A DNA stretch of 64,000 bases from the NCBI GenBank assembly GCA_014055465.1, contig WIAF01000008.1:124001-188000 (forward strand), given 5' to 3'. Positions 1-64,000 of this stretch are shown here, one piece after another (the first letter of the stretch is position 1; each line of letters starts with the position of its first letter). This DNA is from Nitrospira sp. CR1.1 (lineage in GTDB: Bacteria > Nitrospirota > Nitrospiria > Nitrospirales > Nitrospiraceae). The translations under genes and the position numbers were made by a program. Below the pieces are notes generated by a model that saw only the letters and a list, made by a program, of their open reading frames with translations, did no database searches and had not been told where the DNA came from.

Positions 1-1857
1 AAAACGCGCGTGGTCTATATCAGCCCCGGGTATGAAGCAATTTGGGGTCGTTCCTGCGACAGTCTCTACGCCCAGCCCGCGTCCTGGCTGGAAGCCATCC
101 ATCCTGACGATCGGCCTCGAATAGAACAGGCCGCCATGAGCCGCCAGACCCTGGGCATCTACGATGAAACCTACCGCATTCTGCGTCCTGACGGATCCCT
201 GCGATGGATCTGGGACCGTGCGTATCCGATCCGTGACGCCTCGGACAGGGTCTATCGGATCGTGGGATTTGCCGAGGATATTACCGAGCAGAAGAGGATT
301 GAAGCGGAATTGATCGCCAGCGAGCGCCGATATCGAGCGCTGTTCGACGACAATCCCTCCATGTATTTCATGGTGGATGCGGCAGGGACCGTGCTCTCCG
401 TCAATCGCTTTGGAGCCGAACAGTTGGGCTACGACGTGCATGATCTGATCGGAAGCTCTGTCGTGAACGTGTTCCATTCGGACGATCAAGAAGCCGTTCG
501 CCGGAATCTCTCCGACTGCCTTTCCGATGTGGGACAACCCAAGCGGTGGGAACTTCGCAAAGTCAGGAAAGATGGCGATGTGATCTGGGTGAGAGAAACC
601 GCTCAGGCCGTGCGAGGCGATGACCAGGCTCCGGTGGTCTTGATCGTCTGCGAAGACATCACCGCCATGAAAGAGGCTGAAATTGCCCTTCATGACAGTG
701 AAGAGTTCAAAAACCAGATCCTGCGTAGCAGCGCAGACTGTATCAAAGTCCTCGATCTCGAAGGACGGCTGCAATACATGAATGATGCCGGTCAGCGGCT
801 CCTGGAGATCAGCGATCTCACCAAGTACACCAACAAACCCTGGTCGGAATTTTGGGAAGGTGACGATCGCGATGCGGCGTTAGCCGCCTTGGAAGCGGCC
901 AAGGCCGGGGACATCGGAAAATTCGTCGGACTCTGCCCGACCACGGGCGGACAAGCAAAGTGGTGGGATGTGCAAGTCACGCCCATGCTCGACACGCAAG
1001 GATATTCCCGGCGTCTCCTAGCCATCTCGCGCGATATCACCGCCTACAAACAGGTCCAGGAATCCCTGCGCTCCAGCGAGGAACGGCTGGAACACGTCAT
1101 TCGCGGCTCTCACGACGGATTCTGGGACGGCCACGTGCTGCCGGGACATCCCTGGTATGCCCCGATCACCCCTGTCTGGTGGTCTCCTCGCGTGCGCGAA
1201 ATGCTGGGATACAATGAGGAAGAGTTCCCTGACATTCTGGACAGTTGGGCGTCCCGATTGCACCCCGACGATCGAGCGGAAGTTTTCGCGCGGCTGACTG
1301 CCTGCATGGAACAAGGCATTTCCCACTACGATGTCGAGTACCGGCTCTTGAACAAGCACCATGACTACCAATGGTTTCACGCGCGCGCGGAAGTGGTCCA
1401 GCGGGATGCGAAGGGACGCGCCGTCAGGATGGCCGGCGCCTTGCAAGATATTACCGACCGCAAACGAACTGAAGCCCGATTGCGCCTCAGCGAAGAACGA
1501 TTGCGTATGGCCCTCACCTCGTCGGAGTTCGGCATCTGGGACTGGGATGTGGCCTCGGACCGTCTCTATTGGTCCGAAGACGTCGAGATGCTGTTCGGCT
1601 TGGCCCCGGGATCTTTTCCCGGCACCTATACCGCCTATATCGGATTGATCTACCTGCTTGATCGCGGATCTACCCTCACCCGCCTCGAACTCAGTCTTCG
1701 CGATCAGACATCCGTCCATCTGCGGCATCGTGTCGTATGGCCAGATGGCTCGATACATTGGCTGGCATGGAGCGGACGGATCTATCGGAATGCCGACGGA
1801 GTCGCCACGCGCGTGCTCGGCATCGTTCACGATACGACGGGACGCACGGACGAATGA
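1..1857 (+). CDS. Multi-PAS sensory protein (5' truncated)
   Basis: The reading frame is open to the first base of the window (Lys-Thr-Arg precede the GTG at 10), so the true start lies upstream. The visible 618 residues contain a C-terminal half of one PAS_3/PAC module followed by four more PAS/PAC modules. Each PAC ends in a typical Asp-Ile-Thr motif (EDITEQKR, EDITAMKE, RDITAYKQ, DITDRKR, HDTTGR near residues 92, 220, 345, 485 and 610). PAS folds sense small ligands, redox state or light, or mediate dimerisation. The protein stops straight after the last PAC, so no histidine kinase, GGDEF or other output domain is visible; one could lie upstream. The genes for a binding protein and two kinases follow on the same strand. 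The family is clear, the signal is unknown. Confidence 0.85.
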   Translation, partial: KTRVVYISPGYEAIWGRSCDSLYAQPASWLEAIHPDDRPRIEQAAMSRQTLGIYDETYRILRPDGSLRWIWDRAYPIRDASDRVYRIVGFAEDITEQKRIEAELIASERRYRALFDDNPSMYFMVDAAGTVLSVNRFGAEQLGYDVHDLIGSSVVNVFHSDDQEAVRRNLSDCLSDVGQPKRWELRKVRKDGDVIWVRETAQAVRGDDQAPVVLIVCEDITAMKEAEIALHDSEEFKNQILRSSADCIKVLDLEGRLQYMNDAGQRLLEISDLTKYTNKPWSEFWEGDDRDAALAALEAAKAGDIGKFVGLCPTTGGQAKWWDVQVTPMLDTQGYSRRLLAISRDITAYKQVQESLRSSEERLEHVIRGSHDGFWDGHVLPGHPWYAPITPVWWSPRVREMLGYNEEEFPDILDSWASRLHPDDRAEVFARLTACMEQGISHYDVEYRLLNKHHDYQWFHARAEVVQRDAKGRAVRMAGALQDITDRKRTEARLRLSEERLRMALTSSEFGIWDWDVASDRLYWSEDVEMLFGLAPGSFPGTYTAYIGLIYLLDRGSTLTRLELSLRDQTSVHLRHRVVWPDGSIHWLAWSGRIYRNADGVATRVLGIVHDTTGRTDE

Positions 1858-1914
1858 ACTGGCGGCATTCGGCGACCTCACATCGGGCCGGCTGATTCGA
1901 CGAGGACGCAGATT

Positions 1915-2883
1915 GTGACGTTCGCATTCCTACACGTGACCTTCGACACCGCGTCTGCTGCACGCCGATGGAACAGTCTGTGCTGGAGTCTCGCCCTGTT
2001 TCTGTGGGCGCTGCCGCTCACGAGCCCGGTCTTGGCGGCCGACGTCATCATTCTCAAATCCTCCGATATCGCCGCCTACAATCAGGCTATCAATGGCTTC
2101 AAAGCCGCCATTCCACCCGGCATCAATCTGTCTGAATACGACTTACAGGGAGATCTGGAGAAGGGCAGGAAACTGGCTCGAAAGATCCGCGCATCCGATC
2201 CTGCGCTTGTATTCGCCGTGGGGTTGAAGGCCGCGAAGGCCGCGCAACTCGAGATCGTCGATATCCCCGTCGTTTACTCCATGGTGTTGGATCCGGGGAA
2301 ATATGGCCTGAACGCCCAGAACATGACCGGCGTCCTCCTGGAAGTGCCGGCCGAACGGCAACTGTCCATGATCCGGAACCTGCTGCCTCAACTCAAACAC
2401 ATCGGCACGCTCTATGACCCGGCTAAGACGTCGACACTCATTGAGGAAGCCCGGCGTTTGCTGAAACCCAGCGGAACCGAACTCGTTCCGATGCAAATCA
2501 CCAGTGAACGGGATGTGCCCGGGAGCTTGCGCGCGTTGCTGCCGTCGGTCGATGCCTTGTGGCTCGTTCCTGATTCCACGGTGCTGACTGATGAGTCGCT
2601 GCGCTTTATCTTAAATACGGCACTGGAAGGACGGGTGCCGGTGATCGGGTTTTCCCGGGAATTCGCACGAAGCGGGGCCTTATTGTGCCTGTCCGTCAAC
2701 TATGCCGACATTGGCCGGCAGGCCGGACAACTTACCCGCAAGCTTCTTGACGGCCAGCTCGCGCTGCCCATGAAACCCTGGCACCCGGACCGCATCGAAA
2801 CCAGCTTGAATCTCAAAACGGCCAAATTCCTCGGCATCGAGATCCCTCGAGAACTCGAGCAAAAGGCCGACGAGCTGTATTGA
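1915..2883 (+). CDS. ABC transporter substrate-binding protein family (ABC_sub_bind), solitary
   Basis: A 322-residue protein with an N-terminal export signal (hydrophobic stretch around residues 22-40 ending in a VLAAD-type cleavage site) and one type-I periplasmic-binding fold. The ABC_sub_bind family pattern is visible: ILKS near the mature N-terminus, VFAVGLKAA, IPVVYSMVLDP, LWLVPDSTV and VPVIGFSREF. It should bind a small solute in the periplasm; the ligand cannot be read from sequence. The start is the GTG at 1915; an internal GTG at 1936 is possible. No ABC permease or ATPase gene follows. Instead its TGA overlaps by one base the ATG of a transmembrane histidine kinase, which suggests that it feeds a sensor rather than a transporter. 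Confidence 0.85.
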   Translation: MTFAFLHVTFDTASAARRWNSLCWSLALFLWALPLTSPVLAADVIILKSSDIAAYNQAINGFKAAIPPGINLSEYDLQGDLEKGRKLARKIRASDPALVFAVGLKAAKAAQLEIVDIPVVYSMVLDPGKYGLNAQNMTGVLLEVPAERQLSMIRNLLPQLKHIGTLYDPAKTSTLIEEARRLLKPSGTELVPMQITSERDVPGSLRALLPSVDALWLVPDSTVLTDESLRFILNTALEGRVPVIGFSREFARSGALLCLSVNYADIGRQAGQLTRKLLDGQLALPMKPWHPDRIETSLNLKTAKFLGIEIPRELEQKADELY

Positions 2884-5195
2884 TGAAAGGACCTCTTGTG
2901 AAAGATCCAACCCATCTCGCAGCGCCGCCGTTCCTGCCGAACGGGCTGAAACGATTCGTCAGCTTGCGGACGAAGTTCGTCGTATTCTTCAGTCTCATCA
3001 TCATCCTGACGTGTTCGGCCATGAGTTGGTATTTCATCCACAGCAAACGCGTCGCCATGACCGAACGGGTGCAGGATCTGGGCAGCATCCTGGTCAAGAA
3101 CCTGGCTCACAATGTCCGCTACGGCATCATTCTCGAAGACCGGGTGATCCTGGAACAGTTCATCGACGGGGTGCTGGGAGTGGATGAAGTCGTCTATGCG
3201 CGGATTACCGGGGCCGACGGGCAGGTTCTCGCCGCAAAGAGCAAGGGCAGATTGAAGACTCCGCTGGGTACGGTGCGGGCGGTCGATCAACCGTTTTACC
3301 CGGCCTCCGCCATTGCGGCCTCGCTGATCAAACATCCAGTCCCGGAACCGACCGTCACGAGGCTCCGGCTCACCGCCGAGAACACCATCCCGTTCGAGGA
3401 TGCGGACTCTGCGCTTCGCGTTTCGACTCCCGGCATCCGCGAAGAGACCTTTTACGATTTCGCCCTTCCGGTGCTCAAACGCGCGGAGCCTCGACTGGAA
3501 GCGCTTGCCCTTCAAGAGGAGGAGACGCGCAAGACCCGCGCCGCTCAACCGGCGCCGCCTGCCTTTGGGGTGGTCCAAATCGGCCTGACCGAGGTACCGA
3601 TGCAACGAGAACTGGCGGAGGCGCTACGCACCTTCCTCCTCCTCACCTTGGGCATCATCACGGCCGGCATTCTCTCCACCAATCTTCTGGCTCGCCGCAT
3701 CATTACGCCCTTGCGCAATCTCGCCGCAGGTGCGCGCAAGGTTGGAGAGGGCGATCTCTCCACGTTTGTCGTGCCGACCACACAAGACGAAGTCGGCCAG
3801 CTCACCGCCCTCTTCAACGTCATGACGAAGTCTCTTCAAGAACGTAATCAGGCCATCTCCGCAAACCTTGCCACGATCCGCCGTCACGTCACCCAATTGA
3901 CGACCTTAAACCAATCCAGCGCGGCTATTACGTCCACCCTTGACCTCGATCGTCTTCTTTCAACGGTGCTGCAGCTGCTCAGCGAAAATCTGGGTTTCGC
4001 CAGGATGGTCCTATTTTTGTGGGATAGCGAGCGCGGCATCGCCACGGTCGGACAAATGCTCGGCATGCCGCCAGAGGCCGAGGAAGCCGCGCGGCGTCTG
4101 GTCATACCCGTGCATGAGGACGGCGGTTTCGCCGCGGAAATCCTGCTCCACGGGAAACCCGTCCTGGTGCCAAATATCGACACCGTCGCGGACCGCATTT
4201 CTCCGGCCGTCTTGCCCTGGCTTCGCCAGGTAGGGTTGTCGTCCTTCGTTGCGGCTCCGCTCCGCAGTCAGCAGCGCATTCTGGGCTATCTCGGCGCCGA
4301 TCGCGGAGCACAGCCTTGCACGCAGGAGGATCTTGATCTGTTGGTCACCATTGCCAGCCATGTGGCCGTCGCCGTGGACAATGCGCGGGCGTATACCAAA
4401 CTGGCCACCCTGACGGAACACCTCGAACGACGCGTGCAGGAACGCACCCATGAATTGCAAACCGTCAATGAACGCCTGCAGGACCACGATCAGCGGCGTT
4501 CGAAATTCGTGTCCGTCGCCTCTCACGAATTACGCACACCGATGACGTCCATTAAAGGGTTCGTCGAAAACATGCTGGATGGACTGACCGGGCCACTCTC
4601 CGAACGGCAAGAACACTATCTGCAACGCGTCAAGCATAACGTGGATCGACTGACCAGGATCATCAATCAATTGCTGGATTGGTCGCGCCTGGATGTCGGA
4701 CGAATCGACATCAAACCGGAGCCGTTGTCCATCGATGCATTCGTCCGGGATGTGGTGGAGAGCTTTCAGACACTGGCGGCGGAAAAATCCATTACGCTGG
4801 ACGTTCTGCCCTGCGAGCAGCCCCTCACGGTCTACGCCGATCGCGACAAACTTGAGCAAATTCTCTGGAATCTCGTTGGCAACGCGATCAAATTCACCGG
4901 GCATGCCGGACGCGTCTCAGTCCGGTGCAATGCCCATGATGCACACTTCGCCCAAATCACCGTCGCGGACACCGGCTGCGGAATTGCCCCTGACGAGTTG
5001 GCACTGGTGTTCAACGAATTTTCCAAAGTGGAATCGGCCATGCCGGCGTCGCAAGGCGCTCAACTCGGCCTCTTCATTACCAAAAGTCTCGTCGCCCTGC
5101 ACGGGGGCCAGATGTGGGTGGAAAGCCAATTGGGGGCGGGAACCCAATTTTCCTTCACCTTGCCGCTCCCGACCACCCCACCGTCTCAACGGTAG
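2883..5195 (+). CDS. Transmembrane sensor histidine kinase (periplasmic domain-HAMP-GAF-HisKA-HATPase)
   Basis: A 770-residue inner-membrane kinase. Two membrane segments (about residues 35-55 and 245-268) flank a periplasmic region of roughly 190 residues. Then come a HAMP linker (ITPLRNLAAGARKVGEGDL), a GAF domain (about 345-500), a coiled coil, an H-box with the phospho-acceptor His (SHELRTPMTSIKG), an N-box (LWNLVGNAIKFT), a G1 box (DTGCGIAP) and a slightly atypical G2 box (GAQLGLFITK). The start is taken as the ATG at 2883 because it overlaps the stop of the binding-protein gene as TGATG; a TTG at 2880 is possible. Translational coupling suggests that the periplasmic domain and the binding protein act together. 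No DNA-binding response regulator follows directly; the next gene carries a receiver at its own N-terminus. Confidence 0.93.
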   Translation: MKGPLVKDPTHLAAPPFLPNGLKRFVSLRTKFVVFFSLIIILTCSAMSWYFIHSKRVAMTERVQDLGSILVKNLAHNVRYGIILEDRVILEQFIDGVLGVDEVVYARITGADGQVLAAKSKGRLKTPLGTVRAVDQPFYPASAIAASLIKHPVPEPTVTRLRLTAENTIPFEDADSALRVSTPGIREETFYDFALPVLKRAEPRLEALALQEEETRKTRAAQPAPPAFGVVQIGLTEVPMQRELAEALRTFLLLTLGIITAGILSTNLLARRIITPLRNLAAGARKVGEGDLSTFVVPTTQDEVGQLTALFNVMTKSLQERNQAISANLATIRRHVTQLTTLNQSSAAITSTLDLDRLLSTVLQLLSENLGFARMVLFLWDSERGIATVGQMLGMPPEAEEAARRLVIPVHEDGGFAAEILLHGKPVLVPNIDTVADRISPAVLPWLRQVGLSSFVAAPLRSQQRILGYLGADRGAQPCTQEDLDLLVTIASHVAVAVDNARAYTKLATLTEHLERRVQERTHELQTVNERLQDHDQRRSKFVSVASHELRTPMTSIKGFVENMLDGLTGPLSERQEHYLQRVKHNVDRLTRIINQLLDWSRLDVGRIDIKPEPLSIDAFVRDVVESFQTLAAEKSITLDVLPCEQPLTVYADRDKLEQILWNLVGNAIKFTGHAGRVSVRCNAHDAHFAQITVADTGCGIAPDELALVFNEFSKVESAMPASQGAQLGLFITKSLVALHGGQMWVESQLGAGTQFSFTLPLPTTPPSQR

Positions 5196-5439
5196 GCCGG
5201 CTTTTCATCCGATTGCGATATCCCTCGCACCCCTGTATCCGATCCGATAATAGCCGCATTGTTTTGAACAACCCTTCCCAGACTGTTACCAATCATACAC
5301 CCTTGCGGGTTTCTCTCTTCGCCACAGAATCAATGAGTTGATCGCGCGCGTACAGTTGAATCAGCCTCGCCCTCGCGGCACGGGTATTGCGGTCGCATCA
5401 ATTGACGCGCGTTTATTCACAAAGCGGAGTGGCCAGATC

Positions 5440-8172
5440 GTGCATACCGCCGTACTCATTGTCGATGACGATCAGGATATCCGGGAATCACTCACAGACA
5501 TGCTGCGGCATGAAGGCTATCTGGTAGAGAGTGCCGGGTCGGGTCATGAAGCGCTGCACCAGGCAAAACAGAGACAGTACGGCGCCGCCATCCTGGACAT
5601 TCATCTACCGGACCTCAACGGCCTTTCAGTCCTGAAAGTGTTAATGGAGTTGGACGCTTCACTTCCTGTGATTATCCTGACCGGAAACGCGACATCCGAG
5701 AATACCATCGGCTCACTCGCCAAAGGCGCCTTTGCGTATCTCACCAAACCGTACAACGCGCAGGAACTCAAGGCCGTCATTCGTCGAGCCGTTTCGGTGA
5801 AAGGGCTGGCTGTCCGTGCCGAACATGTCGAGGAAGCCCTGCATGCCAGCGAGGAACGATTTCTCGCGCTGGTAGAGTCGGCAACCGATGCCATTGTTTT
5901 GGCCGATCACTGCGGCCATATCATTTGGTGGAATGGTGCGGCGGAACGGATGTTCGGATATTCCAAGCGGGAGGCGCTGGGACAATCCCTTGCCCTCCTC
6001 ATGCCGGAACGCTTCCGTGCGGCGCACGGCGCCGGCATCATGCGTTTGTCCAAAGGGGAGGTTGCAAAACTGATCGGGAGAACCGTCGAACTGGTCGGAC
6101 TGACCAAAGCCGGAGACGAGTTCCCCATCGAACTCTCCCTGGCTTCCTGGCGCGCCAAGGAGGGCACATTTTTCAGCGGCATCATCCGCAACATTACACG
6201 GCGCAAAAAGGCGGAAGAATCCGTCGTGCGGCTCAGTCACCAGAACGCATTAATTCTCGATGCCGCCGGGGAAGGGATCTTCGGCCTTGACCTTGAGGGA
6301 CGCGCCACCTTTGTCAACGCCACGGCAGCGCGAATGCTGGGGTGGACTCCCGCTGAACTGATCGGCAAATCTTTAGCCCCTTTGCTTTCCAGACTCCACA
6401 GCGGCTCCGCCGAGCAGGTCTCAGACCCCTTGTGTCTTTCCGCCGCGATTCGTGATGGAGCTGTGCACCGGGTGCAAAACGATGTGTTCACGACCAAGAG
6501 CGGAGAGTCGTTCCCGGTCCAATACGTCACCAGTCCCATCCACGAACAGGATCGTCCGGTAGGCGTGGTGGTGGTCTTTCAAGATATCACCGCCCGGAAG
6601 CAGATGGAATGCTTGCAACAAGCGCAACTCTCCGTCAGCCATCTCCTCGCTCAGTCCGGCACCCTCGAAGAAGCCATGCCACAACTGCTCCGCGTGATCG
6701 GGGAGATGGGACCGTGGGAGATGGCGATCTTGTGGCATGCCGAACTGATGCGCCACAGGCTAGCCTATAAGGGCGCGTGGATCCGCCCATCCTGCCGATG
6801 GGATGAATTCGTCACGATTTGCCGCAACAGCGAATTCCCGCCGGGAATGGACTTCCCAGGGGTCGTCTGGAGCACGAAACTTCCGCTCTGGATTCCTGAC
6901 GCCTTAACGGATGCCCGCTTCACCCGCGCCCCGACCGCGGCGCGGCTCGGGATACACGGAACCTGCATCATTCCCATCCGCACCGGAAATGTCATCCACG
7001 GCGTACTCGAATTATATGCCGACAAGCCTCGTCCGCCTGATCGCCAACTCATTCACATCCTGACGGACACCGGCATGAAGATCGGTCAATTTCTCGACCG
7101 CGCGCAGGCCGGCACCGCCTTACGAGCCACGAACCGGATGACACAGAATTTGCTGGCCAGCCTGCCAGGCGCGATTTTCTTGTGCGGGCGTGATTGGCAA
7201 ATCCAGTATGCCAATAGCCTGGCGCATCACTACTTCGCCCTTTCGGGAGCGTCCTTAGTCGGCCGGCCTCTGTTCGACTGCCTCGCGCTCAGTGAGGCTG
7301 CGAGTCAGCAGTTGGTCAAGGAATGGGCGGCCCTCAATGCCGACTCACCGCATCAGACTCCCGAGCGCGAGTGCGAAGTCGCCTCACGGCTCTATCGTTA
7401 TCGCTTCTTCCCGGTCGCCACTCCCGAACCCTCTCAAGATCAGATCGGCATGGTGCTGTGGGACGTCACCGACGATACACATCTCCAGGATCAACTCATC
7501 CAATCGGAGAAGCTCGCCAGTCTTGGCACAATGGTGTCGGGGATGGCGCACGAGATCAACAATCCAGCCCAAGCCATCCTCAGCATGGCCGAACTGATTC
7601 AGGAAGAACAAGACCCTGCGATGGTCAAGGAATTTGCCGCGGATATCGTGGGCTACGCCCGCCACGTGTCCAACGTGGTCCGGGACTTCGCCGGGTATGC
7701 TCGTTCGGGCGGCCGGGACGGCGAAACGGAGATCGATGTGGCTGGGCGGCTGATGGAAGCTGTCAAAATGGCTCGCCGTGGCCCCCATTTCGGCGACGTA
7801 GACGTCGTCACGCAATTCGACGCCCCCGCGTTTCTCCGCGCGCGCAAGAACGAAATCGATCAGGTCTTCGTCAACTTGATCAATAATGCCACGCAAGCCA
7901 TGAACGGGAAAGGCCGCCTGACCTTAGGCGCGGCTCAAGATGGTGCGTGGATCGATGTGACCATTTCCGACACCGGCCCGGGCATTCCGGCTGCAGTGCG
8001 ACCGCGCATTTTTGATCCGTTTTTTACCACCAAGGCGCCAGGAAAAGGGACGGGATTGGGTCTCAGCATTGTGCATAAGATCGTGACTCGGCATGGAGGG
8101 ACGATTACGCTGGACAGCGCCGAAGGGAAGGGCGCCACGTTCAGACTGCGCTTCCCCGCCCTGTCACAGTGA
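5440..8172 (+). CDS. Hybrid sensor protein: receiver-PAS-PAS-GAF-like-PAS-histidine kinase
   Basis: A cytoplasmic protein of about 910 residues without membrane segments. It opens with a CheY-like receiver (VLIVDDDQD; phospho-acceptor Asp53 in ILDIHLPDLNG; switch Thr in ILTGNA; Lys in LTKPYN). Two PAS/PAC modules follow (about 140-265 and 270-400), then a GAF-like region (about 410-560), a third PAS-like region and an NtrB-type kinase core: H-box GMAHEINNPAQAIL, N-box FVNLINNATQAM, G1 DTGPGIP, F-box FDPFFTTK, G2 GKGTGLGLSI. The GTG at 5440 is preferred because the receiver starts directly after it and GGAG lies about 11 bases upstream; the frame is open to a TTG at 5338. The receiver could take phosphate from the kinase encoded upstream, which is an inference. 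The 240-base gap before it shows no other gene. Confidence 0.92.
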   Translation: MHTAVLIVDDDQDIRESLTDMLRHEGYLVESAGSGHEALHQAKQRQYGAAILDIHLPDLNGLSVLKVLMELDASLPVIILTGNATSENTIGSLAKGAFAYLTKPYNAQELKAVIRRAVSVKGLAVRAEHVEEALHASEERFLALVESATDAIVLADHCGHIIWWNGAAERMFGYSKREALGQSLALLMPERFRAAHGAGIMRLSKGEVAKLIGRTVELVGLTKAGDEFPIELSLASWRAKEGTFFSGIIRNITRRKKAEESVVRLSHQNALILDAAGEGIFGLDLEGRATFVNATAARMLGWTPAELIGKSLAPLLSRLHSGSAEQVSDPLCLSAAIRDGAVHRVQNDVFTTKSGESFPVQYVTSPIHEQDRPVGVVVVFQDITARKQMECLQQAQLSVSHLLAQSGTLEEAMPQLLRVIGEMGPWEMAILWHAELMRHRLAYKGAWIRPSCRWDEFVTICRNSEFPPGMDFPGVVWSTKLPLWIPDALTDARFTRAPTAARLGIHGTCIIPIRTGNVIHGVLELYADKPRPPDRQLIHILTDTGMKIGQFLDRAQAGTALRATNRMTQNLLASLPGAIFLCGRDWQIQYANSLAHHYFALSGASLVGRPLFDCLALSEAASQQLVKEWAALNADSPHQTPERECEVASRLYRYRFFPVATPEPSQDQIGMVLWDVTDDTHLQDQLIQSEKLASLGTMVSGMAHEINNPAQAILSMAELIQEEQDPAMVKEFAADIVGYARHVSNVVRDFAGYARSGGRDGETEIDVAGRLMEAVKMARRGPHFGDVDVVTQFDAPAFLRARKNEIDQVFVNLINNATQAMNGKGRLTLGAAQDGAWIDVTISDTGPGIPAAVRPRIFDPFFTTKAPGKGTGLGLSIVHKIVTRHGGTITLDSAEGKGATFRLRFPALSQ

Positions 8173-8216
8173 CGGAGACGAACCACAAACCGTCAAAGAA
8201 GCAGGTACGGCGAACC

Positions 8217-8978
8217 CTATGCGCGGGACCTGGAGGAATAGGCGCGTTTAAACACGGATCGCAACCCGAAGTAGGCGAATGAATCCTTGAGATTGGAATA
8301 GAGGCGTTTAAACGCACCCATGTCGGGATTGGTCACATACTCCAGAGTCAGGACAATCCGTTCTTCGTGATCGCCGAGCGGCGTCACGGCGTGCCAGAGC
8401 TTGTCGCCGTTGAAGATCACCAGGTCGCCGGGAGCCGTCGCCAGTTCCATATGCACCGGCTGCTTGCCGGGAACGTCTTTGAATAAATCACAGACGAGGC
8501 GGCAGTGCTGCGATTGATCGAGCAATCCCAGCAGGATCGTATACCGGGCGCCTTTGTAGTAAGAGGTATCGTAGTGATACCCGATGTGGTCGCCGGCTTC
8601 CGTGTAATAATACAATGCGCAGGAATGCGGATCGTTGTCGGGACACAGGAGGAGATTCACCTTGGTCAACCGGTTGAGCATAGCCCGAAAGGCATCTGAA
8701 CGATACAGGTCGATGAACTGCGGCGCCTGCTCCCGCACTGTATAATAGCTGACACTGCCGCCCTTCTTATGTCCCGGAATGTAATTGCGGTTCAAGCCGG
8801 ATTTGAGCGCCTGCGCCTGTGACGTCAGCTCGGCCTCGACAAACTCACTCGGCAAAAACTGAGGAATGTACAGGAACTCGTTCTGCGCCCAATAGTCCCG
8901 CTCTAACCGTTCGAGGTCCAAGGCCGCAATCGCCCGCTCAACTGCTTCGGTAACACTGCTTGCACAGGCCTGGTTCAT
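8217..8978 (-). CDS. 2-oxoglutarate/Fe(II)-dependent oxygenase-like protein
   Basis: A 253-residue soluble protein with the iron and 2-oxoglutarate ligands of the 2OG-Fe(II) oxygenase fold: His135-x-Asp137 (YHYDTS), distal His196 (WHAVTP) and Arg207 in EERIVLTL. The double-stranded beta-helix core spans roughly residues 110-215. Such enzymes hydroxylate or otherwise oxidise a substrate; the substrate here is unknown. Sequences of this kind are often annotated only as hypothetical or as a HalD/BesD-like fold, but the Asp of the HxD triad is present, so a hydroxylase rather than a halogenase is expected. It lies 50 bases downstream of lolA on the same strand and may be the last gene of the ftsK-lolA unit. 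It converges with the upstream kinase gene. Confidence 0.8.
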   Translation of the reverse strand: MNQACASSVTEAVERAIAALDLERLERDYWAQNEFLYIPQFLPSEFVEAELTSQAQALKSGLNRNYIPGHKKGGSVSYYTVREQAPQFIDLYRSDAFRAMLNRLTKVNLLLCPDNDPHSCALYYYTEAGDHIGYHYDTSYYKGARYTILLGLLDQSQHCRLVCDLFKDVPGKQPVHMELATAPGDLVIFNGDKLWHAVTPLGDHEERIVLTLEYVTNPDMGAFKRLYSNLKDSFAYFGLRSVFKRAYSSRSRA

Positions 8979-9028
8979 GCTCCCCTCACCATGTCTTGAT
9001 TCATCGTTGTCCCGCCGCCGACCTAGGT

Positions 9029-9751
9029 TCAGGGTCGGCTCAGGACCGGCGCCCTGACGATTTCTACATCGGCCGGCGCCTTGAAATCAAATAGGTCGTC
9101 TTTTAATCCACTGTTCGGCTTCAACTCTGAGAATTCAAAGGTGGCGATGTTCCCGCTGACCTCGTGCAGCGCGATGGTCTTGAGAAAATAGGTCTTCGGC
9201 TGCACCTCGATCACGATTTTCTGAATCGCCCGCTCCGGTTCGGCACGTCCCTGCTTGGGGGTCAGCGATACTAGGAGAATCCCCCCGGCTCCCCGCTCCT
9301 TATTGGGCATCGGTTCAATATCGAATTCCTCATCCAGCTTGGCCACTCCCTGCAATAATTGCAGCGGCGCCTGGGAAGCCGCCATATAGGTCAGCTTACC
9401 CACCAGCACTTGCTTGTGCTCCGGCACGTACATCTTCACATCGTCCTTGTTGACGTAGATTTCTTCCGTGGCCGGCTCGATATAATCCCACCGCAACCGC
9501 CCGGGCTTCTTAATGTAAAAATGGCCGGTCGAAATCACGGGCGTGGAAAATCCTTCAATCCTCGTCTTTTGCGAGAAGGACGCCTGCAGGTCCTTGGTTT
9601 TCTCGTAGCGGGCTTGAATTTTTTTGACGATATCCTGGACTTCCTGCACCGCCTGAAGGTCAACCGCCGGCTCATCCGGCTTCACAAGTTGAGCCGCAGC
9701 CGGCACGGCATTCACCACGAGCACCGCAACGAGCAAGAATCTTCGCATCAT
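9029..9751 (-). CDS. lolA: Outer-membrane lipoprotein carrier protein LolA
   Basis: A 240-residue protein with a clear signal peptide (residues 1-21, cleavage after AAA). The mature part shows the LolA pattern: a helical start, LQASFSQ, STPVISTGHFYIKKPGRLRW, a conserved YIEP stretch and a hydrophobic beta-sheet cavity. LolA ferries lipoproteins through the periplasm from the LolCDE complex to the outer membrane. The start codon overlaps the ftsK stop as ATGA (9748-9751), so the two genes are translationally coupled. At 240 residues it is somewhat longer than E. coli LolA; the extra length includes a linker after the signal peptide (about 22-35). LolB and LolCDE are not in the window. Several lipoproteins elsewhere in the window would be its clients. 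Confidence 0.88.
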   Translation of the reverse strand: MMRRFLLVAVLVVNAVPAAAQLVKPDEPAVDLQAVQEVQDIVKKIQARYEKTKDLQASFSQKTRIEGFSTPVISTGHFYIKKPGRLRWDYIEPATEEIYVNKDDVKMYVPEHKQVLVGKLTYMAASQAPLQLLQGVAKLDEEFDIEPMPNKERGAGGILLVSLTPKQGRAEPERAIQKIVIEVQPKTYFLKTIALHEVSGNIATFEFSELKPNSGLKDDLFDFKAPADVEIVRAPVLSRP

Positions 9752-12189
9752 GCCTCATCTCCGCCGACCGGGCCTCGACGCCCCAGAACCTCGCGACGCC
9801 CATCCCGTCCGGCCGCTCCCACAACGCCGTCCGCCTCCATCTGTTCGATCATGCGGGCCGCCCGAGGATACCCCACGCGCAAGCGCCGCTGGATCAACGA
9901 GGCGGAGGCCTGCCCCGTCGAGAGGACCAGGTCCTTGGCCTGTTCATACACTTCGTCTTTCGCCTGCTCCTCCTCCGCCTCTTCGATTTTAAGCGACTGC
10001 AGTTCGCGGCAATACGAGGGCAAGGCCTGCTTCTTGACAAATTCGACCACCCGCCGCACGTCGTCATCAGACACAAAAGAACCGTGAATACGCATCAACT
10101 TTCCGGTCCCCGACGCGAGGTACAACATGTCTCCACGGCCGAGCAGCGCCTCCGCACCGTTCGCGTCAAGAATCGTGCGCGAGTCGGTTTTGGATGACAC
10201 TTGAAACGCGATCCGCGCCGGAAAGTTGGCCTTGATGAGGCCGGTCAACACATCGACCGACGGCCGTTGGGTCGCGAGCACGAGGTGAATCCCTGAGGCG
10301 CGCGCCATCTGGGCGAGACGGGCAATCTTATCTTCCACGTCCTTCGGAGCCACCATCATGAGATCTGCCAATTCGTCGATCATCACCATGATATAGGGCA
10401 GCGGTTCCGGCGGAGTCGGTGCGACAGAATCCCTCGGGCCATTCTCCCCGGCGGGTTCCGCGTTCTCTCCCTTCGAGAGCCGTTCCTCCTCGGAGAGAAA
10501 CGTCAATTCCACCTGTTCAGCCTTGCCGGAATGCCAGACATCGGACACCGCCCCCTGCACCTCGGAGATTCGTCTATTGTAGGCATCGATGCTGCGCACC
10601 CCGGCTTCGGCCAACAGCTTATACCGCCGTTCCATTTCCTGGACGACCCATCCCAGCCCGCGCGCCGCGGACTTGGGGTCTGTAATCACGGGGCGAAGCA
10701 GGTGCGGAATCCCGTCATAACTTTGAAACTCCAGCATCTTGGGATCGATAAGGAGCAACTTCACTTCATCCGGCCGCGCGCTGAACAGAATGCTCAACAA
10801 CATCGTGTTCAATCCCACGCTTTTTCCGGCTCCGGTGGCGCCGGCCACTAGCAGGTGGGGCATCGTCTGCAGATCGGCGCAGACCGCCCCTCCGAAAATA
10901 TCTTTCCCCAGTGCCAGACTCAGTTTGGACCGCGACCTGGCGAAGGCGTCGCTGGTCACGACTTCCTTCATGGACACCATTTCCCGGTGTGGGTTCGGCA
11001 CTTCAATGCCCACGACAGATTTTCCCGGCAACGGAGCCACGATGCGCAAACTGATGGCCTTGAGCGCCAGTGCCAGGTCATCGGCCAGGTTCACGATGCG
11101 CGCGACCTTGGTGCCGGGCGCCGGTTCGAATTCATACATGGTGACGACCGGCCCTGGGCGCACTTCGGTGACGCGCCCCTCGATCGCAAAACTTTTCAAA
11201 GCCTTGGTCAGGATTTCAGATTGCAGTTTCAGCTCGTCGTCGCTGAGACGGGCGATAGGACCGGAGGGATCACTGAGTAATTCTTGCGGGTCCGGCAAGA
11301 CATAGCCATCTGAGACGGACGGGCTCGTCGCCACCGCTGCAGCCGGTTCGTCATCGGGCGTAGCGCGCTTTTCCACTTTCATCGGCGGCTGAATTTTTGG
11401 GGGAATCATGGGAACCGCAATCTGCTCAACCGCCTCGGCCACCACCTGCACCTCGCGATCGAGCCCCGGCTCTTCCATCTCGCGTACCGGCCTTGCCACC
11501 TTCACACGAGACCGCTTCGGTTGAGTCGCCGGCTCTTCCTGCTTCACCCGCCACTCCGGCATGAGTCCGGCCATGCGCTCGCGGACGGTGCCCCACCAGT
11601 CAGGAACCCGTTGTAGCAACGCCGTCAACGACAGGGGCACCGTAAACAGCAGGGCCACGATCAGCCCGGCGAGAACGACAATATGCGCACCGGTTGTAGC
11701 GAAATACCTGCGCGCTCCGTCGGCCAACACCTGGCCGATGATGCCGCCGGCCAAGCCTCGATTCACCCATCCGCTGGAAATCGTCGGGACAGCCGTCACT
11801 TCCAGATGCAAGAGCGCGCTCAAAAACACCATGGCGGCCAGTCCGCTGCCGGCATTTCTGAGTCGCATGGTGAGCGGAATGGGTGTGAAACAGCGGGCCC
11901 CGAGGAGCCCGAGCAGAATGGGAAAGAGATAGGCGGCCCCACCGACCATGAAAAAACATGCGGCCGCCGACAGCGCTCCGACCGACCCGATCATGTTTTT
12001 GGGCTGATTGCCGGCAGCTCCGGATGCCGCGATCGATTTGGCGTCGCCGGGAACAAACGACACCAGACTGAGCAGGATCAGGAGACCGACTGCGATCAGG
12101 AGAACCCCGATCACTTCGCGCTTCACATGAGAGGAACGGGAAGGGGCTGAGCGGGCGTCACCGCGCTTTGCCGTGGTGGATACACCCAT
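9748..12189 (-). CDS. ftsK: DNA translocase FtsK
   Basis: An 813-residue septal DNA pump. Four membrane segments lie at about residues 25-45, 69-96, 116-136 and 166-189, followed by a charged, proline-rich linker (about 215-300), the alpha and beta motor domains with Walker A GATGAGKS (450-457) and Walker B MVMIDELADL, and a C-terminal winged-helix gamma domain (RRLRVGYPRAARMI) that reads KOPS-type polarity sequences. It moves chromosome dimers at the division septum and activates XerCD. The linker before Walker B carries an unusual Glu/Pro-rich insertion of about 40 residues. The ATG at 12189 is chosen; the frame is open to a TTG at 12237. Its TGA overlaps the lolA start by four bases. Confidence 0.97.
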   Translation of the reverse strand: MGVSTTAKRGDARSAPSRSSHVKREVIGVLLIAVGLLILLSLVSFVPGDAKSIAASGAAGNQPKNMIGSVGALSAAACFFMVGGAAYLFPILLGLLGARCFTPIPLTMRLRNAGSGLAAMVFLSALLHLEVTAVPTISSGWVNRGLAGGIIGQVLADGARRYFATTGAHIVVLAGLIVALLFTVPLSLTALLQRVPDWWGTVRERMAGLMPEWRVKQEEPATQPKRSRVKVARPVREMEEPGLDREVQVVAEAVEQIAVPMIPPKIQPPMKVEKRATPDDEPAAAVATSPSVSDGYVLPDPQELLSDPSGPIARLSDDELKLQSEILTKALKSFAIEGRVTEVRPGPVVTMYEFEPAPGTKVARIVNLADDLALALKAISLRIVAPLPGKSVVGIEVPNPHREMVSMKEVVTSDAFARSRSKLSLALGKDIFGGAVCADLQTMPHLLVAGATGAGKSVGLNTMLLSILFSARPDEVKLLLIDPKMLEFQSYDGIPHLLRPVITDPKSAARGLGWVVQEMERRYKLLAEAGVRSIDAYNRRISEVQGAVSDVWHSGKAEQVELTFLSEEERLSKGENAEPAGENGPRDSVAPTPPEPLPYIMVMIDELADLMMVAPKDVEDKIARLAQMARASGIHLVLATQRPSVDVLTGLIKANFPARIAFQVSSKTDSRTILDANGAEALLGRGDMLYLASGTGKLMRIHGSFVSDDDVRRVVEFVKKQALPSYCRELQSLKIEEAEEEQAKDEVYEQAKDLVLSTGQASASLIQRRLRVGYPRAARMIEQMEADGVVGAAGRDGRREVLGRRGPVGGDEA

Positions 12190-12286
12190 GCGGCGGATCG
12201 TAGCACAGGGAAAACGCCTTTTCAAACAAAGGGGCAATGTTGCGCAGGCCGATCAGCCGCTGCCCATGCGCGTAGGAATTGCGTGA

Positions 12287-13093
12287 TCAAGCCGATTCGC
12301 CATCGCCGACCGCAGAGGCGAGGGCGCGATAGTCATCGAGGGTCAGCGTCTCTGCCCGAGACTGCACCGGAACACCGATAGCCTGCATCGCGCGGGAAAT
12401 CCGCCCGGACGGATATCCCTCATCACGCAACGAATTCACCAACGTCTTCCGCCGATGGGCAAAGGCCGCCCGCACCAGACGCCGGAACCGCTCATAATGA
12501 ACCGGATCGATGCCATCCCGGGGCTTGAGTTTAAGATGCACGACCGCCGACCCGACGGTCGGACGAGGGCGGAAACAATTGGCAGAAACACGAAAAGCGA
12601 CCTCCACCTCTGCCGCTTCCTGCGTCAAAACCGACAGCACTCCATAGTCCTCGCTGTTCGGTTTGGCGGCCAATCTGAGGGCCACCTCGGTTTGCAGCAT
12701 CAGCACTAGACGGTCGAAGTGGGCACGGGCATCCAGTAATGCGAACAGAATCGGCGTGGAGACGTAATACGGCAGGTTCGACACCACCACCGTCCGCGGC
12801 GGCAGGCTGTCGAAGGGGAACTCCAAGGCATCCCCGATTCGAAGGTCGAGGTTGCGGCAATGACCGAGCGTCTCCTGAAGTTGAGGCCGCAGCTGCGGAT
12901 CGATCTCGACCGCAATGACACGCCCGGCCTCAGCACACAACCCGGCCGTCAACGCGCCCCGGCCCGGCCCGATTTCCAAGACCGTGTCATCCGGACGAAG
13001 CGCCGCCAGGGACACGATTTTGCGGATAATGTTCGGGTCGATGAGAAAATTCTGACCAAGCCGTTTCAGGGCTGGGGGAAAGGGCGCAGCCAT
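12287..13093 (-). CDS. rsmA: 16S rRNA (A1518/A1519) dimethyltransferase RsmA (KsgA)
   Basis: A 268-residue SAM-dependent methyltransferase of the KsgA/Dim1 family, which dimethylates two adjacent adenines in the last helix of 16S rRNA during late 30S assembly. Visible motifs are LGQNFL at the N-terminus, the SAM-binding motif I LEIGPGRGALT (about 40-50), the acidic VEID that binds the ribose, and the catalytic NLPYYVSTP (NLPY, about 106-109). The C-terminal helical domain has the usual AFAHRRKTL. The length is typical. It lies 15 bases downstream of a small unknown gene and close to pdxA, the neighbourhood seen in many Gram-negative bacteria. Confidence 0.97.
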   Translation of the reverse strand: MAAPFPPALKRLGQNFLIDPNIIRKIVSLAALRPDDTVLEIGPGRGALTAGLCAEAGRVIAVEIDPQLRPQLQETLGHCRNLDLRIGDALEFPFDSLPPRTVVVSNLPYYVSTPILFALLDARAHFDRLVLMLQTEVALRLAAKPNSEDYGVLSVLTQEAAEVEVAFRVSANCFRPRPTVGSAVVHLKLKPRDGIDPVHYERFRRLVRAAFAHRRKTLVNSLRDEGYPSGRISRAMQAIGVPVQSRAETLTLDDYRALASAVGDGESA

Positions 13094-13108
13094 GGTTCAC
13101 GCGGCTTT

Positions 13109-13435
13109 CTATCCGGCGGTGCGAGGAGCCGTCGTCCGCAGGCGTTTCGCGAGCGTGACAAGATACGACCGATAACATTCCACTTCGTCGCTGAACTCCT
13201 CGATCAAATCGTTGGTGAACGCCATGCCCGGAGTTGTTCGCGTCAGGCCGTCCGCCTCGGCCGGCCCGGCATGTTGCTGCAGCAGGGCCACCGTACGAAT
13301 TTTCCATTGTCCCACACGTTCCGTGCCCAGGGTGGTGTTAAAGTCCTGAATGGTCCTGGTCGCGATCGCGTCCAACTCCTTCACCTGTTGATCGATGATG
13401 GCTGCCGCGGAAGATCCTGCATTTGATATGGACAT
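13109..13435 (-). CDS. Small hypothetical protein between pdxA and rsmA
   Basis: A 108-residue, mostly helical, soluble protein that I do not recognise. It has no signal peptide, membrane segment or cysteine pair, and is rich in Thr, Ala and Glu. It lies 12 bases from pdxA and 15 bases from rsmA on the same strand, so it is almost certainly transcribed with them. The tight spacing and the lack of another plausible frame support a real gene. No function can be proposed beyond a possible link with its operon partners. Confidence 0.7.
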   Translation of the reverse strand: MSISNAGSSAAAIIDQQVKELDAIATRTIQDFNTTLGTERVGQWKIRTVALLQQHAGPAEADGLTRTTPGMAFTNDLIEEFSDEVECYRSYLVTLAKRLRTTAPRTAG

Positions 13436-13447
13436 GTCTCCTCTTTC

Positions 13448-14491
13448 CTATCGGGACGGTTGGTGAACGGGAGACCAGGATTGTGCCAGACGGGCCGCGA
13501 CCTTCACCGCCTCCAACAAACTCCCGTGCTCAGCGACCCCTTTGCCGGCAATATCGTAGGCGGTTCCATGATCGACCGAGGTTCGAATGATCGGCAACCC
13601 TACCGTCAGATTCACGCAGGCGCCGAACGCGACGAGCTTGAGGGGAATCAATCCTTGATCATGATACATCGCCACCACCCCATCGTAGTCGCCGCGCGCG
13701 GCCTTTCCAAACAGGGTATCGGCAGGCAACGGATCGCTCGCCTTGATGCCGGCAGCCCTGGCTAACTTGACGGCCGGAGCGATGCTGGTCGTCTCTTCGT
13801 TCCCGAACAGACCATGCTCCCCGGCATGAGGATTCAACGCCGCCACGCCGATCCTCGGGCGCGCAATGCCAAAATACTTCGTCAACCCGAGATGCGCCAA
13901 ACGAATGGCCTTGCTGATCCGCTCCTTGGTCAGCAGTGGAGACAAGGCGTTGATCGCGACATGAGTGGTGGTAAACATAATTTTCAGCGGCCCGCCGACA
14001 ATCATCATACCGAACTCTTTGGTCCCGGTGAGATCCGCCAACAGTTCGGTGTGCCCCGGGTAGTGAAACCCGGCCATATTCATCGCTTCTTTATTGATGG
14101 GAGCCGTGACGATTCCGCCTACGCTCCCCGCCTGCGCCAACTCGACCGCTTCTTTGATGAATGCGATGGAAGCCGCACCGGTCACTTCCGACGCCACGCC
14201 CATGCGAAATTTCGGCAGCGGACGTTCCAACGGATCAGCCACAGCGACCTGTCCGGACTTCAATCGCGAGCCGCCGCCCGGATCAAACGCCACTACGTCC
14301 AAGGGCAAATCCAGCCACTTGACCGTTCGTTCCATGACCGGACGGGAGCCGATGACCACCGGCCGACAAAGCCGCGTCAGCGCCTTGTCGGCCAGCGCCT
14401 TGGCAATGACCTCAGGCCCGATCCCGGCCGGATCTCCCATGGTGAGACCCAAGAGAGGACGGACCGACCGTTGTGAGAGCTTACGAGCCAT
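13448..14491 (-). CDS. pdxA: 4-hydroxythreonine-4-phosphate dehydrogenase PdxA
   Basis: A 347-residue enzyme that oxidises 4-phosphohydroxy-L-threonine with NAD(P)+ in the DXP-dependent route to pyridoxal phosphate. Family motifs are GLTMGDPAGIGPEV near residue 20, the metal-ligand histidines in YPGHTEL, TTTHVAI and MYHDQGLIPLK, and the C-terminal TSVDHGTAYDIAGKG. The ATG at 14491 is used; ATG 14497 and TTG 14518 are in frame. The gene overlaps the end of the antiporter gene by about 10 bases, which suggests coupled translation. PLP made by this pathway is the cofactor of DapL, LysA and ArgD encoded elsewhere in the window. Confidence 0.95.
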   Translation of the reverse strand: MARKLSQRSVRPLLGLTMGDPAGIGPEVIAKALADKALTRLCRPVVIGSRPVMERTVKWLDLPLDVVAFDPGGGSRLKSGQVAVADPLERPLPKFRMGVASEVTGAASIAFIKEAVELAQAGSVGGIVTAPINKEAMNMAGFHYPGHTELLADLTGTKEFGMMIVGGPLKIMFTTTHVAINALSPLLTKERISKAIRLAHLGLTKYFGIARPRIGVAALNPHAGEHGLFGNEETTSIAPAVKLARAAGIKASDPLPADTLFGKAARGDYDGVVAMYHDQGLIPLKLVAFGACVNLTVGLPIIRTSVDHGTAYDIAGKGVAEHGSLLEAVKVAARLAQSWSPVHQPSR

Positions 14492-15494
14492 GGGCATACA
14501 AGAATAATGTGTAGCCAAGGTACAGGAGCGCGCTGCCGCTGAGCAACCAGGGGCGCCAATGCCCGGACCAGACTGCCTGCAACAGGCTCAGACCCATGGC
14601 AATGACGGCGAGGACCATCGTCGCCAGCGCCGTGGTCCCCAGGGTCCATTCGGTTCCGAGCAATCCGACAGAGACGGGGATTGAACCCTGGAACACCATC
14701 GCACCGGTCACATTTCCGACCGCCAGCCGATCCTTTTTCCGGTACAACCACAAAAAACTATTAGACATCTCGGGTAACTCCGTGGCCAGCGGGGCGATCA
14801 ACAACGCAAGGATAAGCGGCGAGACCTGCAGTTCGGCGGAAATGGAATTTGCCGCCGTGACAAACAGGTGGGCTCCGCCGACCAACCCCAGCAACCCGAC
14901 GATCCCTTGCGCTCCAATGACCAGATATGAGGGTTTGGCGGAGCGGCGGGAGAAAAGCAGCGGTTCCAGGTCACCACCCTCCTCGCCTTCTTCGTCTTCC
15001 GCCGAAAACTTGAGTTTCATGTAATACACGTACATGGCCAGTAGCACAACCGCCACAGCGACATGGAAGACCTTCGAAGGGATCATGGCGCAGGTGAGCG
15101 CCAGCACATAACTGACGAGAAAAAAGCTGATATCGACCCGGACCTCGCCATAATTGAGCTTGAAGGTCGCCGTCCGCTTCCCCAGCTTTGCGTAGAGCAC
15201 CAGCAGCAGCGCCAGGATCGGCAGCACCAACGTGCTGAGCATAAACGGCGCCCCGAGAATGGCCCCCAGACCGACTTCCATCTGCTCGCGCCCCGCCCCG
15301 AAAAAGATGGCGATGATCGGAATCGAGGTTTCAGGGAGCGTCGTCCCGACGGCAGCGAACACACTCCCGACCGCGCCTTCCGAAATATTCAGGCGTTTTC
15401 CGAGCCACTCAATGCCGTTCGTAAAGAGATGGCACCCGGCGAGGGTGATGACGACGGAGGCGACAAACAGTCCCACGTAGAGCAGAACTGTCAC
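14481..15494 (-). CDS. CaCA-superfamily sodium/calcium (cation/H+) antiporter
   Basis: A 337-residue polytopic membrane protein with about ten membrane segments in two inverted halves. Each half carries an alpha-repeat ion-binding motif: GTTLPETSIP in the first (about residue 50) and APLATELPEMSNS in the second (about 240). The acidic residue in each (Glu in LPE) is the expected cation ligand. An acidic cytoplasmic loop (EDEEGEEGGD, about 165) separates the halves, as in NCX/YrbG proteins. It should exchange Ca2+ or a related cation for Na+ or H+ at the inner membrane. It lies between larC and pdxA, co-directional, and overlaps the start of pdxA. The family is secure, the ion is not. Confidence 0.85.
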   Translation of the reverse strand: MTVLLYVGLFVASVVITLAGCHLFTNGIEWLGKRLNISEGAVGSVFAAVGTTLPETSIPIIAIFFGAGREQMEVGLGAILGAPFMLSTLVLPILALLLVLYAKLGKRTATFKLNYGEVRVDISFFLVSYVLALTCAMIPSKVFHVAVAVVLLAMYVYYMKLKFSAEDEEGEEGGDLEPLLFSRRSAKPSYLVIGAQGIVGLLGLVGGAHLFVTAANSISAELQVSPLILALLIAPLATELPEMSNSFLWLYRKKDRLAVGNVTGAMVFQGSIPVSVGLLGTEWTLGTTALATMVLAVIAMGLSLLQAVWSGHWRPWLLSGSALLYLGYTLFLYAHGS

Positions 15495-15552
15495 CGGCGG
15501 CCCCGCAGGTCAATGGGAGAGGGGGAGAAGGGAACAGACACGATCTCGTCAA

Positions 15553-16779
15553 TCACGTGCGCCCCTTTCTTGTGTGGCTTGCGCCGCGGGTCTGCCGATA
15601 CACCAGCATGGCCTCGTCTAGCACGTCCTTGACAGGACGACCACTCTGTTCGGCCACGCGTTTACAATCTTCATATTCCGGAGCGGCTTTGCTCTGCCCC
15701 GGCCGCGTCTCTGCGAGTTTGATGCGCACATCAGTCCCGTTGACCCGCACGGAAGCAAACCGGCGCGGCAACACACGCCGCTGCACCTCGCGAGTCCGGA
15801 CGCCGAGCGCCGTCGTTTCGGCAAAAAGCACCGCCAGGACCGCCTCTGCCTGTTCCCGAGGCACGAGGACGGACAGGACATTTCCCGGCCGGCCCTTCTT
15901 CATGATGACCGGCGCCAGCGTCGCGTCGAGAGCCCCGGCGGCAAACACCCGGTCGAACACCGTGTCGTACACTTGCGGATTCACATCGTCGAGATTCGTT
16001 TCCAGCTCAACGATCGTGTCCACCGCCCCGCTCAGAGCCGGCTCTTCGCCGATGAACACGCGCAACACATTCGCCCACTGCGCCGGATCGGCAGTCCCCG
16101 CGCCATATCCCACTTGACGCACCTGCATGGAGGGCAGGCCGCCGAATGCTGTCGTCACGGTTCTGAGCAGGGCCATCCCGGTCGGCGTCGTCAGCTCCCG
16201 CTCAGGACCTTTGGCGTAAATCGGCACTCCGACCGCTAACGCGGCTACGGCAGGTCCCGGCACAGGCAACGCGCCGTGAGCCGACTGAAGCATGCCGGAC
16301 CCGACATTGACGGCGGAGGCCGTCACACGCTGAATGTCGAGCAGGTGCAGGCCGAGGATCCCGCCGACCACATCCACAAACGAATCGATCACGCCCACTT
16401 CATGGAAATGCACATGCGCCGGCTCGACTCCGTGGGCCTTTCCCTCAGCGTCTGCCAGGACGTCGAATACGGCCTGACTCCGTTCTTTCACCACTGGCGG
16501 CAGGCCGCTTTTCCGGAGAATGCTGGCGATTTTCGCCAGGGTCAACGGGGCGCGAAAACCTTTATCAATCAGCACATCGACCTTGGTCGCCGTGAGGGCT
16601 CCGCGCTCGACCCGCTTGCGCGCGAGCCGATACCCCTCGATCTTCAGCGAAGCCAGTCCGCGCACGAGATCCTTGAACGGCAACCCCGCATCGACCAACG
16701 CGCCCAATGTCATGTCGCCGCTGATGCCGGAGAAACAATCGAAATGCAGGTGCCTCGCCACGCCACTCCTACGGTTCAT
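15553..16779 (-). CDS. larC: Nickel-pincer cofactor biosynthesis protein LarC
   Basis: A 408-residue LarC (TIGR00299/DUF111), the CTP-dependent nickel insertase that completes the pyridinium nickel-pincer nucleotide (NPN) cofactor first found in lactate racemase LarA. Visible hallmarks are HLHFDCFSGISGDM at the N-terminus, HFHEVGVIDSFVD in the middle, LTTPTGMALL, and the C-terminal LETNLDDVNP and KKGRPGN. The gene is a single intact frame, unlike Lactobacillus plantarum where larC1 and larC2 are read through a programmed frameshift. The ATG at 16779 is preferred over a TTG at 16791. larB lies about 760 bases upstream on the same strand, with one oppositely oriented gene between. larA and larE are not in the window. 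Confidence 0.93.
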   Translation of the reverse strand: MNRRSGVARHLHFDCFSGISGDMTLGALVDAGLPFKDLVRGLASLKIEGYRLARKRVERGALTATKVDVLIDKGFRAPLTLAKIASILRKSGLPPVVKERSQAVFDVLADAEGKAHGVEPAHVHFHEVGVIDSFVDVVGGILGLHLLDIQRVTASAVNVGSGMLQSAHGALPVPGPAVAALAVGVPIYAKGPERELTTPTGMALLRTVTTAFGGLPSMQVRQVGYGAGTADPAQWANVLRVFIGEEPALSGAVDTIVELETNLDDVNPQVYDTVFDRVFAAGALDATLAPVIMKKGRPGNVLSVLVPREQAEAVLAVLFAETTALGVRTREVQRRVLPRRFASVRVNGTDVRIKLAETRPGQSKAAPEYEDCKRVAEQSGRPVKDVLDEAMLVYRQTRGASHTRKGRT

Positions 16780-16930
16780 GATTCCACGCAAACGAGCGGC
16801 ATCTTACCGGAGCCGCACCCAGACAGCAATCATTCCGCTCGTTCATTGACAGCCCTGCCATGCTGTGTTATCCCCAATCAAGAAACGCATGCCATCGGAC
16901 CACCAGCCACCACCTGCGACACCGACACCC

Positions 16931-17500
16931 ATGATCAATTCAACACCAGCTCCCCGGAACACCGGCAGGCGTGTATCGGCGGGAATGAGATTCGGCCTGC
17001 TGCTCCTGCTCAGCGGCATTTGCCTGCTTGGGGAGCAGAGCGTGATTCTCGCCAAAACCAAAGGGAAGAGCAGCGTCCCGCGCCCTGAGCCGGACTTGAA
17101 AATCCTCTCGCTGCAGGCTGCGCCGATGCCCTATCGGCCGCAGGATGGCCCGTTTCATTTCGTCGCCACCGTGCAATTGCCGAAGGAAGTCGACGAACAC
17201 CTCATGCTGGAAGTGTCCGCACTCGTCACGTCCGCCTCCATGACCTCGCTACGCTTCCTCTCGATTCGACAGCCGGTGAATCAACATGTGCAAACGACTC
17301 CAAGCGCGAATGGAGATACCCCGCAACGGCATGTGCACGTCGACCTGGAGTGGGACGGACTGGATCACAACAAACAGCAGATTCCGGTCGGATCGTATGG
17401 GTATGAAGTTCGAGTCAAGCTGTTGAGTAACGGAGAGAAAGGTCAGCGCACCCAAATGCTCTCATGGCCAAAACGCGGCAAGATTGTGGTGAAGGACTAG
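16931..17500 (+). CDS. Hypothetical secreted/anchored protein between larC and larB
   Basis: A protein of about 189 residues with one hydrophobic stretch (about residues 20-40, LLLLLSGICLLGEQS) that reads as a signal peptide or membrane anchor after a basic, proline-rich start. The mature part is a beta-rich domain of about 140 residues with no motif I recognise; it ends in KRGKIVVKD. It is encoded opposite to the flanking lar genes. The start is uncertain: ATG 16931 is used, while GTG 16865, ATG 16889 and ATG 16985 are in frame. The orientation makes a role in NPN synthesis unlikely. Confidence 0.65.
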   Translation: MINSTPAPRNTGRRVSAGMRFGLLLLLSGICLLGEQSVILAKTKGKSSVPRPEPDLKILSLQAAPMPYRPQDGPFHFVATVQLPKEVDEHLMLEVSALVTSASMTSLRFLSIRQPVNQHVQTTPSANGDTPQRHVHVDLEWDGLDHNKQQIPVGSYGYEVRVKLLSNGEKGQRTQMLSWPKRGKIVVKD

Positions 17501-17537
17501 CCGAGTGCCTTTCCTGCGATACGAGCGCATTTCGTGA

Positions 17538-18320
17538 TTAGCGCCTCGCCCCTGTCGGCCGATCCCCATCCATCTCGCCCACCATATTGATGCGGTGAGC
17601 CAGGCAGCCGGCGCCGAACCCGTTATCGATATTCATCACGCCGACACCGGCCGCGCAGGAATTCAGCATCGTCAACAAGGCGGCCAACCCGCCGAAATGC
17701 GCGCCATACCCACGGCTGGTCGGCACCGCGATGACCGGTTGCCGCACCAATCCGCCGACCACGCTTGGAAGCACACCATCCATCCCGGCCGCAACAATGA
17801 TGGCCCGCGCGTCATGTAACCGCTCTTGTTGGCCAAGCAACCGATGCAACCCGGCCACTCCCACGTCATACAAGGTGTCGGTCTTGCTGCCCATGATATC
17901 GGCCGTCACGCGCGCCTCTTCGGCGACGGGAATATCGGCGGTTCCGGCGGTGACAATGAGGACAGACCCTCGACGCACCAGCTTGGGCGGCACAATCGCC
18001 ACGACCCGCGCCGCCTCGTGATAGGTCGCTCGTTTGCTGACCCGCAGCAACGCCCGAGCGGCAACAGGCTCCACCCGCGTGGCCAACAGCGCATTATTCT
18101 TCCGCAACAAAGTCCTGGCGATGGCCACCACCTGCGACACGGTTTTTCCTTCGCAAAAAATGACTTCCGGGAAACCCTGTCGAATGGCGCGGTGGTGATC
18201 GAGCGAGGCAAATCCTAAATTTTCATACGGGAGTGTGCGCAACCGGTGCAGTGCATCCGGCACCGCTGTGGCGCCCTGCTGAACGTCTGTCAGTAACGCC
18301 CGCAACTGGTCTTGATTCAT
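17538..18320 (-). CDS. larB: Nickel-pincer cofactor biosynthesis protein LarB
   Basis: A 260-residue LarB, the carboxylase/hydrolase that adds CO2 to C5 of nicotinic acid adenine dinucleotide and releases AMP, the first step of NPN synthesis. The C-terminal half (about 115-250) is the PurE-like fold, with VLIVTAGTADIPVAEEA, YDVGVAGLHRLL, AAGMDGVLPSVVGGL, VPTSRGYG and NIDNGFGAG. The N-terminal segment (ENLGFASLDHHRAIRQGFPEVIFCEGK) is the conserved LarB lead, with a Cys in FCEGK. Its ATG overlaps the gpsA stop as ATGA. With larC nearby this gives two of three NPN biosynthetic proteins. Confidence 0.93.
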   Translation of the reverse strand: MNQDQLRALLTDVQQGATAVPDALHRLRTLPYENLGFASLDHHRAIRQGFPEVIFCEGKTVSQVVAIARTLLRKNNALLATRVEPVAARALLRVSKRATYHEAARVVAIVPPKLVRRGSVLIVTAGTADIPVAEEARVTADIMGSKTDTLYDVGVAGLHRLLGQQERLHDARAIIVAAGMDGVLPSVVGGLVRQPVIAVPTSRGYGAHFGGLAALLTMLNSCAAGVGVMNIDNGFGAGCLAHRINMVGEMDGDRPTGARR

Positions 18321-19342
18321 GACAGGGCCTTTTCTTCCTTGGCTTCGCGTTCCATCAGGTCACCGACTGCCTGACGGCAAGGTTTGTCGGCAAAGAGTAC
18401 GGCGTTGACCTCCTGTACAATCGGCATGTCTACACCACACTGCTGGGCCAGACCCAACGCGGCTTTGGCGGTACGCACGCCTTCCGCCACGGCCTGCATA
18501 CTGGCCAGAATGCCGTCCAACCGCTCGCCTCTTCCTAACCGCACCCCGACCGAATGGTTGCGACTCAAGGGCCCGGTGCAGGTCAGGATGAGATCTCCAA
18601 CTCCGGACAATCCGTAAAACGTTCGTGGATCCGCACCCATCGCCATTCCAAGCCGGATCATTTCAGCCAGGCCACGGGTGATCAGCGCCGCGCGAGCGTT
18701 ATGGCCGAGTTCAAGCCCATCCACCACGCCGGCCGCAAGGGCCATGACATTTTTCAACGACCCGCCGAGCTGGACCCCAATCAGGTCGTCATCCGCATAG
18801 ACCCGAAACGTCGGCGTCATGAACAGGCTCTGAATGGCCTTGACGGCTCCGGCATCCTGGCCGGCGAGGCACAGCGCCGTCGGTTTTCCCTGGCTCACCT
18901 CGCTGGCGAAACTGGGACCGGACAGGACCATCAATGAATTCCTCATATGTGCAGGCAGAACATCCTGCATCACCTGCGTCATTAGTTCGAGCGTGGTTTC
19001 CTCGATGCCCTTGGTGGCGCTGACGAAGGGAACCGATTGCGATAGGAGGGGGCCGATCCGGCTCAGGACCAATCGTGCCACATGCGAGGGCACGGCGAAA
19101 ATGACACAATCAGCCCCCGCCAGGGCGTCAGCCAACTGGTTCGTGGCGGTTAAGGTGGACGGCAGCCGCACCCCCGGCAAGAAGACGACATTTTCACGCT
19201 GCCGTTCGACGGCCTGCACGACCTCCGGTTCATGCGCCCACAAACACACGGAGATCTGTTTCTCAGCCAGATGACGGGCCAACGCCGTTCCCCAGGCGCC
19301 GGCGCCGATGACCGCTACGCGTTGACTTGATGATCGCGTCAT
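18317..19342 (-). CDS. gpsA: NAD(P)H-dependent glycerol-3-phosphate dehydrogenase GpsA
   Basis: A 341-residue cytoplasmic enzyme that reduces dihydroxyacetone phosphate to sn-glycerol 3-phosphate for phospholipid synthesis. The N-terminal Rossmann motif VIGAGAWGTALA (residues 10-21) binds NAD(P)H. VFAVPSH, VSATKGIE, LSGPSFASEV and GGSLKNVMALAAG (catalytic Lys) follow, with a C-terminal helical domain (ALITRGLAEM, LSGVGDLILTCTG). Length and motifs match the family throughout. It is the first gene of the minus-strand run and is translationally coupled to larB by an ATGA overlap. Confidence 0.97.
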   Translation of the reverse strand: MTRSSSQRVAVIGAGAWGTALARHLAEKQISVCLWAHEPEVVQAVERQRENVVFLPGVRLPSTLTATNQLADALAGADCVIFAVPSHVARLVLSRIGPLLSQSVPFVSATKGIEETTLELMTQVMQDVLPAHMRNSLMVLSGPSFASEVSQGKPTALCLAGQDAGAVKAIQSLFMTPTFRVYADDDLIGVQLGGSLKNVMALAAGVVDGLELGHNARAALITRGLAEMIRLGMAMGADPRTFYGLSGVGDLILTCTGPLSRNHSVGVRLGRGERLDGILASMQAVAEGVRTAKAALGLAQQCGVDMPIVQEVNAVLFADKPCRQAVGDLMEREAKEEKALS

Positions 19343-19463
19343 GGACGCGGATTATAGGAAGGGGTCTGGAAGGGTGTCAACGAAGCCATCCGGCACATTC
19401 GCCTGATCACTGGAATTTCGTTTGCGCAGACGGTAGGCTGCAGGTCCACGAGGAGCCGCGATC

Positions 19464-19829
19464 ATGAAGCCCTGTCCAGCCTGCGGACGCGCCCTGCCCG
19501 AAATCAATCGTTACTGCACCTACTGCGGAGCCGGCGTGGCCCGCGACACGGAGGGAGCAGCGACGACGCGCGCGTCCGGCTCCGGCTCAGCGAGAGAACA
19601 GCTGAATCTGAACATCTTATATGGCATGATCACCGTCCTGATCGTGTCTCTCATCATGCCGCCCTGGGAAACGCCGCCCTCACAACCGGCAGCCTTTCTC
19701 GGCTTTCATTTCATTCTTTCACCGCCGCAACCAGGGGCCATTGTCAGCCGTTTGTTGCTCACGATCGAACTCACCACGACGGCCATTGCAGGTCTGTACT
19801 TATCGTTTTTCTTCCGGTCAAAGCGGTAA
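19464..19829 (+). CDS. Small zinc-ribbon membrane protein
   Basis: A 121-residue protein. The N-terminus is a zinc ribbon of two CxxC knuckles (CPAC at 4-7, CTYC at 18-21). A polar linker and two hydrophobic segments follow (about 50-70, ILYGMITVLIVSLIM, and about 95-115), ending in a basic tail FFFRSKR. It probably sits in the inner membrane with the ribbon in the cytoplasm. No family function is known to me. A second protein of the same design (ribbon plus membrane segments) is at 62930-63571. It stands alone between divergent gpsA and convergent arginine-degradation genes. Confidence 0.75.
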   Translation: MKPCPACGRALPEINRYCTYCGAGVARDTEGAATTRASGSGSAREQLNLNILYGMITVLIVSLIMPPWETPPSQPAAFLGFHFILSPPQPGAIVSRLLLTIELTTTAIAGLYLSFFFRSKR

Positions 19830-19861
19830 GCGAAGGGCGCTCAGGCTGGTCACCTACGCTG

Positions 19862-20662
19862 TTAATCCAGAGCCAGGGTCAGGCATTTGGCGGCGCCGCC
19901 TGACTTCATGAACTCACCCAACTCCACGTCATGCGTGTAATACCCGCGGGATTCCAGAAGCCCTGTGGTGCTGGGACAACCGGCCGGAATGACGATGTGC
20001 TTGCCGATGCAGACAGCATTGCAGGCGAATCGAATCGCTTCCGCCTCCGGCACCACAAGCCGCTGTTCCTCAGGTATCCGTTGCGCGATGGCGGCCAGGC
20101 CATAGGCATCGAATGCGGGAGGAAAGTACAACAACTCGCCGCCGCTGAGGGGACAAAAACACGTATCGAGATGATAGAACCGGCCATCGATGAGTTCGAG
20201 CGGAATGATTTCGCGCTGGAAGATCTCGCTCAGCTTCGGAAACGACCGGATATCCGATCGCTGGCGATATCCGCCGAACCAGGTGTCTGGAAATCCCAGG
20301 AGGTCGCCGGCTCCTTCAAAATAGAGCGACTCCTCGAGCGTCACTACATCATACCCATGCTCGTGAAACCATTGCGTGAAATACACTTCCTCGCGCCGGC
20401 GCTCGGGATAACGAAACCGGCTGATCACGGCGCGGCGACCGTCAACCACCCCGGCATTGGCCGTAAAGACCAGATCCGGCAATCCGGGAACAGGCTGCAT
20501 CAGCTCGATTCCTGCTCCGACGTCCTGCTCCAACACGTTCACCAGCCTCTGCCATTGGCTCGCCGCGCGCGACGGAGCCACGGCATTCTCACGACGCATC
20601 CAGGGATTGATTTCGTAATCGATCTGAAAATATTCGGGAGGACAGACCAACAACCGGCTCAT
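19862..20662 (-). CDS. Arginine dihydrolase-like protein (AgrE/ArgZ N-terminal type)
   Basis: A 266-residue enzyme of the guanidino-group-modifying (amidinotransferase/DDAH) fold. It has the TANAG motif (VFTANAGVV, about residues 67-75), an acidic motif FEGAGDLL, the catalytic His region FYHLDTCFCPL, and the nucleophilic Cys260 in the C-terminal GGAAKCLTL. Known relatives include dimethylarginine dimethylaminohydrolase and the N-terminal arginine dihydrolase domain of cyanobacterial AgrE/ArgZ, which splits arginine into ornithine, CO2 and two NH3. The Asn in TANAG is the position linked with dihydrolase activity in ArgZ. Its ATG overlaps as ATGA the stop of a TIGR00300 gene, the partner domain fused in AgrE. 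That context favours arginine dihydrolase over DDAH, but this is inferred. Confidence 0.8.
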   Translation of the reverse strand: MSRLLVCPPEYFQIDYEINPWMRRENAVAPSRAASQWQRLVNVLEQDVGAGIELMQPVPGLPDLVFTANAGVVDGRRAVISRFRYPERRREEVYFTQWFHEHGYDVVTLEESLYFEGAGDLLGFPDTWFGGYRQRSDIRSFPKLSEIFQREIIPLELIDGRFYHLDTCFCPLSGGELLYFPPAFDAYGLAAIAQRIPEEQRLVVPEAEAIRFACNAVCIGKHIVIPAGCPSTTGLLESRGYYTHDVELGEFMKSGGAAKCLTLALD

Positions 20663-21903
20663 AGACGCCACCCGAGTTCACGCGCCAGTTCTTTGAGAAA
20701 GGATGCGGCGTCCATCACAATGCCGACCGCTTGAAAACTGCCCCGGTCCGCCAGTTTTGTCGGCACGGAAGGATTCACATCGACGCAGACGGTGGGCACG
20801 GTGGCCGGCAACAAATTGCCGGTGGCGATGGCGTGCAGCGTGGACGCCACCAACAGAGCCAGGCCGACGCCCTGCACTTCGGCGCGCATCGCCTGCTGCG
20901 CCTGCATGGAGTCCGTCACCACGCCGGGCAGGGGGCCATCATCCCGGATGGTGCCGGCCATCACCATTCTCACGTCGTGCCGTACGCAGGCTGCCATGAT
21001 GCCCTCGGTGATCATACCGGAGCGCACCGCCTCATGAATGCTGCCGATCGCGCGAATCCGGTTGATCGTCCGCAAATGATGCTCATGTCCATGCGGAACG
21101 GACCGACCGGCGGTCAAGCCATACCCGAGAGACGTGCCGTACAAACTAGCTTCCATATCGTGCGCGGCCAGCGCATTGCCGCAGAACAGAGCTTGAATAA
21201 AGCCGGCTTCGATCAGCCAGGTCAGCGCCTCCCGCCCGCCGGCATGCACGATCGCCGGCCCGCCCGCCAGGAGCACCTTCGTGCCCGGATGCCCCTGCCG
21301 AAAGCCGGCCCGCAATTTCAGCATCCGTTGCGCGATATCGGCGATGACCGGCTGATGCGGTCGTTCTGAAGACACCACCGATTCCATGAAACCGAACACA
21401 TCGCGCTCGGCAGGGCGGGTCAAGGGCAGAACCCTAATGCCTTCTCTCCCCGTCACGATCAAGTCGCCGGCCTGTACCGCGCCCATTGGCAGCGTTCTGG
21501 CGCGAGCCTTCGCCGGATCGACACAAATGCCGAGGTCCATCTCCATACCCTCGACCTCCACCCAATCGCCATCGAGCCGGATCTGAGTCGGCAAATGCGT
21601 CGTGGCATAGAACTGATCGGGGAATATCCCTGCCGCCGGGGCCGGCTCGAACCGGCAATCGGTGTCCCGCTCGACGGCGGCGCCATGGGGTTGAATGGCC
21701 TGGAGAATCTCGGCCAACTGCCGGCTGGACCGGGCACGCACGACAATTCGCGCTTGCGAAGGCGCCTCTCTCGTCGTCCCTATGTTCACATCCTGCAGAT
21801 CGAAGGCGCCGCCCATCATCAGAATCGTGTCCAGCACTTTGGCCAGGATCAACGAATCGATGATGTGGCCTTGGAGAAATACCGTTTCCTGCGATGCTGA
21901 CAT
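20659..21903 (-). CDS. TIGR00300/LOR-SDH family protein, probable ornithine cyclodeaminase (AgrE C-terminal type)
   Basis: A 414-residue protein matching the TIGR00300 (LOR/SDH bifunctional) family along its length. It has an N-terminal small-molecule-binding region (HIIDSLILAKVLD, IFPDQFYATTHLPTQIRL, WVEVEGMEMDLGICVD) and a Rossmann-like NAD domain (ALFCGNALAAHDMEASLYGTSLG, GHEHHLRTINRI, DDGPLPGVVTDSMQAQ). Characterised relatives are the archaeal ornithine cyclodeaminase and the C-terminal domain of cyanobacterial AgrE, which turn ornithine into proline and NH3. It is directly upstream of, and overlaps, the arginine dihydrolase-like gene, so the two halves of AgrE are encoded here as separate coupled proteins. 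The reaction is inferred from family and context. Confidence 0.85.
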   Translation of the reverse strand: MSASQETVFLQGHIIDSLILAKVLDTILMMGGAFDLQDVNIGTTREAPSQARIVVRARSSRQLAEILQAIQPHGAAVERDTDCRFEPAPAAGIFPDQFYATTHLPTQIRLDGDWVEVEGMEMDLGICVDPAKARARTLPMGAVQAGDLIVTGREGIRVLPLTRPAERDVFGFMESVVSSERPHQPVIADIAQRMLKLRAGFRQGHPGTKVLLAGGPAIVHAGGREALTWLIEAGFIQALFCGNALAAHDMEASLYGTSLGYGLTAGRSVPHGHEHHLRTINRIRAIGSIHEAVRSGMITEGIMAACVRHDVRMVMAGTIRDDGPLPGVVTDSMQAQQAMRAEVQGVGLALLVASTLHAIATGNLLPATVPTVCVDVNPSVPTKLADRGSFQAVGIVMDAASFLKELARELGWRL

Positions 21904-22005
21904 GACCGGGTCCTCTGAACTCGAATCGGCAATCTAGAGGGACGCAGCGTGAGTCACACGTGCGTATCCTGATTCTACCATTAGTCCGAATGGATGACCC
22001 GTTCG

Positions 22006-23055
22006 CTAGGAATTCTTCACAACCTCTCGCAGCACACTGGTGGCATAGGATCCCGGCGGGAGCCAGAACGAGAGCGTCAACACCGAACCGTCCAGCGACC
22101 AGGCCAGGTCATTGAGGCGAACACGCAGCGCGCGCCGCTCACCGCGGAATCCGCATTCCGCACCGGCTTTCGACAAGAGATCCGGCGTGCTGCCCAATTC
22201 GGCAATGACGGCCCGTTCAATGTCTCCCGGCACACCTGTCGCCCATGGCGCCCGCGACCCGAAGAGTGGTCCCGTCGGGCTGATTTCGAATCGATCCGCC
22301 CGCAGCTGCTCCACATCCGGCTGTTCCACCGGGAAACAGGCGCCGTTTTCAGACTTCATGGCCCAATCACCGAGCAACACCCGGTCAATAGTCTCGATCC
22401 GCCTGGCAACGATCTGGTTGAACACATACGACTGATAGGCATTCATGAACCAGATGCGTTTGGAGCGAGGCATCTTGTTGCGGCGCGCCGCATCCTGCAG
22501 TAACTCGGCGCCCAGCTGAAAATTTGTCCCCGAGCGTCCTTGTCGTTGCGGACCGAAATAATTGGGCACCCCGCGCCGCACCAGCTCATCAAACAGCCGG
22601 CTCAGCAAGTCCTCGCTCCCCTCGCGAACATCGCGTACGACCAAACGAAAGTGATTGCCGGCATGGTGCCCCTTGCGCAGTCGATTGCGATGGCGCCCCA
22701 ATACCTCTACGCTAAGCAATCGCTCGTCTGTCGCTAAGGCCGCGACCGCGTCGGCCTTCACGCCCTGCAACGACACCATCTGCGTGGTGACCGCTTGTGC
22801 ATCCTTGAGGCCGGCCACGCCGATCGTCTGCGCCTTCACATGGAGTTGGGACGAGAGTCGCAACACCAGATCAGGGGTAGACAGACCCCGCTTGGTGATT
22901 TTGATATACAAGTGTTCCCCCTCGCCGCAGGGCAAATACAGAGGGCGCTCGTCCACGCAAAAATCTTCCGGCGTGCTGCGGATGCGGCCGCCGAGAGCCG
23001 GAATGGAAGCGGTCACGTAGGGCACCGTATCATCGAGCCAAGAGGGAGTCGGCAT
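22006..23055 (-). CDS. truD: tRNA pseudouridine(13) synthase TruD
   Basis: A 349-residue TruD, which makes pseudouridine at position 13 of tRNAs. The catalytic Asp85 is in AGLKDAQAVTTQ. Further family motifs are FCVDERPLY, the GHHAGNHFRLVVR segment, VPNYFGPQRQGRSG and AYQSYVFNQIVARR. The insertion (TRUD) domain lies at about 155-300, of normal size. It is a single gene on the minus strand, not obviously in an operon, with about 120 bases to the divergent gene on its left flank in coordinates above 23055. Confidence 0.95.
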   Translation of the reverse strand: MPTPSWLDDTVPYVTASIPALGGRIRSTPEDFCVDERPLYLPCGEGEHLYIKITKRGLSTPDLVLRLSSQLHVKAQTIGVAGLKDAQAVTTQMVSLQGVKADAVAALATDERLLSVEVLGRHRNRLRKGHHAGNHFRLVVRDVREGSEDLLSRLFDELVRRGVPNYFGPQRQGRSGTNFQLGAELLQDAARRNKMPRSKRIWFMNAYQSYVFNQIVARRIETIDRVLLGDWAMKSENGACFPVEQPDVEQLRADRFEISPTGPLFGSRAPWATGVPGDIERAVIAELGSTPDLLSKAGAECGFRGERRALRVRLNDLAWSLDGSVLTLSFWLPPGSYATSVLREVVKNS

Positions 23056-23178
23056 GAATGTCCTTCATCGTTTCAGAGCGATTACACTTCACGTCATTTG
23101 GATAGTCACGGGAGCCACCCGTGTTATACTCATCTCAGGCGAGCTCCGACGCCCACTATCCCACTGGACGTGATCCTC

Positions 23179-23835
23179 ATGCGAACCGGCCTTGCCAAAA
23201 CGAGCTGTGCGATCTTGTTTCTGTTGTGCGCGATCGCACCCGCCTCGTCAGCGACGGCGGGCTCCCGGGCAATCGGGATCGATGTCTTTGCGCAGCTCAC
23301 CCAACACATCAAACGCCAGGCAGACACCGACAAGCAGGCCTTTGCGATTGCCAGTCAATGCATGACGTTGTTTTACAAGCAACAGCGGCACAAGCCTGCC
23401 CCGCCCGCCGTGCAACAGATTGCCTGGATTCCCGCGGAGTCCTCTGCATTCGCCGCCGCCGACTCAGACGCGCAGGAGGCGGATTGCCGCAAGCGGTATC
23501 CCGACGGACTCGATGCGGTACGCACCGACTTTCAGCGCACCCAGGCACTGCTTTCCCTCAGTCTGACCTTTTACGAATTCGCTCTCGTCGGTGACGGCGA
23601 CGACAATTCCCTGTACAGCGCGCGTGAACTGCACGACATTCTCGTAGCGTTGAACCTGGCCGCCGAACCTTCTCTGGGAGCTGCTGCCCATCTGCGTTCG
23701 CTCACCGCCCAATTTGATTCCCTGCACGACGCCCGTGGCATGGAAGCGCTCATGACAGGGATGGGCAAACTCTATGATCAGGGCTATCGTGTCACCACCG
23801 CGGACAAAGCGCATCTGAATCGAGTGATGGAATGA
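23179..23835 (+). CDS. Hypothetical secreted protein
   Basis: A 218-residue protein with a standard signal peptide (MRTGLAKTSCAILFLL, cleaved near ASSATAG). The mature part is mainly helical, with one short Cys-containing stretch (ASQCMTLFY) and a second Cys at EADCRKRYPDG; these could form a disulfide in the periplasm. I do not recognise the family. The ATG at 23179 is used; GTG 23170 is in frame, and the frame stays open far upstream. Its stop overlaps the metallophosphoesterase start as ATGA, so the two proteins are made together. Confidence 0.7.
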   Translation: MRTGLAKTSCAILFLLCAIAPASSATAGSRAIGIDVFAQLTQHIKRQADTDKQAFAIASQCMTLFYKQQRHKPAPPAVQQIAWIPAESSAFAAADSDAQEADCRKRYPDGLDAVRTDFQRTQALLSLSLTFYEFALVGDGDDNSLYSARELHDILVALNLAAEPSLGAAAHLRSLTAQFDSLHDARGMEALMTGMGKLYDQGYRVTTADKAHLNRVME

Positions 23836-24665
23836 TCTCCGCGGTGATGCGATGGCAGGAGCTGGTGCGCGTCTGGATCGGTCACTGGCTCAGCCGCCCC
23901 TTTCACCATTTCTTCAATCTGATACCGGGAGTGGAAATCGGTCTGTCCACGGCGACCGTGACCAGGCTTCCGCTCACCCATGCTCCCCTGGCCGGACGAC
24001 GGGCCGTACACTTGAGCGATCTGCATCTGGACCGCTACCGTCCACGGCATCGCGCCCTGGTGCGCGCCGTGGCGGACCTGAAGCCGGATTGGATCTTCAT
24101 CACCGGCGATCTGGTCAATGTCCGGGACGGACTCCCGCATGTGCTGCGCTTCCTCACGGAACTGCGACGGCTGGCCCCCGTCTTCGTGACCCTCGGAAAC
24201 CACGATCACTACAGCGGTATCGGTGTCGATGAGTTCGCCGAACAATTCGATCGCCGCAAGGTCACACTGCTGCTCAATCAGGTCACGTTCATTCGAGTGG
24301 CAACCGGCGAACTGGCCATCGCCGGGCTGGATGATCCGTCACTCCATCGCGCAGATCTTCGCTGCATTCCTTCGTCGCAGCCCGGTCGGTTCACGCTGGT
24401 GCTGGCGCACGCGCCGAATATTCTGGATCAACTGACGCCCAAGCAACACACCGATCTCACGCTCTGCGGCCACAGCCACGCCGGCCAATGGCGGATTCCC
24501 GGCATCCCGACATTCTGGTTGCCGCCCGGTTGTCACGGACGGACTCACGGCCTGTACGAGAAGGGCGGCCACCGTCTGTATGTCAATCGCGGCCTGGGTT
24601 GGTCGGCCCTTCCCATGCGAGTGAATTGCCCGCCCGAAATTGTGCTGCTTGAGTGGGCCGCATAA
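23832..24665 (+). CDS. Metallophosphoesterase (calcineurin-like, YaeI/YkuE type)
   Basis: A 277-residue phosphoesterase with the complete two-metal motif set: HLSDLHLDR, FITGDLVN, LGNHDHYSG, LVLAHAPN and GHSHAGQWRIP. An N-terminal amphipathic/hydrophobic stretch of about 35 residues (WIGHWLSRPFHHFF) may tether it to the membrane, as in YaeI/YkuE proteins, some of which cleave lipid-linked phosphates such as UDP-2,3-diacylglucosamine. The C-terminal motif WLPPGCHGRTHG with RGLGWSALPMRVNCPPE is typical of this branch. The substrate is not determined. It is coupled to the secreted protein gene upstream by an ATGA overlap. Confidence 0.9.
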   Translation: MISAVMRWQELVRVWIGHWLSRPFHHFFNLIPGVEIGLSTATVTRLPLTHAPLAGRRAVHLSDLHLDRYRPRHRALVRAVADLKPDWIFITGDLVNVRDGLPHVLRFLTELRRLAPVFVTLGNHDHYSGIGVDEFAEQFDRRKVTLLLNQVTFIRVATGELAIAGLDDPSLHRADLRCIPSSQPGRFTLVLAHAPNILDQLTPKQHTDLTLCGHSHAGQWRIPGIPTFWLPPGCHGRTHGLYEKGGHRLYVNRGLGWSALPMRVNCPPEIVLLEWAA

Positions 24666-24697
24666 ACGCCGACGCGCCGGTTTTCCGCGCCACCTGC

Positions 24698-25342
24698 TCA
24701 ACGAATGCGCTCCAACGCTTCGCGAGCCCGGCTCCGCACCGTTTGATCCCAATCTTCCTTACTGACATAGGCCAACTTGTCTTTGGCCGCAGTCGCGCGC
24801 AGACGACCGAGTCCCAGGGCGGCACTGGACCGCACATAGGCATGGTCGTCCTCCAACGCCGCCAGAAGGTGTGGCACGACCGTATCATCCCCGATCACCC
24901 CCAGGTGGCTGGCCGCCATTCCTCGCACCTGATGCTGCTTATCGCCCAAGGCCCGCTTGAGCGTCGTCAGAAACAATTCCTGAAAGCGCGGTGCAATTGC
25001 CTCAAGGCCGACGCGCCGGTACTCATTGACTTCAATGACCGCAAACGCGAGCTGCAGCCGTTTGTCGGCGGAGGTCTGGCTCTCGAACGACTTGATCAAC
25101 CGGGCTCGCGCCTGATTCCGCTTGCGGCGTTTCCGAATGTTCCCGACCAGCAGCCATACCACGGCCGAGACAGCCAGCACCAATGCCGCCAGGGGAATGG
25201 CCTGATCGATGATCAGATCCTGCGTATCCGGCGACAGGCGTTTCCACACCCATACCCCGGACACCACTACCCCCAGCAGGAGAAAAATGGCGGTCAGATT
25301 GGCTTGGCCGGATTGCGTGTGACGAGCCATGGCAGGCGACAT
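24698..25342 (-). CDS. Membrane-anchored HEAT-repeat protein
   Basis: A 214-residue protein with two N-terminal membrane segments (about 15-35 and 48-68) and a cytoplasmic basic stretch (KRRKRNQARAR). An alpha-helical repeat region follows in which two or three HEAT/PBS-lyase-like repeats are visible (VRGMAASHLGVIGDDTVVPHL, VRSSAALGLGRLRA, VRSRAREALERIR). HEAT repeats usually make protein-protein contacts, so an adaptor role at the membrane is plausible but unproven. ATG 25342 is used; ATG 25330 is in frame. It converges with the metallophosphoesterase gene and diverges from the marR-like gene. Confidence 0.8.
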   Translation of the reverse strand: MSPAMARHTQSGQANLTAIFLLLGVVVSGVWVWKRLSPDTQDLIIDQAIPLAALVLAVSAVVWLLVGNIRKRRKRNQARARLIKSFESQTSADKRLQLAFAVIEVNEYRRVGLEAIAPRFQELFLTTLKRALGDKQHQVRGMAASHLGVIGDDTVVPHLLAALEDDHAYVRSSAALGLGRLRATAAKDKLAYVSKEDWDQTVRSRAREALERIR

Positions 25343-25430
25343 GATAGGAGGACGGTCCTTGCGGCGTCAACGCAAGTCCCGTGAACCACTCTTGACAGCT
25401 ACCCTCACGGATGTCTAGTCTTCGCCCGCG

Positions 25431-25889
25431 ATGGACCTTCCGGACCTGAAAGACGAACCCCACCTCAAAGTGCTGCGCCCTCTGGTCGAAGCCTATCTCG
25501 CATTTTCGCGCGCAGATAGCCGCCATGTGCGCTCCCTGCGGCTCACCCCGTCGCAATTCGACGTGATTGCCACCCTCGGCGACACCAAGGGCCTGACCTG
25601 CGCCGAACTATCGACCGCCACATTGGTGACCAAAGGCACACTCACCGGGGTGCTGGACCGGCTGGAGGCCAAAGGGCTGATCCGGCGCACGCCGGTCGCC
25701 GACGATCGGCGATCCACCCGCATCTGCCTCACCGGCAAGGGCAACCGGCTGTTCCGAACGACCTTCGCCGCCCACGTTGCATTCCTCCGTCCCTTCTTCC
25801 AACGCGCGCTCTCGGCGGCGGAAGCCGATCAATTGCGCACTCTGCTCTTGCGTCTCCATCGGAGTTTTCAGGAGAAACCGGACGCATGA
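25431..25889 (+). CDS. MarR-family transcriptional regulator
   Basis: A 152-residue winged-helix protein of the MarR family: a dimerisation helix at each end, and a central helix-turn-helix plus wing (LTPSQFDVIATLGDTKGLTCAELS, VTKGTLTGVLDRLEAKGLI, the wing RTPVADDRRSTRICLTGKG). It binds DNA as a dimer and normally represses nearby genes until a small phenolic or oxidant ligand binds. Its stop overlaps the start of the metallo-beta-lactamase gene as ATGA, so the regulator and enzyme are co-expressed and the pair is probably autoregulated. No operator palindrome was identified with confidence in the 88 bases upstream. Confidence 0.9.
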   Translation: MDLPDLKDEPHLKVLRPLVEAYLAFSRADSRHVRSLRLTPSQFDVIATLGDTKGLTCAELSTATLVTKGTLTGVLDRLEAKGLIRRTPVADDRRSTRICLTGKGNRLFRTTFAAHVAFLRPFFQRALSAAEADQLRTLLLRLHRSFQEKPDA

Positions 25890-26644
25890 TCCGCCTCACG
25901 GTGCTGGGGTCGGGAACCAATGTTCACCCCACGCGCGCGGCCGCCGGGTACCTCATCCAAACCGATCAGACGTTTCTGCTGGACTTCGGTCCGCGCACGC
26001 TCTCCAACTTGATCAAAAGCGGGGTCGATCGCCACACCGTCACGCACATTCTGTTTTCCCATTTCCACGCGGACCATTTCGCGGATTTTATTCCGTTCTT
26101 CTTTGATGCGGTGATCTTTTGCAAGTATCAGGGCGGGACCAGGCCGCCGCTGACGCTCATTGGCCCGCATGGTACCGCCACGTTGATGCGGGCCATGATG
26201 ACGACGTTCCCGAGTTTCGATCGGGCGCCCTTCCGAGTTACGGTCCGCGAGGTGTCCGATCGCAGCTTCCGGATCGGCGAGACACGCATCACCCCCGCCA
26301 CCGTCGCCCATGCGCCCAAATTACACTGCGTGGGGTACCGGATCGAGTATCAGAATCGCGTGGTGGCCTATTCAGGGGACTCGTTGTATTGCGAGAGTCT
26401 GGTTCGGCTCTGCCACGAGGCTGATCTCGCCGTGCTCGACTGCTCTTTTCCCGAGAACCGGCCAGGAGCCGGGCATCTACATGCGGGCCTTTGCGGCCGC
26501 GTGGCACAGGAAGCCGGCGTCAACCAGCTGATCCTGTCGCATTTTTATCCGATTGCTGAACGGTTTGATGTTCGCAGGCAGGCGAAACACCATTTCCCGG
26601 GACGGGTCAGAATGGCGCGGGACCTGCTCAAGCTGCGGAGCTAA
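25886..26644 (+). CDS. MBL-fold metal-dependent hydrolase (RNase Z-like)
   Basis: A 252-residue metallo-beta-lactamase-fold protein similar to RNase Z/arylsulfatase-type enzymes. Metal ligands are seen in FSHFHADHFADF (HxHxDH, about residues 57-62), a later His near TVAHAPKL, the Asp of YSGDS and the C-terminal His of LSHFYP. The short length and absence of the RNase Z exosite arm mean that tRNA processing is not assured; a small-molecule hydrolase is as likely. The gene overlaps its marR partner upstream by four bases. A partial copy of the intergenic repeat follows 20 bases after the stop. Confidence 0.9.
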   Translation: MIRLTVLGSGTNVHPTRAAAGYLIQTDQTFLLDFGPRTLSNLIKSGVDRHTVTHILFSHFHADHFADFIPFFFDAVIFCKYQGGTRPPLTLIGPHGTATLMRAMMTTFPSFDRAPFRVTVREVSDRSFRIGETRITPATVAHAPKLHCVGYRIEYQNRVVAYSGDSLYCESLVRLCHEADLAVLDCSFPENRPGAGHLHAGLCGRVAQEAGVNQLILSHFYPIAERFDVRRQAKHHFPGRVRMARDLLKLRS

Positions 26645-26663
26645 CCGAGACAAATTTTCTGCA

Positions 26664-26708
26664 CGAGGCGAGAACGCAGCTGGCGGACTTTTTCAGCATC
26701 CTTCTAAA
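26664..26708 (-). repeat. Partial copy (left arm) of the inverted-repeat element
   Basis: Read on the minus strand from 26708 down to 26664 this stretch gives TTTAGAAGGATGCTGAAAAA followed by GTCCGCCAGCTGCGTTCTCG and CCTCG. It aligns with positions 34146-34189 of the element at 34144-34354 with only about six differences, and diverges after that. It fills the space between two convergent genes and includes the TAG stop codon of the SirB1-type gene. It is probably a decayed or single-arm copy of the same repeat. Confidence 0.7.
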
Positions 26709-27564
26709 GCCCCTCTTCGCGCTGTTCACACCCCAATATCTCCACGAACCGCGGCAAGCGGTGCTTTTTGAGAGGCTCGTCGAGTTTATTGTAGATGGCG
26801 AGCAGGTTTTTGATCATGCGGGCCAAAATCGCTCTGGTCGGGCTTTTCTGCAGAAAACGGTCTTCGAACCCGTAGCCGGCTTCGGTGAGAAAGCGCGCGC
26901 AGTTTTTCTCTGTCAGCAACGCGCCGCCGTTGAAACAATCGATGAAAATTTTGTACCGGTCCGAATCGAACTTCACCAGGAAATGGCCGGGCATCCCGAT
27001 CCCGTGCACCGGCAACTGCAACCGCTGGCCGATTAGGAGATAGACTGTCGAGAGACTGATCGGGATACCCGTCCGGCGATCGATCACGCAATTCAGATAA
27101 CTGTTCTCGACTTCGTAATAGTTCTTGGTGTTTCCCTTGAATCCGGCTTGCGTGAATAAGTAACGGTTGAGTGCTCTGACCGTCTCTTCACCGGAGACAC
27201 GGGAGCCGATCTGTTCCCGGACATCCTGCGCCATACGATCCAATTGGCGCCGGTAGGCCTGCACATCCAGCGTTGGATAGGCATAGCGCGCGAGGATGAA
27301 CGCGCCGGTTTCCAGGTCCACCTGGTCATCGGGTAACGCGATCAGATCGCGGAGCTCCTCCTCCAGCCTCGTCCCGCGGATTTCCTCCAAGACGGTGACG
27401 ATGCGATCGGCCATCTCCGGCTGCTCAATTTCCGCCTCCTGGAGCAGCGGGACGGCGCAGTCGCCGTAGTCAATCAATTTCCCGCTAATCGTTTTGACGA
27501 TCCGCTCATCCTCGTCACTGAGGAGCCGGATCAAGGCGCGGATTTGACTTTCGTTCACGAACAT
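26704..27564 (-). CDS. SirB1/transglutaminase-like family protein
   Basis: A 286-residue cytoplasmic protein. An N-terminal helical part (about 1-90) has HEAT-like character (IRALIRLLSDEDERIVKTI). The SirB1/YchA-type transglutaminase-like core (about 90-250) shows the family signature FKGNTKNYYEVENSYLN, RRTGIPISLSTVYLLIG, LPVHGIGMPGHFLVKF and FIDCFNGG. The classic Cys-His-Asp triad of active transglutaminases is not obvious in this family, so an enzymatic role is doubtful. The ATG at 27564 is chosen because GAGG lies just upstream; an upstream TTG is in frame. It follows the ABC exporter genes by 26 bases. The stop codon lies inside a repeat copy. Confidence 0.88.
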   Translation of the reverse strand: MFVNESQIRALIRLLSDEDERIVKTISGKLIDYGDCAVPLLQEAEIEQPEMADRIVTVLEEIRGTRLEEELRDLIALPDDQVDLETGAFILARYAYPTLDVQAYRRQLDRMAQDVREQIGSRVSGEETVRALNRYLFTQAGFKGNTKNYYEVENSYLNCVIDRRTGIPISLSTVYLLIGQRLQLPVHGIGMPGHFLVKFDSDRYKIFIDCFNGGALLTEKNCARFLTEAGYGFEDRFLQKSPTRAILARMIKNLLAIYNKLDEPLKKHRLPRFVEILGCEQREEGL

Positions 27565-27590
27565 GGAGGATCCTCGGTGCGTAACCCTGC

Positions 27591-28370
27591 TCACCCGATC
27601 GCCCGCCGGAAGGCCCGCGCACCACCATAGAGACAGATCGCATCGAACAACACCATCACGCCGATCACCATTCCGACATGGGGCAAGGCCTCAGCCCACC
27701 CCTGAAGAATGAGCGGACGGACAGCATCAATGGCCCAGGTCATGGGATTGAACTGGGCGAGAAATCCCATCCAGCCCGGCATGGCCGCCAACGGCACTAA
27801 GGCTGAGCTCAGGAAAATCATCGGCAGAGAGAGGAAGCCGAGAACGGAAAAGAAATCGCCATGGCTCTTGACGGAAAAGGCCATAGCCATCGAGATGGCG
27901 GTTAAGCCCACCCCGAACATCATGCCGATGAGCAAAATCGTCGCCACCCCCGCCAAGCCGGTGACCGGCTGCACGCCGAAGAGCCAGGCCACAGCCAGGA
28001 TGACCAACACCTGCAGCGAGGTGATGGTGGTCACAAAGATGAACCGGCTCAGGATGACTGAGGTTCGATGAATCGGCGTGGACATCAGCCGCTCCAGAAA
28101 ACCGTTTTCCTTGTCGAAGAGGAGATCGACGCCGCCGGCCAATCCGTTATTGAGCACGGTCATGACCACGACCCCGGCGGTCAGAAAGCTGATGTAGCTC
28201 GACGATTGGGTCACCTGCATGTCCGCCGCGCGTTGAAACAGGTTGCCGAAGAAGATCAGCCAGAACAACATCGGCTGCACCAGCGTAAACAGCATGCTGA
28301 ACTTTTCCCGGCTCAGCCGCCGCACCCAGCGCATCGTCAATGCGCGAATTTCCTGCGAATATTCTTTCAT
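27591..28370 (-). CDS. ABC-2 type transporter permease
   Basis: A 259-residue inner-membrane protein with six membrane segments and the ABC-2 signature in the C-terminal half (LPMIFLSSALVPLAAMPGWMGFLAQFNPMTWAIDAVR). It forms the channel of an exporter with the ATPase encoded just upstream (gap 29 bases). Systems of this DrrA/DrrB type export drugs, lipids or polyketides; the substrate is unknown here. The order Lon-N protein, ATPase, permease, SirB1-like on one strand with gaps under 30 bases suggests one transcript. Confidence 0.93.
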   Translation of the reverse strand: MKEYSQEIRALTMRWVRRLSREKFSMLFTLVQPMLFWLIFFGNLFQRAADMQVTQSSSYISFLTAGVVVMTVLNNGLAGGVDLLFDKENGFLERLMSTPIHRTSVILSRFIFVTTITSLQVLVILAVAWLFGVQPVTGLAGVATILLIGMMFGVGLTAISMAMAFSVKSHGDFFSVLGFLSLPMIFLSSALVPLAAMPGWMGFLAQFNPMTWAIDAVRPLILQGWAEALPHVGMVIGVMVLFDAICLYGGARAFRRAIG

Positions 28371-28399
28371 AACCCGGTCCGTACGCTCCTCGGCGACAA

Positions 28400-29371
28400 T
28401 TATGAGTCTTCGGCCTTCGGCTGATCGTCCTTGATAGACCGCCCGGTGTGGGCAATAAACACGTCATCCAACCGTGGTCGATGGTAGTCGATAAACTCCA
28501 GCTGGCACGTCAGGCGATTGGCTGCTTCGAGGATAGCCGGCAAGGCCTTTTCCGGAGAGTCCACACGAATGTCCAGTCCGTTCTGCCTGGTCGTGACGGC
28601 ACGAATGGCCGGAAGGTCCCTCACGGCAGCGGCCAGCTTCTCGACGCGATCCTGTTCGCGCACCGTCAACGACACGAGATCTCCGCCCAACCCGACTTTC
28701 AATTCACCGGGAGCCCCCAGGGCCTTGATCCGTCCCCCGTCGATGATGGCGATCCGGTCGCACAGCTGATCGGCCTCATCCAGATAATTGGTCGTCATCA
28801 CCACGGTGATGCCCCGCTCCCGCATCGCCCGCACATGGTCCCAGATGCGCAAACGACTTTGCACGTCCAGCCCGAGCGTCGGCTCGTCAAGGAAGAGGAT
28901 TTTGGGATCGGGCAGTAACCCGCACGCAATGTCCAGCTTACGCTTCATGCCGCCGGAATAGGTCTTGGCAGGGCGATCAGCCTGCTGCTCCAGTTCCACT
29001 AATTTTAACAGTTGAGGAATTCGCCGGGCTGCGTCTTCCGCCGAGAGATGGTAGAGGTCGGCAAGCAGTTCAAGATGTTCCCGGCCGGTTAGAAACCGAT
29101 CGATGGCTCGCTCCTGGGGTACATAGCCGATGGTCTGCCTGACACGGTCCGCATCTTTCACTGAGTCCAGGCCGAAAATCTTGGCCGATCCCGAGGTAGG
29201 GTTGAGCAGGGTGATCAGAATGCGAAGCGTGGTGCTCTTGCCCGCGCCGTTCGGTCCGAGCAGGCCGAAAATCTCTCCAGTGTAGACCTGGAACGAGAGG
29301 TCATCGACAGCCCGCACCTTGTCGTACGTCTTCCCGAGGTGGGACACTTCAATAGCGACCGGCCGCGACAT
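28400..29371 (-). CDS. ABC transporter ATP-binding protein (DrrA type)
   Basis: A 323-residue ATPase with Walker A GPNGAGKST (about 41-49), Q-loop near YVPQERAI, signature YSGGMKRKLDIA, Walker B ILFLDEPTLGLD and H-loop VVMTTNYLDEA. The C-terminal extension of about 90 residues is the DUF4162-like domain seen in DrrA-type exporters. It powers the ABC-2 permease encoded next. The ATG at 29371 shares a base with the stop of the Lon-N gene (TGATG) and has GGATGGGG upstream; ATG 29380 is also in frame. Confidence 0.95.
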   Translation of the reverse strand: MSRPVAIEVSHLGKTYDKVRAVDDLSFQVYTGEIFGLLGPNGAGKSTTLRILITLLNPTSGSAKIFGLDSVKDADRVRQTIGYVPQERAIDRFLTGREHLELLADLYHLSAEDAARRIPQLLKLVELEQQADRPAKTYSGGMKRKLDIACGLLPDPKILFLDEPTLGLDVQSRLRIWDHVRAMRERGITVVMTTNYLDEADQLCDRIAIIDGGRIKALGAPGELKVGLGGDLVSLTVREQDRVEKLAAAVRDLPAIRAVTTRQNGLDIRVDSPEKALPAILEAANRLTCQLEFIDYHRPRLDDVFIAHTGRSIKDDQPKAEDS

Positions 29372-30060
29372 CAGCCCCATCCTTCGGCGCCGTGCCGTTC
29401 TGCCAGTTTGAACTGAATCAAATCGCTGAGGCGGCGGGCTTGCTGCGGCACATGCTCCGCTTCCAGCAAAAACTGTTTTTCCAGCGGAGTACAGTCGAGA
29501 TAGGTCGAAAGCGAATTCACGAACACCTCGTCGCTCACATCGGGCCGGATCAAACTGTGCAACGGTGAGGCCTCCTCTTCAGCTTTCAGATATTCATCGA
29601 GCACCCGCACCAGGTACCGGCGCAAGGCCTGGTCGAGAGACAGGGATCCGTCGCGAGGCTTCAAGGTGATGCGGGCTTCGCGATAGCTTTTCTCAAAGAA
29701 TTCTTCATGGATTTCGTAGCGTTCAAGGCCTTGCAACAGGATGTTGGACCGGCCGTCGGGCAGCACTTGTACGCTCGCCAATCGCCCGACACAGCCCACG
29801 GAAAAAATCGGCGGATTGCCCTCGTACTGTTCCTCCCAGCCCTCCTTCAACAACGCCATGCCGATACATTGCCCTGCCGCAGCCGCATCCGCTACCATCT
29901 GGCGGTACCGCGGTTCGAACACGTGGAGCGGGAGATAGGTCTTGGGAAAGAAGACGACGTTCGGAAGAGGAAATAACGGAATGCGTTCCGGGACAGGAAA
30001 TGGTTGAACTTTTCCCGACAATTCCCGGTTCGACGGCTCACGTTCAGGCTCAGGAAACAT
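29371..30060 (-). CDS. Lon N-terminal (LON substrate-binding) domain protein
   Basis: A 229-residue protein consisting only of the LON N-terminal PUA-like domain (IPLFPLPNVVFFPKTYLPLHVFEPRYRQMV near residues 27-58, VGCVGRLASVQVLPDGRSNILLQGLERYEI) plus a helical C-terminal part. The AAA+ ATPase and Ser-Lys protease domains of Lon are absent; this is the usual stand-alone form, not a truncation. It is thought to bind unfolded or partner proteins, but its job in bacteria is poorly defined. It is the first gene of the unit that continues with the ABC exporter, to which it is coupled by TGATG. Confidence 0.9.
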   Translation of the reverse strand: MFPEPEREPSNRELSGKVQPFPVPERIPLFPLPNVVFFPKTYLPLHVFEPRYRQMVADAAAAGQCIGMALLKEGWEEQYEGNPPIFSVGCVGRLASVQVLPDGRSNILLQGLERYEIHEEFFEKSYREARITLKPRDGSLSLDQALRRYLVRVLDEYLKAEEEASPLHSLIRPDVSDEVFVNSLSTYLDCTPLEKQFLLEAEHVPQQARRLSDLIQFKLAERHGAEGWG

Positions 30061-30238
30061 GGCTCACGATAGCTGATGCTTTGCAAAATTGTCAACGCTG
30101 CCGCCAGGCCGCATCGCGTGACGAATCATCATAAAACGTGCATGAATACTGACGTTTTGACGACTGTCCATCAAAAAAGACAGTGGGACCGGACGAGTCC
30201 ATGCGAAATGGCCTGAAGGAGCGGATACTGATTTCGCC

Positions 30239-31378
30239 ATGACGAGAGGACGCCTCGCCTGCTCGATGTTCCTCCTGACCCTGGCAGGACTGCCCTCCCT
30301 CACCGCGCAGTCCGTCGCGACTGAGGAGGCCCCTCACGCCTTCGACATGGCCGTGCCGGGATATCACTATCGGTTTCCCGATGACCATGGAGCGCACGAA
30401 CGGTTCCGGACTGAATGGTGGTACTACACCGGTCATCTCACCGCAGCCGACGGCCGCCGGTTCGGATTTGAACTGACTTTTTTTCGACGGGGCATTCCTC
30501 CTGATCAGGTTCACACGTTGCCATCCAGGTGGTCCATTCAGCAACTCTATCTGTCCCATTTCGCCCTGACCGATTTGGGCGCCGGCCGCTTTTATTACGC
30601 CGATAAAGTCAGTCGCGAAGGACTCGGGAAGGCCGGAGCAGAGACAGGCCGGTTGCACGTGTGGGTGGACCGCTGGTCCCTGCTGATGGATGATCGGACG
30701 ACACCGAGCCATCGGCTCCAGGCCGACACCGACGACTTTGCGATCGATCTCGATGTCGTTCCCGAAAAACAGCCGGTCGTGCATGGGCGGGACGGCATCA
30801 GCCGTAAAGGCGCCGATGCCGGGCAGGCCTCGCACTATTATTCACTCACCCGCCTCGCGACCGGAGGGCAGATTCGAATCGGCGCCGACACCTTCGCCGT
30901 CACCGGCCTCAGCTGGATGGATCATGAATTCGGCTCGGCCGATCTTGGGCACGATGTGGTGGGATGGGATTGGTTCAGCCTCCAGCTCAGCGACTCCACG
31001 GAACTGATGTGGTATTCCCTGCGACGCGCCGATGGATCGAGCGACCCGGTCTCAAGCGGCACCCTGGTCCTGGCCGACGGGCGCGCACATCCACTCGACG
31101 CGCAGGATCTCGCCATTCAACCACTGGCCTACTGGACCAGTCCGCGATCCAAAGGCCAGTACCCGCAACGATGGCGACTCACTGCGCCTTCCATAGGAAT
31201 TGATTTGACGGTGGAGTCGCTCCTCGCGGATCAGGAATTGGATACGGCCCGCAGCACTCGCGTGATCTATTGGGAAGGGGCGGTGTCTGCCTCAGGCCAG
31301 GCGCGAGGCGCGCCCGTAACAGGACGCGGCTATGTGGAAATGACCGGGTATGCCGAACGCTTCACCCCGCGCCTGTGA
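30239..31378 (+). CDS. Secreted lipocalin-like protein (AttH/carotenoid 1,2-hydratase-like)
   Basis: A 379-residue protein with an N-terminal signal peptide (about residues 1-23). The remainder is the double lipocalin-like AttH/CrtC fold, with diagnostic ERFRTEWWYYTGHL near residue 60, FGFELTFFR, GLSWMDHEFGS and GWDWFSLQLSD. Carotenoid 1,2-hydratase CrtC adds water to carotenoids in phototrophs; most proteins of this wider family are periplasmic lipid-binding proteins, often next to LolCDE-like ABC transporters. No such transporter and no carotenoid genes lie nearby, so the ligand is open. The gene is divergent from the Lon-N gene across 178 bases. Confidence 0.86.
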   Translation: MTRGRLACSMFLLTLAGLPSLTAQSVATEEAPHAFDMAVPGYHYRFPDDHGAHERFRTEWWYYTGHLTAADGRRFGFELTFFRRGIPPDQVHTLPSRWSIQQLYLSHFALTDLGAGRFYYADKVSREGLGKAGAETGRLHVWVDRWSLLMDDRTTPSHRLQADTDDFAIDLDVVPEKQPVVHGRDGISRKGADAGQASHYYSLTRLATGGQIRIGADTFAVTGLSWMDHEFGSADLGHDVVGWDWFSLQLSDSTELMWYSLRRADGSSDPVSSGTLVLADGRAHPLDAQDLAIQPLAYWTSPRSKGQYPQRWRLTAPSIGIDLTVESLLADQELDTARSTRVIYWEGAVSASGQARGAPVTGRGYVEMTGYAERFTPRL

Positions 31379-31451
31379 ATGTCCCTCACATTCACTCGCT
31401 GTCGCACCTTGACTCAGTCGCTACGCTGTGATTAGGTCTGCGACCACCGTG

Positions 31452-32501
31452 ATGTCCTTATGCACTCGAATGGCGAGCCTGCTCCGGCAATCAGTTTGCC
31501 TCATCAGCTTCCTGCTCCTGGCCTGCGGCAGCCGTGAATCGGCCGTGGTCTCAATCGCGCTCCACCCGTCGAACCCCAATATTGTCTATGTGGCCACGAA
31601 CGATGCCGTACATAAGACCCGGGACGGCGGCGCGACCTGGGAACAGTTTCCGGCGTTCACCGCTCGCCGCGTCACGACCCTGGCAATAGACCCGAAACTC
31701 CCTGCCACAGTCTACGCCGGCACCATGGGCGACGCGATTTACAAGAGTCCCGACGGCGGCCAGCATTGGCTCCCCCACAACGTCGGACTCAAAGAACACG
31801 TCTCGTTCATCAATGAAATCATCTTTCATCCCCAGAACACCGAACTGCTCTACCTCGCCACAACCGTCGGCGCCTTCATCTCCAAAAACGGAGGGCGGGA
31901 ATGGGAAGAACGGATGGCAGGGATGAAGGAAGTGCATATCGTGACCTGCATCACCATGGATCCCCAACATCCCCGCGTGTTGTATGCGGGAACCACAGGC
32001 GGCACCTATCGCAGCGAAGACGGCGGCACGAGCTGGCAAAAAAAGAATACCGGGCTCATACCCGAGGATGTGCTAAACGCCGCCATGGCGTTGGGCGTGA
32101 ATGTGCTGGCGGTTGATCCGCGGAATTCGGAGATGGTCTATGCCGCCACCACCAAGGGATTGTTTCGATCCGGCAATCGCGGCGAGCATTGGGAACAGAT
32201 CGGGGAAGGATTATCAAACCAATTCATCAGTACGCTGGCGTTGCATCCCACGGACGCCAATATCTTTTACATCGGTGGGACGGATGGCGTGCGGAAAACC
32301 ATTGATGGCGGAAAAACCTGGCAACCGCACAATGAGGGACTGACAACCTTGAATATCCGCACGATCAGCCTCAGCCCGAGTGATCCCCAAGTGCTCTACC
32401 TCGGCACCAACGGAAGCGGATTATACCGATCGTCCGACGGGGGCCAACATTGGGCACCGGTTCCACTCACCGGGCCAGGCAAACCCGTCCCCGCGCCATA
32501 A
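31452..32501 (+). CDS. Beta-propeller lipoprotein with seven BNR/Asp-box repeats
   Basis: A 349-residue exported lipoprotein: a hydrophobic signal followed by the lipobox LLACGS (Cys about residue 27). The mature part carries seven Asp-box-like repeats at regular spacing (RDGGATW, PDGGQHW, KNGGREW, EDGGTSW, GNRGEHW, IDGGKTW, SDGGQHW), alternating with VYAGT/LYLGT strands, which predicts a single seven-bladed propeller of the sialidase/YCF48/VPS10 type. Such propellers bind ligands or proteins; no sialidase active site is evident. The start is uncertain (ATG 31452, ATG 31470 or GTG 31428). A histidine phosphatase gene follows 20 bases later. Confidence 0.87.
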   Translation: MSLCTRMASLLRQSVCLISFLLLACGSRESAVVSIALHPSNPNIVYVATNDAVHKTRDGGATWEQFPAFTARRVTTLAIDPKLPATVYAGTMGDAIYKSPDGGQHWLPHNVGLKEHVSFINEIIFHPQNTELLYLATTVGAFISKNGGREWEERMAGMKEVHIVTCITMDPQHPRVLYAGTTGGTYRSEDGGTSWQKKNTGLIPEDVLNAAMALGVNVLAVDPRNSEMVYAATTKGLFRSGNRGEHWEQIGEGLSNQFISTLALHPTDANIFYIGGTDGVRKTIDGGKTWQPHNEGLTTLNIRTISLSPSDPQVLYLGTNGSGLYRSSDGGQHWAPVPLTGPGKPVPAP

Positions 32502-32521
32502 AGAGGCCCGCTGGATCACCG

Positions 32522-33130
32522 ATGCCGACGCTGCTGCTCATCCGCCATGGAGAAACCGACTGGAATCGATCGGGACAAGTCATGGGGAACCAGCCGATCC
32601 CTCTGAACCGCACCGGCGAACAACAGGCCTGCGCCTGTGCCGACATGCTGGCGCAGACCCCGATCGCAGGCATCTACACCAGCCCTGTCTTGCGCGCCGT
32701 GCAAACCGCCGAAATTGTCGGTCGCATGCATGCAGTCCCGGTGCATCATACGCCGGGACTGAGCGAGATCGGCGTGGGTGATTGGATCAATCGGTACTGG
32801 AAAGAGTTAGATGAGGACCCGGCCAAGCGGGACTGATATCTGCACCCGGACCGGGCCCGCCCTTCAGGCGGTGAAACGCTCTGCGACGTGCAACAGCGTG
32901 CCGTTACAGCAGTCGAGCAGGCGCTGCAAATGGCGCAAGATGGACCCTACGTGTTTGTGTCCCATGGCGACGTCATTCGGGCGCTGCTGGCCCATTATCT
33001 CCGGCTCGATTTGAATGCGCTGCGTCATGCACGTATTGACCATGCGGGGGTAAGCGGACTCGAAGTGACCGAATCCGCCACCCACCTGCTGTTCCTCAAC
33101 CATCGACCCGGCCTACACAGGCTGGCGTGA
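32522..33130 (+). pseudogene. Histidine phosphatase (phosphoglycerate mutase-like) interrupted by an in-frame TGA
   Basis: Conceptual translation gives a 202-residue histidine phosphatase split by one TGA at 32834-32836 (codon 105). Before it lies the catalytic RHGE motif (LLIRHGETDWN), the NxPLNxTGxxQA segment and SPVLRAVQTA. After it, in the same frame with no shift, come YLHPDRARPSGGETL and the second catalytic His in FVSHGDVIRALL, then a normal C-terminus. The relatives have Trp at this place (DWYLHPD), so TGG to TGA is the simplest explanation. The first 104-residue product would lack the second His and be inactive. TGA serves as an ordinary stop in neighbouring genes. A sequencing or assembly error cannot be excluded. 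Confidence 0.8.
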
Positions 33131-33146
33131 ACCGCTTACCATCCCT

Positions 33147-33626
33147 TTACTGGTGAGCGGCAGTTCCCTCCGAACCTTTCCCGTAATAGCGGCTGCCATA
33201 CCGCTTCAATTCTTCGGACAACGCGGTCCATTCCTCGGCCGTCAATAAGGCTTTCATCTTGAACCGGAGCCCCAGGATTTTTGCGGATGAACGCATCCGG
33301 TTGTTATTCAGTTCGTCGAGGATCTTGGTGAACTCCTCAGGCGAAGCCGAATAGTTCGCATTCAACTCATAGAGCGCGCGATGAGACTGGCGGTGCTGTT
33401 CCCGGGCCGACTTAATCTCGGCGATCATCTCTCCCATCACCACATTCACCTGCTTGACGGTTTCCGGATTCTTGACATGTTTGTCAACCAGCCCGCTCAC
33501 GTCCTGAGACGCTTTGCTCCAGTAGTAATCTCCTTTGGCATGCTCATAACTTCCATGATGGTGGGAACAACCGGCCAGACCGGTCACCAGCACTCCGACG
33601 AGAAGAACCAGGGATCGATACCTCAT
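33147..33626 (-). CDS. Periplasmic lipoprotein, Spy/CpxP-like helical type
   Basis: A 159-residue lipoprotein with a short signal and lipobox LAGCS (Cys about 19), a His-rich start of the mature protein (SHHHGSYEHA) and then an almost entirely helical region. The C-terminal half has the feel of LTxxQ/Spy-type proteins (NNRMRSSAKILGLRFKMKALLTAEEWTAL). Spy/CpxP relatives are periplasmic chaperones or metal sensors, and the HHH motif could bind metal; both are inference. The ATG at 33626 is preceded by GGAGGG at good spacing; the longer frame to 33782 is not supported. It converges with the broken phosphatase gene. Confidence 0.8.
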   Translation of the reverse strand: MRYRSLVLLVGVLVTGLAGCSHHHGSYEHAKGDYYWSKASQDVSGLVDKHVKNPETVKQVNVVMGEMIAEIKSAREQHRQSHRALYELNANYSASPEEFTKILDELNNNRMRSSAKILGLRFKMKALLTAEEWTALSEELKRYGSRYYGKGSEGTAAHQ

Positions 33627-33733
33627 CACACCCTCCATTGAAAAAATGACCGCCTCGCACGAAAACGCGTTGCGCCGCAGCTCGTTCCTCCCGTAAGCTT
33701 CCCGGAACACCTGACAGGGCAAGGAGTACCGGC

Positions 33734-34090
33734 ATGGGGGAACAGCAGGCATCTCAACGCGGAACAGGGCCGGTCGAATCACTCCGGAATGAATTCCGTC
33801 AACACCTCGATGTGTTTTACAGCCGCCTCAAACTGGCGGCCCCCTATGACAGCGTCGAAAAGGCTCTGGGGACCCTCACCGCCATACTCAAAGCCTTGCC
33901 GCCGGAGGATCTCCAAGGTCTGGGCACGGACACGACCCGACGATGGACCCATTTCCGGCAGGCTTTTGTCGAGTCGGGCCTGAGCCAGAAACATCGCGGA
34001 ATCATCGCAGGCCTGGCACGATCCGGCACCCCGCCGGACCTGCCGCCGGAATTCGACTATCTGCTGGATCTGTATCGCACCAGAGCTTAG
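33734..34090 (+). CDS. Hypothetical protein with strong ribosome-binding site
   Basis: A 118-residue soluble, helical protein that I do not recognise. It has no cysteines, signal peptide or membrane segment. AAGGAG at 33721-33726, seven bases before the ATG at 33734, supports a real, well-translated gene and this start. It is divergent from the lipoprotein gene (107 bases between starts) and is followed by the inverted-repeat element 53 bases after its stop. Confidence 0.75.
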   Translation: MGEQQASQRGTGPVESLRNEFRQHLDVFYSRLKLAAPYDSVEKALGTLTAILKALPPEDLQGLGTDTTRRWTHFRQAFVESGLSQKHRGIIAGLARSGTPPDLPPEFDYLLDLYRTRA

Positions 34091-34143
34091 CGCCCATCTT
34101 CACGATGGCGTACCGGACTCCCAACGCCCCCTTATTGGAATCA

Positions 34144-34354
34144 CTCTAGCAGGATGCGGAAAAAGTCCACCAGCGGCGTTCTCGCCTCGTTCAGCGGCTC
34201 AACGTACGACAAGAATACGATTCCCGCTTCACTCGCTGCGGCCTTGCTGGATGGCCTTGTTGCGCATCCTGCCTACTATCCTGATACCAACACGCCACGT
34301 GAGCTGATCGCGGCGTAGCGTGCAAAAAATGAGTTTTTCCGCAGCCTGCTAGAG
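34144..34354. repeat. 211-bp inverted-repeat element (MITE/REP-like)
   Basis: The ends form an inverted repeat: CTCTAGCAGGATGCGGAAAA at 34144 matches the reverse complement of the last 24 bases (34331-34354) at 22 of 24 positions. A second inverted repeat is nested inside: 34149-34174 pairs with 34246-34272 at about 22 of 26 positions, which would give a long hairpin. There is no coding frame for a transposase. The left arm recurs at 26664-26708. It lies between convergent genes and its right end abuts the stop codon of the membrane protein at 34356. No target-site duplication is obvious. Confidence 0.78.
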
Positions 34355-34355
34355 G

Positions 34356-34976
34356 CTATGCTGCGCCTTCGTTTTCCATCGCCACGGCTCTGAGTTCCGT
34401 GTAGACGAGCATCAGCCGGGTATTTTCGATGCGATAGGCCACCGTGACCGTCAACAGGCCGAACGCGACGACGATCAACCCCACACCAGTCACGCCGACT
34501 CCCAGCAGCACACTTCCCAATGATTCGAGACCTCCTTGAAGGACGTAGCTGATCAGGAAGCCCAGCGTTCCGAACCCCACGAGACTGAACCAGAGAAACG
34601 TCAGGATCGAGGATGACCAGGGCGTGCGCTTCGTGCACACCATGCGGAGCCCTTCCGGATCCGATGCCAATTCAATGCAGCCCTTCAACGGCCAGGCCGT
34701 GCGGAAACGCATGGAGAACAGGCGATGAGTGGGCCGGATGATCATCCGATTCGCCTCTGGGAACACCCGCGCGACTCCATGAGGCAAACTCAAGAACCCA
34801 TTCGTGTCGAATGCGCGGAGCAGCTTCGGGAGGGTCAAGGCGACAAACCGATCCTGCACCTGCCCGATCCCGTAGCCGTAACGGCTGGCATCGGCCGAGA
34901 GGCGGGTAAAGTACATCCAATCGCCGACGATTAATCCGATAAACAAGACGATGGCAAAGGCGCCGGCGAGCATCAT
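34356..34976 (-). CDS. Hypothetical inner-membrane protein
   Basis: A 206-residue protein with one N-terminal membrane segment (about 3-22, AFAIVLFIGLIVGDWMYF), a soluble loop of about 80 residues and two further hydrophobic segments (about 120-145, ILTFLWFSLVGFGTLGFLI, and 155-180, VLLGVGVTGVGLIVVAFGLL), ending in a cytoplasmic helix. I do not recognise the family. The ATG at 34976 has GGGAAG upstream; the frame is open to 35120. Its stop codon lies two bases from the end of the inverted-repeat element, so element insertion may have defined the 3' end. Confidence 0.7.
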   Translation of the reverse strand: MMLAGAFAIVLFIGLIVGDWMYFTRLSADASRYGYGIGQVQDRFVALTLPKLLRAFDTNGFLSLPHGVARVFPEANRMIIRPTHRLFSMRFRTAWPLKGCIELASDPEGLRMVCTKRTPWSSSILTFLWFSLVGFGTLGFLISYVLQGGLESLGSVLLGVGVTGVGLIVVAFGLLTVTVAYRIENTRLMLVYTELRAVAMENEGAA

Positions 34977-35229
34977 AGCCGAAACTTCCCACAGGGCTTT
35001 ACGGAGAATCAAGCCCGAACAGCAGGTAACCGCGGGAAAAACCGGAGGAACCTGTTGACTCACCCTCGGTGCATTGGCTACATTATGCCCGTTCTTATCC
35101 GGCGGGTGAGGACGAGTCATCCGGATTGCGTTTCCGCCTTCATAGATTTTTCCACGCTACACTTCTTATCGCCGTCACTTCTGCACTGCAGGGTGTGCGG
35201 GGGGAGAAGCGTGGTTTTGCGGAGGGACG

Positions 35230-35913
35230 ATGGATATCGCCAAAGTCGAACGTGTGTACACGAATTATTCCGGCGTCTACGATCATATCTTCGGAAAAAT
35301 CTTTCATGAGTCGCGCGAAGCCTGCGTGCGCAACCTCCGAATCCGTCCGGAAGAAAACATCCTCGAAGTCGGCGTGGGAACGGGAATTGCCCTCGAATAT
35401 TATCCCAAAAACTGCAACATTACGGGCATCGATCTCTCCTCAGGCATGCTGGCCAAGGCCAGACAGCGCCAGTCCCACTATCATTTGGACCATGTCCGCC
35501 TGATGTTGATGGACGCTGGAAAAATGGACTTCCCCGACGACAGCTTCGACACAGTCATGGCGGCGTACGTCGTCACCGCGGTGCCGGACTATCGCAAAGT
35601 CGTCAATGAAATGATCCGTGTCTGCAAGCCGGGCGGGCGCATCATCATGCTGAATCACTTCAGCAACGGAAATAAGCTGATCGCCGCCGTGGAAAAGGTC
35701 ATTTCCCCACTGTGCAAGCACATCGGTTTTCGTACCGATCTCTCATTGAACACCGTGCTAGAAGGCACCGACCTCCACGTGGCCCGCAAAGAAAAAGTCA
35801 ACCCGATGAAGTTCTGGCACCTGGTGGAATGTGTCAACCGGAAGGGTGCGAAGAGCAATGGGAACGGGAGCTTGAATGGGAATGGAAATGGTCGGCACGG
35901 ACACGTGAGTTAA
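35230..35913 (+). CDS. Class I SAM-dependent methyltransferase (PmtA/UbiE-like)
   Basis: A 227-residue methyltransferase. An N-terminal YTNYSGVYDHIFGKIFH segment is followed by SAM motif I LEVGVGTGIALEYY (about 44-57), the acidic ITGIDLSSGML, motif II around MDFPDDSFDTVMAAYVVTAVPD, and motif III VCKPGGRIIMLNHF. The pattern resembles phosphatidylethanolamine N-methyltransferase PmtA and UbiE. Substrate not proven. The final 20 residues are a low-complexity Asn-Gly tail (SNGNGSLNGNGNGRHG) absent from the core fold. GGAGG 5-10 bases upstream supports the ATG at 35230. Confidence 0.9.
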   Translation: MDIAKVERVYTNYSGVYDHIFGKIFHESREACVRNLRIRPEENILEVGVGTGIALEYYPKNCNITGIDLSSGMLAKARQRQSHYHLDHVRLMLMDAGKMDFPDDSFDTVMAAYVVTAVPDYRKVVNEMIRVCKPGGRIIMLNHFSNGNKLIAAVEKVISPLCKHIGFRTDLSLNTVLEGTDLHVARKEKVNPMKFWHLVECVNRKGAKSNGNGSLNGNGNGRHGHVS

Positions 35914-35966
35914 CGCTCGCGGGTCGGCTGAGATTCGGAGCCGGCCTATGGCTCACCGCCTGAAAC

Positions 35967-36752
35967 CTACGTTCCTGACCACTCCTCAGTTGAAACCACG
36001 GTCTCTCCAGCCAGACAGGTACCGGCATAACGTTGCGTCACGACTTCGGTGACCAGCCTCAGCAATCGGCCGCTGATTCGGCCGGTGGCGAGTCTCGGCC
36101 GCAGTCTGATTCCAAACCCGGCCCCGTCGACCGGTTCATACGCCCGCACGCTCAGCGCTGCCGTTGAACCGGCACTCGCGTCGGCTGCGGCCACTAACTC
36201 TCCCTCCCAACACAGAGTCCGCGGAGTACCGGACCGCCGCGCCGTCGATTTCCATATGCAGGGCATCCCCGCCTGATCAAGTTCGTTCAGCAACCAGGCC
36301 ACCGTCGGAGGATCGCCGGATTCAGCTTGGAAGATCCACTGTGCGGCCCCTGTGGGTACCCCCATATCACAGTGCGGCACTGACACTTCCTCCAGTAGGG
36401 CCTCTTCACAGACCACGTACAAGTTCCCCTGCGGATCGAACCAGAAACGCAGTTGCCCCTCATGTAACTCAACCTGAATCGTGCCAAGAGCAGCACAGTC
36501 TCCGCCGTCCTGCTCAAAGATAGAAAGGTCGGACACCCCTTGCAGGGTAAGTTTGGCAATCCGGAGGATCCCTTGCAAGTGATAGCGTATCGCCACCGTC
36601 ACGACGCTCCCTGCCGACACATCCTGGCCCGACGCTTCGTCGAAGATCCATCGTTTGGCCAGGTGCACATCTGTCACCCGACCTCCACGAAACCCCCGCG
36701 TGTGCGTCAGCAACCAGCGAACGTCGTCCGCCGTCTTCACTGAATGTGTCAT
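35967..36752 (-). CDS. Hypothetical protein
   Basis: A 261-residue soluble protein that I do not recognise. It appears beta-rich in its middle part (VTVAIRYHLQGILRIAKLTLQGVSDLSIFEQDGG, then LRFWFDPQGNLYVVCEEALLEEV) with no signal peptide, membrane segment or known catalytic motif. The strand pattern hints at a binding rather than catalytic fold. It converges with the methyltransferase gene; a short hairpin (GAGCC/GGCTC, 35937-35954) lies between them and may serve both as a weak terminator. Confidence 0.75.
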   Translation of the reverse strand: MTHSVKTADDVRWLLTHTRGFRGGRVTDVHLAKRWIFDEASGQDVSAGSVVTVAIRYHLQGILRIAKLTLQGVSDLSIFEQDGGDCAALGTIQVELHEGQLRFWFDPQGNLYVVCEEALLEEVSVPHCDMGVPTGAAQWIFQAESGDPPTVAWLLNELDQAGMPCIWKSTARRSGTPRTLCWEGELVAAADASAGSTAALSVRAYEPVDGAGFGIRLRPRLATGRISGRLLRLVTEVVTQRYAGTCLAGETVVSTEEWSGT

Positions 36753-36876
36753 GGCAACGTGAGGCCCTCAGCAGGGTGCCGCCTATCGACACCCCACCTA
36801 GCTACTGTATCACAGCGACGGTGTGGAGAAATGCCCGAACTGCTGTCGTGAACGATGGCACAGGGGCGGGAGAACA

Positions 36877-37080
36877 CTAAAACAGGACTTGCTGCTGCCT
36901 GGCCTCTGCCAATTGACGCTCCAGTTCCTCCACACGTTCCTGGAGACGCTGATTATCGAGGCGAAGCAGATCGAGGCGATCCAGCAATTGCTCGCGTTGA
37001 ATATTCGTCCATTTCAGCGTGCGCCTCAAACCGGCCAGTTCGAGCTGTGCCTGCTGCCCGTCTTCAAACCCGGAACCCAT
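36877..37080 (-). CDS. Small coiled-coil protein
   Basis: A 67-residue protein whose central and C-terminal part is one long coiled coil with clear leucine heptads (REQLLDRLDLLRLDNQRL, QERVEELERQLAEARQ). GAGGCG upstream of the ATG at 37080 fits a ribosome-binding site. Short proteins of this type often act as adaptors or assembly factors; nothing more specific can be said. It lies 150 bases downstream of the wzt gene on the same strand. Confidence 0.55.
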   Translation of the reverse strand: MGSGFEDGQQAQLELAGLRRTLKWTNIQREQLLDRLDLLRLDNQRLQERVEELERQLAEARQQQVLF

Positions 37081-37230
37081 GCGTACGCCTCAGTCGATTG
37101 CCATCCGGAGTGACAGGGCAAATCGTAGCGCACTCTTGGTCAGTTGCGGAGTGATAAGTGATTTGTCGACGAAGGGGTGGCCGGGAGTGAGCGCGTATCG
37201 CGCGTCTGGAAAAGAAGCTTCTCGAGTGCC

Positions 37231-38529
37231 TTATTTTTTGCGAGCACGAAAGGGCACGGTGCTGCCGAGGAGGTCGTCGCTGGATTCCCAGCGATAGCGA
37301 ACCAGCACGCCATTCGCTTCCCACCCGGGCGGGCACAGGTTCCCCGTGCCGTAGTAATCGGCATCGAGTACTGGAAACGGCACGACATTCTTGATCCAGT
37401 CCTGGGCATGACCATTGGACTCGATATACGACTGCAAAAAGTACGCGCCGCCGGTTAAGGGCAGATCGGGCAGAATGAAATCCACGTACCCGGTTCCGCG
37501 CAGGGTCAAGGGCGTCGGATCCACGATATCCGTCGACAGGACGAACAAATCCTGTCCCTTTCGCCCATTGACGGAAATACTGACACGACAGTTGCGGAAT
37601 TCTTTCCCTTCCGCACAGCGGTAGTGCATCCGGATGATCACATCTCGCCCGGTTATGGCTGAAGCTACCGAATGCCGGTCCTTGTCCAACAGATCAATCT
37701 CCGTGAGCAGGATCTCTCCAAGACCGACCCGGTCTGGACGGGCGCCGATCACCATGGTCGCCTGACTACGAATCGCATCGGCATACTCTTCGACCACTGT
37801 CTGCGTTTTGCCGATTTTCGCGATCCGGCCCTTGTCTAGCAGAATAGCCCGTTCGCAGAGCCCTTCGATGATGCTCATATTGTGACTGACGATGAGAACC
37901 GTGCGCCCGGTTCGGCTCACTTCTTCCATTTTCCCCAGACACTTTTGCTGAAAACTCGCGTCGCCGACCGCCAACACTTCATCGACGATCAAAATTTCCG
38001 GTTCGAGGTGCGCGGCGACCGCAAACGCCAATCGTACATACATCCCGCTCGAGTACCGTTTTACCGGGGTATCAATGAAGTCTTCCACGCCCGAGAAGGC
38101 GACGATCTCATCGAACTTTCGCCGGACTTCATCCCGGCGCATGCCGAGCATCGCGGCGTTCAAGAAAATATTCTCCCGCCCGGTCAACTCTGAGTGAAAG
38201 CCCGTTCCCACTTCCAACAGGGAGCTGACACGCCCATAAATATCCACGATGCCTTTCGTGGGCTGCGTGATTCGGGACAGGATCTTGAGCAAGGTGCTCT
38301 TTCCGGCTCCGTTGTGTCCGATGATGCCCAGCACTTCTCCCTGCTTGACCTCGAACGAGACGTCCTTTACCGCCCAGAATGACGGATCGGGCTCAGACCG
38401 GCCGGAGCCCCATTGCGCAAGGGACTTGAGGCGATGCATGACCTGATCGCGGAGGGTATTGTGCTGAACGGCTGCTCCCAGTCGATAGTGTTTGGACAAC
38501 CCTTCTGCTCGAATTGCAACAGTACTCAT
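37231..38529 (-). CDS. Polysaccharide ABC exporter ATP-binding protein (Wzt type with C-terminal sugar-binding domain)
   Basis: A 432-residue protein. The first 250 residues are a TagH/Wzt-type ATPase: Walker A GHNGAGKST (about 75-83), signature YSSGMYVRLAFAVAA, Walker B ILIVDEVLAVGD and H-loop IVSHNM. Residues about 270-425 form a Wzt_C-like beta-sandwich (VIIRMHYRC, VSISVNGRKGQDLFVLSTDI, YVDFILPDLPLTGGAYFLQS), which in O9a-type systems recognises the capped non-reducing end of the polymer before export. It starts directly after the permease stop codon (gap 0), so the two form one transporter of O-antigen or another surface glycan. Confidence 0.93.
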   Translation of the reverse strand: MSTVAIRAEGLSKHYRLGAAVQHNTLRDQVMHRLKSLAQWGSGRSEPDPSFWAVKDVSFEVKQGEVLGIIGHNGAGKSTLLKILSRITQPTKGIVDIYGRVSSLLEVGTGFHSELTGRENIFLNAAMLGMRRDEVRRKFDEIVAFSGVEDFIDTPVKRYSSGMYVRLAFAVAAHLEPEILIVDEVLAVGDASFQQKCLGKMEEVSRTGRTVLIVSHNMSIIEGLCERAILLDKGRIAKIGKTQTVVEEYADAIRSQATMVIGARPDRVGLGEILLTEIDLLDKDRHSVASAITGRDVIIRMHYRCAEGKEFRNCRVSISVNGRKGQDLFVLSTDIVDPTPLTLRGTGYVDFILPDLPLTGGAYFLQSYIESNGHAQDWIKNVVPFPVLDADYYGTGNLCPPGWEANGVLVRYRWESSDDLLGSTVPFRARKK

Positions 38530-39387
38530 TTAAATCACGTCCGCGAATGTGCGTTCCATCGAACGGAAATAGATCAATCCGCCGATAAAGACAACCACGA
38601 CGATTCCCAAACTGGGAAGCACCATCGAGAAGTCCACCTGAAATCCGGGAATCAGCGCCCATCGAAATCCCTCCACGACACTCACCACCGGATTGAGTGC
38701 GTAAATAGCGCGCCAGGATTCCGGCACCTTGCTCACCGGATACAGGATGGGTGACACAAACATCCCCAGTTGAATGAACATGGGAAGAATATGGCCGACA
38801 TCCCGGTACCTGACGTATAGCGCCGAAACCCAGAGGCCGGCGGCCAGGGCGATCGTTGCGCCCAGACCGGCGAACAGCGGCAGGAGCAGAATTCTCCAGG
38901 TTGGCATAACTTCGAACCAGGCCATGAGGCCGAGAAACGCAACAAATGCCAACAACAAATCAACCAGCGGTGCAATCGTCGCTGAGAGAGGCAGGATGAG
39001 CCGGGGAAAATATACTTTGCTGATGAGTGGGGCTTCTCCGACTAAGCTGGTCCCGCCCCGGCTCAAGGCCTGAGAAATATAAAACCATGGCAGCAGACCG
39101 GCATAGAGAAAGACGGGATAGGGAAACCCATCCGAGGGGATCTTCCCCATCACACTGAACACAACCGTAAAAATCAGCATAGTGGCCACAGGCTGAAACA
39201 TGGCCCAAGCTACACCCAAAACCGTCTGCTTATATCTGACGGCCACATCACGCCAGACGAGTATCTGAATGAGTTCGCGATACTGCCAGAGGCTGGGCAA
39301 ATCCAATTCCAGCAGACCCTTGGCCGGCTGAATTCGCACATGGGGCAACACCAGTGGGTGTCGTTGCTCGATATTGACGACAGACAT
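38530..39387 (-). CDS. Polysaccharide ABC exporter permease (Wzm type)
   Basis: A 285-residue inner-membrane protein with six membrane segments of the ABC-2/Wzm family. The cytoplasmic N-terminal helix ends in VWRDVAVRYKQTVLGVAWAMFQP, the family lead, and FVSPILYPVSKVPESWRAIYALNPVVSVVEGFRW is the diagnostic later motif. With the adjacent Wzt-type ATPase it exports an undecaprenyl-linked polysaccharide. No glycosyltransferase, sugar-nucleotide or ligase genes flank it, so the exported glycan is made elsewhere. Confidence 0.93.
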   Translation of the reverse strand: MSVVNIEQRHPLVLPHVRIQPAKGLLELDLPSLWQYRELIQILVWRDVAVRYKQTVLGVAWAMFQPVATMLIFTVVFSVMGKIPSDGFPYPVFLYAGLLPWFYISQALSRGGTSLVGEAPLISKVYFPRLILPLSATIAPLVDLLLAFVAFLGLMAWFEVMPTWRILLLPLFAGLGATIALAAGLWVSALYVRYRDVGHILPMFIQLGMFVSPILYPVSKVPESWRAIYALNPVVSVVEGFRWALIPGFQVDFSMVLPSLGIVVVVFIGGLIYFRSMERTFADVI

Positions 39388-39766
39388 CTCGCTCTATTGA
39401 TTCCTATAGGCTCTGCACGTACACACCATCATCGAAAATGACCGGAGAATGCCTCCTCAGACAGGCGCCGGCCCTCCGCCCGACAACACAACTGATACTA
39501 ACTCGTACAGAATGCTCTGTGTTATGTCAAATGTATGACGCCCGGTCAAGCTTGCAGATCGAACCCAGCCCGTTTCAGTATTCAACATATTCCTGTCCTG
39601 GCTCTGTCACCGAAGGTCACTTTTTGCGCTGTGGATGATCGAAGAGACCCCTGTTGTCAGAAACGCGGAAGGCACTGGTTCGTTGACTCCCCAGCCTCAA
39701 CTGGACAATCGATGCAACGGAATAACGAAGGACTTACCAACCGCTTCAGCCGGCAAGGAGCCGCGG
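39388..39766. other. Intergenic region upstream of the Wzm gene
   Basis: A stretch of 379 bases without a supported gene. It holds the tentative promoter at 39502-39530. Short open frames on both strands lack ribosome-binding sites and recognisable motifs. No repeat, tRNA or strong terminator was seen. Confidence 0.5.
39502..39530 (-). promoter_or_regulatory. Candidate sigma-70-type promoter for the Wzm/Wzt genes
   Basis: On the minus strand a consensus -35 box TTGACA (39530-39525) is followed after 17 bases by TACGAG (39507-39502), a poor -10 match. It points towards the permease gene start at 39387, leaving a leader of about 110 bases. The spacing is right but only half of the -10 agrees, so this is tentative. 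Confidence 0.28.
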
Positions 39767-40312
39767 CTATGGCGCTGAGAGGGGAGGCGTTGGCGCGGGA
39801 CGCAGTTCTTCTTGTGAGAGATACCGAATCGCTAAACCAGACATGTGAAGCATCCAACCTTGTCCGCCGCCGGCCCCTTGGGTAAAACTCCACGCGTCCA
39901 TCCGGAACGGATTCCAATACCCGCTGCGGTAGGAATTACTCGATACTCCGCCCGGGACGCCGGTGCCCATAGTCGATTGAAACGTGGGGCCTCTGTCCGA
40001 CAATCGACGGACATCCGCATCTCCTAGCACAACAGCGTCTGCACCCAGTTCCTTCGCACGCTCCAGGATTCGGTCGCGCAAGGTCTCTTCACTGGCATAT
40101 TCACTCGTGGCGACAATACGGGCGATCTGCACGTGACCATGGTTCGGTTCGCGTTGTAACGTGCTCACGGCCTCTGTTCCTGGTCGGGGCTCAAATGCCT
40201 TGGTGGTCAAGGGATCAACTTGCACGGAGACACAAGCGCTCGACAAGGCCACACACAATACGACCGTGAGGTGGATCGCTTGTCTGGTCACAATGGAGCC
40301 TCGCATTTTCAT
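39767..40312 (-). CDS. Hypothetical lipoprotein
   Basis: A 181-residue lipoprotein with signal peptide and lipobox LSSACVS (Cys about 27). The mature part contains an alpha/beta stretch ARIVATSEYASEETLRDRILERAKELGADAVVLGDADV that resembles the small heavy-metal-binding-like/YbjQ-type or LPP20-like domains in which a signature GAD-A-V occurs, followed by a Gly/Ser-rich, probably disordered tail. Function unknown. The ATG at 40312 (MKMRGS) is used; an upstream codon at 40348 is in frame. Confidence 0.75.
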   Translation of the reverse strand: MKMRGSIVTRQAIHLTVVLCVALSSACVSVQVDPLTTKAFEPRPGTEAVSTLQREPNHGHVQIARIVATSEYASEETLRDRILERAKELGADAVVLGDADVRRLSDRGPTFQSTMGTGVPGGVSSNSYRSGYWNPFRMDAWSFTQGAGGGQGWMLHMSGLAIRYLSQEELRPAPTPPLSAP

Positions 40313-40456
40313 GGGTAATGAACGACAGCCGGTCCTTGTCGCCTTCACTCAGATCTATCTTGACGGCTCGGATTAACCAAATCAACCACAATCATCCCGC
40401 ACATGGGTGTCTCTTTTGATTCTCACATCCGACAGCGCAACCTGTCCGATTTCGCA

Positions 40457-40813
40457 CTACACTTTCCCTTCCACGAGGGCGCGAATCTCCTCCATCCGCC
40501 GTCGATTCACGCCAAGATCGCTATAGCCGGTCCTGGAGGCCGACCGGAATTGAATTAACTTGCTCCCCTCATCAAAGACAAATTCCACATCATCGACAAA
40601 TCGCAGCAGGAAGCTGGTGAATTCATAATGGAGATAGCGCTCCGTCTCCTCGACGAGTTTGGTGCGAGGCAAGAGACCCACGATGGTCTTTAGCGCTTCT
40701 TTTGCACCAGCCAGACTTTGGTGATACCGATAGGGCGCCATCTGGCGACTCTGATCCGTTGCCTGCGTCGAGACGCAATTAGGACTGGATGGGCAAGGCG
40801 CGAGTACTTTCAT
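40457..40813 (-). CDS. DUF1499 family protein
   Basis: A 118-residue protein with the DUF1499 signature: LAPCPSSPNCVSTQA at the N-terminus, a central helix LAGAKEALKTIVGLLPRTKLVEE, LHYEFTSFLLRFVDDVEFVFDEG and the end FRSASRTGYSDLGVNRRRMEEIRALVE. The family is widespread and uncharacterised. The ATG at 40813 matches the family start; the frame is open upstream to a GTG at 40921 but that extension looks unlike the family. Confidence 0.82.
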   Translation of the reverse strand: MKVLAPCPSSPNCVSTQATDQSRQMAPYRYHQSLAGAKEALKTIVGLLPRTKLVEETERYLHYEFTSFLLRFVDDVEFVFDEGSKLIQFRSASRTGYSDLGVNRRRMEEIRALVEGKV

Positions 40814-41284
40814 GGCGGGGCGATCGACAATCGTCAGTGAATAGGTCTCAAGGAATGCACCGCACGGTCCGGATGTACAGTGAACTCTAATAAGCCACGC
40901 GTCCTCTGTCAACCGCTCCACCGTTGTCGATCACGCATCAATGCCGGCCCGATGGCAGAGCGCGCGCCCCCTTGTTCATCCGTCGAACGGTCAGCCATGC
41001 GTGTCAACCTGGCACCGCATCCATGGCCTCACGACACTGTAGAATCGTACATTTGTCGAACCTTTCCGGAATGAAGCCGGCCTGTCGTGAGTGCGGGTCA
41101 CGTTCGCGGCCGCGCTTTTCCTGGCCTTATGAGCGAAGCCGCGCCTTCGGGCACTCACTCCGTTGATTGCGAGACTAGTCCTGGGGTACGCTAGCCCCTT
41201 CCGATTCCCAGTTGACGGCTACCAGCCGCCGCCTCTCATACACCGCTGAGCCCGCCGCTCAGGTCAACAAAGGAGTGCTCTCGC
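40814..41284. other. Divergent intergenic region before dapL
   Basis: A stretch of 471 bases between the DUF1499 gene and dapL. It contains an 8-base inverted repeat GTGAGTGC (41087-41094)/GCACTCAC (41151-41158) around a GC-rich core, which could fold in RNA. AAAGGAG at about 41268 is the dapL ribosome-binding site. I found no lysine riboswitch core and no supported gene. Confidence 0.5.
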
Positions 41285-42460
41285 ATGGCCGGTTTTCCGA
41301 TTGAAGTCGCAACCCGCATTAAGACGCTGCCTCCTTATCTCTTTGCCGCCATCGATAAGATGAAACAAGAGGCGCTCGCGCGCGGGGTCGATATCATCAA
41401 CCTTGGCATCGGGGATCCTGACCTCCCGACACCGGCGCCTATCATCGAGAGCCTGTATCAAGCGGCAAAGAATCCGAAACACCATCAATACCCTTCTTAC
41501 GAAGGCATGCTCTCGTTCCGCAAGGCCGTGGCTGACTGGTACAAGCGACGGTTCAATGTCACCCTTGATCCGGCCAATGAGGTCCTCACCCTGATCGGTT
41601 CCAAAGAAGGGATCGGGCACGTCCATCTCGCCTTTATCGATCCAGGCGACATTGTCCTGGTCCCCAGCCCCGGCTATCCGGTGTATCCGGTCGGGACAAG
41701 CTTCTGTGGCGGCGTCTCGCACATCATGCCGCTCACGAAAGCCAACGGTTTTCTGCCCGATCTCAACGCCATCCCGAAAGATGTCGCGAAGAAGGCCAAA
41801 CTGATGTGGCTGAACTCGCCGAACAATCCAACGTCCGTCATCATGAGCAAGGATTATTTCAAGCGCGTTGTAGAGTTTGCGCAGGAGAACCAGATCATTG
41901 TCTGCCATGATGCGGCCTATTCGGAAATCTTCTACGACGGCAAGCGGCCTTCCAGCTTCCTTGAGGTCGACGGCGCGAAAGAAGTGGGAGTCGAATTTCA
42001 TTCCCTCTCTAAGACGTACAACATGACCGGCTGGCGTATCGGATTCGCGGTCGGCAACAAAGATGTCCTGGCCGGGCTCGGCCGAGTGAAAAGTCAGCTG
42101 GATTCGGGCGTATTCGAAGCCGTGCAAGCGGCGGGCATCACGGCGCTGGGGCTGGATGACTCCGTGACGGACGGGTTGCGAAAAATCTATCAAGAACGGC
42201 GCGACACACTCGTACCGGGGCTAAAAACACTCGGGTTGGAAGTCGATCCGCCTCCCGCGGCCTTCTATATCTGGGTCACGGTTCCGAAGGGATATACGTC
42301 GGCCTCCTTCACCGCCCATCTGTTAGAAAAGGCCGGCATCGTCACGACACCGGGCAACGGCTTCGGCGCGCCTGGCGAAGGATATATCCGCATGACGGTC
42401 TGCACGACGAAAGAGCGGCTGGCGGAAGCAGTAGAACGGATTCGCAAGGCGGGATTCTAA
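41285..42460 (+). CDS. dapL: LL-diaminopimelate aminotransferase DapL
   Basis: A 391-residue PLP-dependent fold-type I aminotransferase. PLP Lys243 sits in SLSKTYNMTGWRIGF; other family features are INLGIGDPDLPTP, YPSYEGMLSFRKA, the GSKEGIGH phosphate loop, MWLNSPNNPT and HDAAYSEIFYDG. DapL converts tetrahydrodipicolinate directly to LL-diaminopimelate, bypassing the succinylase and acetylase branches. dapA, dapB and lysA in this window make the assignment convincing against the alternative of a general aspartate/alanine aminotransferase. AAAGGAG upstream supports the ATG at 41285. folK and panC follow on the same strand. Confidence 0.92.
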   Translation: MAGFPIEVATRIKTLPPYLFAAIDKMKQEALARGVDIINLGIGDPDLPTPAPIIESLYQAAKNPKHHQYPSYEGMLSFRKAVADWYKRRFNVTLDPANEVLTLIGSKEGIGHVHLAFIDPGDIVLVPSPGYPVYPVGTSFCGGVSHIMPLTKANGFLPDLNAIPKDVAKKAKLMWLNSPNNPTSVIMSKDYFKRVVEFAQENQIIVCHDAAYSEIFYDGKRPSSFLEVDGAKEVGVEFHSLSKTYNMTGWRIGFAVGNKDVLAGLGRVKSQLDSGVFEAVQAAGITALGLDDSVTDGLRKIYQERRDTLVPGLKTLGLEVDPPPAAFYIWVTVPKGYTSASFTAHLLEKAGIVTTPGNGFGAPGEGYIRMTVCTTKERLAEAVERIRKAGF

Positions 42461-42465
42461 TTTGC

Positions 42466-42530
42466 GTGTTGAATTGTGAATCGTGAGTTGTCCGAACGAT
42501 ATCGCTAACTCATAACTAAGAACTCAACAC
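42466..42530. repeat. Imperfect palindrome between dapL and folK
   Basis: Positions 42466-42489 (GTGTTGAATTGTGAATCGTG and four more bases) pair with 42507-42530 at about 17 of 24 positions around a 17-base loop. It is AT-rich compared with its surroundings. It may be a weak terminator, an mRNA-stabilising hairpin or a small repeat; there is no clear U-run directly after the stem, though a TTTTT follows at 42537. Confidence 0.5.
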
Positions 42531-42555
42531 TCAGAATTTTTCCCAGTTTCAGACT

Positions 42556-43119
42556 ATGGCCACCGCATTTATCGGTTTCGGCTCCAACCTGGGCAATCGG
42601 ATCGACTTTTGTGATCGAGCCGTCACCCTGCTCGGCCTCCTGCCGCATTCACGACTGGACTCCGTCTCCTCGTTGTATGAAACCGAACCGATTGAGGATG
42701 GAGCGGCTCCGGGACCGACATGGTTCCTGAACGGCGCCGTGCGGATCGAAACGAATATTACGCCCAAGAGCCTGCTCGACATCTGCCGTGAAATCGAACG
42801 GGCACTCGGACGAGATCAAGACAATCGCAAGGGGCCGCGCACACTCGATCTGGATCTGCTGCTGTACGATGACTGTGTGCTGAATGAGCCGGGCCTCATC
42901 GTTCCCCATCCTCGCCTCCACCAGCGTCGATTCGTTCTCGCGCCCTTGGTGGAGCTGGATCCCGATCGACGCCATCCTCTGCTCGGGCAAACTCTCCGAG
43001 AACTTCTGGAAACACTCGCCGATCCTTCCATTGTCCGCCTGCTCGATCCCCAGCCGAACTCACGTTACGGATCGAGGCCAGCGTGCAGTCCACCCCCTGT
43101 GCAAAATCCTCACACGTGA
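42556..43119 (+). CDS. folK: 2-amino-4-hydroxy-6-hydroxymethyldihydropteridine pyrophosphokinase FolK
   Basis: A 187-residue enzyme of tetrahydrofolate synthesis that transfers pyrophosphate from ATP to 6-hydroxymethyl-7,8-dihydropterin. Signature elements are IGFGSNLGNR at the N-terminus, SSLYETEPI, FLNGAVRIET, the metal-binding GPRTLDLDLLLYDD and VPHPRLHQRRFVLAPLVEL. It overlaps panC by GTGA (43116-43119), so folate and pantothenate steps are translationally coupled, a common pairing in bacteria. Confidence 0.95.
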   Translation: MATAFIGFGSNLGNRIDFCDRAVTLLGLLPHSRLDSVSSLYETEPIEDGAAPGPTWFLNGAVRIETNITPKSLLDICREIERALGRDQDNRKGPRTLDLDLLLYDDCVLNEPGLIVPHPRLHQRRFVLAPLVELDPDRRHPLLGQTLRELLETLADPSIVRLLDPQPNSRYGSRPACSPPPVQNPHT

Positions 43120-43973
43120 AGATCATCCGCACGACTTCAGCCATGGCCAACTGGAGCCGTGGCCTGCATCGAGAAGGAGTGACGATCGGATTTGTCCCGA
43201 CCATGGGGGCCTTGCATGAGGGGCATCGCGCGTTGGTTCGAGCCGCTCGCTTGGCCTGCGATGCCGTGGTCGTCAGCATTTTTGTCAATCCGACACAATT
43301 TGGTCCGACAGAAGACCTGGCGAAATATCCACGCCAATTTCGGCTCGACCGTGCACTGTGCGCGAAAGAAGGAGTCGACGCGATCTTTGCCCCGACCGCC
43401 ACGGCTATGTACCCGGCCGGTTTTCAGAGCATTGTCGCGGTTCCGGGCCTTGCACGGCGCTGGGAAGGCGAGGCGCGCCCACACCATTTTCAGGGCGTGG
43501 CCACGGTGGTGACGAAACTCCTGTCTCTAGTCCACCCCGACATCAGTTGGTTCGGACAGAAGGACTTTCAGCAAGCCGCACTGGTCCGGCAACTTGCAAA
43601 GGACCTCAACCTCCCGGGCACGTTGAGGGTTCATCCGACGGTCCGTGAACATGACGGGCTGGCGCTCAGTTCACGGAACGTGTACCTCTCTGCATGCCAA
43701 CGGGAAGCCGCACCTGTACTCTATCGAGCACTGCAGGCCGGAGCTGCCGCTGTTCGCAGCGGCGAACGGCGAGGGGCACTCATACAACGCCTCATGACTC
43801 AAATGATCAAGACAGAGCCATCAGTCACACCGGAATATCTCGCCGTCTGTGATCCTTCTACTCTGGAACCGTTACAGACAATCCAACGCCGCGCCATTCT
43901 CCTTGGCGCCATTCGCCTCGGAACAGTCCGACTCCTCGACAATATGCCGGTGACGGTAAGCCCCAAGTCCTAA
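43116..43973 (+). CDS. panC: Pantothenate synthetase PanC
   Basis: A 285-residue enzyme that joins pantoate and beta-alanine with ATP, the last step to pantothenate. It has the nucleotidyltransferase motif GFVPTMGALHEGHRALV (HIGH-like HEGH), SIFVNPTQFGP, FQGVATVVTKLLS, WFGQKDFQQAALVRQ and the KMSKS-like DGLALSSRNVYLS. The GTG start at 43116 overlaps the folK stop; a GTG further upstream at 43083 is in frame but would lie deep in folK. Confidence 0.95.
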   Translation: MKIIRTTSAMANWSRGLHREGVTIGFVPTMGALHEGHRALVRAARLACDAVVVSIFVNPTQFGPTEDLAKYPRQFRLDRALCAKEGVDAIFAPTATAMYPAGFQSIVAVPGLARRWEGEARPHHFQGVATVVTKLLSLVHPDISWFGQKDFQQAALVRQLAKDLNLPGTLRVHPTVREHDGLALSSRNVYLSACQREAAPVLYRALQAGAAAVRSGERRGALIQRLMTQMIKTEPSVTPEYLAVCDPSTLEPLQTIQRRAILLGAIRLGTVRLLDNMPVTVSPKS

Positions 43974-44057
43974 CCGGGGGTTAGAGGGAATTCCACTGGC
44001 CCGCGGTCAGGCGGACCCCTTCCTCAAAGAAAGCAGGTCGACCCTGTCTTGTTGAGA

Positions 44058-44567
44058 TTATACGGAGATGCGGGGAGGCGCTTGTTGGCAGGCAAGGAGT
44101 TCAAGGATCAGCTGACCCATGCGCTGCTTGTCTCCAGGTTGGAACTCCAGAAATTTCATCCCGATCGACTGGGGCTGAATCGAGCTGATCATCGCCGCAT
44201 CCACCTTGATGTCCGGTTGTCCGGACAGGCCGTGCAGCAGGAATGTGACGAATGTGCCACGGGGCAGCGTCGTGGTCCCCTGCATTGTACAGCCGCCCAT
44301 TGAAATGTCGGTGACCAGGCCGCCGGCCGCCGGCTGATCAAGAATCAGGGTCGCCGCAAAATTGGCGGACAGCCGGCGATACTCACGGCGATCGAATTCC
44401 TGCGTAGTTAGCCGGTTCCCCGGCCTGCGAGCCTGAAAGCGAGTCGTGCAAAGCTGGCAACGAACTTGAAAAATAGACAGCCGGTTTAACGTCTTTCCTA
44501 TAAGACTTGTCCCGGAAGTCACTCTCACACAGGGCGTGCCGCAGGCCGGACAATACAATTCTTTCAT
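44058..44567 (-). CDS. PilZ-domain protein with N-terminal zinc ribbon
   Basis: A 169-residue protein. The N-terminus has four cysteines in two pairs (CPAC at 6-9, CQLC at 37-40), a likely zinc ribbon. The rest is a PilZ domain with the c-di-GMP-binding signature: RREYRR (RxxxR box, about 61-65) and DISMGGC (D/NxSxxG, about 87-93). It should be a cyclic-di-GMP receptor; no partner is encoded next to it. It is the last gene of the rmuC-MazG-PilZ run and starts one base after the MazG-like stop codon. Confidence 0.88.
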   Translation of the reverse strand: MKELYCPACGTPCVRVTSGTSLIGKTLNRLSIFQVRCQLCTTRFQARRPGNRLTTQEFDRREYRRLSANFAATLILDQPAAGGLVTDISMGGCTMQGTTTLPRGTFVTFLLHGLSGQPDIKVDAAMISSIQPQSIGMKFLEFQPGDKQRMGQLILELLACQQAPPRISV

Positions 44568-44568
44568 A

Positions 44569-44997
44569 CTACGCTTCTGACTCCCGCATCCCGGTCTCCA
44601 CAGCCGGGGCGGAGCCTCCGTTTCCGGACGACTGTCTTGCGAGCAGTGGCTTCACGTCAGCCGGAGAATAGGTCGGGGGCTTCACCCACTTTCCATCTTC
44701 CCGCTTATAGCCGCCGACTTTGCTCAAATTCGATCGATGGACCTCGCGGAAGACCGGATCCATGTCCACCCCGTAGGACACCGCCGTGCCATATACGACA
44801 TACAACAAGTCAGCCAGTTCCTTCGCCACCCCCGGGAGGTCCTGTGCGGCCATGGCTTCTTGGAGTTCGGCAAATTCCTCCTGAATCAGACGCACCCGCA
44901 ACTGCCGGGTGGCCTCAGGAGGGATCGACGGACTGTCACCGATCGGAATGTCGAACTTACGGTGAAACTCGGCGACCATGTCCTGGGCTTCCATCAT
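44569..44997 (-). CDS. MazG-like nucleotide pyrophosphohydrolase
   Basis: A 142-residue all-alpha NTP pyrophosphatase of the MazG/PRA-PH superfamily. Metal-binding acidic motifs are visible: [13 protein letters not shown] (ExxE) and [16 protein letters not shown] (ExxD). [10 protein letters not shown] is characteristic of the HisE/MazG-like branch. It would hydrolyse a (modified) nucleoside triphosphate to the monophosphate; substrate unknown. Its ATG overlaps the rmuC stop as ATGA, which couples a nucleotide-sanitising enzyme to a DNA-linked protein. Confidence 0.85.
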
Positions 44998-46409
44998 CCT
45001 CCCGTCCTCATATCTTCAGCGGCAAACGGACATCCTGTCCTCGGCTCGATGCCGGAGGCTTCCAGCACCGCGATGTCCTTCTCAGATGATATCCCGAGAT
45101 CTTTAAATTTTCTAGCGGCGGGCAACACCCTCGATTCCAACGATCCCACTGCCTTGTTGTAGGCGCCGACACTTTTTCCGAGCGCCTGACCGATCTCATT
45201 AAGGTGATCGGCGAGGACCGCCATCCGCTCGTAGAGGTCCTTCCCCAACCGGCCCGCCTGTTCGGCATGTTCGGTCAATTGCTCCTGTCTCCACCCGTAG
45301 GCGACGGCCCGCAGCAGCGCCATCAGAGTGGCCGGCGTGGCCAGGACGACTCCTTGCGCAAAACCATCCTCAATCAGCGTGGGATCCTGCTCAAGCGCGG
45401 CGCCCAGAAACTGCTCGCCGGGCAGAAACAACACGACGAATTCCGGTGTCTGCCCGAACTGCGTCCAATAGGCCTTCAGGCTGAGCGCATCCATCCGGGT
45501 TCGCACCTGGTTCGCATGGCGACGCAAGTGCGCCACCCGCTGCTGGTCATCCTGGGCTTCGTAGGCGTCGAGATAGGCCGCCAACACCGTCTTGGCATCC
45601 ACCACGATCTGCCTGCCCGCAGGCAAATACACAACCATGTCGGGACGAAGCAGTCCTTCCATTGAGTCGACCGAGTCCTGCTCTATAAAATCACAATGCG
45701 CCACCATCCCCGCCAGTTCAGCCACACGACGGAGGGTCATTTCCCCCCAGCGTCCGCGCACCGCCGGAGCCCGTAAGGCTTTGACCAGATTGCCGGTTTC
45801 CTGTTGTAGCCGCTGATGTGATTCAGCCATGAACTTCAATTGCTGGTCCAGCCCGCCATATTCCCGCTGACGAACCTGCTCTGCTTGCTGCAGTTGCTCC
45901 CGGTAGCGTTGGAGCGATTCTTCGAGTGGCTTCACCAGTTCGCCGATAGCCTGATGACGCTGAGATAACTCCCCTTTGGCTTCTGCTTGTAACGTTTCAA
46001 ATGAGGCGCGGGCGAGGGTCAGAAAGGCGTCATTGTTTTGCTTCAGGGCCTGTCCCGATAAGGCTTCGAAAGATGCGTGCAACTCCTGCCGCGCCTGGGT
46101 GAGCAATGTTTTCTGGTCGTCCACGCTTCGGCTGATCACTTCCATGCGCGTTTCGGCTTTCGTCCGGCCTTCTTGAGACTCGGCCAGCGCCTGCCGCAAC
46201 TGCCCTACTTCGGACTGCTCCTGTTCCAGCCGCTGTTGCAACACCACAGCCAGGGCGTCAGCCCGCTGGGCCCGCTCTCCGCTTTCGAACAACTGTGCCT
46301 GAGCCCGGGATTGCGTACGAGCCGTCACCCACCATCCAGTGACCAAGACGCCGACCCCGAGGCCGGCCACTCCGCCCGCGACAAAGGTCGCGGAGGTGAG
46401 ATCGATCAT
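44994..46409 (-). CDS. rmuC: RmuC-family DNA recombination protein
   Basis: A 471-residue RmuC protein: an N-terminal membrane anchor (about 5-28), a long coiled coil (about 30-190) and the RmuC nuclease-like core (about 200-400), with [40 protein letters not shown] and [17 protein letters not shown]. RmuC limits DNA inversions between short inverted repeats in E. coli. The catalytic-type Asp in VVDAK fits a PD-(D/E)xK fold. The start ATG at 46409 lies just before the anchor. Two genes follow in the same transcript. Confidence 0.93.
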
Positions 46410-46503
46410 GACGCATCCCCGCGAATACCGAGCATCGCCGTATTCCTCTCACCCGACCGTGGTAGGGAAATCGCGTAGATGGTACGAGAAACCAAATGAA
46501 ACG

Positions 46504-49134
46504 TCAAGGCAGCGCACGACTGACTGTGCCTGTCACACTCACAATTGTCACCTGTTCATTTTCGCGCAAAAGCCTGGTGGCATAGGGCACATTGACCAGG
46601 ACTGGAAGGCCGTACTCCCGCGCGATAATGGCCCCGTGCGACAGCGTGCCTCCCATTTCAGCAATGAGGCCGGCTGCGATACCCAATAGGGGCGCCATCC
46701 CCGGATCGATGACCGGAACGACAAGAATGTCGCCGGGCTGCACTCGCCTCCAGTCATCTGTAGAGTAGACGATGCGGACCGGGCCGGTGGCCGTTCCTGC
46801 GCTGACGGCAATGCCGCGGAGCGATTCATCCCCTGCTGGGCCCGTCAAGGGAGTTCCCTGTTCAAGAACCGCGTCCCAATCGCGAATGGTGTCTGGAACC
46901 TGTACCTCCTTATCACGTCTCAATTCTTCCCGACGCTCTCGTACAAGCCGTCGCCAATCGCGTGGGGTCTCCTCGCTCAATGCCGCTCGCTCATCCATGG
47001 TCAGATAGAAGATGTCGTCACACTGGGTCAGGATTCCTTGTTCGACCATTCGCTCGCCGAATTGAAGAAGGAGATGGCGCACGGCCGTGGAGTAATACAG
47101 CAAGTGATGGCGATTCGCCTCCCGGAGCGCGCAGAAACGGCTGAGCCGTCGATACCACCAGCGAAAAACAACCCCTCGGTGGCGCCGCCAGCCGAACCGC
47201 CGGTCAATCTCGGCAAGCGCCTCTTCACGTCGCTGCGCCTGCTGAGAAATGACCTGGTCCGGCGGAACGGCCCTCTCCGCACGCAGTTGCGTCTGCAACA
47301 GGATCAAGACCGCACCGGGCTCATCTGCAATGCGCGGGGACATGATGTCCGACTCTCCGACTGCGCGATGTCCATAGTCCGCCAGATATTCCTCGAACCG
47401 CCGCAGAAACCCGCTTCCCACAAGGGCCTCACGGAATCCGGACGCTTCCCACCCTTCAGAAAGGAACCACTGCCGGACAATGGCCTCGCTCCTGGCGACC
47501 TCGACCAATTCCGCGAGGCGCACAATGTGCTGCGCGCTGATCACGCTCCCCTGGCCTTGCAGGGAAGCATTCAGCAACTCGCGCCAGTCTTCTCCTAACC
47601 AGCCTGGCAGAAAGGTCCCCATGGCCTGAAGGCTCTGCGCGACCCCTCCGGCTATCCCAAACGTCACCTCGTGCGCATCAAGCCATCGCCCCAGCCGGTC
47701 AAGGGTCTCCGCCAGTTCCTTCTGGGACAGGGTCCGGATACGGCCGGAGTGGTAGGTCTCCGCCATGCCTTTCATGACGGCAAAATTCTGCGGCCCCTCC
47801 CGCACAACCCTCCGCCATTCCCGCATCATAGACAACCCGGCGCGGACCAGGGCAAGACCACTCAGGGGGCGCACCGACGGCGTAAATCCAACCGGCTCCC
47901 CGCCCATCTGTTCAGTTAGGAAGGCTGGATTCCCACGGAGCTGCGTGATGAGCGTATACAACAACGTGACATTGAGATAGGGGCGGCCATGCAACACTCG
48001 AACGGACGACAGTCCGTCAGGAACCGTGCAGCCGAGACGCCGATAGGGGCCAATGATATAGGCATCCATGAACCGCTCTAGAAACGAGAGGCCCAATGGA
48101 CTCGGCAATTCCGGCATGGTTTCTTTCAAATTCGCCCGCGTCCACTCGCATTCATCGTTGGTCAAGGCCGAGGACGGTTGGACCGCGGTGATCGGGCGCG
48201 CCTGTACCACCCACAACCGTTCATCATCCCACACCCATTCGAGGTCAGTCGGAGATTGAAATGCCGCTTCGATCTGCTTCGACAATAGGGCCAACTCGAA
48301 GAGTTGCGCATCGGACAATGATGACTGATCCTGCGCGGAATCGGAGAGCCTCTCGGCTTGGACTCCAGTACGTGTGGCCACTAACTTTTCGTGTTTCCTG
48401 GCCAGGAGACGTCGCCGAATTCGAAGCGGCCGCCCCTCAGCCTCTGCCACTTCAACCATATACTGGTCCGGAGTCACCTCGCCGCTCACCAGGGATGCGG
48501 CGAGACCGGGCACCGCGTTAATGACGATCTGGGAGGTGCGTCCCGTGACGGGATGGATCGAGTAGGCCACGCCTGCCACAGTGGCTCGCAACAGCGGTTG
48601 GATCACCACCGCCATTGATGGACAGGATGGTTCGCCTCTCGTCCGGAGGGCATACTCGATAGCAGCATCCGTCCACAACGACAGCCAACATTCACCGATT
48701 CCTCTCAACAACTCCGGAGACGGCAGGCCGAGAGATGTGCGATAGAGCCCCGCCGCACTCGCGTGCTCGACATCCTCGTTCGTCGCCGACGACCGCACCG
48801 CCCATCTGGTTGCCGGATCGTGCGTCAACCCGGCAAGCCACCGTTCCAAATCAGTCTGGAATCCTGTAGGCCATATCTGCCCCTGCAGCCGCTCTTGAAT
48901 TCGCGCGAGTTCCCGGCTTCGATCCTCCTGGGATGCCTGCAACACCCTCCGCCACACTGCTTCGGCATCGATCCCCGCCGCAACCAAGGCATGCCGATAC
49001 GCAGCAGCGGTGACGCACAATCCTCGCGGGACGGCGAAACCCTTCGCCAGCAGCCGGCTCAAGCCGACGGCTTTGCCTCCGACGAGGCTCGGGTCACAGC
49101 TCTCCTCCAGAGAGAGAATCAGTGGCTGAGTCAT
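46504..49134 (-). CDS. PEP-utilising, rifampin-phosphotransferase-like enzyme
   Basis: An 876-residue three-part enzyme. Residues 1-320 form a PPDK/PEP-synthase-type ATP-grasp domain (VGGKAVGLSRL, VRSSATNEDVEHASAAGLY, WVVQARPITAV). The middle (about 330-770) lacks the PEP-synthase PEP-binding barrel and has DYGHRAVGESDIMSPR, a pattern like the substrate domain of rifampin phosphotransferase. The C-terminus is the swivelling phospho-His domain with His833 in GGTLSHGAIIARE. Size and order match RPH, which uses ATP to phosphorylate rifamycins and leaves AMP and Pi. True PEP synthase has the His in the middle, so it is excluded. It follows the glycerate kinase gene by 15 bases; the natural substrate is unknown. 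Confidence 0.87.
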   Translation of the reverse strand: MTQPLILSLEESCDPSLVGGKAVGLSRLLAKGFAVPRGLCVTAAAYRHALVAAGIDAEAVWRRVLQASQEDRSRELARIQERLQGQIWPTGFQTDLERWLAGLTHDPATRWAVRSSATNEDVEHASAAGLYRTSLGLPSPELLRGIGECWLSLWTDAAIEYALRTRGEPSCPSMAVVIQPLLRATVAGVAYSIHPVTGRTSQIVINAVPGLAASLVSGEVTPDQYMVEVAEAEGRPLRIRRRLLARKHEKLVATRTGVQAERLSDSAQDQSSLSDAQLFELALLSKQIEAAFQSPTDLEWVWDDERLWVVQARPITAVQPSSALTNDECEWTRANLKETMPELPSPLGLSFLERFMDAYIIGPYRRLGCTVPDGLSSVRVLHGRPYLNVTLLYTLITQLRGNPAFLTEQMGGEPVGFTPSVRPLSGLALVRAGLSMMREWRRVVREGPQNFAVMKGMAETYHSGRIRTLSQKELAETLDRLGRWLDAHEVTFGIAGGVAQSLQAMGTFLPGWLGEDWRELLNASLQGQGSVISAQHIVRLAELVEVARSEAIVRQWFLSEGWEASGFREALVGSGFLRRFEEYLADYGHRAVGESDIMSPRIADEPGAVLILLQTQLRAERAVPPDQVISQQAQRREEALAEIDRRFGWRRHRGVVFRWWYRRLSRFCALREANRHHLLYYSTAVRHLLLQFGERMVEQGILTQCDDIFYLTMDERAALSEETPRDWRRLVRERREELRRDKEVQVPDTIRDWDAVLEQGTPLTGPAGDESLRGIAVSAGTATGPVRIVYSTDDWRRVQPGDILVVPVIDPGMAPLLGIAAGLIAEMGGTLSHGAIIAREYGLPVLVNVPYATRLLRENEQVTIVSVTGTVSRALP

Positions 49135-49149
49135 GGATGGGAATACTAA

Positions 49150-50490
49150 CTAGAGTGCGAGGAGGAGGTAAAGATCGTTGACGTTGGTCCCGGTCGGGCC
49201 GGTAATAATATGACCCTGCAGTTGCTGGAAGAACGGATAGGCATCGTTGTCCTGCAGCGCGCGAGACAGGTCGAGGTGCTTTCGTCGCGCCCGCGCGACT
49301 GTCTGGCCATCGACAACGGCACCCGCCACAGCAGTTGGCCCATCAGTCCCGTCCGTGGCAAAACCGGCCACCCACATGTTTGGCAATCCGGCAATCTCCG
49401 GTGCGGCGGCCAGGGCGAACTCTTGCGCCCGCCCGCCCGTTCCTTCACCTCGAATGGTCACTGTCGGTTCTCCTCCTGCGATGATGCAGCAGGGCCGCTG
49501 AATGGGACGTCCGTGAACGGCAATCTCCCGAGCCATGGCGCCGAATATTTTCGCAAGTTCCTTCGCCTCCCCGGTGAGAGTCGTGGACAAGATCAGCGTG
49601 CGTAGCCCTTGCTGCTGCGCTGCCCTCGCGACAGCATCGACCGCTGCTTGATTGTCTCCAATCAGCACGTTGTCGACGCGACGAAACAGCGCGGCCCTGG
49701 GCTTGGGAGTTTCCGCCACACGGTGCTTCATGCCCATCTTCAGACGGTTTCGCACGGAGGCCGGAATGGTTTTCGAGACCCTGTATCGCTCGACAATTTC
49801 CCAGGCTTCCTGAAATGTCGTCGGATCAGGGGCGGTGGGTCCTGATCCAATCGTACCGAGGTCGTTCCCGATGACGTCGGACAGAATCACACTGGCCACG
49901 CGTGCCGGAGTCGCAGCCGCAAGCTGTCCGCCCTTGATCGAGGAGAGATGCTTGCGTACCGCATTGATCTCGTGAATGGTTGCTCCGGACCGCAGCAACA
50001 ATTTCGTCGTCTGTTGTTTGTCGTGGAGTTCAATACCGGAAACGGGGGCAGGAAGGAGGCTCGAGGCTCCGCCGGACAGCAGCACGATCAGCAAATCATC
50101 AGCCGTTAACGTCTTGACCAACGCCATGACCATACGGCTGGCCTGAAGACCGGCGGCATCCGGAATGGGATGCCCCGCCTCCACAATGCGAATGGTTTTC
50201 GTCTGGGCGCCATGACCGTATTTCACCACGACCACACCGGTATCGATCCGCGGCCCTACCTGCTGCTCCAACGCCTGGGCCATGCGGGCGGACGCCTTCC
50301 CCGCGCCGACCACGGCGATGCGCTTGAATTCATCCAGAGGGTACTGGTGGGAACCGATGGTGAGATGCCTGCGCCCGATGCCGATCTGACGCCGCACCGC
50401 TTCGTAAGGATCAACCGCCTGCAGTCCCGACCGGAACAGCCTTGCGAGAAGGGCTCTGGTACGGGGTTGAGGGACGCCGATCTGTATCAT
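49150..50490 (-). CDS. gckA: Glycerate 2-kinase (MOFRL/GckA-TtuD type)
   Basis: A 446-residue class II glycerate kinase. The N-terminal GckA domain shows VVGAGKASARMAQALE, VEAGHPIPDAAGLQASR, IVLLSGGASSLLPAP and RKHLSSIKGGQLA. The C-terminal MOFRL domain shows IAGGEPTVTIRGEGTGGRAQEFALAAA, FATDGTDGPTAVAGAVVD and GPTGTNVNDLYLLL. It phosphorylates glycerate to 2-phosphoglycerate, feeding lower glycolysis. The RPH-like gene follows within 15 bases and the lytic transglycosylase ends four bases before this gene's start region, so all three are probably co-transcribed. Confidence 0.93.
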   Translation of the reverse strand: MIQIGVPQPRTRALLARLFRSGLQAVDPYEAVRRQIGIGRRHLTIGSHQYPLDEFKRIAVVGAGKASARMAQALEQQVGPRIDTGVVVVKYGHGAQTKTIRIVEAGHPIPDAAGLQASRMVMALVKTLTADDLLIVLLSGGASSLLPAPVSGIELHDKQQTTKLLLRSGATIHEINAVRKHLSSIKGGQLAAATPARVASVILSDVIGNDLGTIGSGPTAPDPTTFQEAWEIVERYRVSKTIPASVRNRLKMGMKHRVAETPKPRAALFRRVDNVLIGDNQAAVDAVARAAQQQGLRTLILSTTLTGEAKELAKIFGAMAREIAVHGRPIQRPCCIIAGGEPTVTIRGEGTGGRAQEFALAAAPEIAGLPNMWVAGFATDGTDGPTAVAGAVVDGQTVARARRKHLDLSRALQDNDAYPFFQQLQGHIITGPTGTNVNDLYLLLAL

Positions 50491-50494
50491 GCGA

Positions 50495-51571
50495 TTACGG
50501 GAGCTTGTCTTGCTTAAAGCAGCGGTTCGGACAGGTTTGCCGGGGCACCTTAACCTGATAACTACCCTTTGGCAAGTAGTCCTTCGTGAACTCCGGATTG
50601 AGCATTTTTAGTTCAAGAAAATAGGTCCCGTATTCCTCGGCGATAGACGTCAACCGGCGCTGGGATTCCTTAATGGTCACGGTCACCGTTTCTGTTTCAA
50701 GCGGCGGATACAGATCCTTCTTGGTCAAACCCAGATATTTCTCCGGCTGGGAATAGATTTCCTTCGCCGCAATAATGCGCGCCACATACCGCATGGTTTC
50801 CCGCGGACCATGCATGCGCCAGAAATCCGTGACGTTCTGCTCCTTGAGCAGTTTTCGCACGCGGTCTTCGCCCGCGTTATAAGAGGCCATGGCCAGGAAC
50901 CAGTCGCCCTGCAGCTCCCGAAGATAACGAAGATATTTGATGGCCGCCTCGGTGGACATCTCGAGATTGCGACGTTCGTCGAGCCAGCGTTCGTTGTGCA
51001 ACTTGTAGCGCTTACCCGTCGAGTTGATGAATTGCCACGGGCCCGACGCCTTGGCTCGAGAATAGGCCGCGGCGATGCACTTGCTCTCAACCAACAGCAT
51101 GTATTTCAAATCATCCGGCAATCCGGCATCAGCGAGTTGCTTTTCAGCGGGGGCAAAGCACCGGCCCGTTCGCTTCGCCAGGATAATGCTTTCGCCTTGA
51201 TCCTCCAGAAACTGATAGAACTCGTACTCGATGCGCTCGCGCACCTGCCAATTATCCAGTGGAATCGACTGCCCGGCGAAGGTCAACTTGTCGGGCAGCT
51301 TGAATGAACTCAAGAAAAAGCGCTCGCCCTCGCGTTTGATTTCAGGAAGGATGACGAGCCGGTCTTCGAGCTCAGGGGCACCCTCCGGTTCGGCTGACAT
51401 GGAGCCTGTTCCGCGTTCGGGTGTTGGGACGCGGGAGTCATCCCCCGCGCTCGGCGAAGAAGGCGATGGGGCTTTCGAATCGAGAGAGACTTCTGCAAAC
51501 AACGGTGCCAAGCCGAGCACCATCGTGACACCAACTACGAACGCCCGAAGGCCCCAATCATTGTTCCGCAT
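50495..51571 (-). CDS. Lytic transglycosylase (SLT domain, MltD-like)
   Basis: A 358-residue exported murein hydrolase: an N-terminal signal (about 8-28), a Pro/Ser-rich linker (about 30-65) and an SLT catalytic domain (about 135-260) with Glu in LLVESKCIAAAYSRAKASGPWQFI and AMASYNAGEDRVRKLL. It cleaves the MurNAc-GlcNAc bond to give 1,6-anhydro-MurNAc. A C-terminal region of about 50 residues resembles a LysM module (TVTIKESQRRLTSIAEEYG, LKMLNPEFTKDYLPKGSYQVKVP). AAAGGA precedes the ATG at 51571. Confidence 0.9.
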   Translation of the reverse strand: MRNNDWGLRAFVVGVTMVLGLAPLFAEVSLDSKAPSPSSPSAGDDSRVPTPERGTGSMSAEPEGAPELEDRLVILPEIKREGERFFLSSFKLPDKLTFAGQSIPLDNWQVRERIEYEFYQFLEDQGESIILAKRTGRCFAPAEKQLADAGLPDDLKYMLLVESKCIAAAYSRAKASGPWQFINSTGKRYKLHNERWLDERRNLEMSTEAAIKYLRYLRELQGDWFLAMASYNAGEDRVRKLLKEQNVTDFWRMHGPRETMRYVARIIAAKEIYSQPEKYLGLTKKDLYPPLETETVTVTIKESQRRLTSIAEEYGTYFLELKMLNPEFTKDYLPKGSYQVKVPRQTCPNRCFKQDKLP

Positions 51572-51665
51572 GCCCGACGTGTCCTTTCTTCGCACTGAAA
51601 GCCCCATGCTATCAACAAGCCCCTAATGGGACAAGAAACTCGTCGGTTTGGTACACTCCACCATC

Positions 51666-52373
51666 ATGTCGGCACTTTCCATGCTCAACGCTGAAATCAT
51701 TGCCTGTACTCAATGCCCTCGGCTGGTCAGTTACCGCGAATCCATTGCAGCGACAAAGCGTCGGCAATACCGGGAGTGGTTGTATTGGGGAAAGCCGATT
51801 CCGGGATTCGGTGATCCACGTGCCCGACTGTACGTTTTGGGGTTGGCACCAGCGGCACATGGAGGAAATCGAACGGGACGGGTATTCACCGGCGATCGCA
51901 GCGGAGATTGGCTGTATGAGGCCTTGCATCGATTCGGGTTTGCCAACCAGGCCACGTCCACAGATCTCGGTGACGGCCTCGCTCTTACTGACTGCTATAT
52001 TGGCGCAACTGTGCGGTGCGCGCCGCCGGCAAACAAGCCCATGCCGGATGAGTTCACAGCTTGTCGCCCGTTTGTGTTGGGTGAACTGCGCTTATTGAAC
52101 AGGGTGCAAGTGGTCGTCGTCTTGGGCAAGATTGCGTTTGATCACTATTTCAAAGCGTGCCGTGAAATGGGGCGCGAACTCCCCGCGCCCCTTCCAAAAT
52201 TCGGCCATGGTGCAACCTATGCGTTGCCTTGGGGGGTGTCCCTGATCGGCTCCTATCATCCCAGCCAACAGAATACATTTACCGGCAAACTGACTAGGCC
52301 CATGTTTCACCGCATTTTTTCCGATGCTGCTCGACGGCTCGCGAGCAACAGCCTCAGGCGTCCATTGGCTTAG
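51666..52373 (+). CDS. Uracil-DNA glycosylase family protein (type 5, UdgB-like)
   Basis: A 235-residue Fe-S uracil-DNA glycosylase. Motif A is GLAPAAHGGNRTGRVFTGD and motif B YHPSQQNTFTGKL; the Ala-rich motif A without the catalytic Asp of type 4 enzymes points to family 5 (UdgB), which removes uracil, hypoxanthine and oxidised bases. Cysteines in ACTQCPRL near residue 14-17 and in DCYIGATVRCAPP supply the cluster ligands. The ATG at 51666 is used. It is divergent from the transglycosylase gene and converges with transaldolase. Confidence 0.9.
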   Translation: MSALSMLNAEIIACTQCPRLVSYRESIAATKRRQYREWLYWGKPIPGFGDPRARLYVLGLAPAAHGGNRTGRVFTGDRSGDWLYEALHRFGFANQATSTDLGDGLALTDCYIGATVRCAPPANKPMPDEFTACRPFVLGELRLLNRVQVVVVLGKIAFDHYFKACREMGRELPAPLPKFGHGATYALPWGVSLIGSYHPSQQNTFTGKLTRPMFHRIFSDAARRLASNSLRRPLA

Positions 52374-52379
52374 TCGCCG

Positions 52380-53027
52380 CTACTTTTTGCCCATTGCTTC
52401 CCAATCGGCCAAAAATTTCTTCAGGCCGATATCGGTCAGCGGATGCTTTGCCAACTGCTGGAACACCGAATAGGGCATCGTACAAATATGCCCGCCGGCC
52501 AGCGCCGCTTCAACTACGTGTTGCGGGTGCCTGACGCTCGCGACCAGGACCTGGGTCTTGTAATCATAGTTCTTATAAATCGTGACAATCTGCCGAATCA
52601 GCGCCATTCCATCTGAGCTGACATCGTCAAGCCGGCCGATAAAGGGCGACACGCACCAGGCGCCTGCCTTCGCAGCCAGCAACGCCTGCGTGGGAGAAAA
52701 GCACAGGGTCACATTCACACGAATACCTTCCGCGGAGAGCTTCTTCGTGGCTCGAAGCCCTTCAGGAATGAGCGGAACTTTCACGACGATGTTTTTGTGA
52801 ACCTTCGCCAAATCGCGACCTTCCTTAATCATGGCCTCGGATTCGACGCCGACGACTTCCGCACTAATCGGACCATCGACCATATTGCAGATTTCCAACA
52901 ACATTTCTTTGAAACTGCGCCCTTCTTTTGCCACCAAAGACGGATTCGTGGTTACCCCGTCAATGAGGCCGAGGTGGGCTCCCTCCTGAATTTCTTTGAC
53001 ATTGGCGGTGTCGAGATAGAGTTTCAT
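52380..53027 (-). CDS. tal: Transaldolase (short, subfamily 3B)
   Basis: A 215-residue transaldolase/fructose-6-phosphate aldolase-family TIM barrel. The Schiff-base Lys83 is in [12 protein letters not shown], and [13 protein letters not shown] marks the N-terminus. Glu57 (SAEVVG) and Phe129 (SPFIGRLDD) occupy the positions that are Gln and Tyr in true fructose-6-phosphate aldolases, so transaldolase activity is favoured. It moves a three-carbon unit in the non-oxidative pentose phosphate pathway. AAAGGA precedes the ATG at 53027; the longer frame to 53285 is not family-like. Confidence 0.95.
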
Positions 53028-53226
53028 GAAAATGTCCTTTCTTTCCTCTTCAACTTTCCACGCTCCTGGACCGCATTGTATTGTAGAAGTAAGTGGAAGG
53101 TAAGGCAACGGGTCAACGCGTCTATGATAGACTCGTTTGAAAGAACAGAGCTGAGACCGCAGGTATTTGTTCCCTATTGCGCCGTACGTCCGCACTGAGG
53201 CGCACCCAATCAGGAGGATGAGCGAT

Positions 53227-53529
53227 ATGCGCACACCAGTCTGGCTTCTAGCAGTTGCCCTTCTCGCGGGAGCCTGTAGCCACAATCCTTACTTAGATAA
53301 TTCCTTAACCCGGTATCAAGGAAAGGACCGGGCGTGGATCGAAAAAGAATTGGGGGCTCCTGACGCCAAAACCACTCGTTTTTTTGGAGGTGAGAAGTGG
53401 ACCTACAATCGAATTGCGGGAGGAAAGGCAGGACCACCGCTGTTTAACTTTAAGGCGAACGAATGTCAGATGATTTTGTTCTTTGATAAGGATGAGATGG
53501 TCTCGGACTCGACCTACTCAGGTTGTTAA
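53227..53529 (+). CDS. Small lipoprotein, BamE/SmpA-like
   Basis: A 100-residue lipoprotein with lipobox LAGACS (Cys about 18). The mature part resembles the SmpA/BamE fold: [18 protein letters not shown] followed by strands WTYNRIA and [19 protein letters not shown]. BamE proteins act with the BAM complex in outer-membrane assembly, but this short relative may have another role. AGGAGG at 53212-53217 with nine-base spacing selects the ATG at 53227 over the ATG at 53218. Its stop overlaps the convergent gene by four bases. Confidence 0.75.
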
Positions 53530-53786
53530 GCCGAAAGTTGCTTTTGAAATGCGGTCGCACAGCCGCGGCTGCAAAAAAAATATGTTTGCCCACCGATTTG
53601 CTCTTTTACGGCATTTTCGCGAGGAACAAAGACTCGACAGACCGGATCTTGGACCATTTGATTCCCGGGTACTCCGTCATCTTTCGATTTTTCCAATGCG
53701 CCATTCTGCCCGATTTTTCCGATCGCCCGCCGGATGAGGTAGTAGAGGACGACGAACAGCACTGCAATTAGAAATAATCTATACAT
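53526..53786 (-). CDS. Membrane-anchored YHS/TRASH-like protein (PP0621 type)
   Basis: An 86-residue protein with one N-terminal membrane segment (about 3-20) and a C-terminal metal-binding module: DPVCRVFVPRENAV, then YFFCSRGCATAFQ. The spacing C-x(n)-CxxxC is that of YHS/TRASH domains, which bind Cu, Zn or other metals. PP0621-family proteins share this layout; the function is not established. It overlaps the convergent lipoprotein gene at its 3' end. Confidence 0.77.
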   Translation of the reverse strand: MYRLFLIAVLFVVLYYLIRRAIGKIGQNGALEKSKDDGVPGNQMVQDPVCRVFVPRENAVKEQIGGQTYFFCSRGCATAFQKQLSA

Positions 53787-54001
53787 TGTGGCGCTTCCCT
53801 ATCTGACCCACGAAATGTTCAGGTGGCTCGCCTCATCGCTCAAAACCACCTGGACAACTTACCAGCCTAGAGCAATCCCTTAAGGGCATTACTAGGACCA
53901 AATGGCCCAGGTCCTTCCCTGCCTATGAGGGCCTTTTCCCCTTCACCACACAGTACTTCAGATGGATGGTTTATCCTACATCGTAATGTTATAAGCCAGT
54001 C

Positions 54002-54154
54002 ATGCATAAATGTGACAAATGCCGCGGAACAATGTTGCCGGAACGGGCGGTTGATCTGAATGCTGGATTGGCGATCACAGTGCTTGCTTGCCTGAACTGT
54101 GGCCGCCGAAAGGCAGCAGATGCAGAACCGAGACCGATCACGTCGCGACACTGA
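54002..54154 (+). CDS. 50-residue zinc-ribbon protein
   Basis: A short frame that encodes MHKCDKCRGTMLPERAV, then a hydrophobic link and CLNCGRRKAADAEPR. Two CxxC knuckles (residues 4-7 and 30-33) about 23 residues apart predict a small zinc ribbon, as in many free-standing bacterial ribbon proteins of 45-60 residues. No strong ribosome-binding site precedes the ATG at 54002. The cysteine pattern is the main evidence. It stands alone, between convergent and divergent neighbours. Confidence 0.55.
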   Translation: MHKCDKCRGTMLPERAVDLNAGLAITVLACLNCGRRKAADAEPRPITSRH

Positions 54155-54461
54155 CCCGTTGCAGGAACAATCGATTCAGAGCGCTCACATGCGATGAGTA
54201 GAGGGTGTCAGCGACAGACCCCCTACAGTACCGTCCTCCGCTGGACTTCCGTACAACCTCCATTGCACGATAAGCCTCCACGCTCCTCTCCACGGCCAAC
54301 ACACAGAGCCAACTGCCGGTTACGTCTACTCCCAAACAATTATCCCTCACTTCAACGATAACTGGATCGAAACAGGTGCGGATGAGAGAATTTTCCGGCG
54401 TTTCCTGGTCCGGAAGTGTCCAAGCATCTTCAAGGAGAGACGGAACTGACTGCAGAATCGG
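54155..54461. other. Region downstream of dapB without an assured gene
   Basis: 307 bases between the small zinc-ribbon gene and the dapB stop. On the minus strand the dapB frame stays open for about 107 codons beyond the dapB TAG (to 54138), with a GTG at 54350 as the only reasonable start. The translated product shows no motif I recognise. No terminator hairpin with a U-run was found. Confidence 0.4.
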
Positions 54462-55265
54462 CTATTTGAGACTCAAAACATCAAGCATGTCATAGAGACC
54501 GGCCGGCTGCTTCACCACCCATCGCGCCGCCCGTAGCGCTCCTCGCGCAAATGTATCCCGACTGCTGGCACGGTGAGTCAGCTCGATTCGTTCGCCCATG
54601 GTCCCAAACATCACCGTGTGGTCTCCGACAATGTCGCCCGCTCGAATTGTCTGAATACCAATCTCTCCCTTTTTACGCTCGCCAATCAGTCCCTTGCGCG
54701 CATACACACCGACCTGTCCAAGATCTCTGTTGACCGCCCGGGCCAGGACTTCCGCCATTTTGAGAGCGGTACCGCTCGGGGCGTCTTTTTTGAGTCGATG
54801 GTGCGCTTCAATCACTTCGATGTCATAGTCCTCACCAAGGGTCTTCGCCATTTCCGCGATCACCTTGTAGATGACGTTGACTCCCACGCTCATATTGGGC
54901 GAGAACACACACGGGATCTGCTTACTCACGCTTCGAAGCTCGTCCAATTCAGACGGGGAAAATCCGGTCGTCCCAATCACAATTCCCCGGCGATGCTGAG
55001 CCACGATCCTTAAATGGCCGAGCGTCGCTGCAGGAGTCGTAAAGTCCACGACGACTTCCCCTCGCTCCATCAGGCTTGAAAGATCTTCGACGATCGGCAC
55101 CCCCGTACGCCCGCAGCCGGCGACCTCCCCCGAGTCTTCGCCTAAAGCATGATGGCCCTTACTCTCCACGGCTCCCGCCAGGGTCAGAAATGCTGAATCT
55201 TTGACCAAGGACACAAGACGAGAGCCCATTCGTCCCGCAGCCCCAGTGACAACAACCTTGATCAT
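54462..55265 (-). CDS. dapB: 4-hydroxy-tetrahydrodipicolinate reductase DapB
   Basis: A 267-residue NAD(P)H-dependent reductase of lysine/diaminopimelate synthesis. Rossmann motif VVTGAAGRMGSRL, VDFTTPAATLGHL, GTTGFSPSELDEL, FSPNMSVGVNV and the catalytic EAHHRLKKDAPSGTALKMAE are present. It acts after DapA and before DapL, encoded at 41285. It is the last gene of the argD-to-dapB unit and starts 29 bases after the dapA stop. Confidence 0.97.
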   Translation of the reverse strand: MIKVVVTGAAGRMGSRLVSLVKDSAFLTLAGAVESKGHHALGEDSGEVAGCGRTGVPIVEDLSSLMERGEVVVDFTTPAATLGHLRIVAQHRRGIVIGTTGFSPSELDELRSVSKQIPCVFSPNMSVGVNVIYKVIAEMAKTLGEDYDIEVIEAHHRLKKDAPSGTALKMAEVLARAVNRDLGQVGVYARKGLIGERKKGEIGIQTIRAGDIVGDHTVMFGTMGERIELTHRASSRDTFARGALRAARWVVKQPAGLYDMLDVLSLK

Positions 55266-55294
55266 GGCACCATCCTTCAGAACGAGCAGGCCGA

Positions 55295-56167
55295 CTACAC
55301 CAGGCCAGCGGCCTTTAGCACAGCCAGCAGTTTTCCCTTATTTTCATTTCCCATGGGGCAGAGCGGCAACCGTATCTCAGGTGCGATCCTGCCCATCAGA
55401 TGTAATGCTTCTTTGACAGGAATGGGGTTGGTCTCATAGAACAACGCCGTAAAGAGAGGGTACAGCTCATAGTGCATTGCGCGCGCGGCCTCGAGTCGGC
55501 CATCGCGAAATGCATTGACCAGCTGAGCCATCTTCGTTGGAACGAGATTGGCCGTGACCGTAATGACGCCCTTACCGCCGACCGCCATCATTGGCAGGGT
55601 CAGAGCATCATCACCAGCCAATACGGTCAGGCGTTCCCCGCAGAGCTGAATGATTTCGGATGCCTGCTGAACCGAACCGCTTCCTTCCTTAATCGCAACC
55701 ACCGTCGGACAGACAGTCAGGCGCGCGATGGTGGCGGGCATCATGTTCACACCGGTTCGACCGGGAATATTGTAGACAACGAGCGGAAGGTCGACAGATT
55801 CGGCCACCGCCTTATAATGCAGAAACAGACCTTCCTGGGTAGGCTTGTTATAATACGGCGTAATCAGCAGGGCCCCATCCACACCGGCTGCTTTTGCGTG
55901 CTTCGTCAGGGCAATCGCTTCTTCCGTGCTATTGGATCCTGTCCCCGCAACCACCGGCACACGACGCCTGACCACTTCCACAGTGAAGGCCACTACACGA
56001 TCATGCTCGGCATGTGTCAGTGTGGCAGATTCACCGGTGGTCCCGCAGGGAACAATCCCGTGTGTACCGCTGGCAATTTGCCATTCGATGAGATCACCGA
56101 GGGCGCGCTCATCCAGTTTGTCGTTCTTAAACGGCGTGACAATGGCAATCAAAGACCCTGTAAACAT
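55295..56167 (-). CDS. dapA: 4-hydroxy-tetrahydrodipicolinate synthase DapA
   Basis: A 290-residue TIM-barrel lyase that condenses pyruvate and aspartate semialdehyde. The Schiff-base Lys is in VVAIKEGSG, the catalytic Tyr in VVYNIPGRTGVN, and GTTGES near residue 44 binds the carboxylate. SMART lengths and motifs are typical. The ATG at 56167 with GGAG upstream is used; ATG 56179 is in frame. It lies 36 bases downstream of lysA on the same strand. Confidence 0.97.
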   Translation of the reverse strand: MFTGSLIAIVTPFKNDKLDERALGDLIEWQIASGTHGIVPCGTTGESATLTHAEHDRVVAFTVEVVRRRVPVVAGTGSNSTEEAIALTKHAKAAGVDGALLITPYYNKPTQEGLFLHYKAVAESVDLPLVVYNIPGRTGVNMMPATIARLTVCPTVVAIKEGSGSVQQASEIIQLCGERLTVLAGDDALTLPMMAVGGKGVITVTANLVPTKMAQLVNAFRDGRLEAARAMHYELYPLFTALFYETNPIPVKEALHLMGRIAPEIRLPLCPMGNENKGKLLAVLKAAGLV

Positions 56168-56203
56168 GGGGCGCTCCATCACGAACGAAAGTAACAACCT
56201 GAC

Positions 56204-57466
56204 TTATGAAAGAAACTCCGGCACCTGTTCGCCGCGCACCAAGTCCTCGTAACTTTCGCGCGACCGAATTACATGATACTGCCCTTCGTGCACCAAGACC
56301 TCCGGGATACGAGGACGAGAATTATAATTCGAGGACATGACAAATCCGTAGGCGCCTGCGCTCATCACGGCCATAAGATCACCAGCGCCCATTGCCGGCA
56401 TCACCCTATCCTTCGCCAAAAAATCGCCCGATTCGCATACGGGTCCGACGACATCGACGGTCTTCTTCGCCCCATGCGTCACCTTCTCATACACCGGTCG
56501 AATATCGTGATAGGCATCATACAGGCTGGGGCGGATCAAATCGTTCATCGCCGCATCCACGATCAGGAATCGTTTGGCTTCGCCGTCCTTGGCATACAAC
56601 ACTTTTGTGAGCATTACCCCGGCATTCCCGACAATCACGCGGCCAGGTTCCATGATCAGCACGCATTTCAGATCGCGCACGAGCGGAGAAATCGCCTCGG
56701 CCAGGTCTTTGGGTTCCGGAGGGGTTTCATCGGAATAGGTAATCCCTAAGCCACCCCCGATATTGACATATCGAAGGGGAATTCCTTGTTCCGCCAGCGT
56801 CTGGACCATCGTCAACACTTTCTTCAGCGACTCGACAAACGGAGTCACTTGCGTCAGTTGAGATCCGATGTGTGCATGCAGCCCAACCACTTTGATATGG
56901 CTGAACGCCGCAGCATTCTTGAATTCTTCCATTGCACGATCGGCCGCAATTCCGAATTTGCTCTTTTTCAAGCCGGTGGAAATGTAGGGATGCGTTTTCG
57001 GGTCGATGTCGGGATTGATCCGCAACGCCACCCGCGCCTTCACCCCCATGGATGCCGCCACCTCGTTGATGGCCTGTAACTCCGCGGATGATTCGACATT
57101 AAACATGAGGATGTCGGCGCTCAAAGCGTCGCGAATTTCTTCCGGCTTTTTACCCACTCCCGCAAACACAATCTTCGAGGCCGGCACGCCCGCCTTCAAA
57201 GCGCGAAACAGTTCCCCACCCGAGACGATGTCGACTCCGCTTCCCTCTTTCGCCATGAGTCGAAGGACCGCCAGGTTCGAATTAGCCTTCATCGCAAAGG
57301 CGACAATGTGCGGGATGTTTTTAAAGGCGCCGTCGTAGACGCGGAAATGCCGGACTAACGTGTGATGGCTATACACATAACAGGGCGTGCCCACCTCTTT
57401 CGCAATACGCGAGAGCGGCACATCTTCGCAATACAGTTCCCCATTCCGATATTGAAAGTCGTGCAT
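56204..57466 (-). CDS. lysA: Diaminopimelate decarboxylase LysA
   Basis: A 420-residue fold-type III PLP enzyme that makes lysine from meso-diaminopimelate. PLP Lys60 sits in VAFAMKANSNLAVL; HAHIGSQLT, NIGGGLGITYSD, EPGRVIVGNAG and the substrate-binding CESGDFLAKDR are all present. The gene follows the small LptM-like lipoprotein by 105 bases and precedes dapA. The lipoprotein-lysA order is also found in pseudomonads. Confidence 0.96.
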   Translation of the reverse strand: MHDFQYRNGELYCEDVPLSRIAKEVGTPCYVYSHHTLVRHFRVYDGAFKNIPHIVAFAMKANSNLAVLRLMAKEGSGVDIVSGGELFRALKAGVPASKIVFAGVGKKPEEIRDALSADILMFNVESSAELQAINEVAASMGVKARVALRINPDIDPKTHPYISTGLKKSKFGIAADRAMEEFKNAAAFSHIKVVGLHAHIGSQLTQVTPFVESLKKVLTMVQTLAEQGIPLRYVNIGGGLGITYSDETPPEPKDLAEAISPLVRDLKCVLIMEPGRVIVGNAGVMLTKVLYAKDGEAKRFLIVDAAMNDLIRPSLYDAYHDIRPVYEKVTHGAKKTVDVVGPVCESGDFLAKDRVMPAMGAGDLMAVMSAGAYGFVMSSNYNSRPRIPEVLVHEGQYHVIRSRESYEDLVRGEQVPEFLS

Positions 57467-57571
57467 CGTAATAATCCTCGATCAACAATTCTGACGCGGC
57501 CTGTTAAAAGCGTTTCACCGACAGTCGTGGCAAATGAGGACTCGGCGGAATGCGTCCTAACAGCCCTGCGC

Positions 57572-57874
57572 CTATCTAGTCCCCATGGTTCTCCACGGAG
57601 GAATCGGCAACGGCTCCACATTCGGAGGGATCGGCGCCGCTTCAATCGTCACCCCGCTCGGCGCACTGGGCCGAGCGGCTGATCCCCGGATGCTCGCACC
57701 GGAGGCTATCAACCCTTCCCGTCTCAACTGCCGCTCGATCACGGGCGCCACCCCGACATCCTCAGGTGGAACCGGCGCACCCAAAACCCCGCATCCCGCC
57801 AAAACCATGCATGATACCGCCGCAAACAGGACAGGTCGTTGAACGGCCAGGCGCCTCGCACCGGCGGGCGTCAT
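57572..57874 (-). CDS. Small LptM-like lipoprotein
   Basis: A 100-residue lipoprotein with signal peptide and lipobox VLAGCG (Cys about 28). The residues after Cys (CGVLGAPVPPED) recall the LptM/YifL pattern CGLKGPLYxPPxD, a short lipoprotein that helps LptD oxidation in the outer-membrane LPS translocon. The remainder is Pro/Ala-rich and probably disordered. Its ATG overlaps the argH stop as ATGA, and lysA follows. An lptM-like gene next to lysA or dapF is a recurrent arrangement. The assignment is tentative. Confidence 0.65.
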   Translation of the reverse strand: MTPAGARRLAVQRPVLFAAVSCMVLAGCGVLGAPVPPEDVGVAPVIERQLRREGLIASGASIRGSAARPSAPSGVTIEAAPIPPNVEPLPIPPWRTMGTR

Positions 57875-59325
57875 CCCTTCAGCGCCTTTTCGAGTTCCTT
57901 GATCCTCGCGTCCACACGACGTCGCGCCGTCCCGCCGATCTGGGCTTTTCGATCAATCGCGCCTCGCACAGTCAGACAACTCAGGACGTCCGGTTTAAAG
58001 TGCGCTGAAAATCCCTGCAATTCTTTCAGTGTCAGCCGTTGAAGGGAGCGCCGTTTCTCTAATGAGAATCGCACAATCTGTCCGGTAATGGAATGGGCTT
58101 CCCGGAAGGGGACTCCCGTCGTCACCAGATAGTCCGCCAGCTCCGTCGCCAACATGCCGCCGCCTTCGGCCGCTTCAGCCAGGACGTCCCGATTGACGAC
58201 AAGCCGGCGCACCAGCTCCGTGCAGAGGACCAGCGATTGTCCGGTGGTATCCACTGCATCGAACAGCGCTTCCTTATCTTCCTGCAAATCCCGGTTGTAA
58301 CTTAGCGGCAGACCTTTCAGGAGGGTCAGGGTTCCCATCAAATGACCGTACACCCGCCCGGTTTTTCCGCGAACCAACTCCGGGACGTCGGGATTCTTTT
58401 TTTGCGGCATCATACTGCTGCCGGTACAAAAGGTGTCAGGCAGATCCACGTAACGAAACTCCTGCGAGGCCCAAAGAATCAATTCTTCGCTCAACCGTGA
58501 GAGGTGCATCATGATCAGGGACAATGTACTGAGCACTTCCACCACACCGTCGCGATCCGACACGGCATCGAGACTGTTTTGTGTCACAGACGGAAACTCC
58601 AGCAGCGCGGCCGCATACCGCCGGTCCACCGGATAGTTCGACCCCGCCAGAGCCCCAGATCCCAACGGCATGACATTCAGCCGTTGCCGGCAATCGTGGA
58701 GCCGCGTCCTGTCCCGGTCAAGCATTTCGACATAGGCCAGGAAATGATGGGCCAGGAGCACCGGCTGAGCGCGTTGCAAGTGTGTATAACCGGGCATCAC
58801 AACGTCGACATGCGCCCGTGCCTGTCCCACCAGCACCCGCCGGAATTCCTGAACCTGAGCCATGAAGGCCGATAACACATCGCGCAAAAACAAGCGGAGG
58901 TCCAACGCCACTTGGTCGTTGCGACTTCGGCCCGTATGGAGTTTTCCGCCGACCGGACCGATCAGCTCCGTCAGTCGGCGCTCAATAGCCATATGAATGT
59001 CTTCATCCTGCGGCGAAAAGGGAAACCGCCCGCCATCCAGTTCTACCTTCACGAATTGTAAGCCTCGCACGAGTTGGGCTGCCTCGCGTCGGGTCAGAAC
59101 CCCCGCCCGTTCGAGTGTTTTGCAGTGCGCGATACTACCTTGGATGTCGTAGGGGTACAGCCGCCGGTCGTAGGCGATCGACGACGTGAACTGCTCCACT
59201 AAACGGTCGGTTTGCTCGACAAAGCGGCCGCCCCAGGCCTTCCCTTTGGGCAAGGCCCGAACAGACTGTTTCGCAGAACGCCCGGACTTGCGCCCACGAG
59301 TGCCGACAGGTGTGGATTTCGCCAT
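57871..59325 (-). CDS. argH: Argininosuccinate lyase ArgH
   Basis: A 484-residue fumarase/aspartase-superfamily enzyme that splits argininosuccinate into arginine and fumarate. The superfamily signature GSSMMPQKKNPD lies at about 305-316; KAWGGRF, HTGRSRNDQVALDLRLF and GYTHLQRAQPVLLAHH are the other conserved blocks. A Lys/Arg/Ser-rich leader of about 30 residues precedes KAWGGRF and is longer than usual. The start overlaps the argG stop by one base (TAATG). Confidence 0.97.
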   Translation of the reverse strand: MAKSTPVGTRGRKSGRSAKQSVRALPKGKAWGGRFVEQTDRLVEQFTSSIAYDRRLYPYDIQGSIAHCKTLERAGVLTRREAAQLVRGLQFVKVELDGGRFPFSPQDEDIHMAIERRLTELIGPVGGKLHTGRSRNDQVALDLRLFLRDVLSAFMAQVQEFRRVLVGQARAHVDVVMPGYTHLQRAQPVLLAHHFLAYVEMLDRDRTRLHDCRQRLNVMPLGSGALAGSNYPVDRRYAAALLEFPSVTQNSLDAVSDRDGVVEVLSTLSLIMMHLSRLSEELILWASQEFRYVDLPDTFCTGSSMMPQKKNPDVPELVRGKTGRVYGHLMGTLTLLKGLPLSYNRDLQEDKEALFDAVDTTGQSLVLCTELVRRLVVNRDVLAEAAEGGGMLATELADYLVTTGVPFREAHSITGQIVRFSLEKRRSLQRLTLKELQGFSAHFKPDVLSCLTVRGAIDRKAQIGGTARRRVDARIKELEKALKG

Positions 59326-60542
59326 TACCTGGTCGACCTCTTCTTACGCTGTGCGCGAATCGCCAACCGGAGCGCATTCAGACGAATGAATCCCTCCGCA
59401 TCTTTCTGCCGGTACACGTCGTCCTCCTCGAACGTCGCCATATCCAGGCGATACAACGAGCGCGGAGACTTCCGTCCGACCACCGTACAAGTTCCCTTGT
59501 AGAGCTTCACGCGAACCGTGCCCGTCACATCCTTCTGCGCTTCGTCGAGGGCCACCTGAAGCATTTCACGCTCCGGGGCATACCAATATCCGTAATAGAT
59601 CAGCTCGGCATATCGCGGGATGAGACTATCCCTCAAATGCAGCACTTCCCGATCCATGGTCAGCGATTCCAAGCCGCGATGCGCCGCGTGGAGAATGGTG
59701 CCGCCGGGCGTTTCATAGACACCGCGGGACTTCATGCCGACATAGCGGTTTTCCACCAGATCGACACGACCGACCCCGTGCTCGCCGCCCAAGGTATTGA
59801 GGTGCGCCAGCAACGCCGCCGGGCTCATTTTCTTGCCGTCCACCGCCACCGGATTGCCGGCGACATACTCGATCTCGACTTCTCGCGCTTTGCCGGGCGC
59901 CCGTTCAGGGGAGACCGACATCACGAAAATTTCTTCAGGCGGGGCCTCCCACGGATCCTCCAGAATGCCTCCCTCATAACTCGTATGGAACAAATTCATA
60001 TCCATGCTGTAGGGCTTGGCCTTGGTCGCGGTGACGGGGATGCCGTGCTTCTCTGCATATTCGATCAGCTCACGCCGCGAGCGCATGGTCCATTCCCGCC
60101 AGGGAGCAATGATCTTGATTTGCGGATGCAGCGCCATGTAGGTCAGTTCGAACCGCACCTGGTCGTTGCCCTTACCGGTGGCGCCGTGGCACACCGCTGC
60201 GGCGCCTTCCTTGGCGGCAATCTCGATTTGCCGTTTGGCGATGAGCGGGCGCGCAATGGAGGTGCCTAAAAGATAGCTGCCTTCATAGATCGCATTCCCG
60301 CGCAACATGGGGAACACGTGATCTTTGACGAAGGTTTCGCGTAAATCCTCGACATACACCTTCTTCACACCCAGGGACTGCGCCTTTTTCTTGATGGCCT
60401 TTAAATCTTCGCCTTGCCCGAGATCGGCGCAAAACGCCACCACTTCGCAGCCATAGACCTCCTCCAGCCACTTCAGAATGACCGAGGTATCCAAACCGCC
60501 CGAATAGGCCAGCACCACTTTCTTGTACGACGACTGACTCAT
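59325..60542 (-). CDS. argG: Argininosuccinate synthase ArgG
   Basis: A 405-residue ATP-dependent ligase joining citrulline and aspartate. The N-type ATP pyrophosphatase P-loop [17 protein letters not shown] is at residues 10-26; [23 protein letters not shown] and [26 protein letters not shown] follow. It lies 15 bases after argF and overlaps argH by one base. Confidence 0.98.
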
Positions 60543-60557
60543 ACGACTCCTTTTCCC

Positions 60558-61538
60558 TTACGACTTCCGTGCGGTTTTCTTGCCGAGGAGCCTGACCAGA
60601 ATCGCCTTCTGCATGTGCAAGCGGTTCTCGGCCTGATCGAACACGACAGACTGCGGGCCGTCCAGCACCTCGGCGCTGATTTCTTCTCCACGATGGGCTG
60701 GCAGGCAATGCATCACCAGCGCATCCGGCTTCGCACATTTCAACAATCGTGCATTGAGCTGATAGGGGGCGAGAATCTTGAGCCGCTTGGCCTGTTCCCG
60801 TTCCTGGCCCATGCTGATCCAGACATCGGTATAGACCGCGTCCGCACCCTTTACAGCCACGCAGGGGTCGGAGCCGATTTCTATCACCGCCCCCGTCCGC
60901 TCTGCTTCAGCCATAGCCAGGTCCACAATACGGCGGTCCGGCTCGTATCCGGGCGGGCAACCCACCGCGATTGTCATCCCCATCTTGGCGGCAGCTTCAA
61001 TGAGAGAGTTCGTCACATTGTTCCCGTCGCCGACATAGGCGAGCTTGATACCTTTCAACCGCCGCTTCTTCTCCTGAATGGTCAGCAGATCGGACAAGGC
61101 CTGACAGGGATGATTCAGATCGGTGAGTCCATTGATGACCGGAATGCTCGCTTCGCGCGCCCATTCCTCCGCAATGGCATGATCAAAGGTCCGCAAGACA
61201 ATCGCGTCCAGGTATCGCGACAACACATGCGCCGTATCGGCGATACTCTCGCCGCGGGACAATTGAATGTCGCCCATCGGCAACACCATCGCCTGGCCGC
61301 CAAGCTGATTCATGCCCGCTTCGAACGACACGCGCGTCCGGGTCGACGGCTTTTGAAACAGCAGGCCCAACATGCGGCCTGGCAACAAAGGATGAGGCAC
61401 CCCGCGGCGTTGCTTCACTTTTAACTGGGCCGCGAGGCGCAACAATCCGGTCAACTCTTCGATGGGAATCGAGAGCAAATCCAGAAAATCTTTCCCGAGG
61501 CCGGCCCGGGGGGTTGACCGACGAAGACGCCGCACCAT
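60558..61538 (-). CDS. argF: Ornithine carbamoyltransferase ArgF
   Basis: A 326-residue transcarbamoylase that makes citrulline from ornithine and carbamoyl phosphate. The carbamoyl-phosphate motif QKPSTRTRVSFE, HPCQALSDLLTI and the ornithine-loop MHCLPAHRGEEI are present. ATG 61538 is used; a GTG at 61547 is in frame, and neither has a strong ribosome-binding site, so translation may depend on coupling to argD, which ends 7-16 bases upstream. Confidence 0.96.
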   Translation of the reverse strand: MVRRLRRSTPRAGLGKDFLDLLSIPIEELTGLLRLAAQLKVKQRRGVPHPLLPGRMLGLLFQKPSTRTRVSFEAGMNQLGGQAMVLPMGDIQLSRGESIADTAHVLSRYLDAIVLRTFDHAIAEEWAREASIPVINGLTDLNHPCQALSDLLTIQEKKRRLKGIKLAYVGDGNNVTNSLIEAAAKMGMTIAVGCPPGYEPDRRIVDLAMAEAERTGAVIEIGSDPCVAVKGADAVYTDVWISMGQEREQAKRLKILAPYQLNARLLKCAKPDALVMHCLPAHRGEEISAEVLDGPQSVVFDQAENRLHMQKAILVRLLGKKTARKS

Positions 61539-61554
61539 ACGCGCCACGACACAA

Positions 61555-62760
61555 TTAATGGGTTGAGGTGGTTCGTTGACTCAAAATCTGTGCGAGCGAG
61601 GCCAGCAAGCGATCGATCTCCCGCTCCGTAATGATGAGCGCGGGGACAACACGCAACACCCGATCTCCGACGCAGTTGATCAACAACCCTCGCGCCAGAC
61701 AATCAGCTACAACCGTCTTTCCGTCGAAATCTACTTCCACGCCCTGCAACAGCCCCATGCCGCGCACTTCGTTGATGCAACGATGCCGCTCTTTCAGGGT
61801 CGCCAGCCCTTTGGCCAGGTAGTCGCCCATCCGCCGCCCCTGGTCCAGAATCTTACCGTCCAACAAGACTCGCAACACGGCCAGCGCGGAGGCGCAGGCC
61901 AATGGATTCCCGCCGAAGGTTGAGGCATGAGTTCCCGGACCGAAGGCGCGAGCGACGCTGTCCGTGGCCAGGCAGGCTCCGATTGGAACCCCTCCGCCGA
62001 GGCCTTTCGCCAGGGTCATGATGTCCGGCTGAATCCCGAATTGCTCATAACAGAACAGGGTGCCCGTCCGGCCCATGCCGGTTTGCACTTCGTCAAAAAT
62101 CAGCAAGATGTCACGTTCCCGGCACAACTCTCTCAGCGCCTGCAGGTAGCTCCGTTCTGCCACATGCACTCCGCCTTCGGCCTGAATCGGCTCCAGCATG
62201 ATCGCGGCGGTCTTGGGCGTGATCGCCCGTTCGACTGCCGACAGATCATTAAACGGCACATAGGAAAACCCGGGCATCAACGGAGCAAACCCCTTCTGCA
62301 CTTTCTCCTGCCCCGTCGCCGTCAGCGTCGCAAGGGTGCGCCCGTGAAACGAGCTCGTCATCGTGATGATCTCATAGCGGTCGGCGCCGTATTTATCGTG
62401 CGAATATTTTCGGGCCAGCTTGATCGCCGCTTCATTCGCTTCCGCGCCGCTATTGCAGAAAAACACTTTCTGCGCAAACGAATGTTCGGCCAGGGTCTGG
62501 GCCAACTGCACTTGAGGCTCGGTATAGTAGAGATTTGACGTGTGAAGCAGGTGCTGCGCCTGTTTTTGAATGGCCAGAACCAGATCCGGATGCCCGTGCC
62601 CGAGCACATTGACCGCAATGCCGGCCACAAAATCGATATACTCCCGGCCTTCCAGGTCATAGACCTTCGAGCCACGGCCGCGCACGATCGAAATCGGCTG
62701 GCGCTGGTAGGTATTCATCAGGTACCGGTCGGCATTAAGACGCAACTCGCCTGTCGGCAT
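61555..62760 (-). CDS. argD: Acetylornithine aminotransferase ArgD
   Basis: A 401-residue class III PLP aminotransferase. The PLP Lys is in LAKGLGGGVPIGA; FDEVQTGMGRTG, FFCNSGAEANEAAIKLARKY and HGRTLATLTATGQ are conserved. It makes acetylornithine from N-acetylglutamate semialdehyde and in many bacteria also serves as succinyldiaminopimelate aminotransferase, a role made unnecessary here by DapL. The ATG at 62760 has GAGGGGAGAG upstream; the frame is open to 62943. It is the first gene of the argD-to-dapB unit. Confidence 0.96.
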   Translation of the reverse strand: MPTGELRLNADRYLMNTYQRQPISIVRGRGSKVYDLEGREYIDFVAGIAVNVLGHGHPDLVLAIQKQAQHLLHTSNLYYTEPQVQLAQTLAEHSFAQKVFFCNSGAEANEAAIKLARKYSHDKYGADRYEIITMTSSFHGRTLATLTATGQEKVQKGFAPLMPGFSYVPFNDLSAVERAITPKTAAIMLEPIQAEGGVHVAERSYLQALRELCRERDILLIFDEVQTGMGRTGTLFCYEQFGIQPDIMTLAKGLGGGVPIGACLATDSVARAFGPGTHASTFGGNPLACASALAVLRVLLDGKILDQGRRMGDYLAKGLATLKERHRCINEVRGMGLLQGVEVDFDGKTVVADCLARGLLINCVGDRVLRVVPALIITEREIDRLLASLAQILSQRTTSTH

Positions 62761-62929
62761 GACACAGCTCTCCCCTCGTGAGTCGGCGAAGCTACCATAG
62801 GGCAGAGGTGAAAGCAACCGACCGAGCGCCCATTCGCGGCTCCCAGCGCGGCAGACAGAGGGGTCAGACCCGGGGTTGAGCGGGGCATCCCTTGACGGGG
62901 AGAGATGGCGGATGGGATAAGGGAGCGAT

Positions 62930-63571
62930 ATGAAATCCTGCACGCAATGCCAGCAAGAAAACCGCGACGAGGCCCGTTTTTGTCACCAGTGCGGGGCGGC
63001 GTTTGCCCTCGAAGCCCGCGCCGCCGCTATCGAGCCGGACCAGGTCGCTCCGCAGACGGATACAGAGCTCTTGAAGGCCTTCATCGGCCCCAATGCCGAC
63101 CGATATCTGGAAACGTTCAAAAAATTTTCAGGCCCGGGCGGACCGCAATTCGCGCTGACCTGGCATTGGCCGGCCTTTGTGTTCGAGCCGTTTCTCTGGT
63201 TTCTGTATCGGAAGATGTATGTCTACGCCCTCATCTATGCCATAGGGCCCGCCATGGCATTTTATATTACCCAAGACCTGTCCGCCGACATCGTCTGGCG
63301 GGTCATTGCGGGGGGCAGCGCCAACTACATTTATTTCTGGCATGCCAAGGAACAGCTTGCCAAAATTAAAAGTGAACGGGCCACAGCCGGAGAAACTCGA
63401 GAGCAGATGTTAGGAGAACTGGGCGGGGTACAGCCCTATGTCGTGTGGGTCGGCGTCGGGCTGCTCCTGTTAAAAATCGGGCTGGTCGTGGCGATGTTCA
63501 AAGATGGCCCACCGGATGGACCCAAGGGGCCTCCCGCCAAACCGCAACCCGCCAGCCTCACGGCCGTGTAA
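62930..63571 (+). CDS. Zinc-ribbon membrane protein with DUF2628-like region
   Basis: A 213-residue protein. A zinc ribbon opens it (CTQCQQ at 4-7, CHQCGAAF at 18-21). About residues 40-135 look like DUF2628: FIGPNADRYLETFKKF, then TWHWPAFVFEPFLWFLYRKMYVYAL and membrane segments. A last membrane segment (about 170-190, VVWVGVGLLLLKIGLVVAMF) and a Pro/Gly-rich tail follow. DUF2628 proteins are inner-membrane proteins of unknown function. GGGAG lies just before the ATG at 62930. It is divergent from argD across 169 bases. Confidence 0.82.
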   Translation: MKSCTQCQQENRDEARFCHQCGAAFALEARAAAIEPDQVAPQTDTELLKAFIGPNADRYLETFKKFSGPGGPQFALTWHWPAFVFEPFLWFLYRKMYVYALIYAIGPAMAFYITQDLSADIVWRVIAGGSANYIYFWHAKEQLAKIKSERATAGETREQMLGELGGVQPYVVWVGVGLLLLKIGLVVAMFKDGPPDGPKGPPAKPQPASLTAV

Positions 63572-63594
63572 ATCATCACCGCAGCTCAACGGCA

Positions 63595-64000
63595 TTACAC
63601 CTCCGAGATCCGCTGCCGCTGCCACTCAATCCAAGAAACGAACCAATCGAAATCCTGTTGGTACGCCGCACCGCTGAGATCGGGCGCCGCCTGCGTCTGT
63701 TCCAATTGCGTATAGGTGCGAGGCCAGTTCTTCTGCCACCATGACTTCAGCTCGTCCGGCCCGTAGGGCTGTCCGTTGGGGTTGGCGATCCCGGCTGCTG
63801 AGCAGAGGCCGGCCACCAGAGGCCAGTAGCGATCCTTGCCCAGCCCGAGGCTCCGGAAATGCTCCCGCAACAGAAACACGACCCACAATTCGGCGCTGTT
63901 TCTCTTGTTGTGTTTAAAGGGCTGGGTCTGCCGCAAGGGTACCGGATCGAAGGTCTTGATCACCGACGTGTAATCAGGCCCCCCGTAGCTGCCGGCAGAT
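63595..64000 (-). CDS. Hypothetical protein (5' truncated by window end)
   Basis: The frame is open to the last base of the window (Ser-Tyr-Gly-Gly-Pro-Asp-Tyr-Thr precede the GTG at 63963), so the start lies beyond it. About 134 residues are visible. They are Trp-rich (LKSWWQKNWPRTYTQLEQ, FVSWIEWQRQRI), soluble, and not recognised. It converges with the zinc-ribbon gene across 23 bases. Confidence 0.65.
   Translation of the reverse strand, partial: SAGSYGGPDYTSVIKTFDPVPLRQTQPFKHNKRNSAELWVVFLLREHFRSLGLGKDRYWPLVAGLCSAAGIANPNGQPYGPDELKSWWQKNWPRTYTQLEQTQAAPDLSGAAYQQDFDWFVSWIEWQRQRISEV

Follow-up and report, generated by a model that had tools for sequence, protein, structure and literature searches.

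Cyanobacteria break arginine down with a single protein, AgrE/ArgZ, in which a dihydrolase precedes an ornithine cyclodeaminase. Do the nitrite-oxidizing Nitrospira carry the same pathway as two separate genes, and which cofactor and metabolic role would such a pair have? We addressed this in a 64,000-nucleotide stretch of DNA (the window) from a 4.44-Mb Nitrospira genome. The nearest loci belong to Nitrospira metagenome-assembled genomes at 91-95% identity, followed by N. defluvii (86%) and N. moscoviensis (75%). A preliminary description of the window had recognized an ornithine cyclodeaminase-like gene (OCD) and an arginine dihydrolase-like gene (ADH), and both open reading frames, their ATGA overlap, and the TANAG motif and Cys260 of the dihydrolase are present as described (Table 1). 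It did not mention larB and larC, two genes for biosynthesis of the nickel-pincer nucleotide (NPN) that lie 1.5-5 kb downstream of the pair.

Table 1. Features of the OCD/ADH locus, in window coordinates
Feature	Coordinates	Strand	Details
truD	22006..23055	-	conserved neighbor upstream of OCD
OCD (ornithine cyclodeaminase, TIGR00300)	20659..21903	-	414 aa, ATG start; Saccharop_dh_N and ArgZ-like_C domains
ATGA stop/start overlap of OCD and ADH, 4 nt	20659..20662	-	reads ATGA at 20662-20659
ADH (putative ArgZ-type arginine dihydrolase)	19862..20662	-	266 aa from ATG; N69 = ArgZ N71, C260 = ArgZ C264
ORF for a small membrane protein with a zinc ribbon, between ADH and gpsA	19464..19829	+	weak PF13240
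gpsA, glycerol-3-phosphate dehydrogenase	18317..19342	-	conserved neighbor; overlaps larB by ATGA
larB, NPN biosynthesis (pyridinium carboxylase/hydrolase)	17538..18320	-	NF033503 283.9 bits, cut-off 175
larC, nickel-inserting cyclometallase of NPN biosynthesis	15553..16791	-	TIGR00299 190.8 bits; PF01969 439 bits

In the direction of transcription, the order is truD, OCD, ADH, a gap, gpsA, larB and then larC. The overlap between OCD and ADH probably couples their translation; an alternative GTG start at 20671 would lengthen ADH to 269 aa. The gap before gpsA holds the opposite-strand zinc-ribbon ORF, and a second opposite-strand ORF lies between larB and larC. A similar N-terminal ribbon is also found at 62930-63571. 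TruD is probably unrelated in function to OCD and ADH. An Rfam search of 13000-24000 detected no element, nickel riboswitches included. Beyond larC come a Na/Ca exchanger-family gene and then pdxA (13448-16791, larC included), and a similar block recurs in one relative (G070) and in part in another (G083).

Identity and arrangement of the gene pair

OCD scores 463.5 bits against TIGR00300 (curated cut-off 410.8) over residues 7-410 of 414 and is therefore a member of that family. Pfam assigns it both ArgZ-like_C domains in addition to Saccharop_dh_N, and its best solved relatives are AgrE, ArgZ and the Methanococcus maripaludis protein 3c2q. Alignment of the Nitrospirota proteins with AgrE and the M. 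maripaludis protein shows Lys383 and His248, His273, His276 and His357 to be invariant. A search with a second model, NF052526 (ODC_var), added nothing beyond the TIGR00300 set. Judged from its sequence, OCD very probably makes proline from ornithine. The archaeal TIGR00300 proteins (M. maripaludis 3c2q; MJ1480 domain 3mgj), which share about 44% identity with OCD in the catalytic portion, are likewise stand-alone cyclodeaminases, whereas the Nitrospira cyclodeaminase gene is linked to one for a dihydrolase; this archaeal comparison is one of proteins rather than loci.

The dihydrolase is also closest to the cyanobacterial enzymes. ADH matches ArgZ and AgrE structures at 238-262 bits (Synechocystis ArgZ 6juy, 259; Anabaena AgrE 6lrf, 242), in contrast to no more than 37 bits for solved dimethylargininases (DDAHs). 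Its N69 and C260 correspond to N71 and C264 of ArgZ in alignment numbering and are invariant in 19 aligned homologs. The depositors of the ArgZ structures changed these two residues in their variants (N71 in 6juz, C264 in 6jv1), and we take both to be catalytic on that basis and from general background. The motifs TANAG, FEGAGD, HLDTCFCPL, FACN and KCLTL are common to ADH and ArgZ/AgrE. A single-sequence fold prediction for ADH reached a pLDDT of 32 and was left out of the evidence.

We weighed the alternative that ADH is a dimethylargininase or another guanidino hydrolase, with OCD drawing ornithine from a different source. ADH scores 295.2 bits against the NCBIfam arginine dihydrolase model (NF052232, an equivalog domain), below its cut-off of 450, and is thus ArgZ-like without being filed as a member; it also reaches 230 bits on the Mycobacterium tuberculosis-type DDAH model. 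A homolog in G083 scores equally on the two models (294.8 versus 290.7 bits). In a phylogeny whose branches are long and whose support is modest, ADH falls among sequences of Nitrospirota, cyanobacteria and actinobacteria and apart from Pseudomonas aeruginosa DDAH. The preliminary description had named a position inside the dimethylargininases as grounds for rejecting its assignment. For canonical DDAH no such position is found, but actinobacterial 'DdaH' proteins, annotated as dimethylargininases, share the same broad clade and also have Asn at the position of N71. Against this alternative, ADH falls under every DDAH cut-off (NF045659, 229.9 versus 300; NF045660, 73.4 versus 340; NF045658, 36.9 versus 450) and scores higher on the arginine dihydrolase model than on the M. 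tuberculosis-type one. Moreover, the TANAG, FEGAGD, HLDTCFCPL and FACN motifs are mostly not shared by the actinobacterial group, which carries mostly FAANG and HLDTAL instead, and a fixed coupling to an ornithine-consuming enzyme favors ornithine as the product of ADH. We consider a dimethylargininase or other guanidino hydrolase improbable, and ADH is likely to act on arginine.

Adjacency of the two genes is strikingly constant. OCD is directly followed by ADH in 80/80 Nitrospirota loci fetched, with a 4-nt overlap in 71, an association that cannot be put down to chance given that all 80 related loci share it. The same order was found in every other locus tested, extending to another family in the class, where identity falls to 52%/50%, and no fused OCD-ADH form was seen among the sampled loci of the class. 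Because the order is kept in all loci, deeper families included, the split, cyclodeaminase-first arrangement must be old in the class. The NCBIfam model for bifunctional ArgZ/AgrE, NF052231, requires one chain with the dihydrolase first, whereas the Nitrospira locus has two ORFs with the cyclodeaminase first.

The proposal that these genes represent the two domains of the cyanobacterial enzyme, in reverse order and in a nitrifier, is thus borne out, with Sll1336/ArgZ of Synechocystis and Alr4995/AgrE of Anabaena as the best solved relatives. Both cyanobacterial proteins have the two domains at full length, the catalytic Asn and Cys, and the same expected reactions as the Nitrospira pair; they differ in being one protein rather than two overlapping genes. 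In all likelihood the pair corresponds to AgrE/ArgZ in split form. The enzymology itself is familiar; the novelty lies in how the genes are arranged, in their occurrence throughout Nitrospira and in the nickel-cofactor genes nearby. Nitrite oxidizers of global importance would thus join the cyanobacteria as carriers of the AgrE/ArgZ pathway, here split by nature into two halves that could each be assayed alone, so that the cofactor of the cyclodeaminase could be examined cleanly, free of an attached dihydrolase.

A probable role in arginine catabolism

From the gene identities, the fold, and the conserved catalytic residues and gene order established here, the following reactions can be proposed. 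ADH, as a Cys-His guanidino hydrolase, would convert arginine to ornithine, two NH3 and CO2. OCD would transiently oxidize ornithine at an amine, release NH3, cyclize the product and return the hydride to give proline. The next step, from proline to glutamate, would fall to PutA, whose gene lies elsewhere in the genome; an open frame of 1032 aa that contains a proline dehydrogenase domain fits this protein. The hydride carrier of OCD would be NPN, made by LarB and LarC together with LarE, which is also encoded elsewhere. Presence of PutA and of the three Lar proteins is read from the genome, while the direction of flow and the cofactor are predicted. We lean toward this reading as a whole, a coupled unit for arginine catabolism through proline to glutamate with an NPN-using cyclodeaminase. 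It suggests a possible route by which Nitrospira would release ammonium from arginine and recover glutamate. Completion of the path from arginine to glutamate by a PutA-type enzyme has been described in cyanobacteria (PMC8262935).

A different role was put forward in the preliminary description, which saw in the presence of ArgD, ArgF, ArgG and ArgH in the same window an ornithine-ammonia cycle for storing and releasing nitrogen. Those four genes are indeed encoded in the window, about 37 kb from OCD and ADH and outside the operon, and such a cycle has been described for Synechocystis ArgZ, as cited in PMC8262935. The idea of storage finds no support here. We found no cyanophycin synthetase gene (cphA) in the host genome, in line with a survey of nitrite-oxidizer genomes in which none had cphA (PMC10687191). 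ProB, ProA and two copies of ProC are encoded as well, so the supply of proline is independent of OCD, which rules out OCD as the only route to proline; a second ProA-like gamma-glutamyl phosphate reductase is encoded at G000:C6:190692-191960 of the host genome. With PutA and ProA/B/C encoded and no cyanophycin synthetase found, the simpler and likeliest role is the breakdown of arginine by way of ornithine and proline to glutamate, with ammonium released. A coupled OCD would drain ornithine from a cycle, and since the cyclodeaminase is coupled to the dihydrolase and PutA is encoded, a closed cycle is less likely than onward conversion to proline and glutamate. Flores has made a similar point about AgrE (PMC8262935). 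That the pair serves mainly to make proline, or runs a closed storage cycle, therefore seems unlikely.

The cofactor of the cyclodeaminase

As of June 2026, NCBIfam names TIGR00300 'ornithine cyclodeaminase, nickel-pincer nucleotide-dependent'. In the open-access literature, we found no published work linking ornithine cyclodeaminase to NPN. About 15% of genomes encode larBCE without larA, and cyanobacteria make NPN mostly without LarA, probably for use in a 'yet-to-be-identified protein' (PMC11796402). LarB, LarE and LarC of Synechocystis are functional (PMC11796402), and this organism also has ArgZ. The Nitrospira locus thus bears on the question, posed in 2024, of which protein uses NPN in organisms without lactate racemase, most cyanobacteria included (PMC11796402).

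We surveyed 118 Nitrospirota genomes and 14 control genomes. TIGR00300 occurs in 39/118 Nitrospirota genomes, all 39 of which encode LarB, LarC and LarE and 27 of which lack LarA; it occurs in none of the 18 genomes without the lar pathway (genome-level Fisher p = 6e-4). At the level of families, lar genes are present in 3/3 families with OCD and 19/23 others (p = 1), a test that is empty because lar genes occur almost everywhere in the phylum. With the two levels disagreeing in this way, we did not accept co-occurrence as proof of NPN use. Beyond Nitrospirota, the sample consisted of the controls and one Acetoanaerobium record. Among the controls, TIGR00300 was found only in Methanocaldococcus jannaschii and Haloferax volcanii, both with LarC and no LarA match, and the Acetoanaerobium record has a cyclodeaminase-like gene together with larC.

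Synteny was likewise set aside as proof. Although larB is present in 58/59 loci whose sequence extends at least 6.5 kb past OCD on the downstream side, this adjacency was observed in a single family. In the lineages checked outside that family (f1), the OCD/ADH pair lies apart from the block of gpsA, larB, larC and the exchanger gene, and the gpsA-larB-larC block is independent there. Within the Nitrospira family, the 2.0-Mb relative G070 keeps gpsA, larB, larC and a gene of the GSU2086 family (block G070:C2:85000-95985) and lacks OCD. Because the pair and the block are separate in other lineages and the G070 block stands without OCD, neighborhood alone is no proof of a functional link.

These arrangements, including the separate block in G083, are compatible with the same pathway run by an NAD(H)-dependent OCD, as proposed for AgrE on the basis of its crystal structure, with larB and larC serving LarA and other NPN enzymes and adjoining the pair by old gene order only. 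An AgrE structure, 6lrg, is titled as a complex with ornithine and NAD+. The predicted fold of OCD (pLDDT 77) is that of the NAD-dependent deoxyhypusine synthase (Z about 15-17). Deoxyhypusine synthase carries out a hidden hydride transfer on an amine; it shares the fold of its catalytic domain with OCD, but the two are only about 10-16% identical, and the substrates of the synthase are spermidine and eIF5A. The host also encodes a LarA, which could itself use the NPN. On the other side stand the NPN dependence stated in the NCBIfam equivalog name, the lack of any OCD-positive genome without lar genes, and the 27 OCD-positive genomes with full LarBCE and no LarA, most of which also carry GSU2086, another possible NPN user. 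Taken together, these observations tilt us toward NPN rather than NAD as the cofactor of OCD, with NAD(H) dependence the less probable reading. It is attractive to suppose that a lysine-tethered pyridinium cofactor, with the invariant Lys383 as the candidate residue, would sit in the pocket where these enzymes bind NAD.

An NPN-dependent OCD would share its predicted cofactor with LarA, and LarB and LarC are encoded in its gene neighborhood. No match between the two proteins was seen in sequence or fold: OCD has no Pfam match to LarA (PF09861), and LarA was not among the Foldseek/VIA-align matches listed, which by itself is no proof that the folds differ. The host LarA is encoded elsewhere. 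The host LarA-like protein (L125:4544-6028, G000:C2) is flanked by a glycosyltransferase gene and a flippase-like gene, which suggests a role in polysaccharide metabolism rather than with lactate.

The GSU2086 family as a candidate NPN enzyme

A weak TIGR00300 match elsewhere in the host genome proved to be a GSU2086-family protein (409 bits; G000:C1:620992-621906). Among the 118 Nitrospirota genomes, this family is present in 94/100 lar-positive and 1/18 lar-negative genomes, and by family in 22/22 lar-positive and 0/4 lar-negative (p = 7e-5). Only two lar-positive genomes lack LarA, OCD and GSU2086 alike, and both are fragmented assemblies. The pattern could also have arisen through shared ancestry combined with joint loss in a small number of lineages. 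GSU2086 and OCD have a short stretch in common, around NA and HDxE, and GSU2086 shows faint similarity to deoxyhypusine synthase. We regard GSU2086 as a candidate NPN enzyme other than LarA.

More tentatively, and doubtful on present evidence, OCD and GSU2086 may both belong to another structural class of nickel-pincer enzymes, a second one with the deoxyhypusine synthase fold, and these families would then largely explain the NPN pathway in genomes without LarA. In that case, Nitrospira would need nickel to break down arginine. In Geobacter, GSU2086 lies in a heptose operon (PMC5585712), and we can only speculate that the family catalyzes an NPN-dependent step in the synthesis of heptose or LPS sugars. 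As read from the sequence, the host GSU2086 gene adjoins a phosphoheptose isomerase-like gene.
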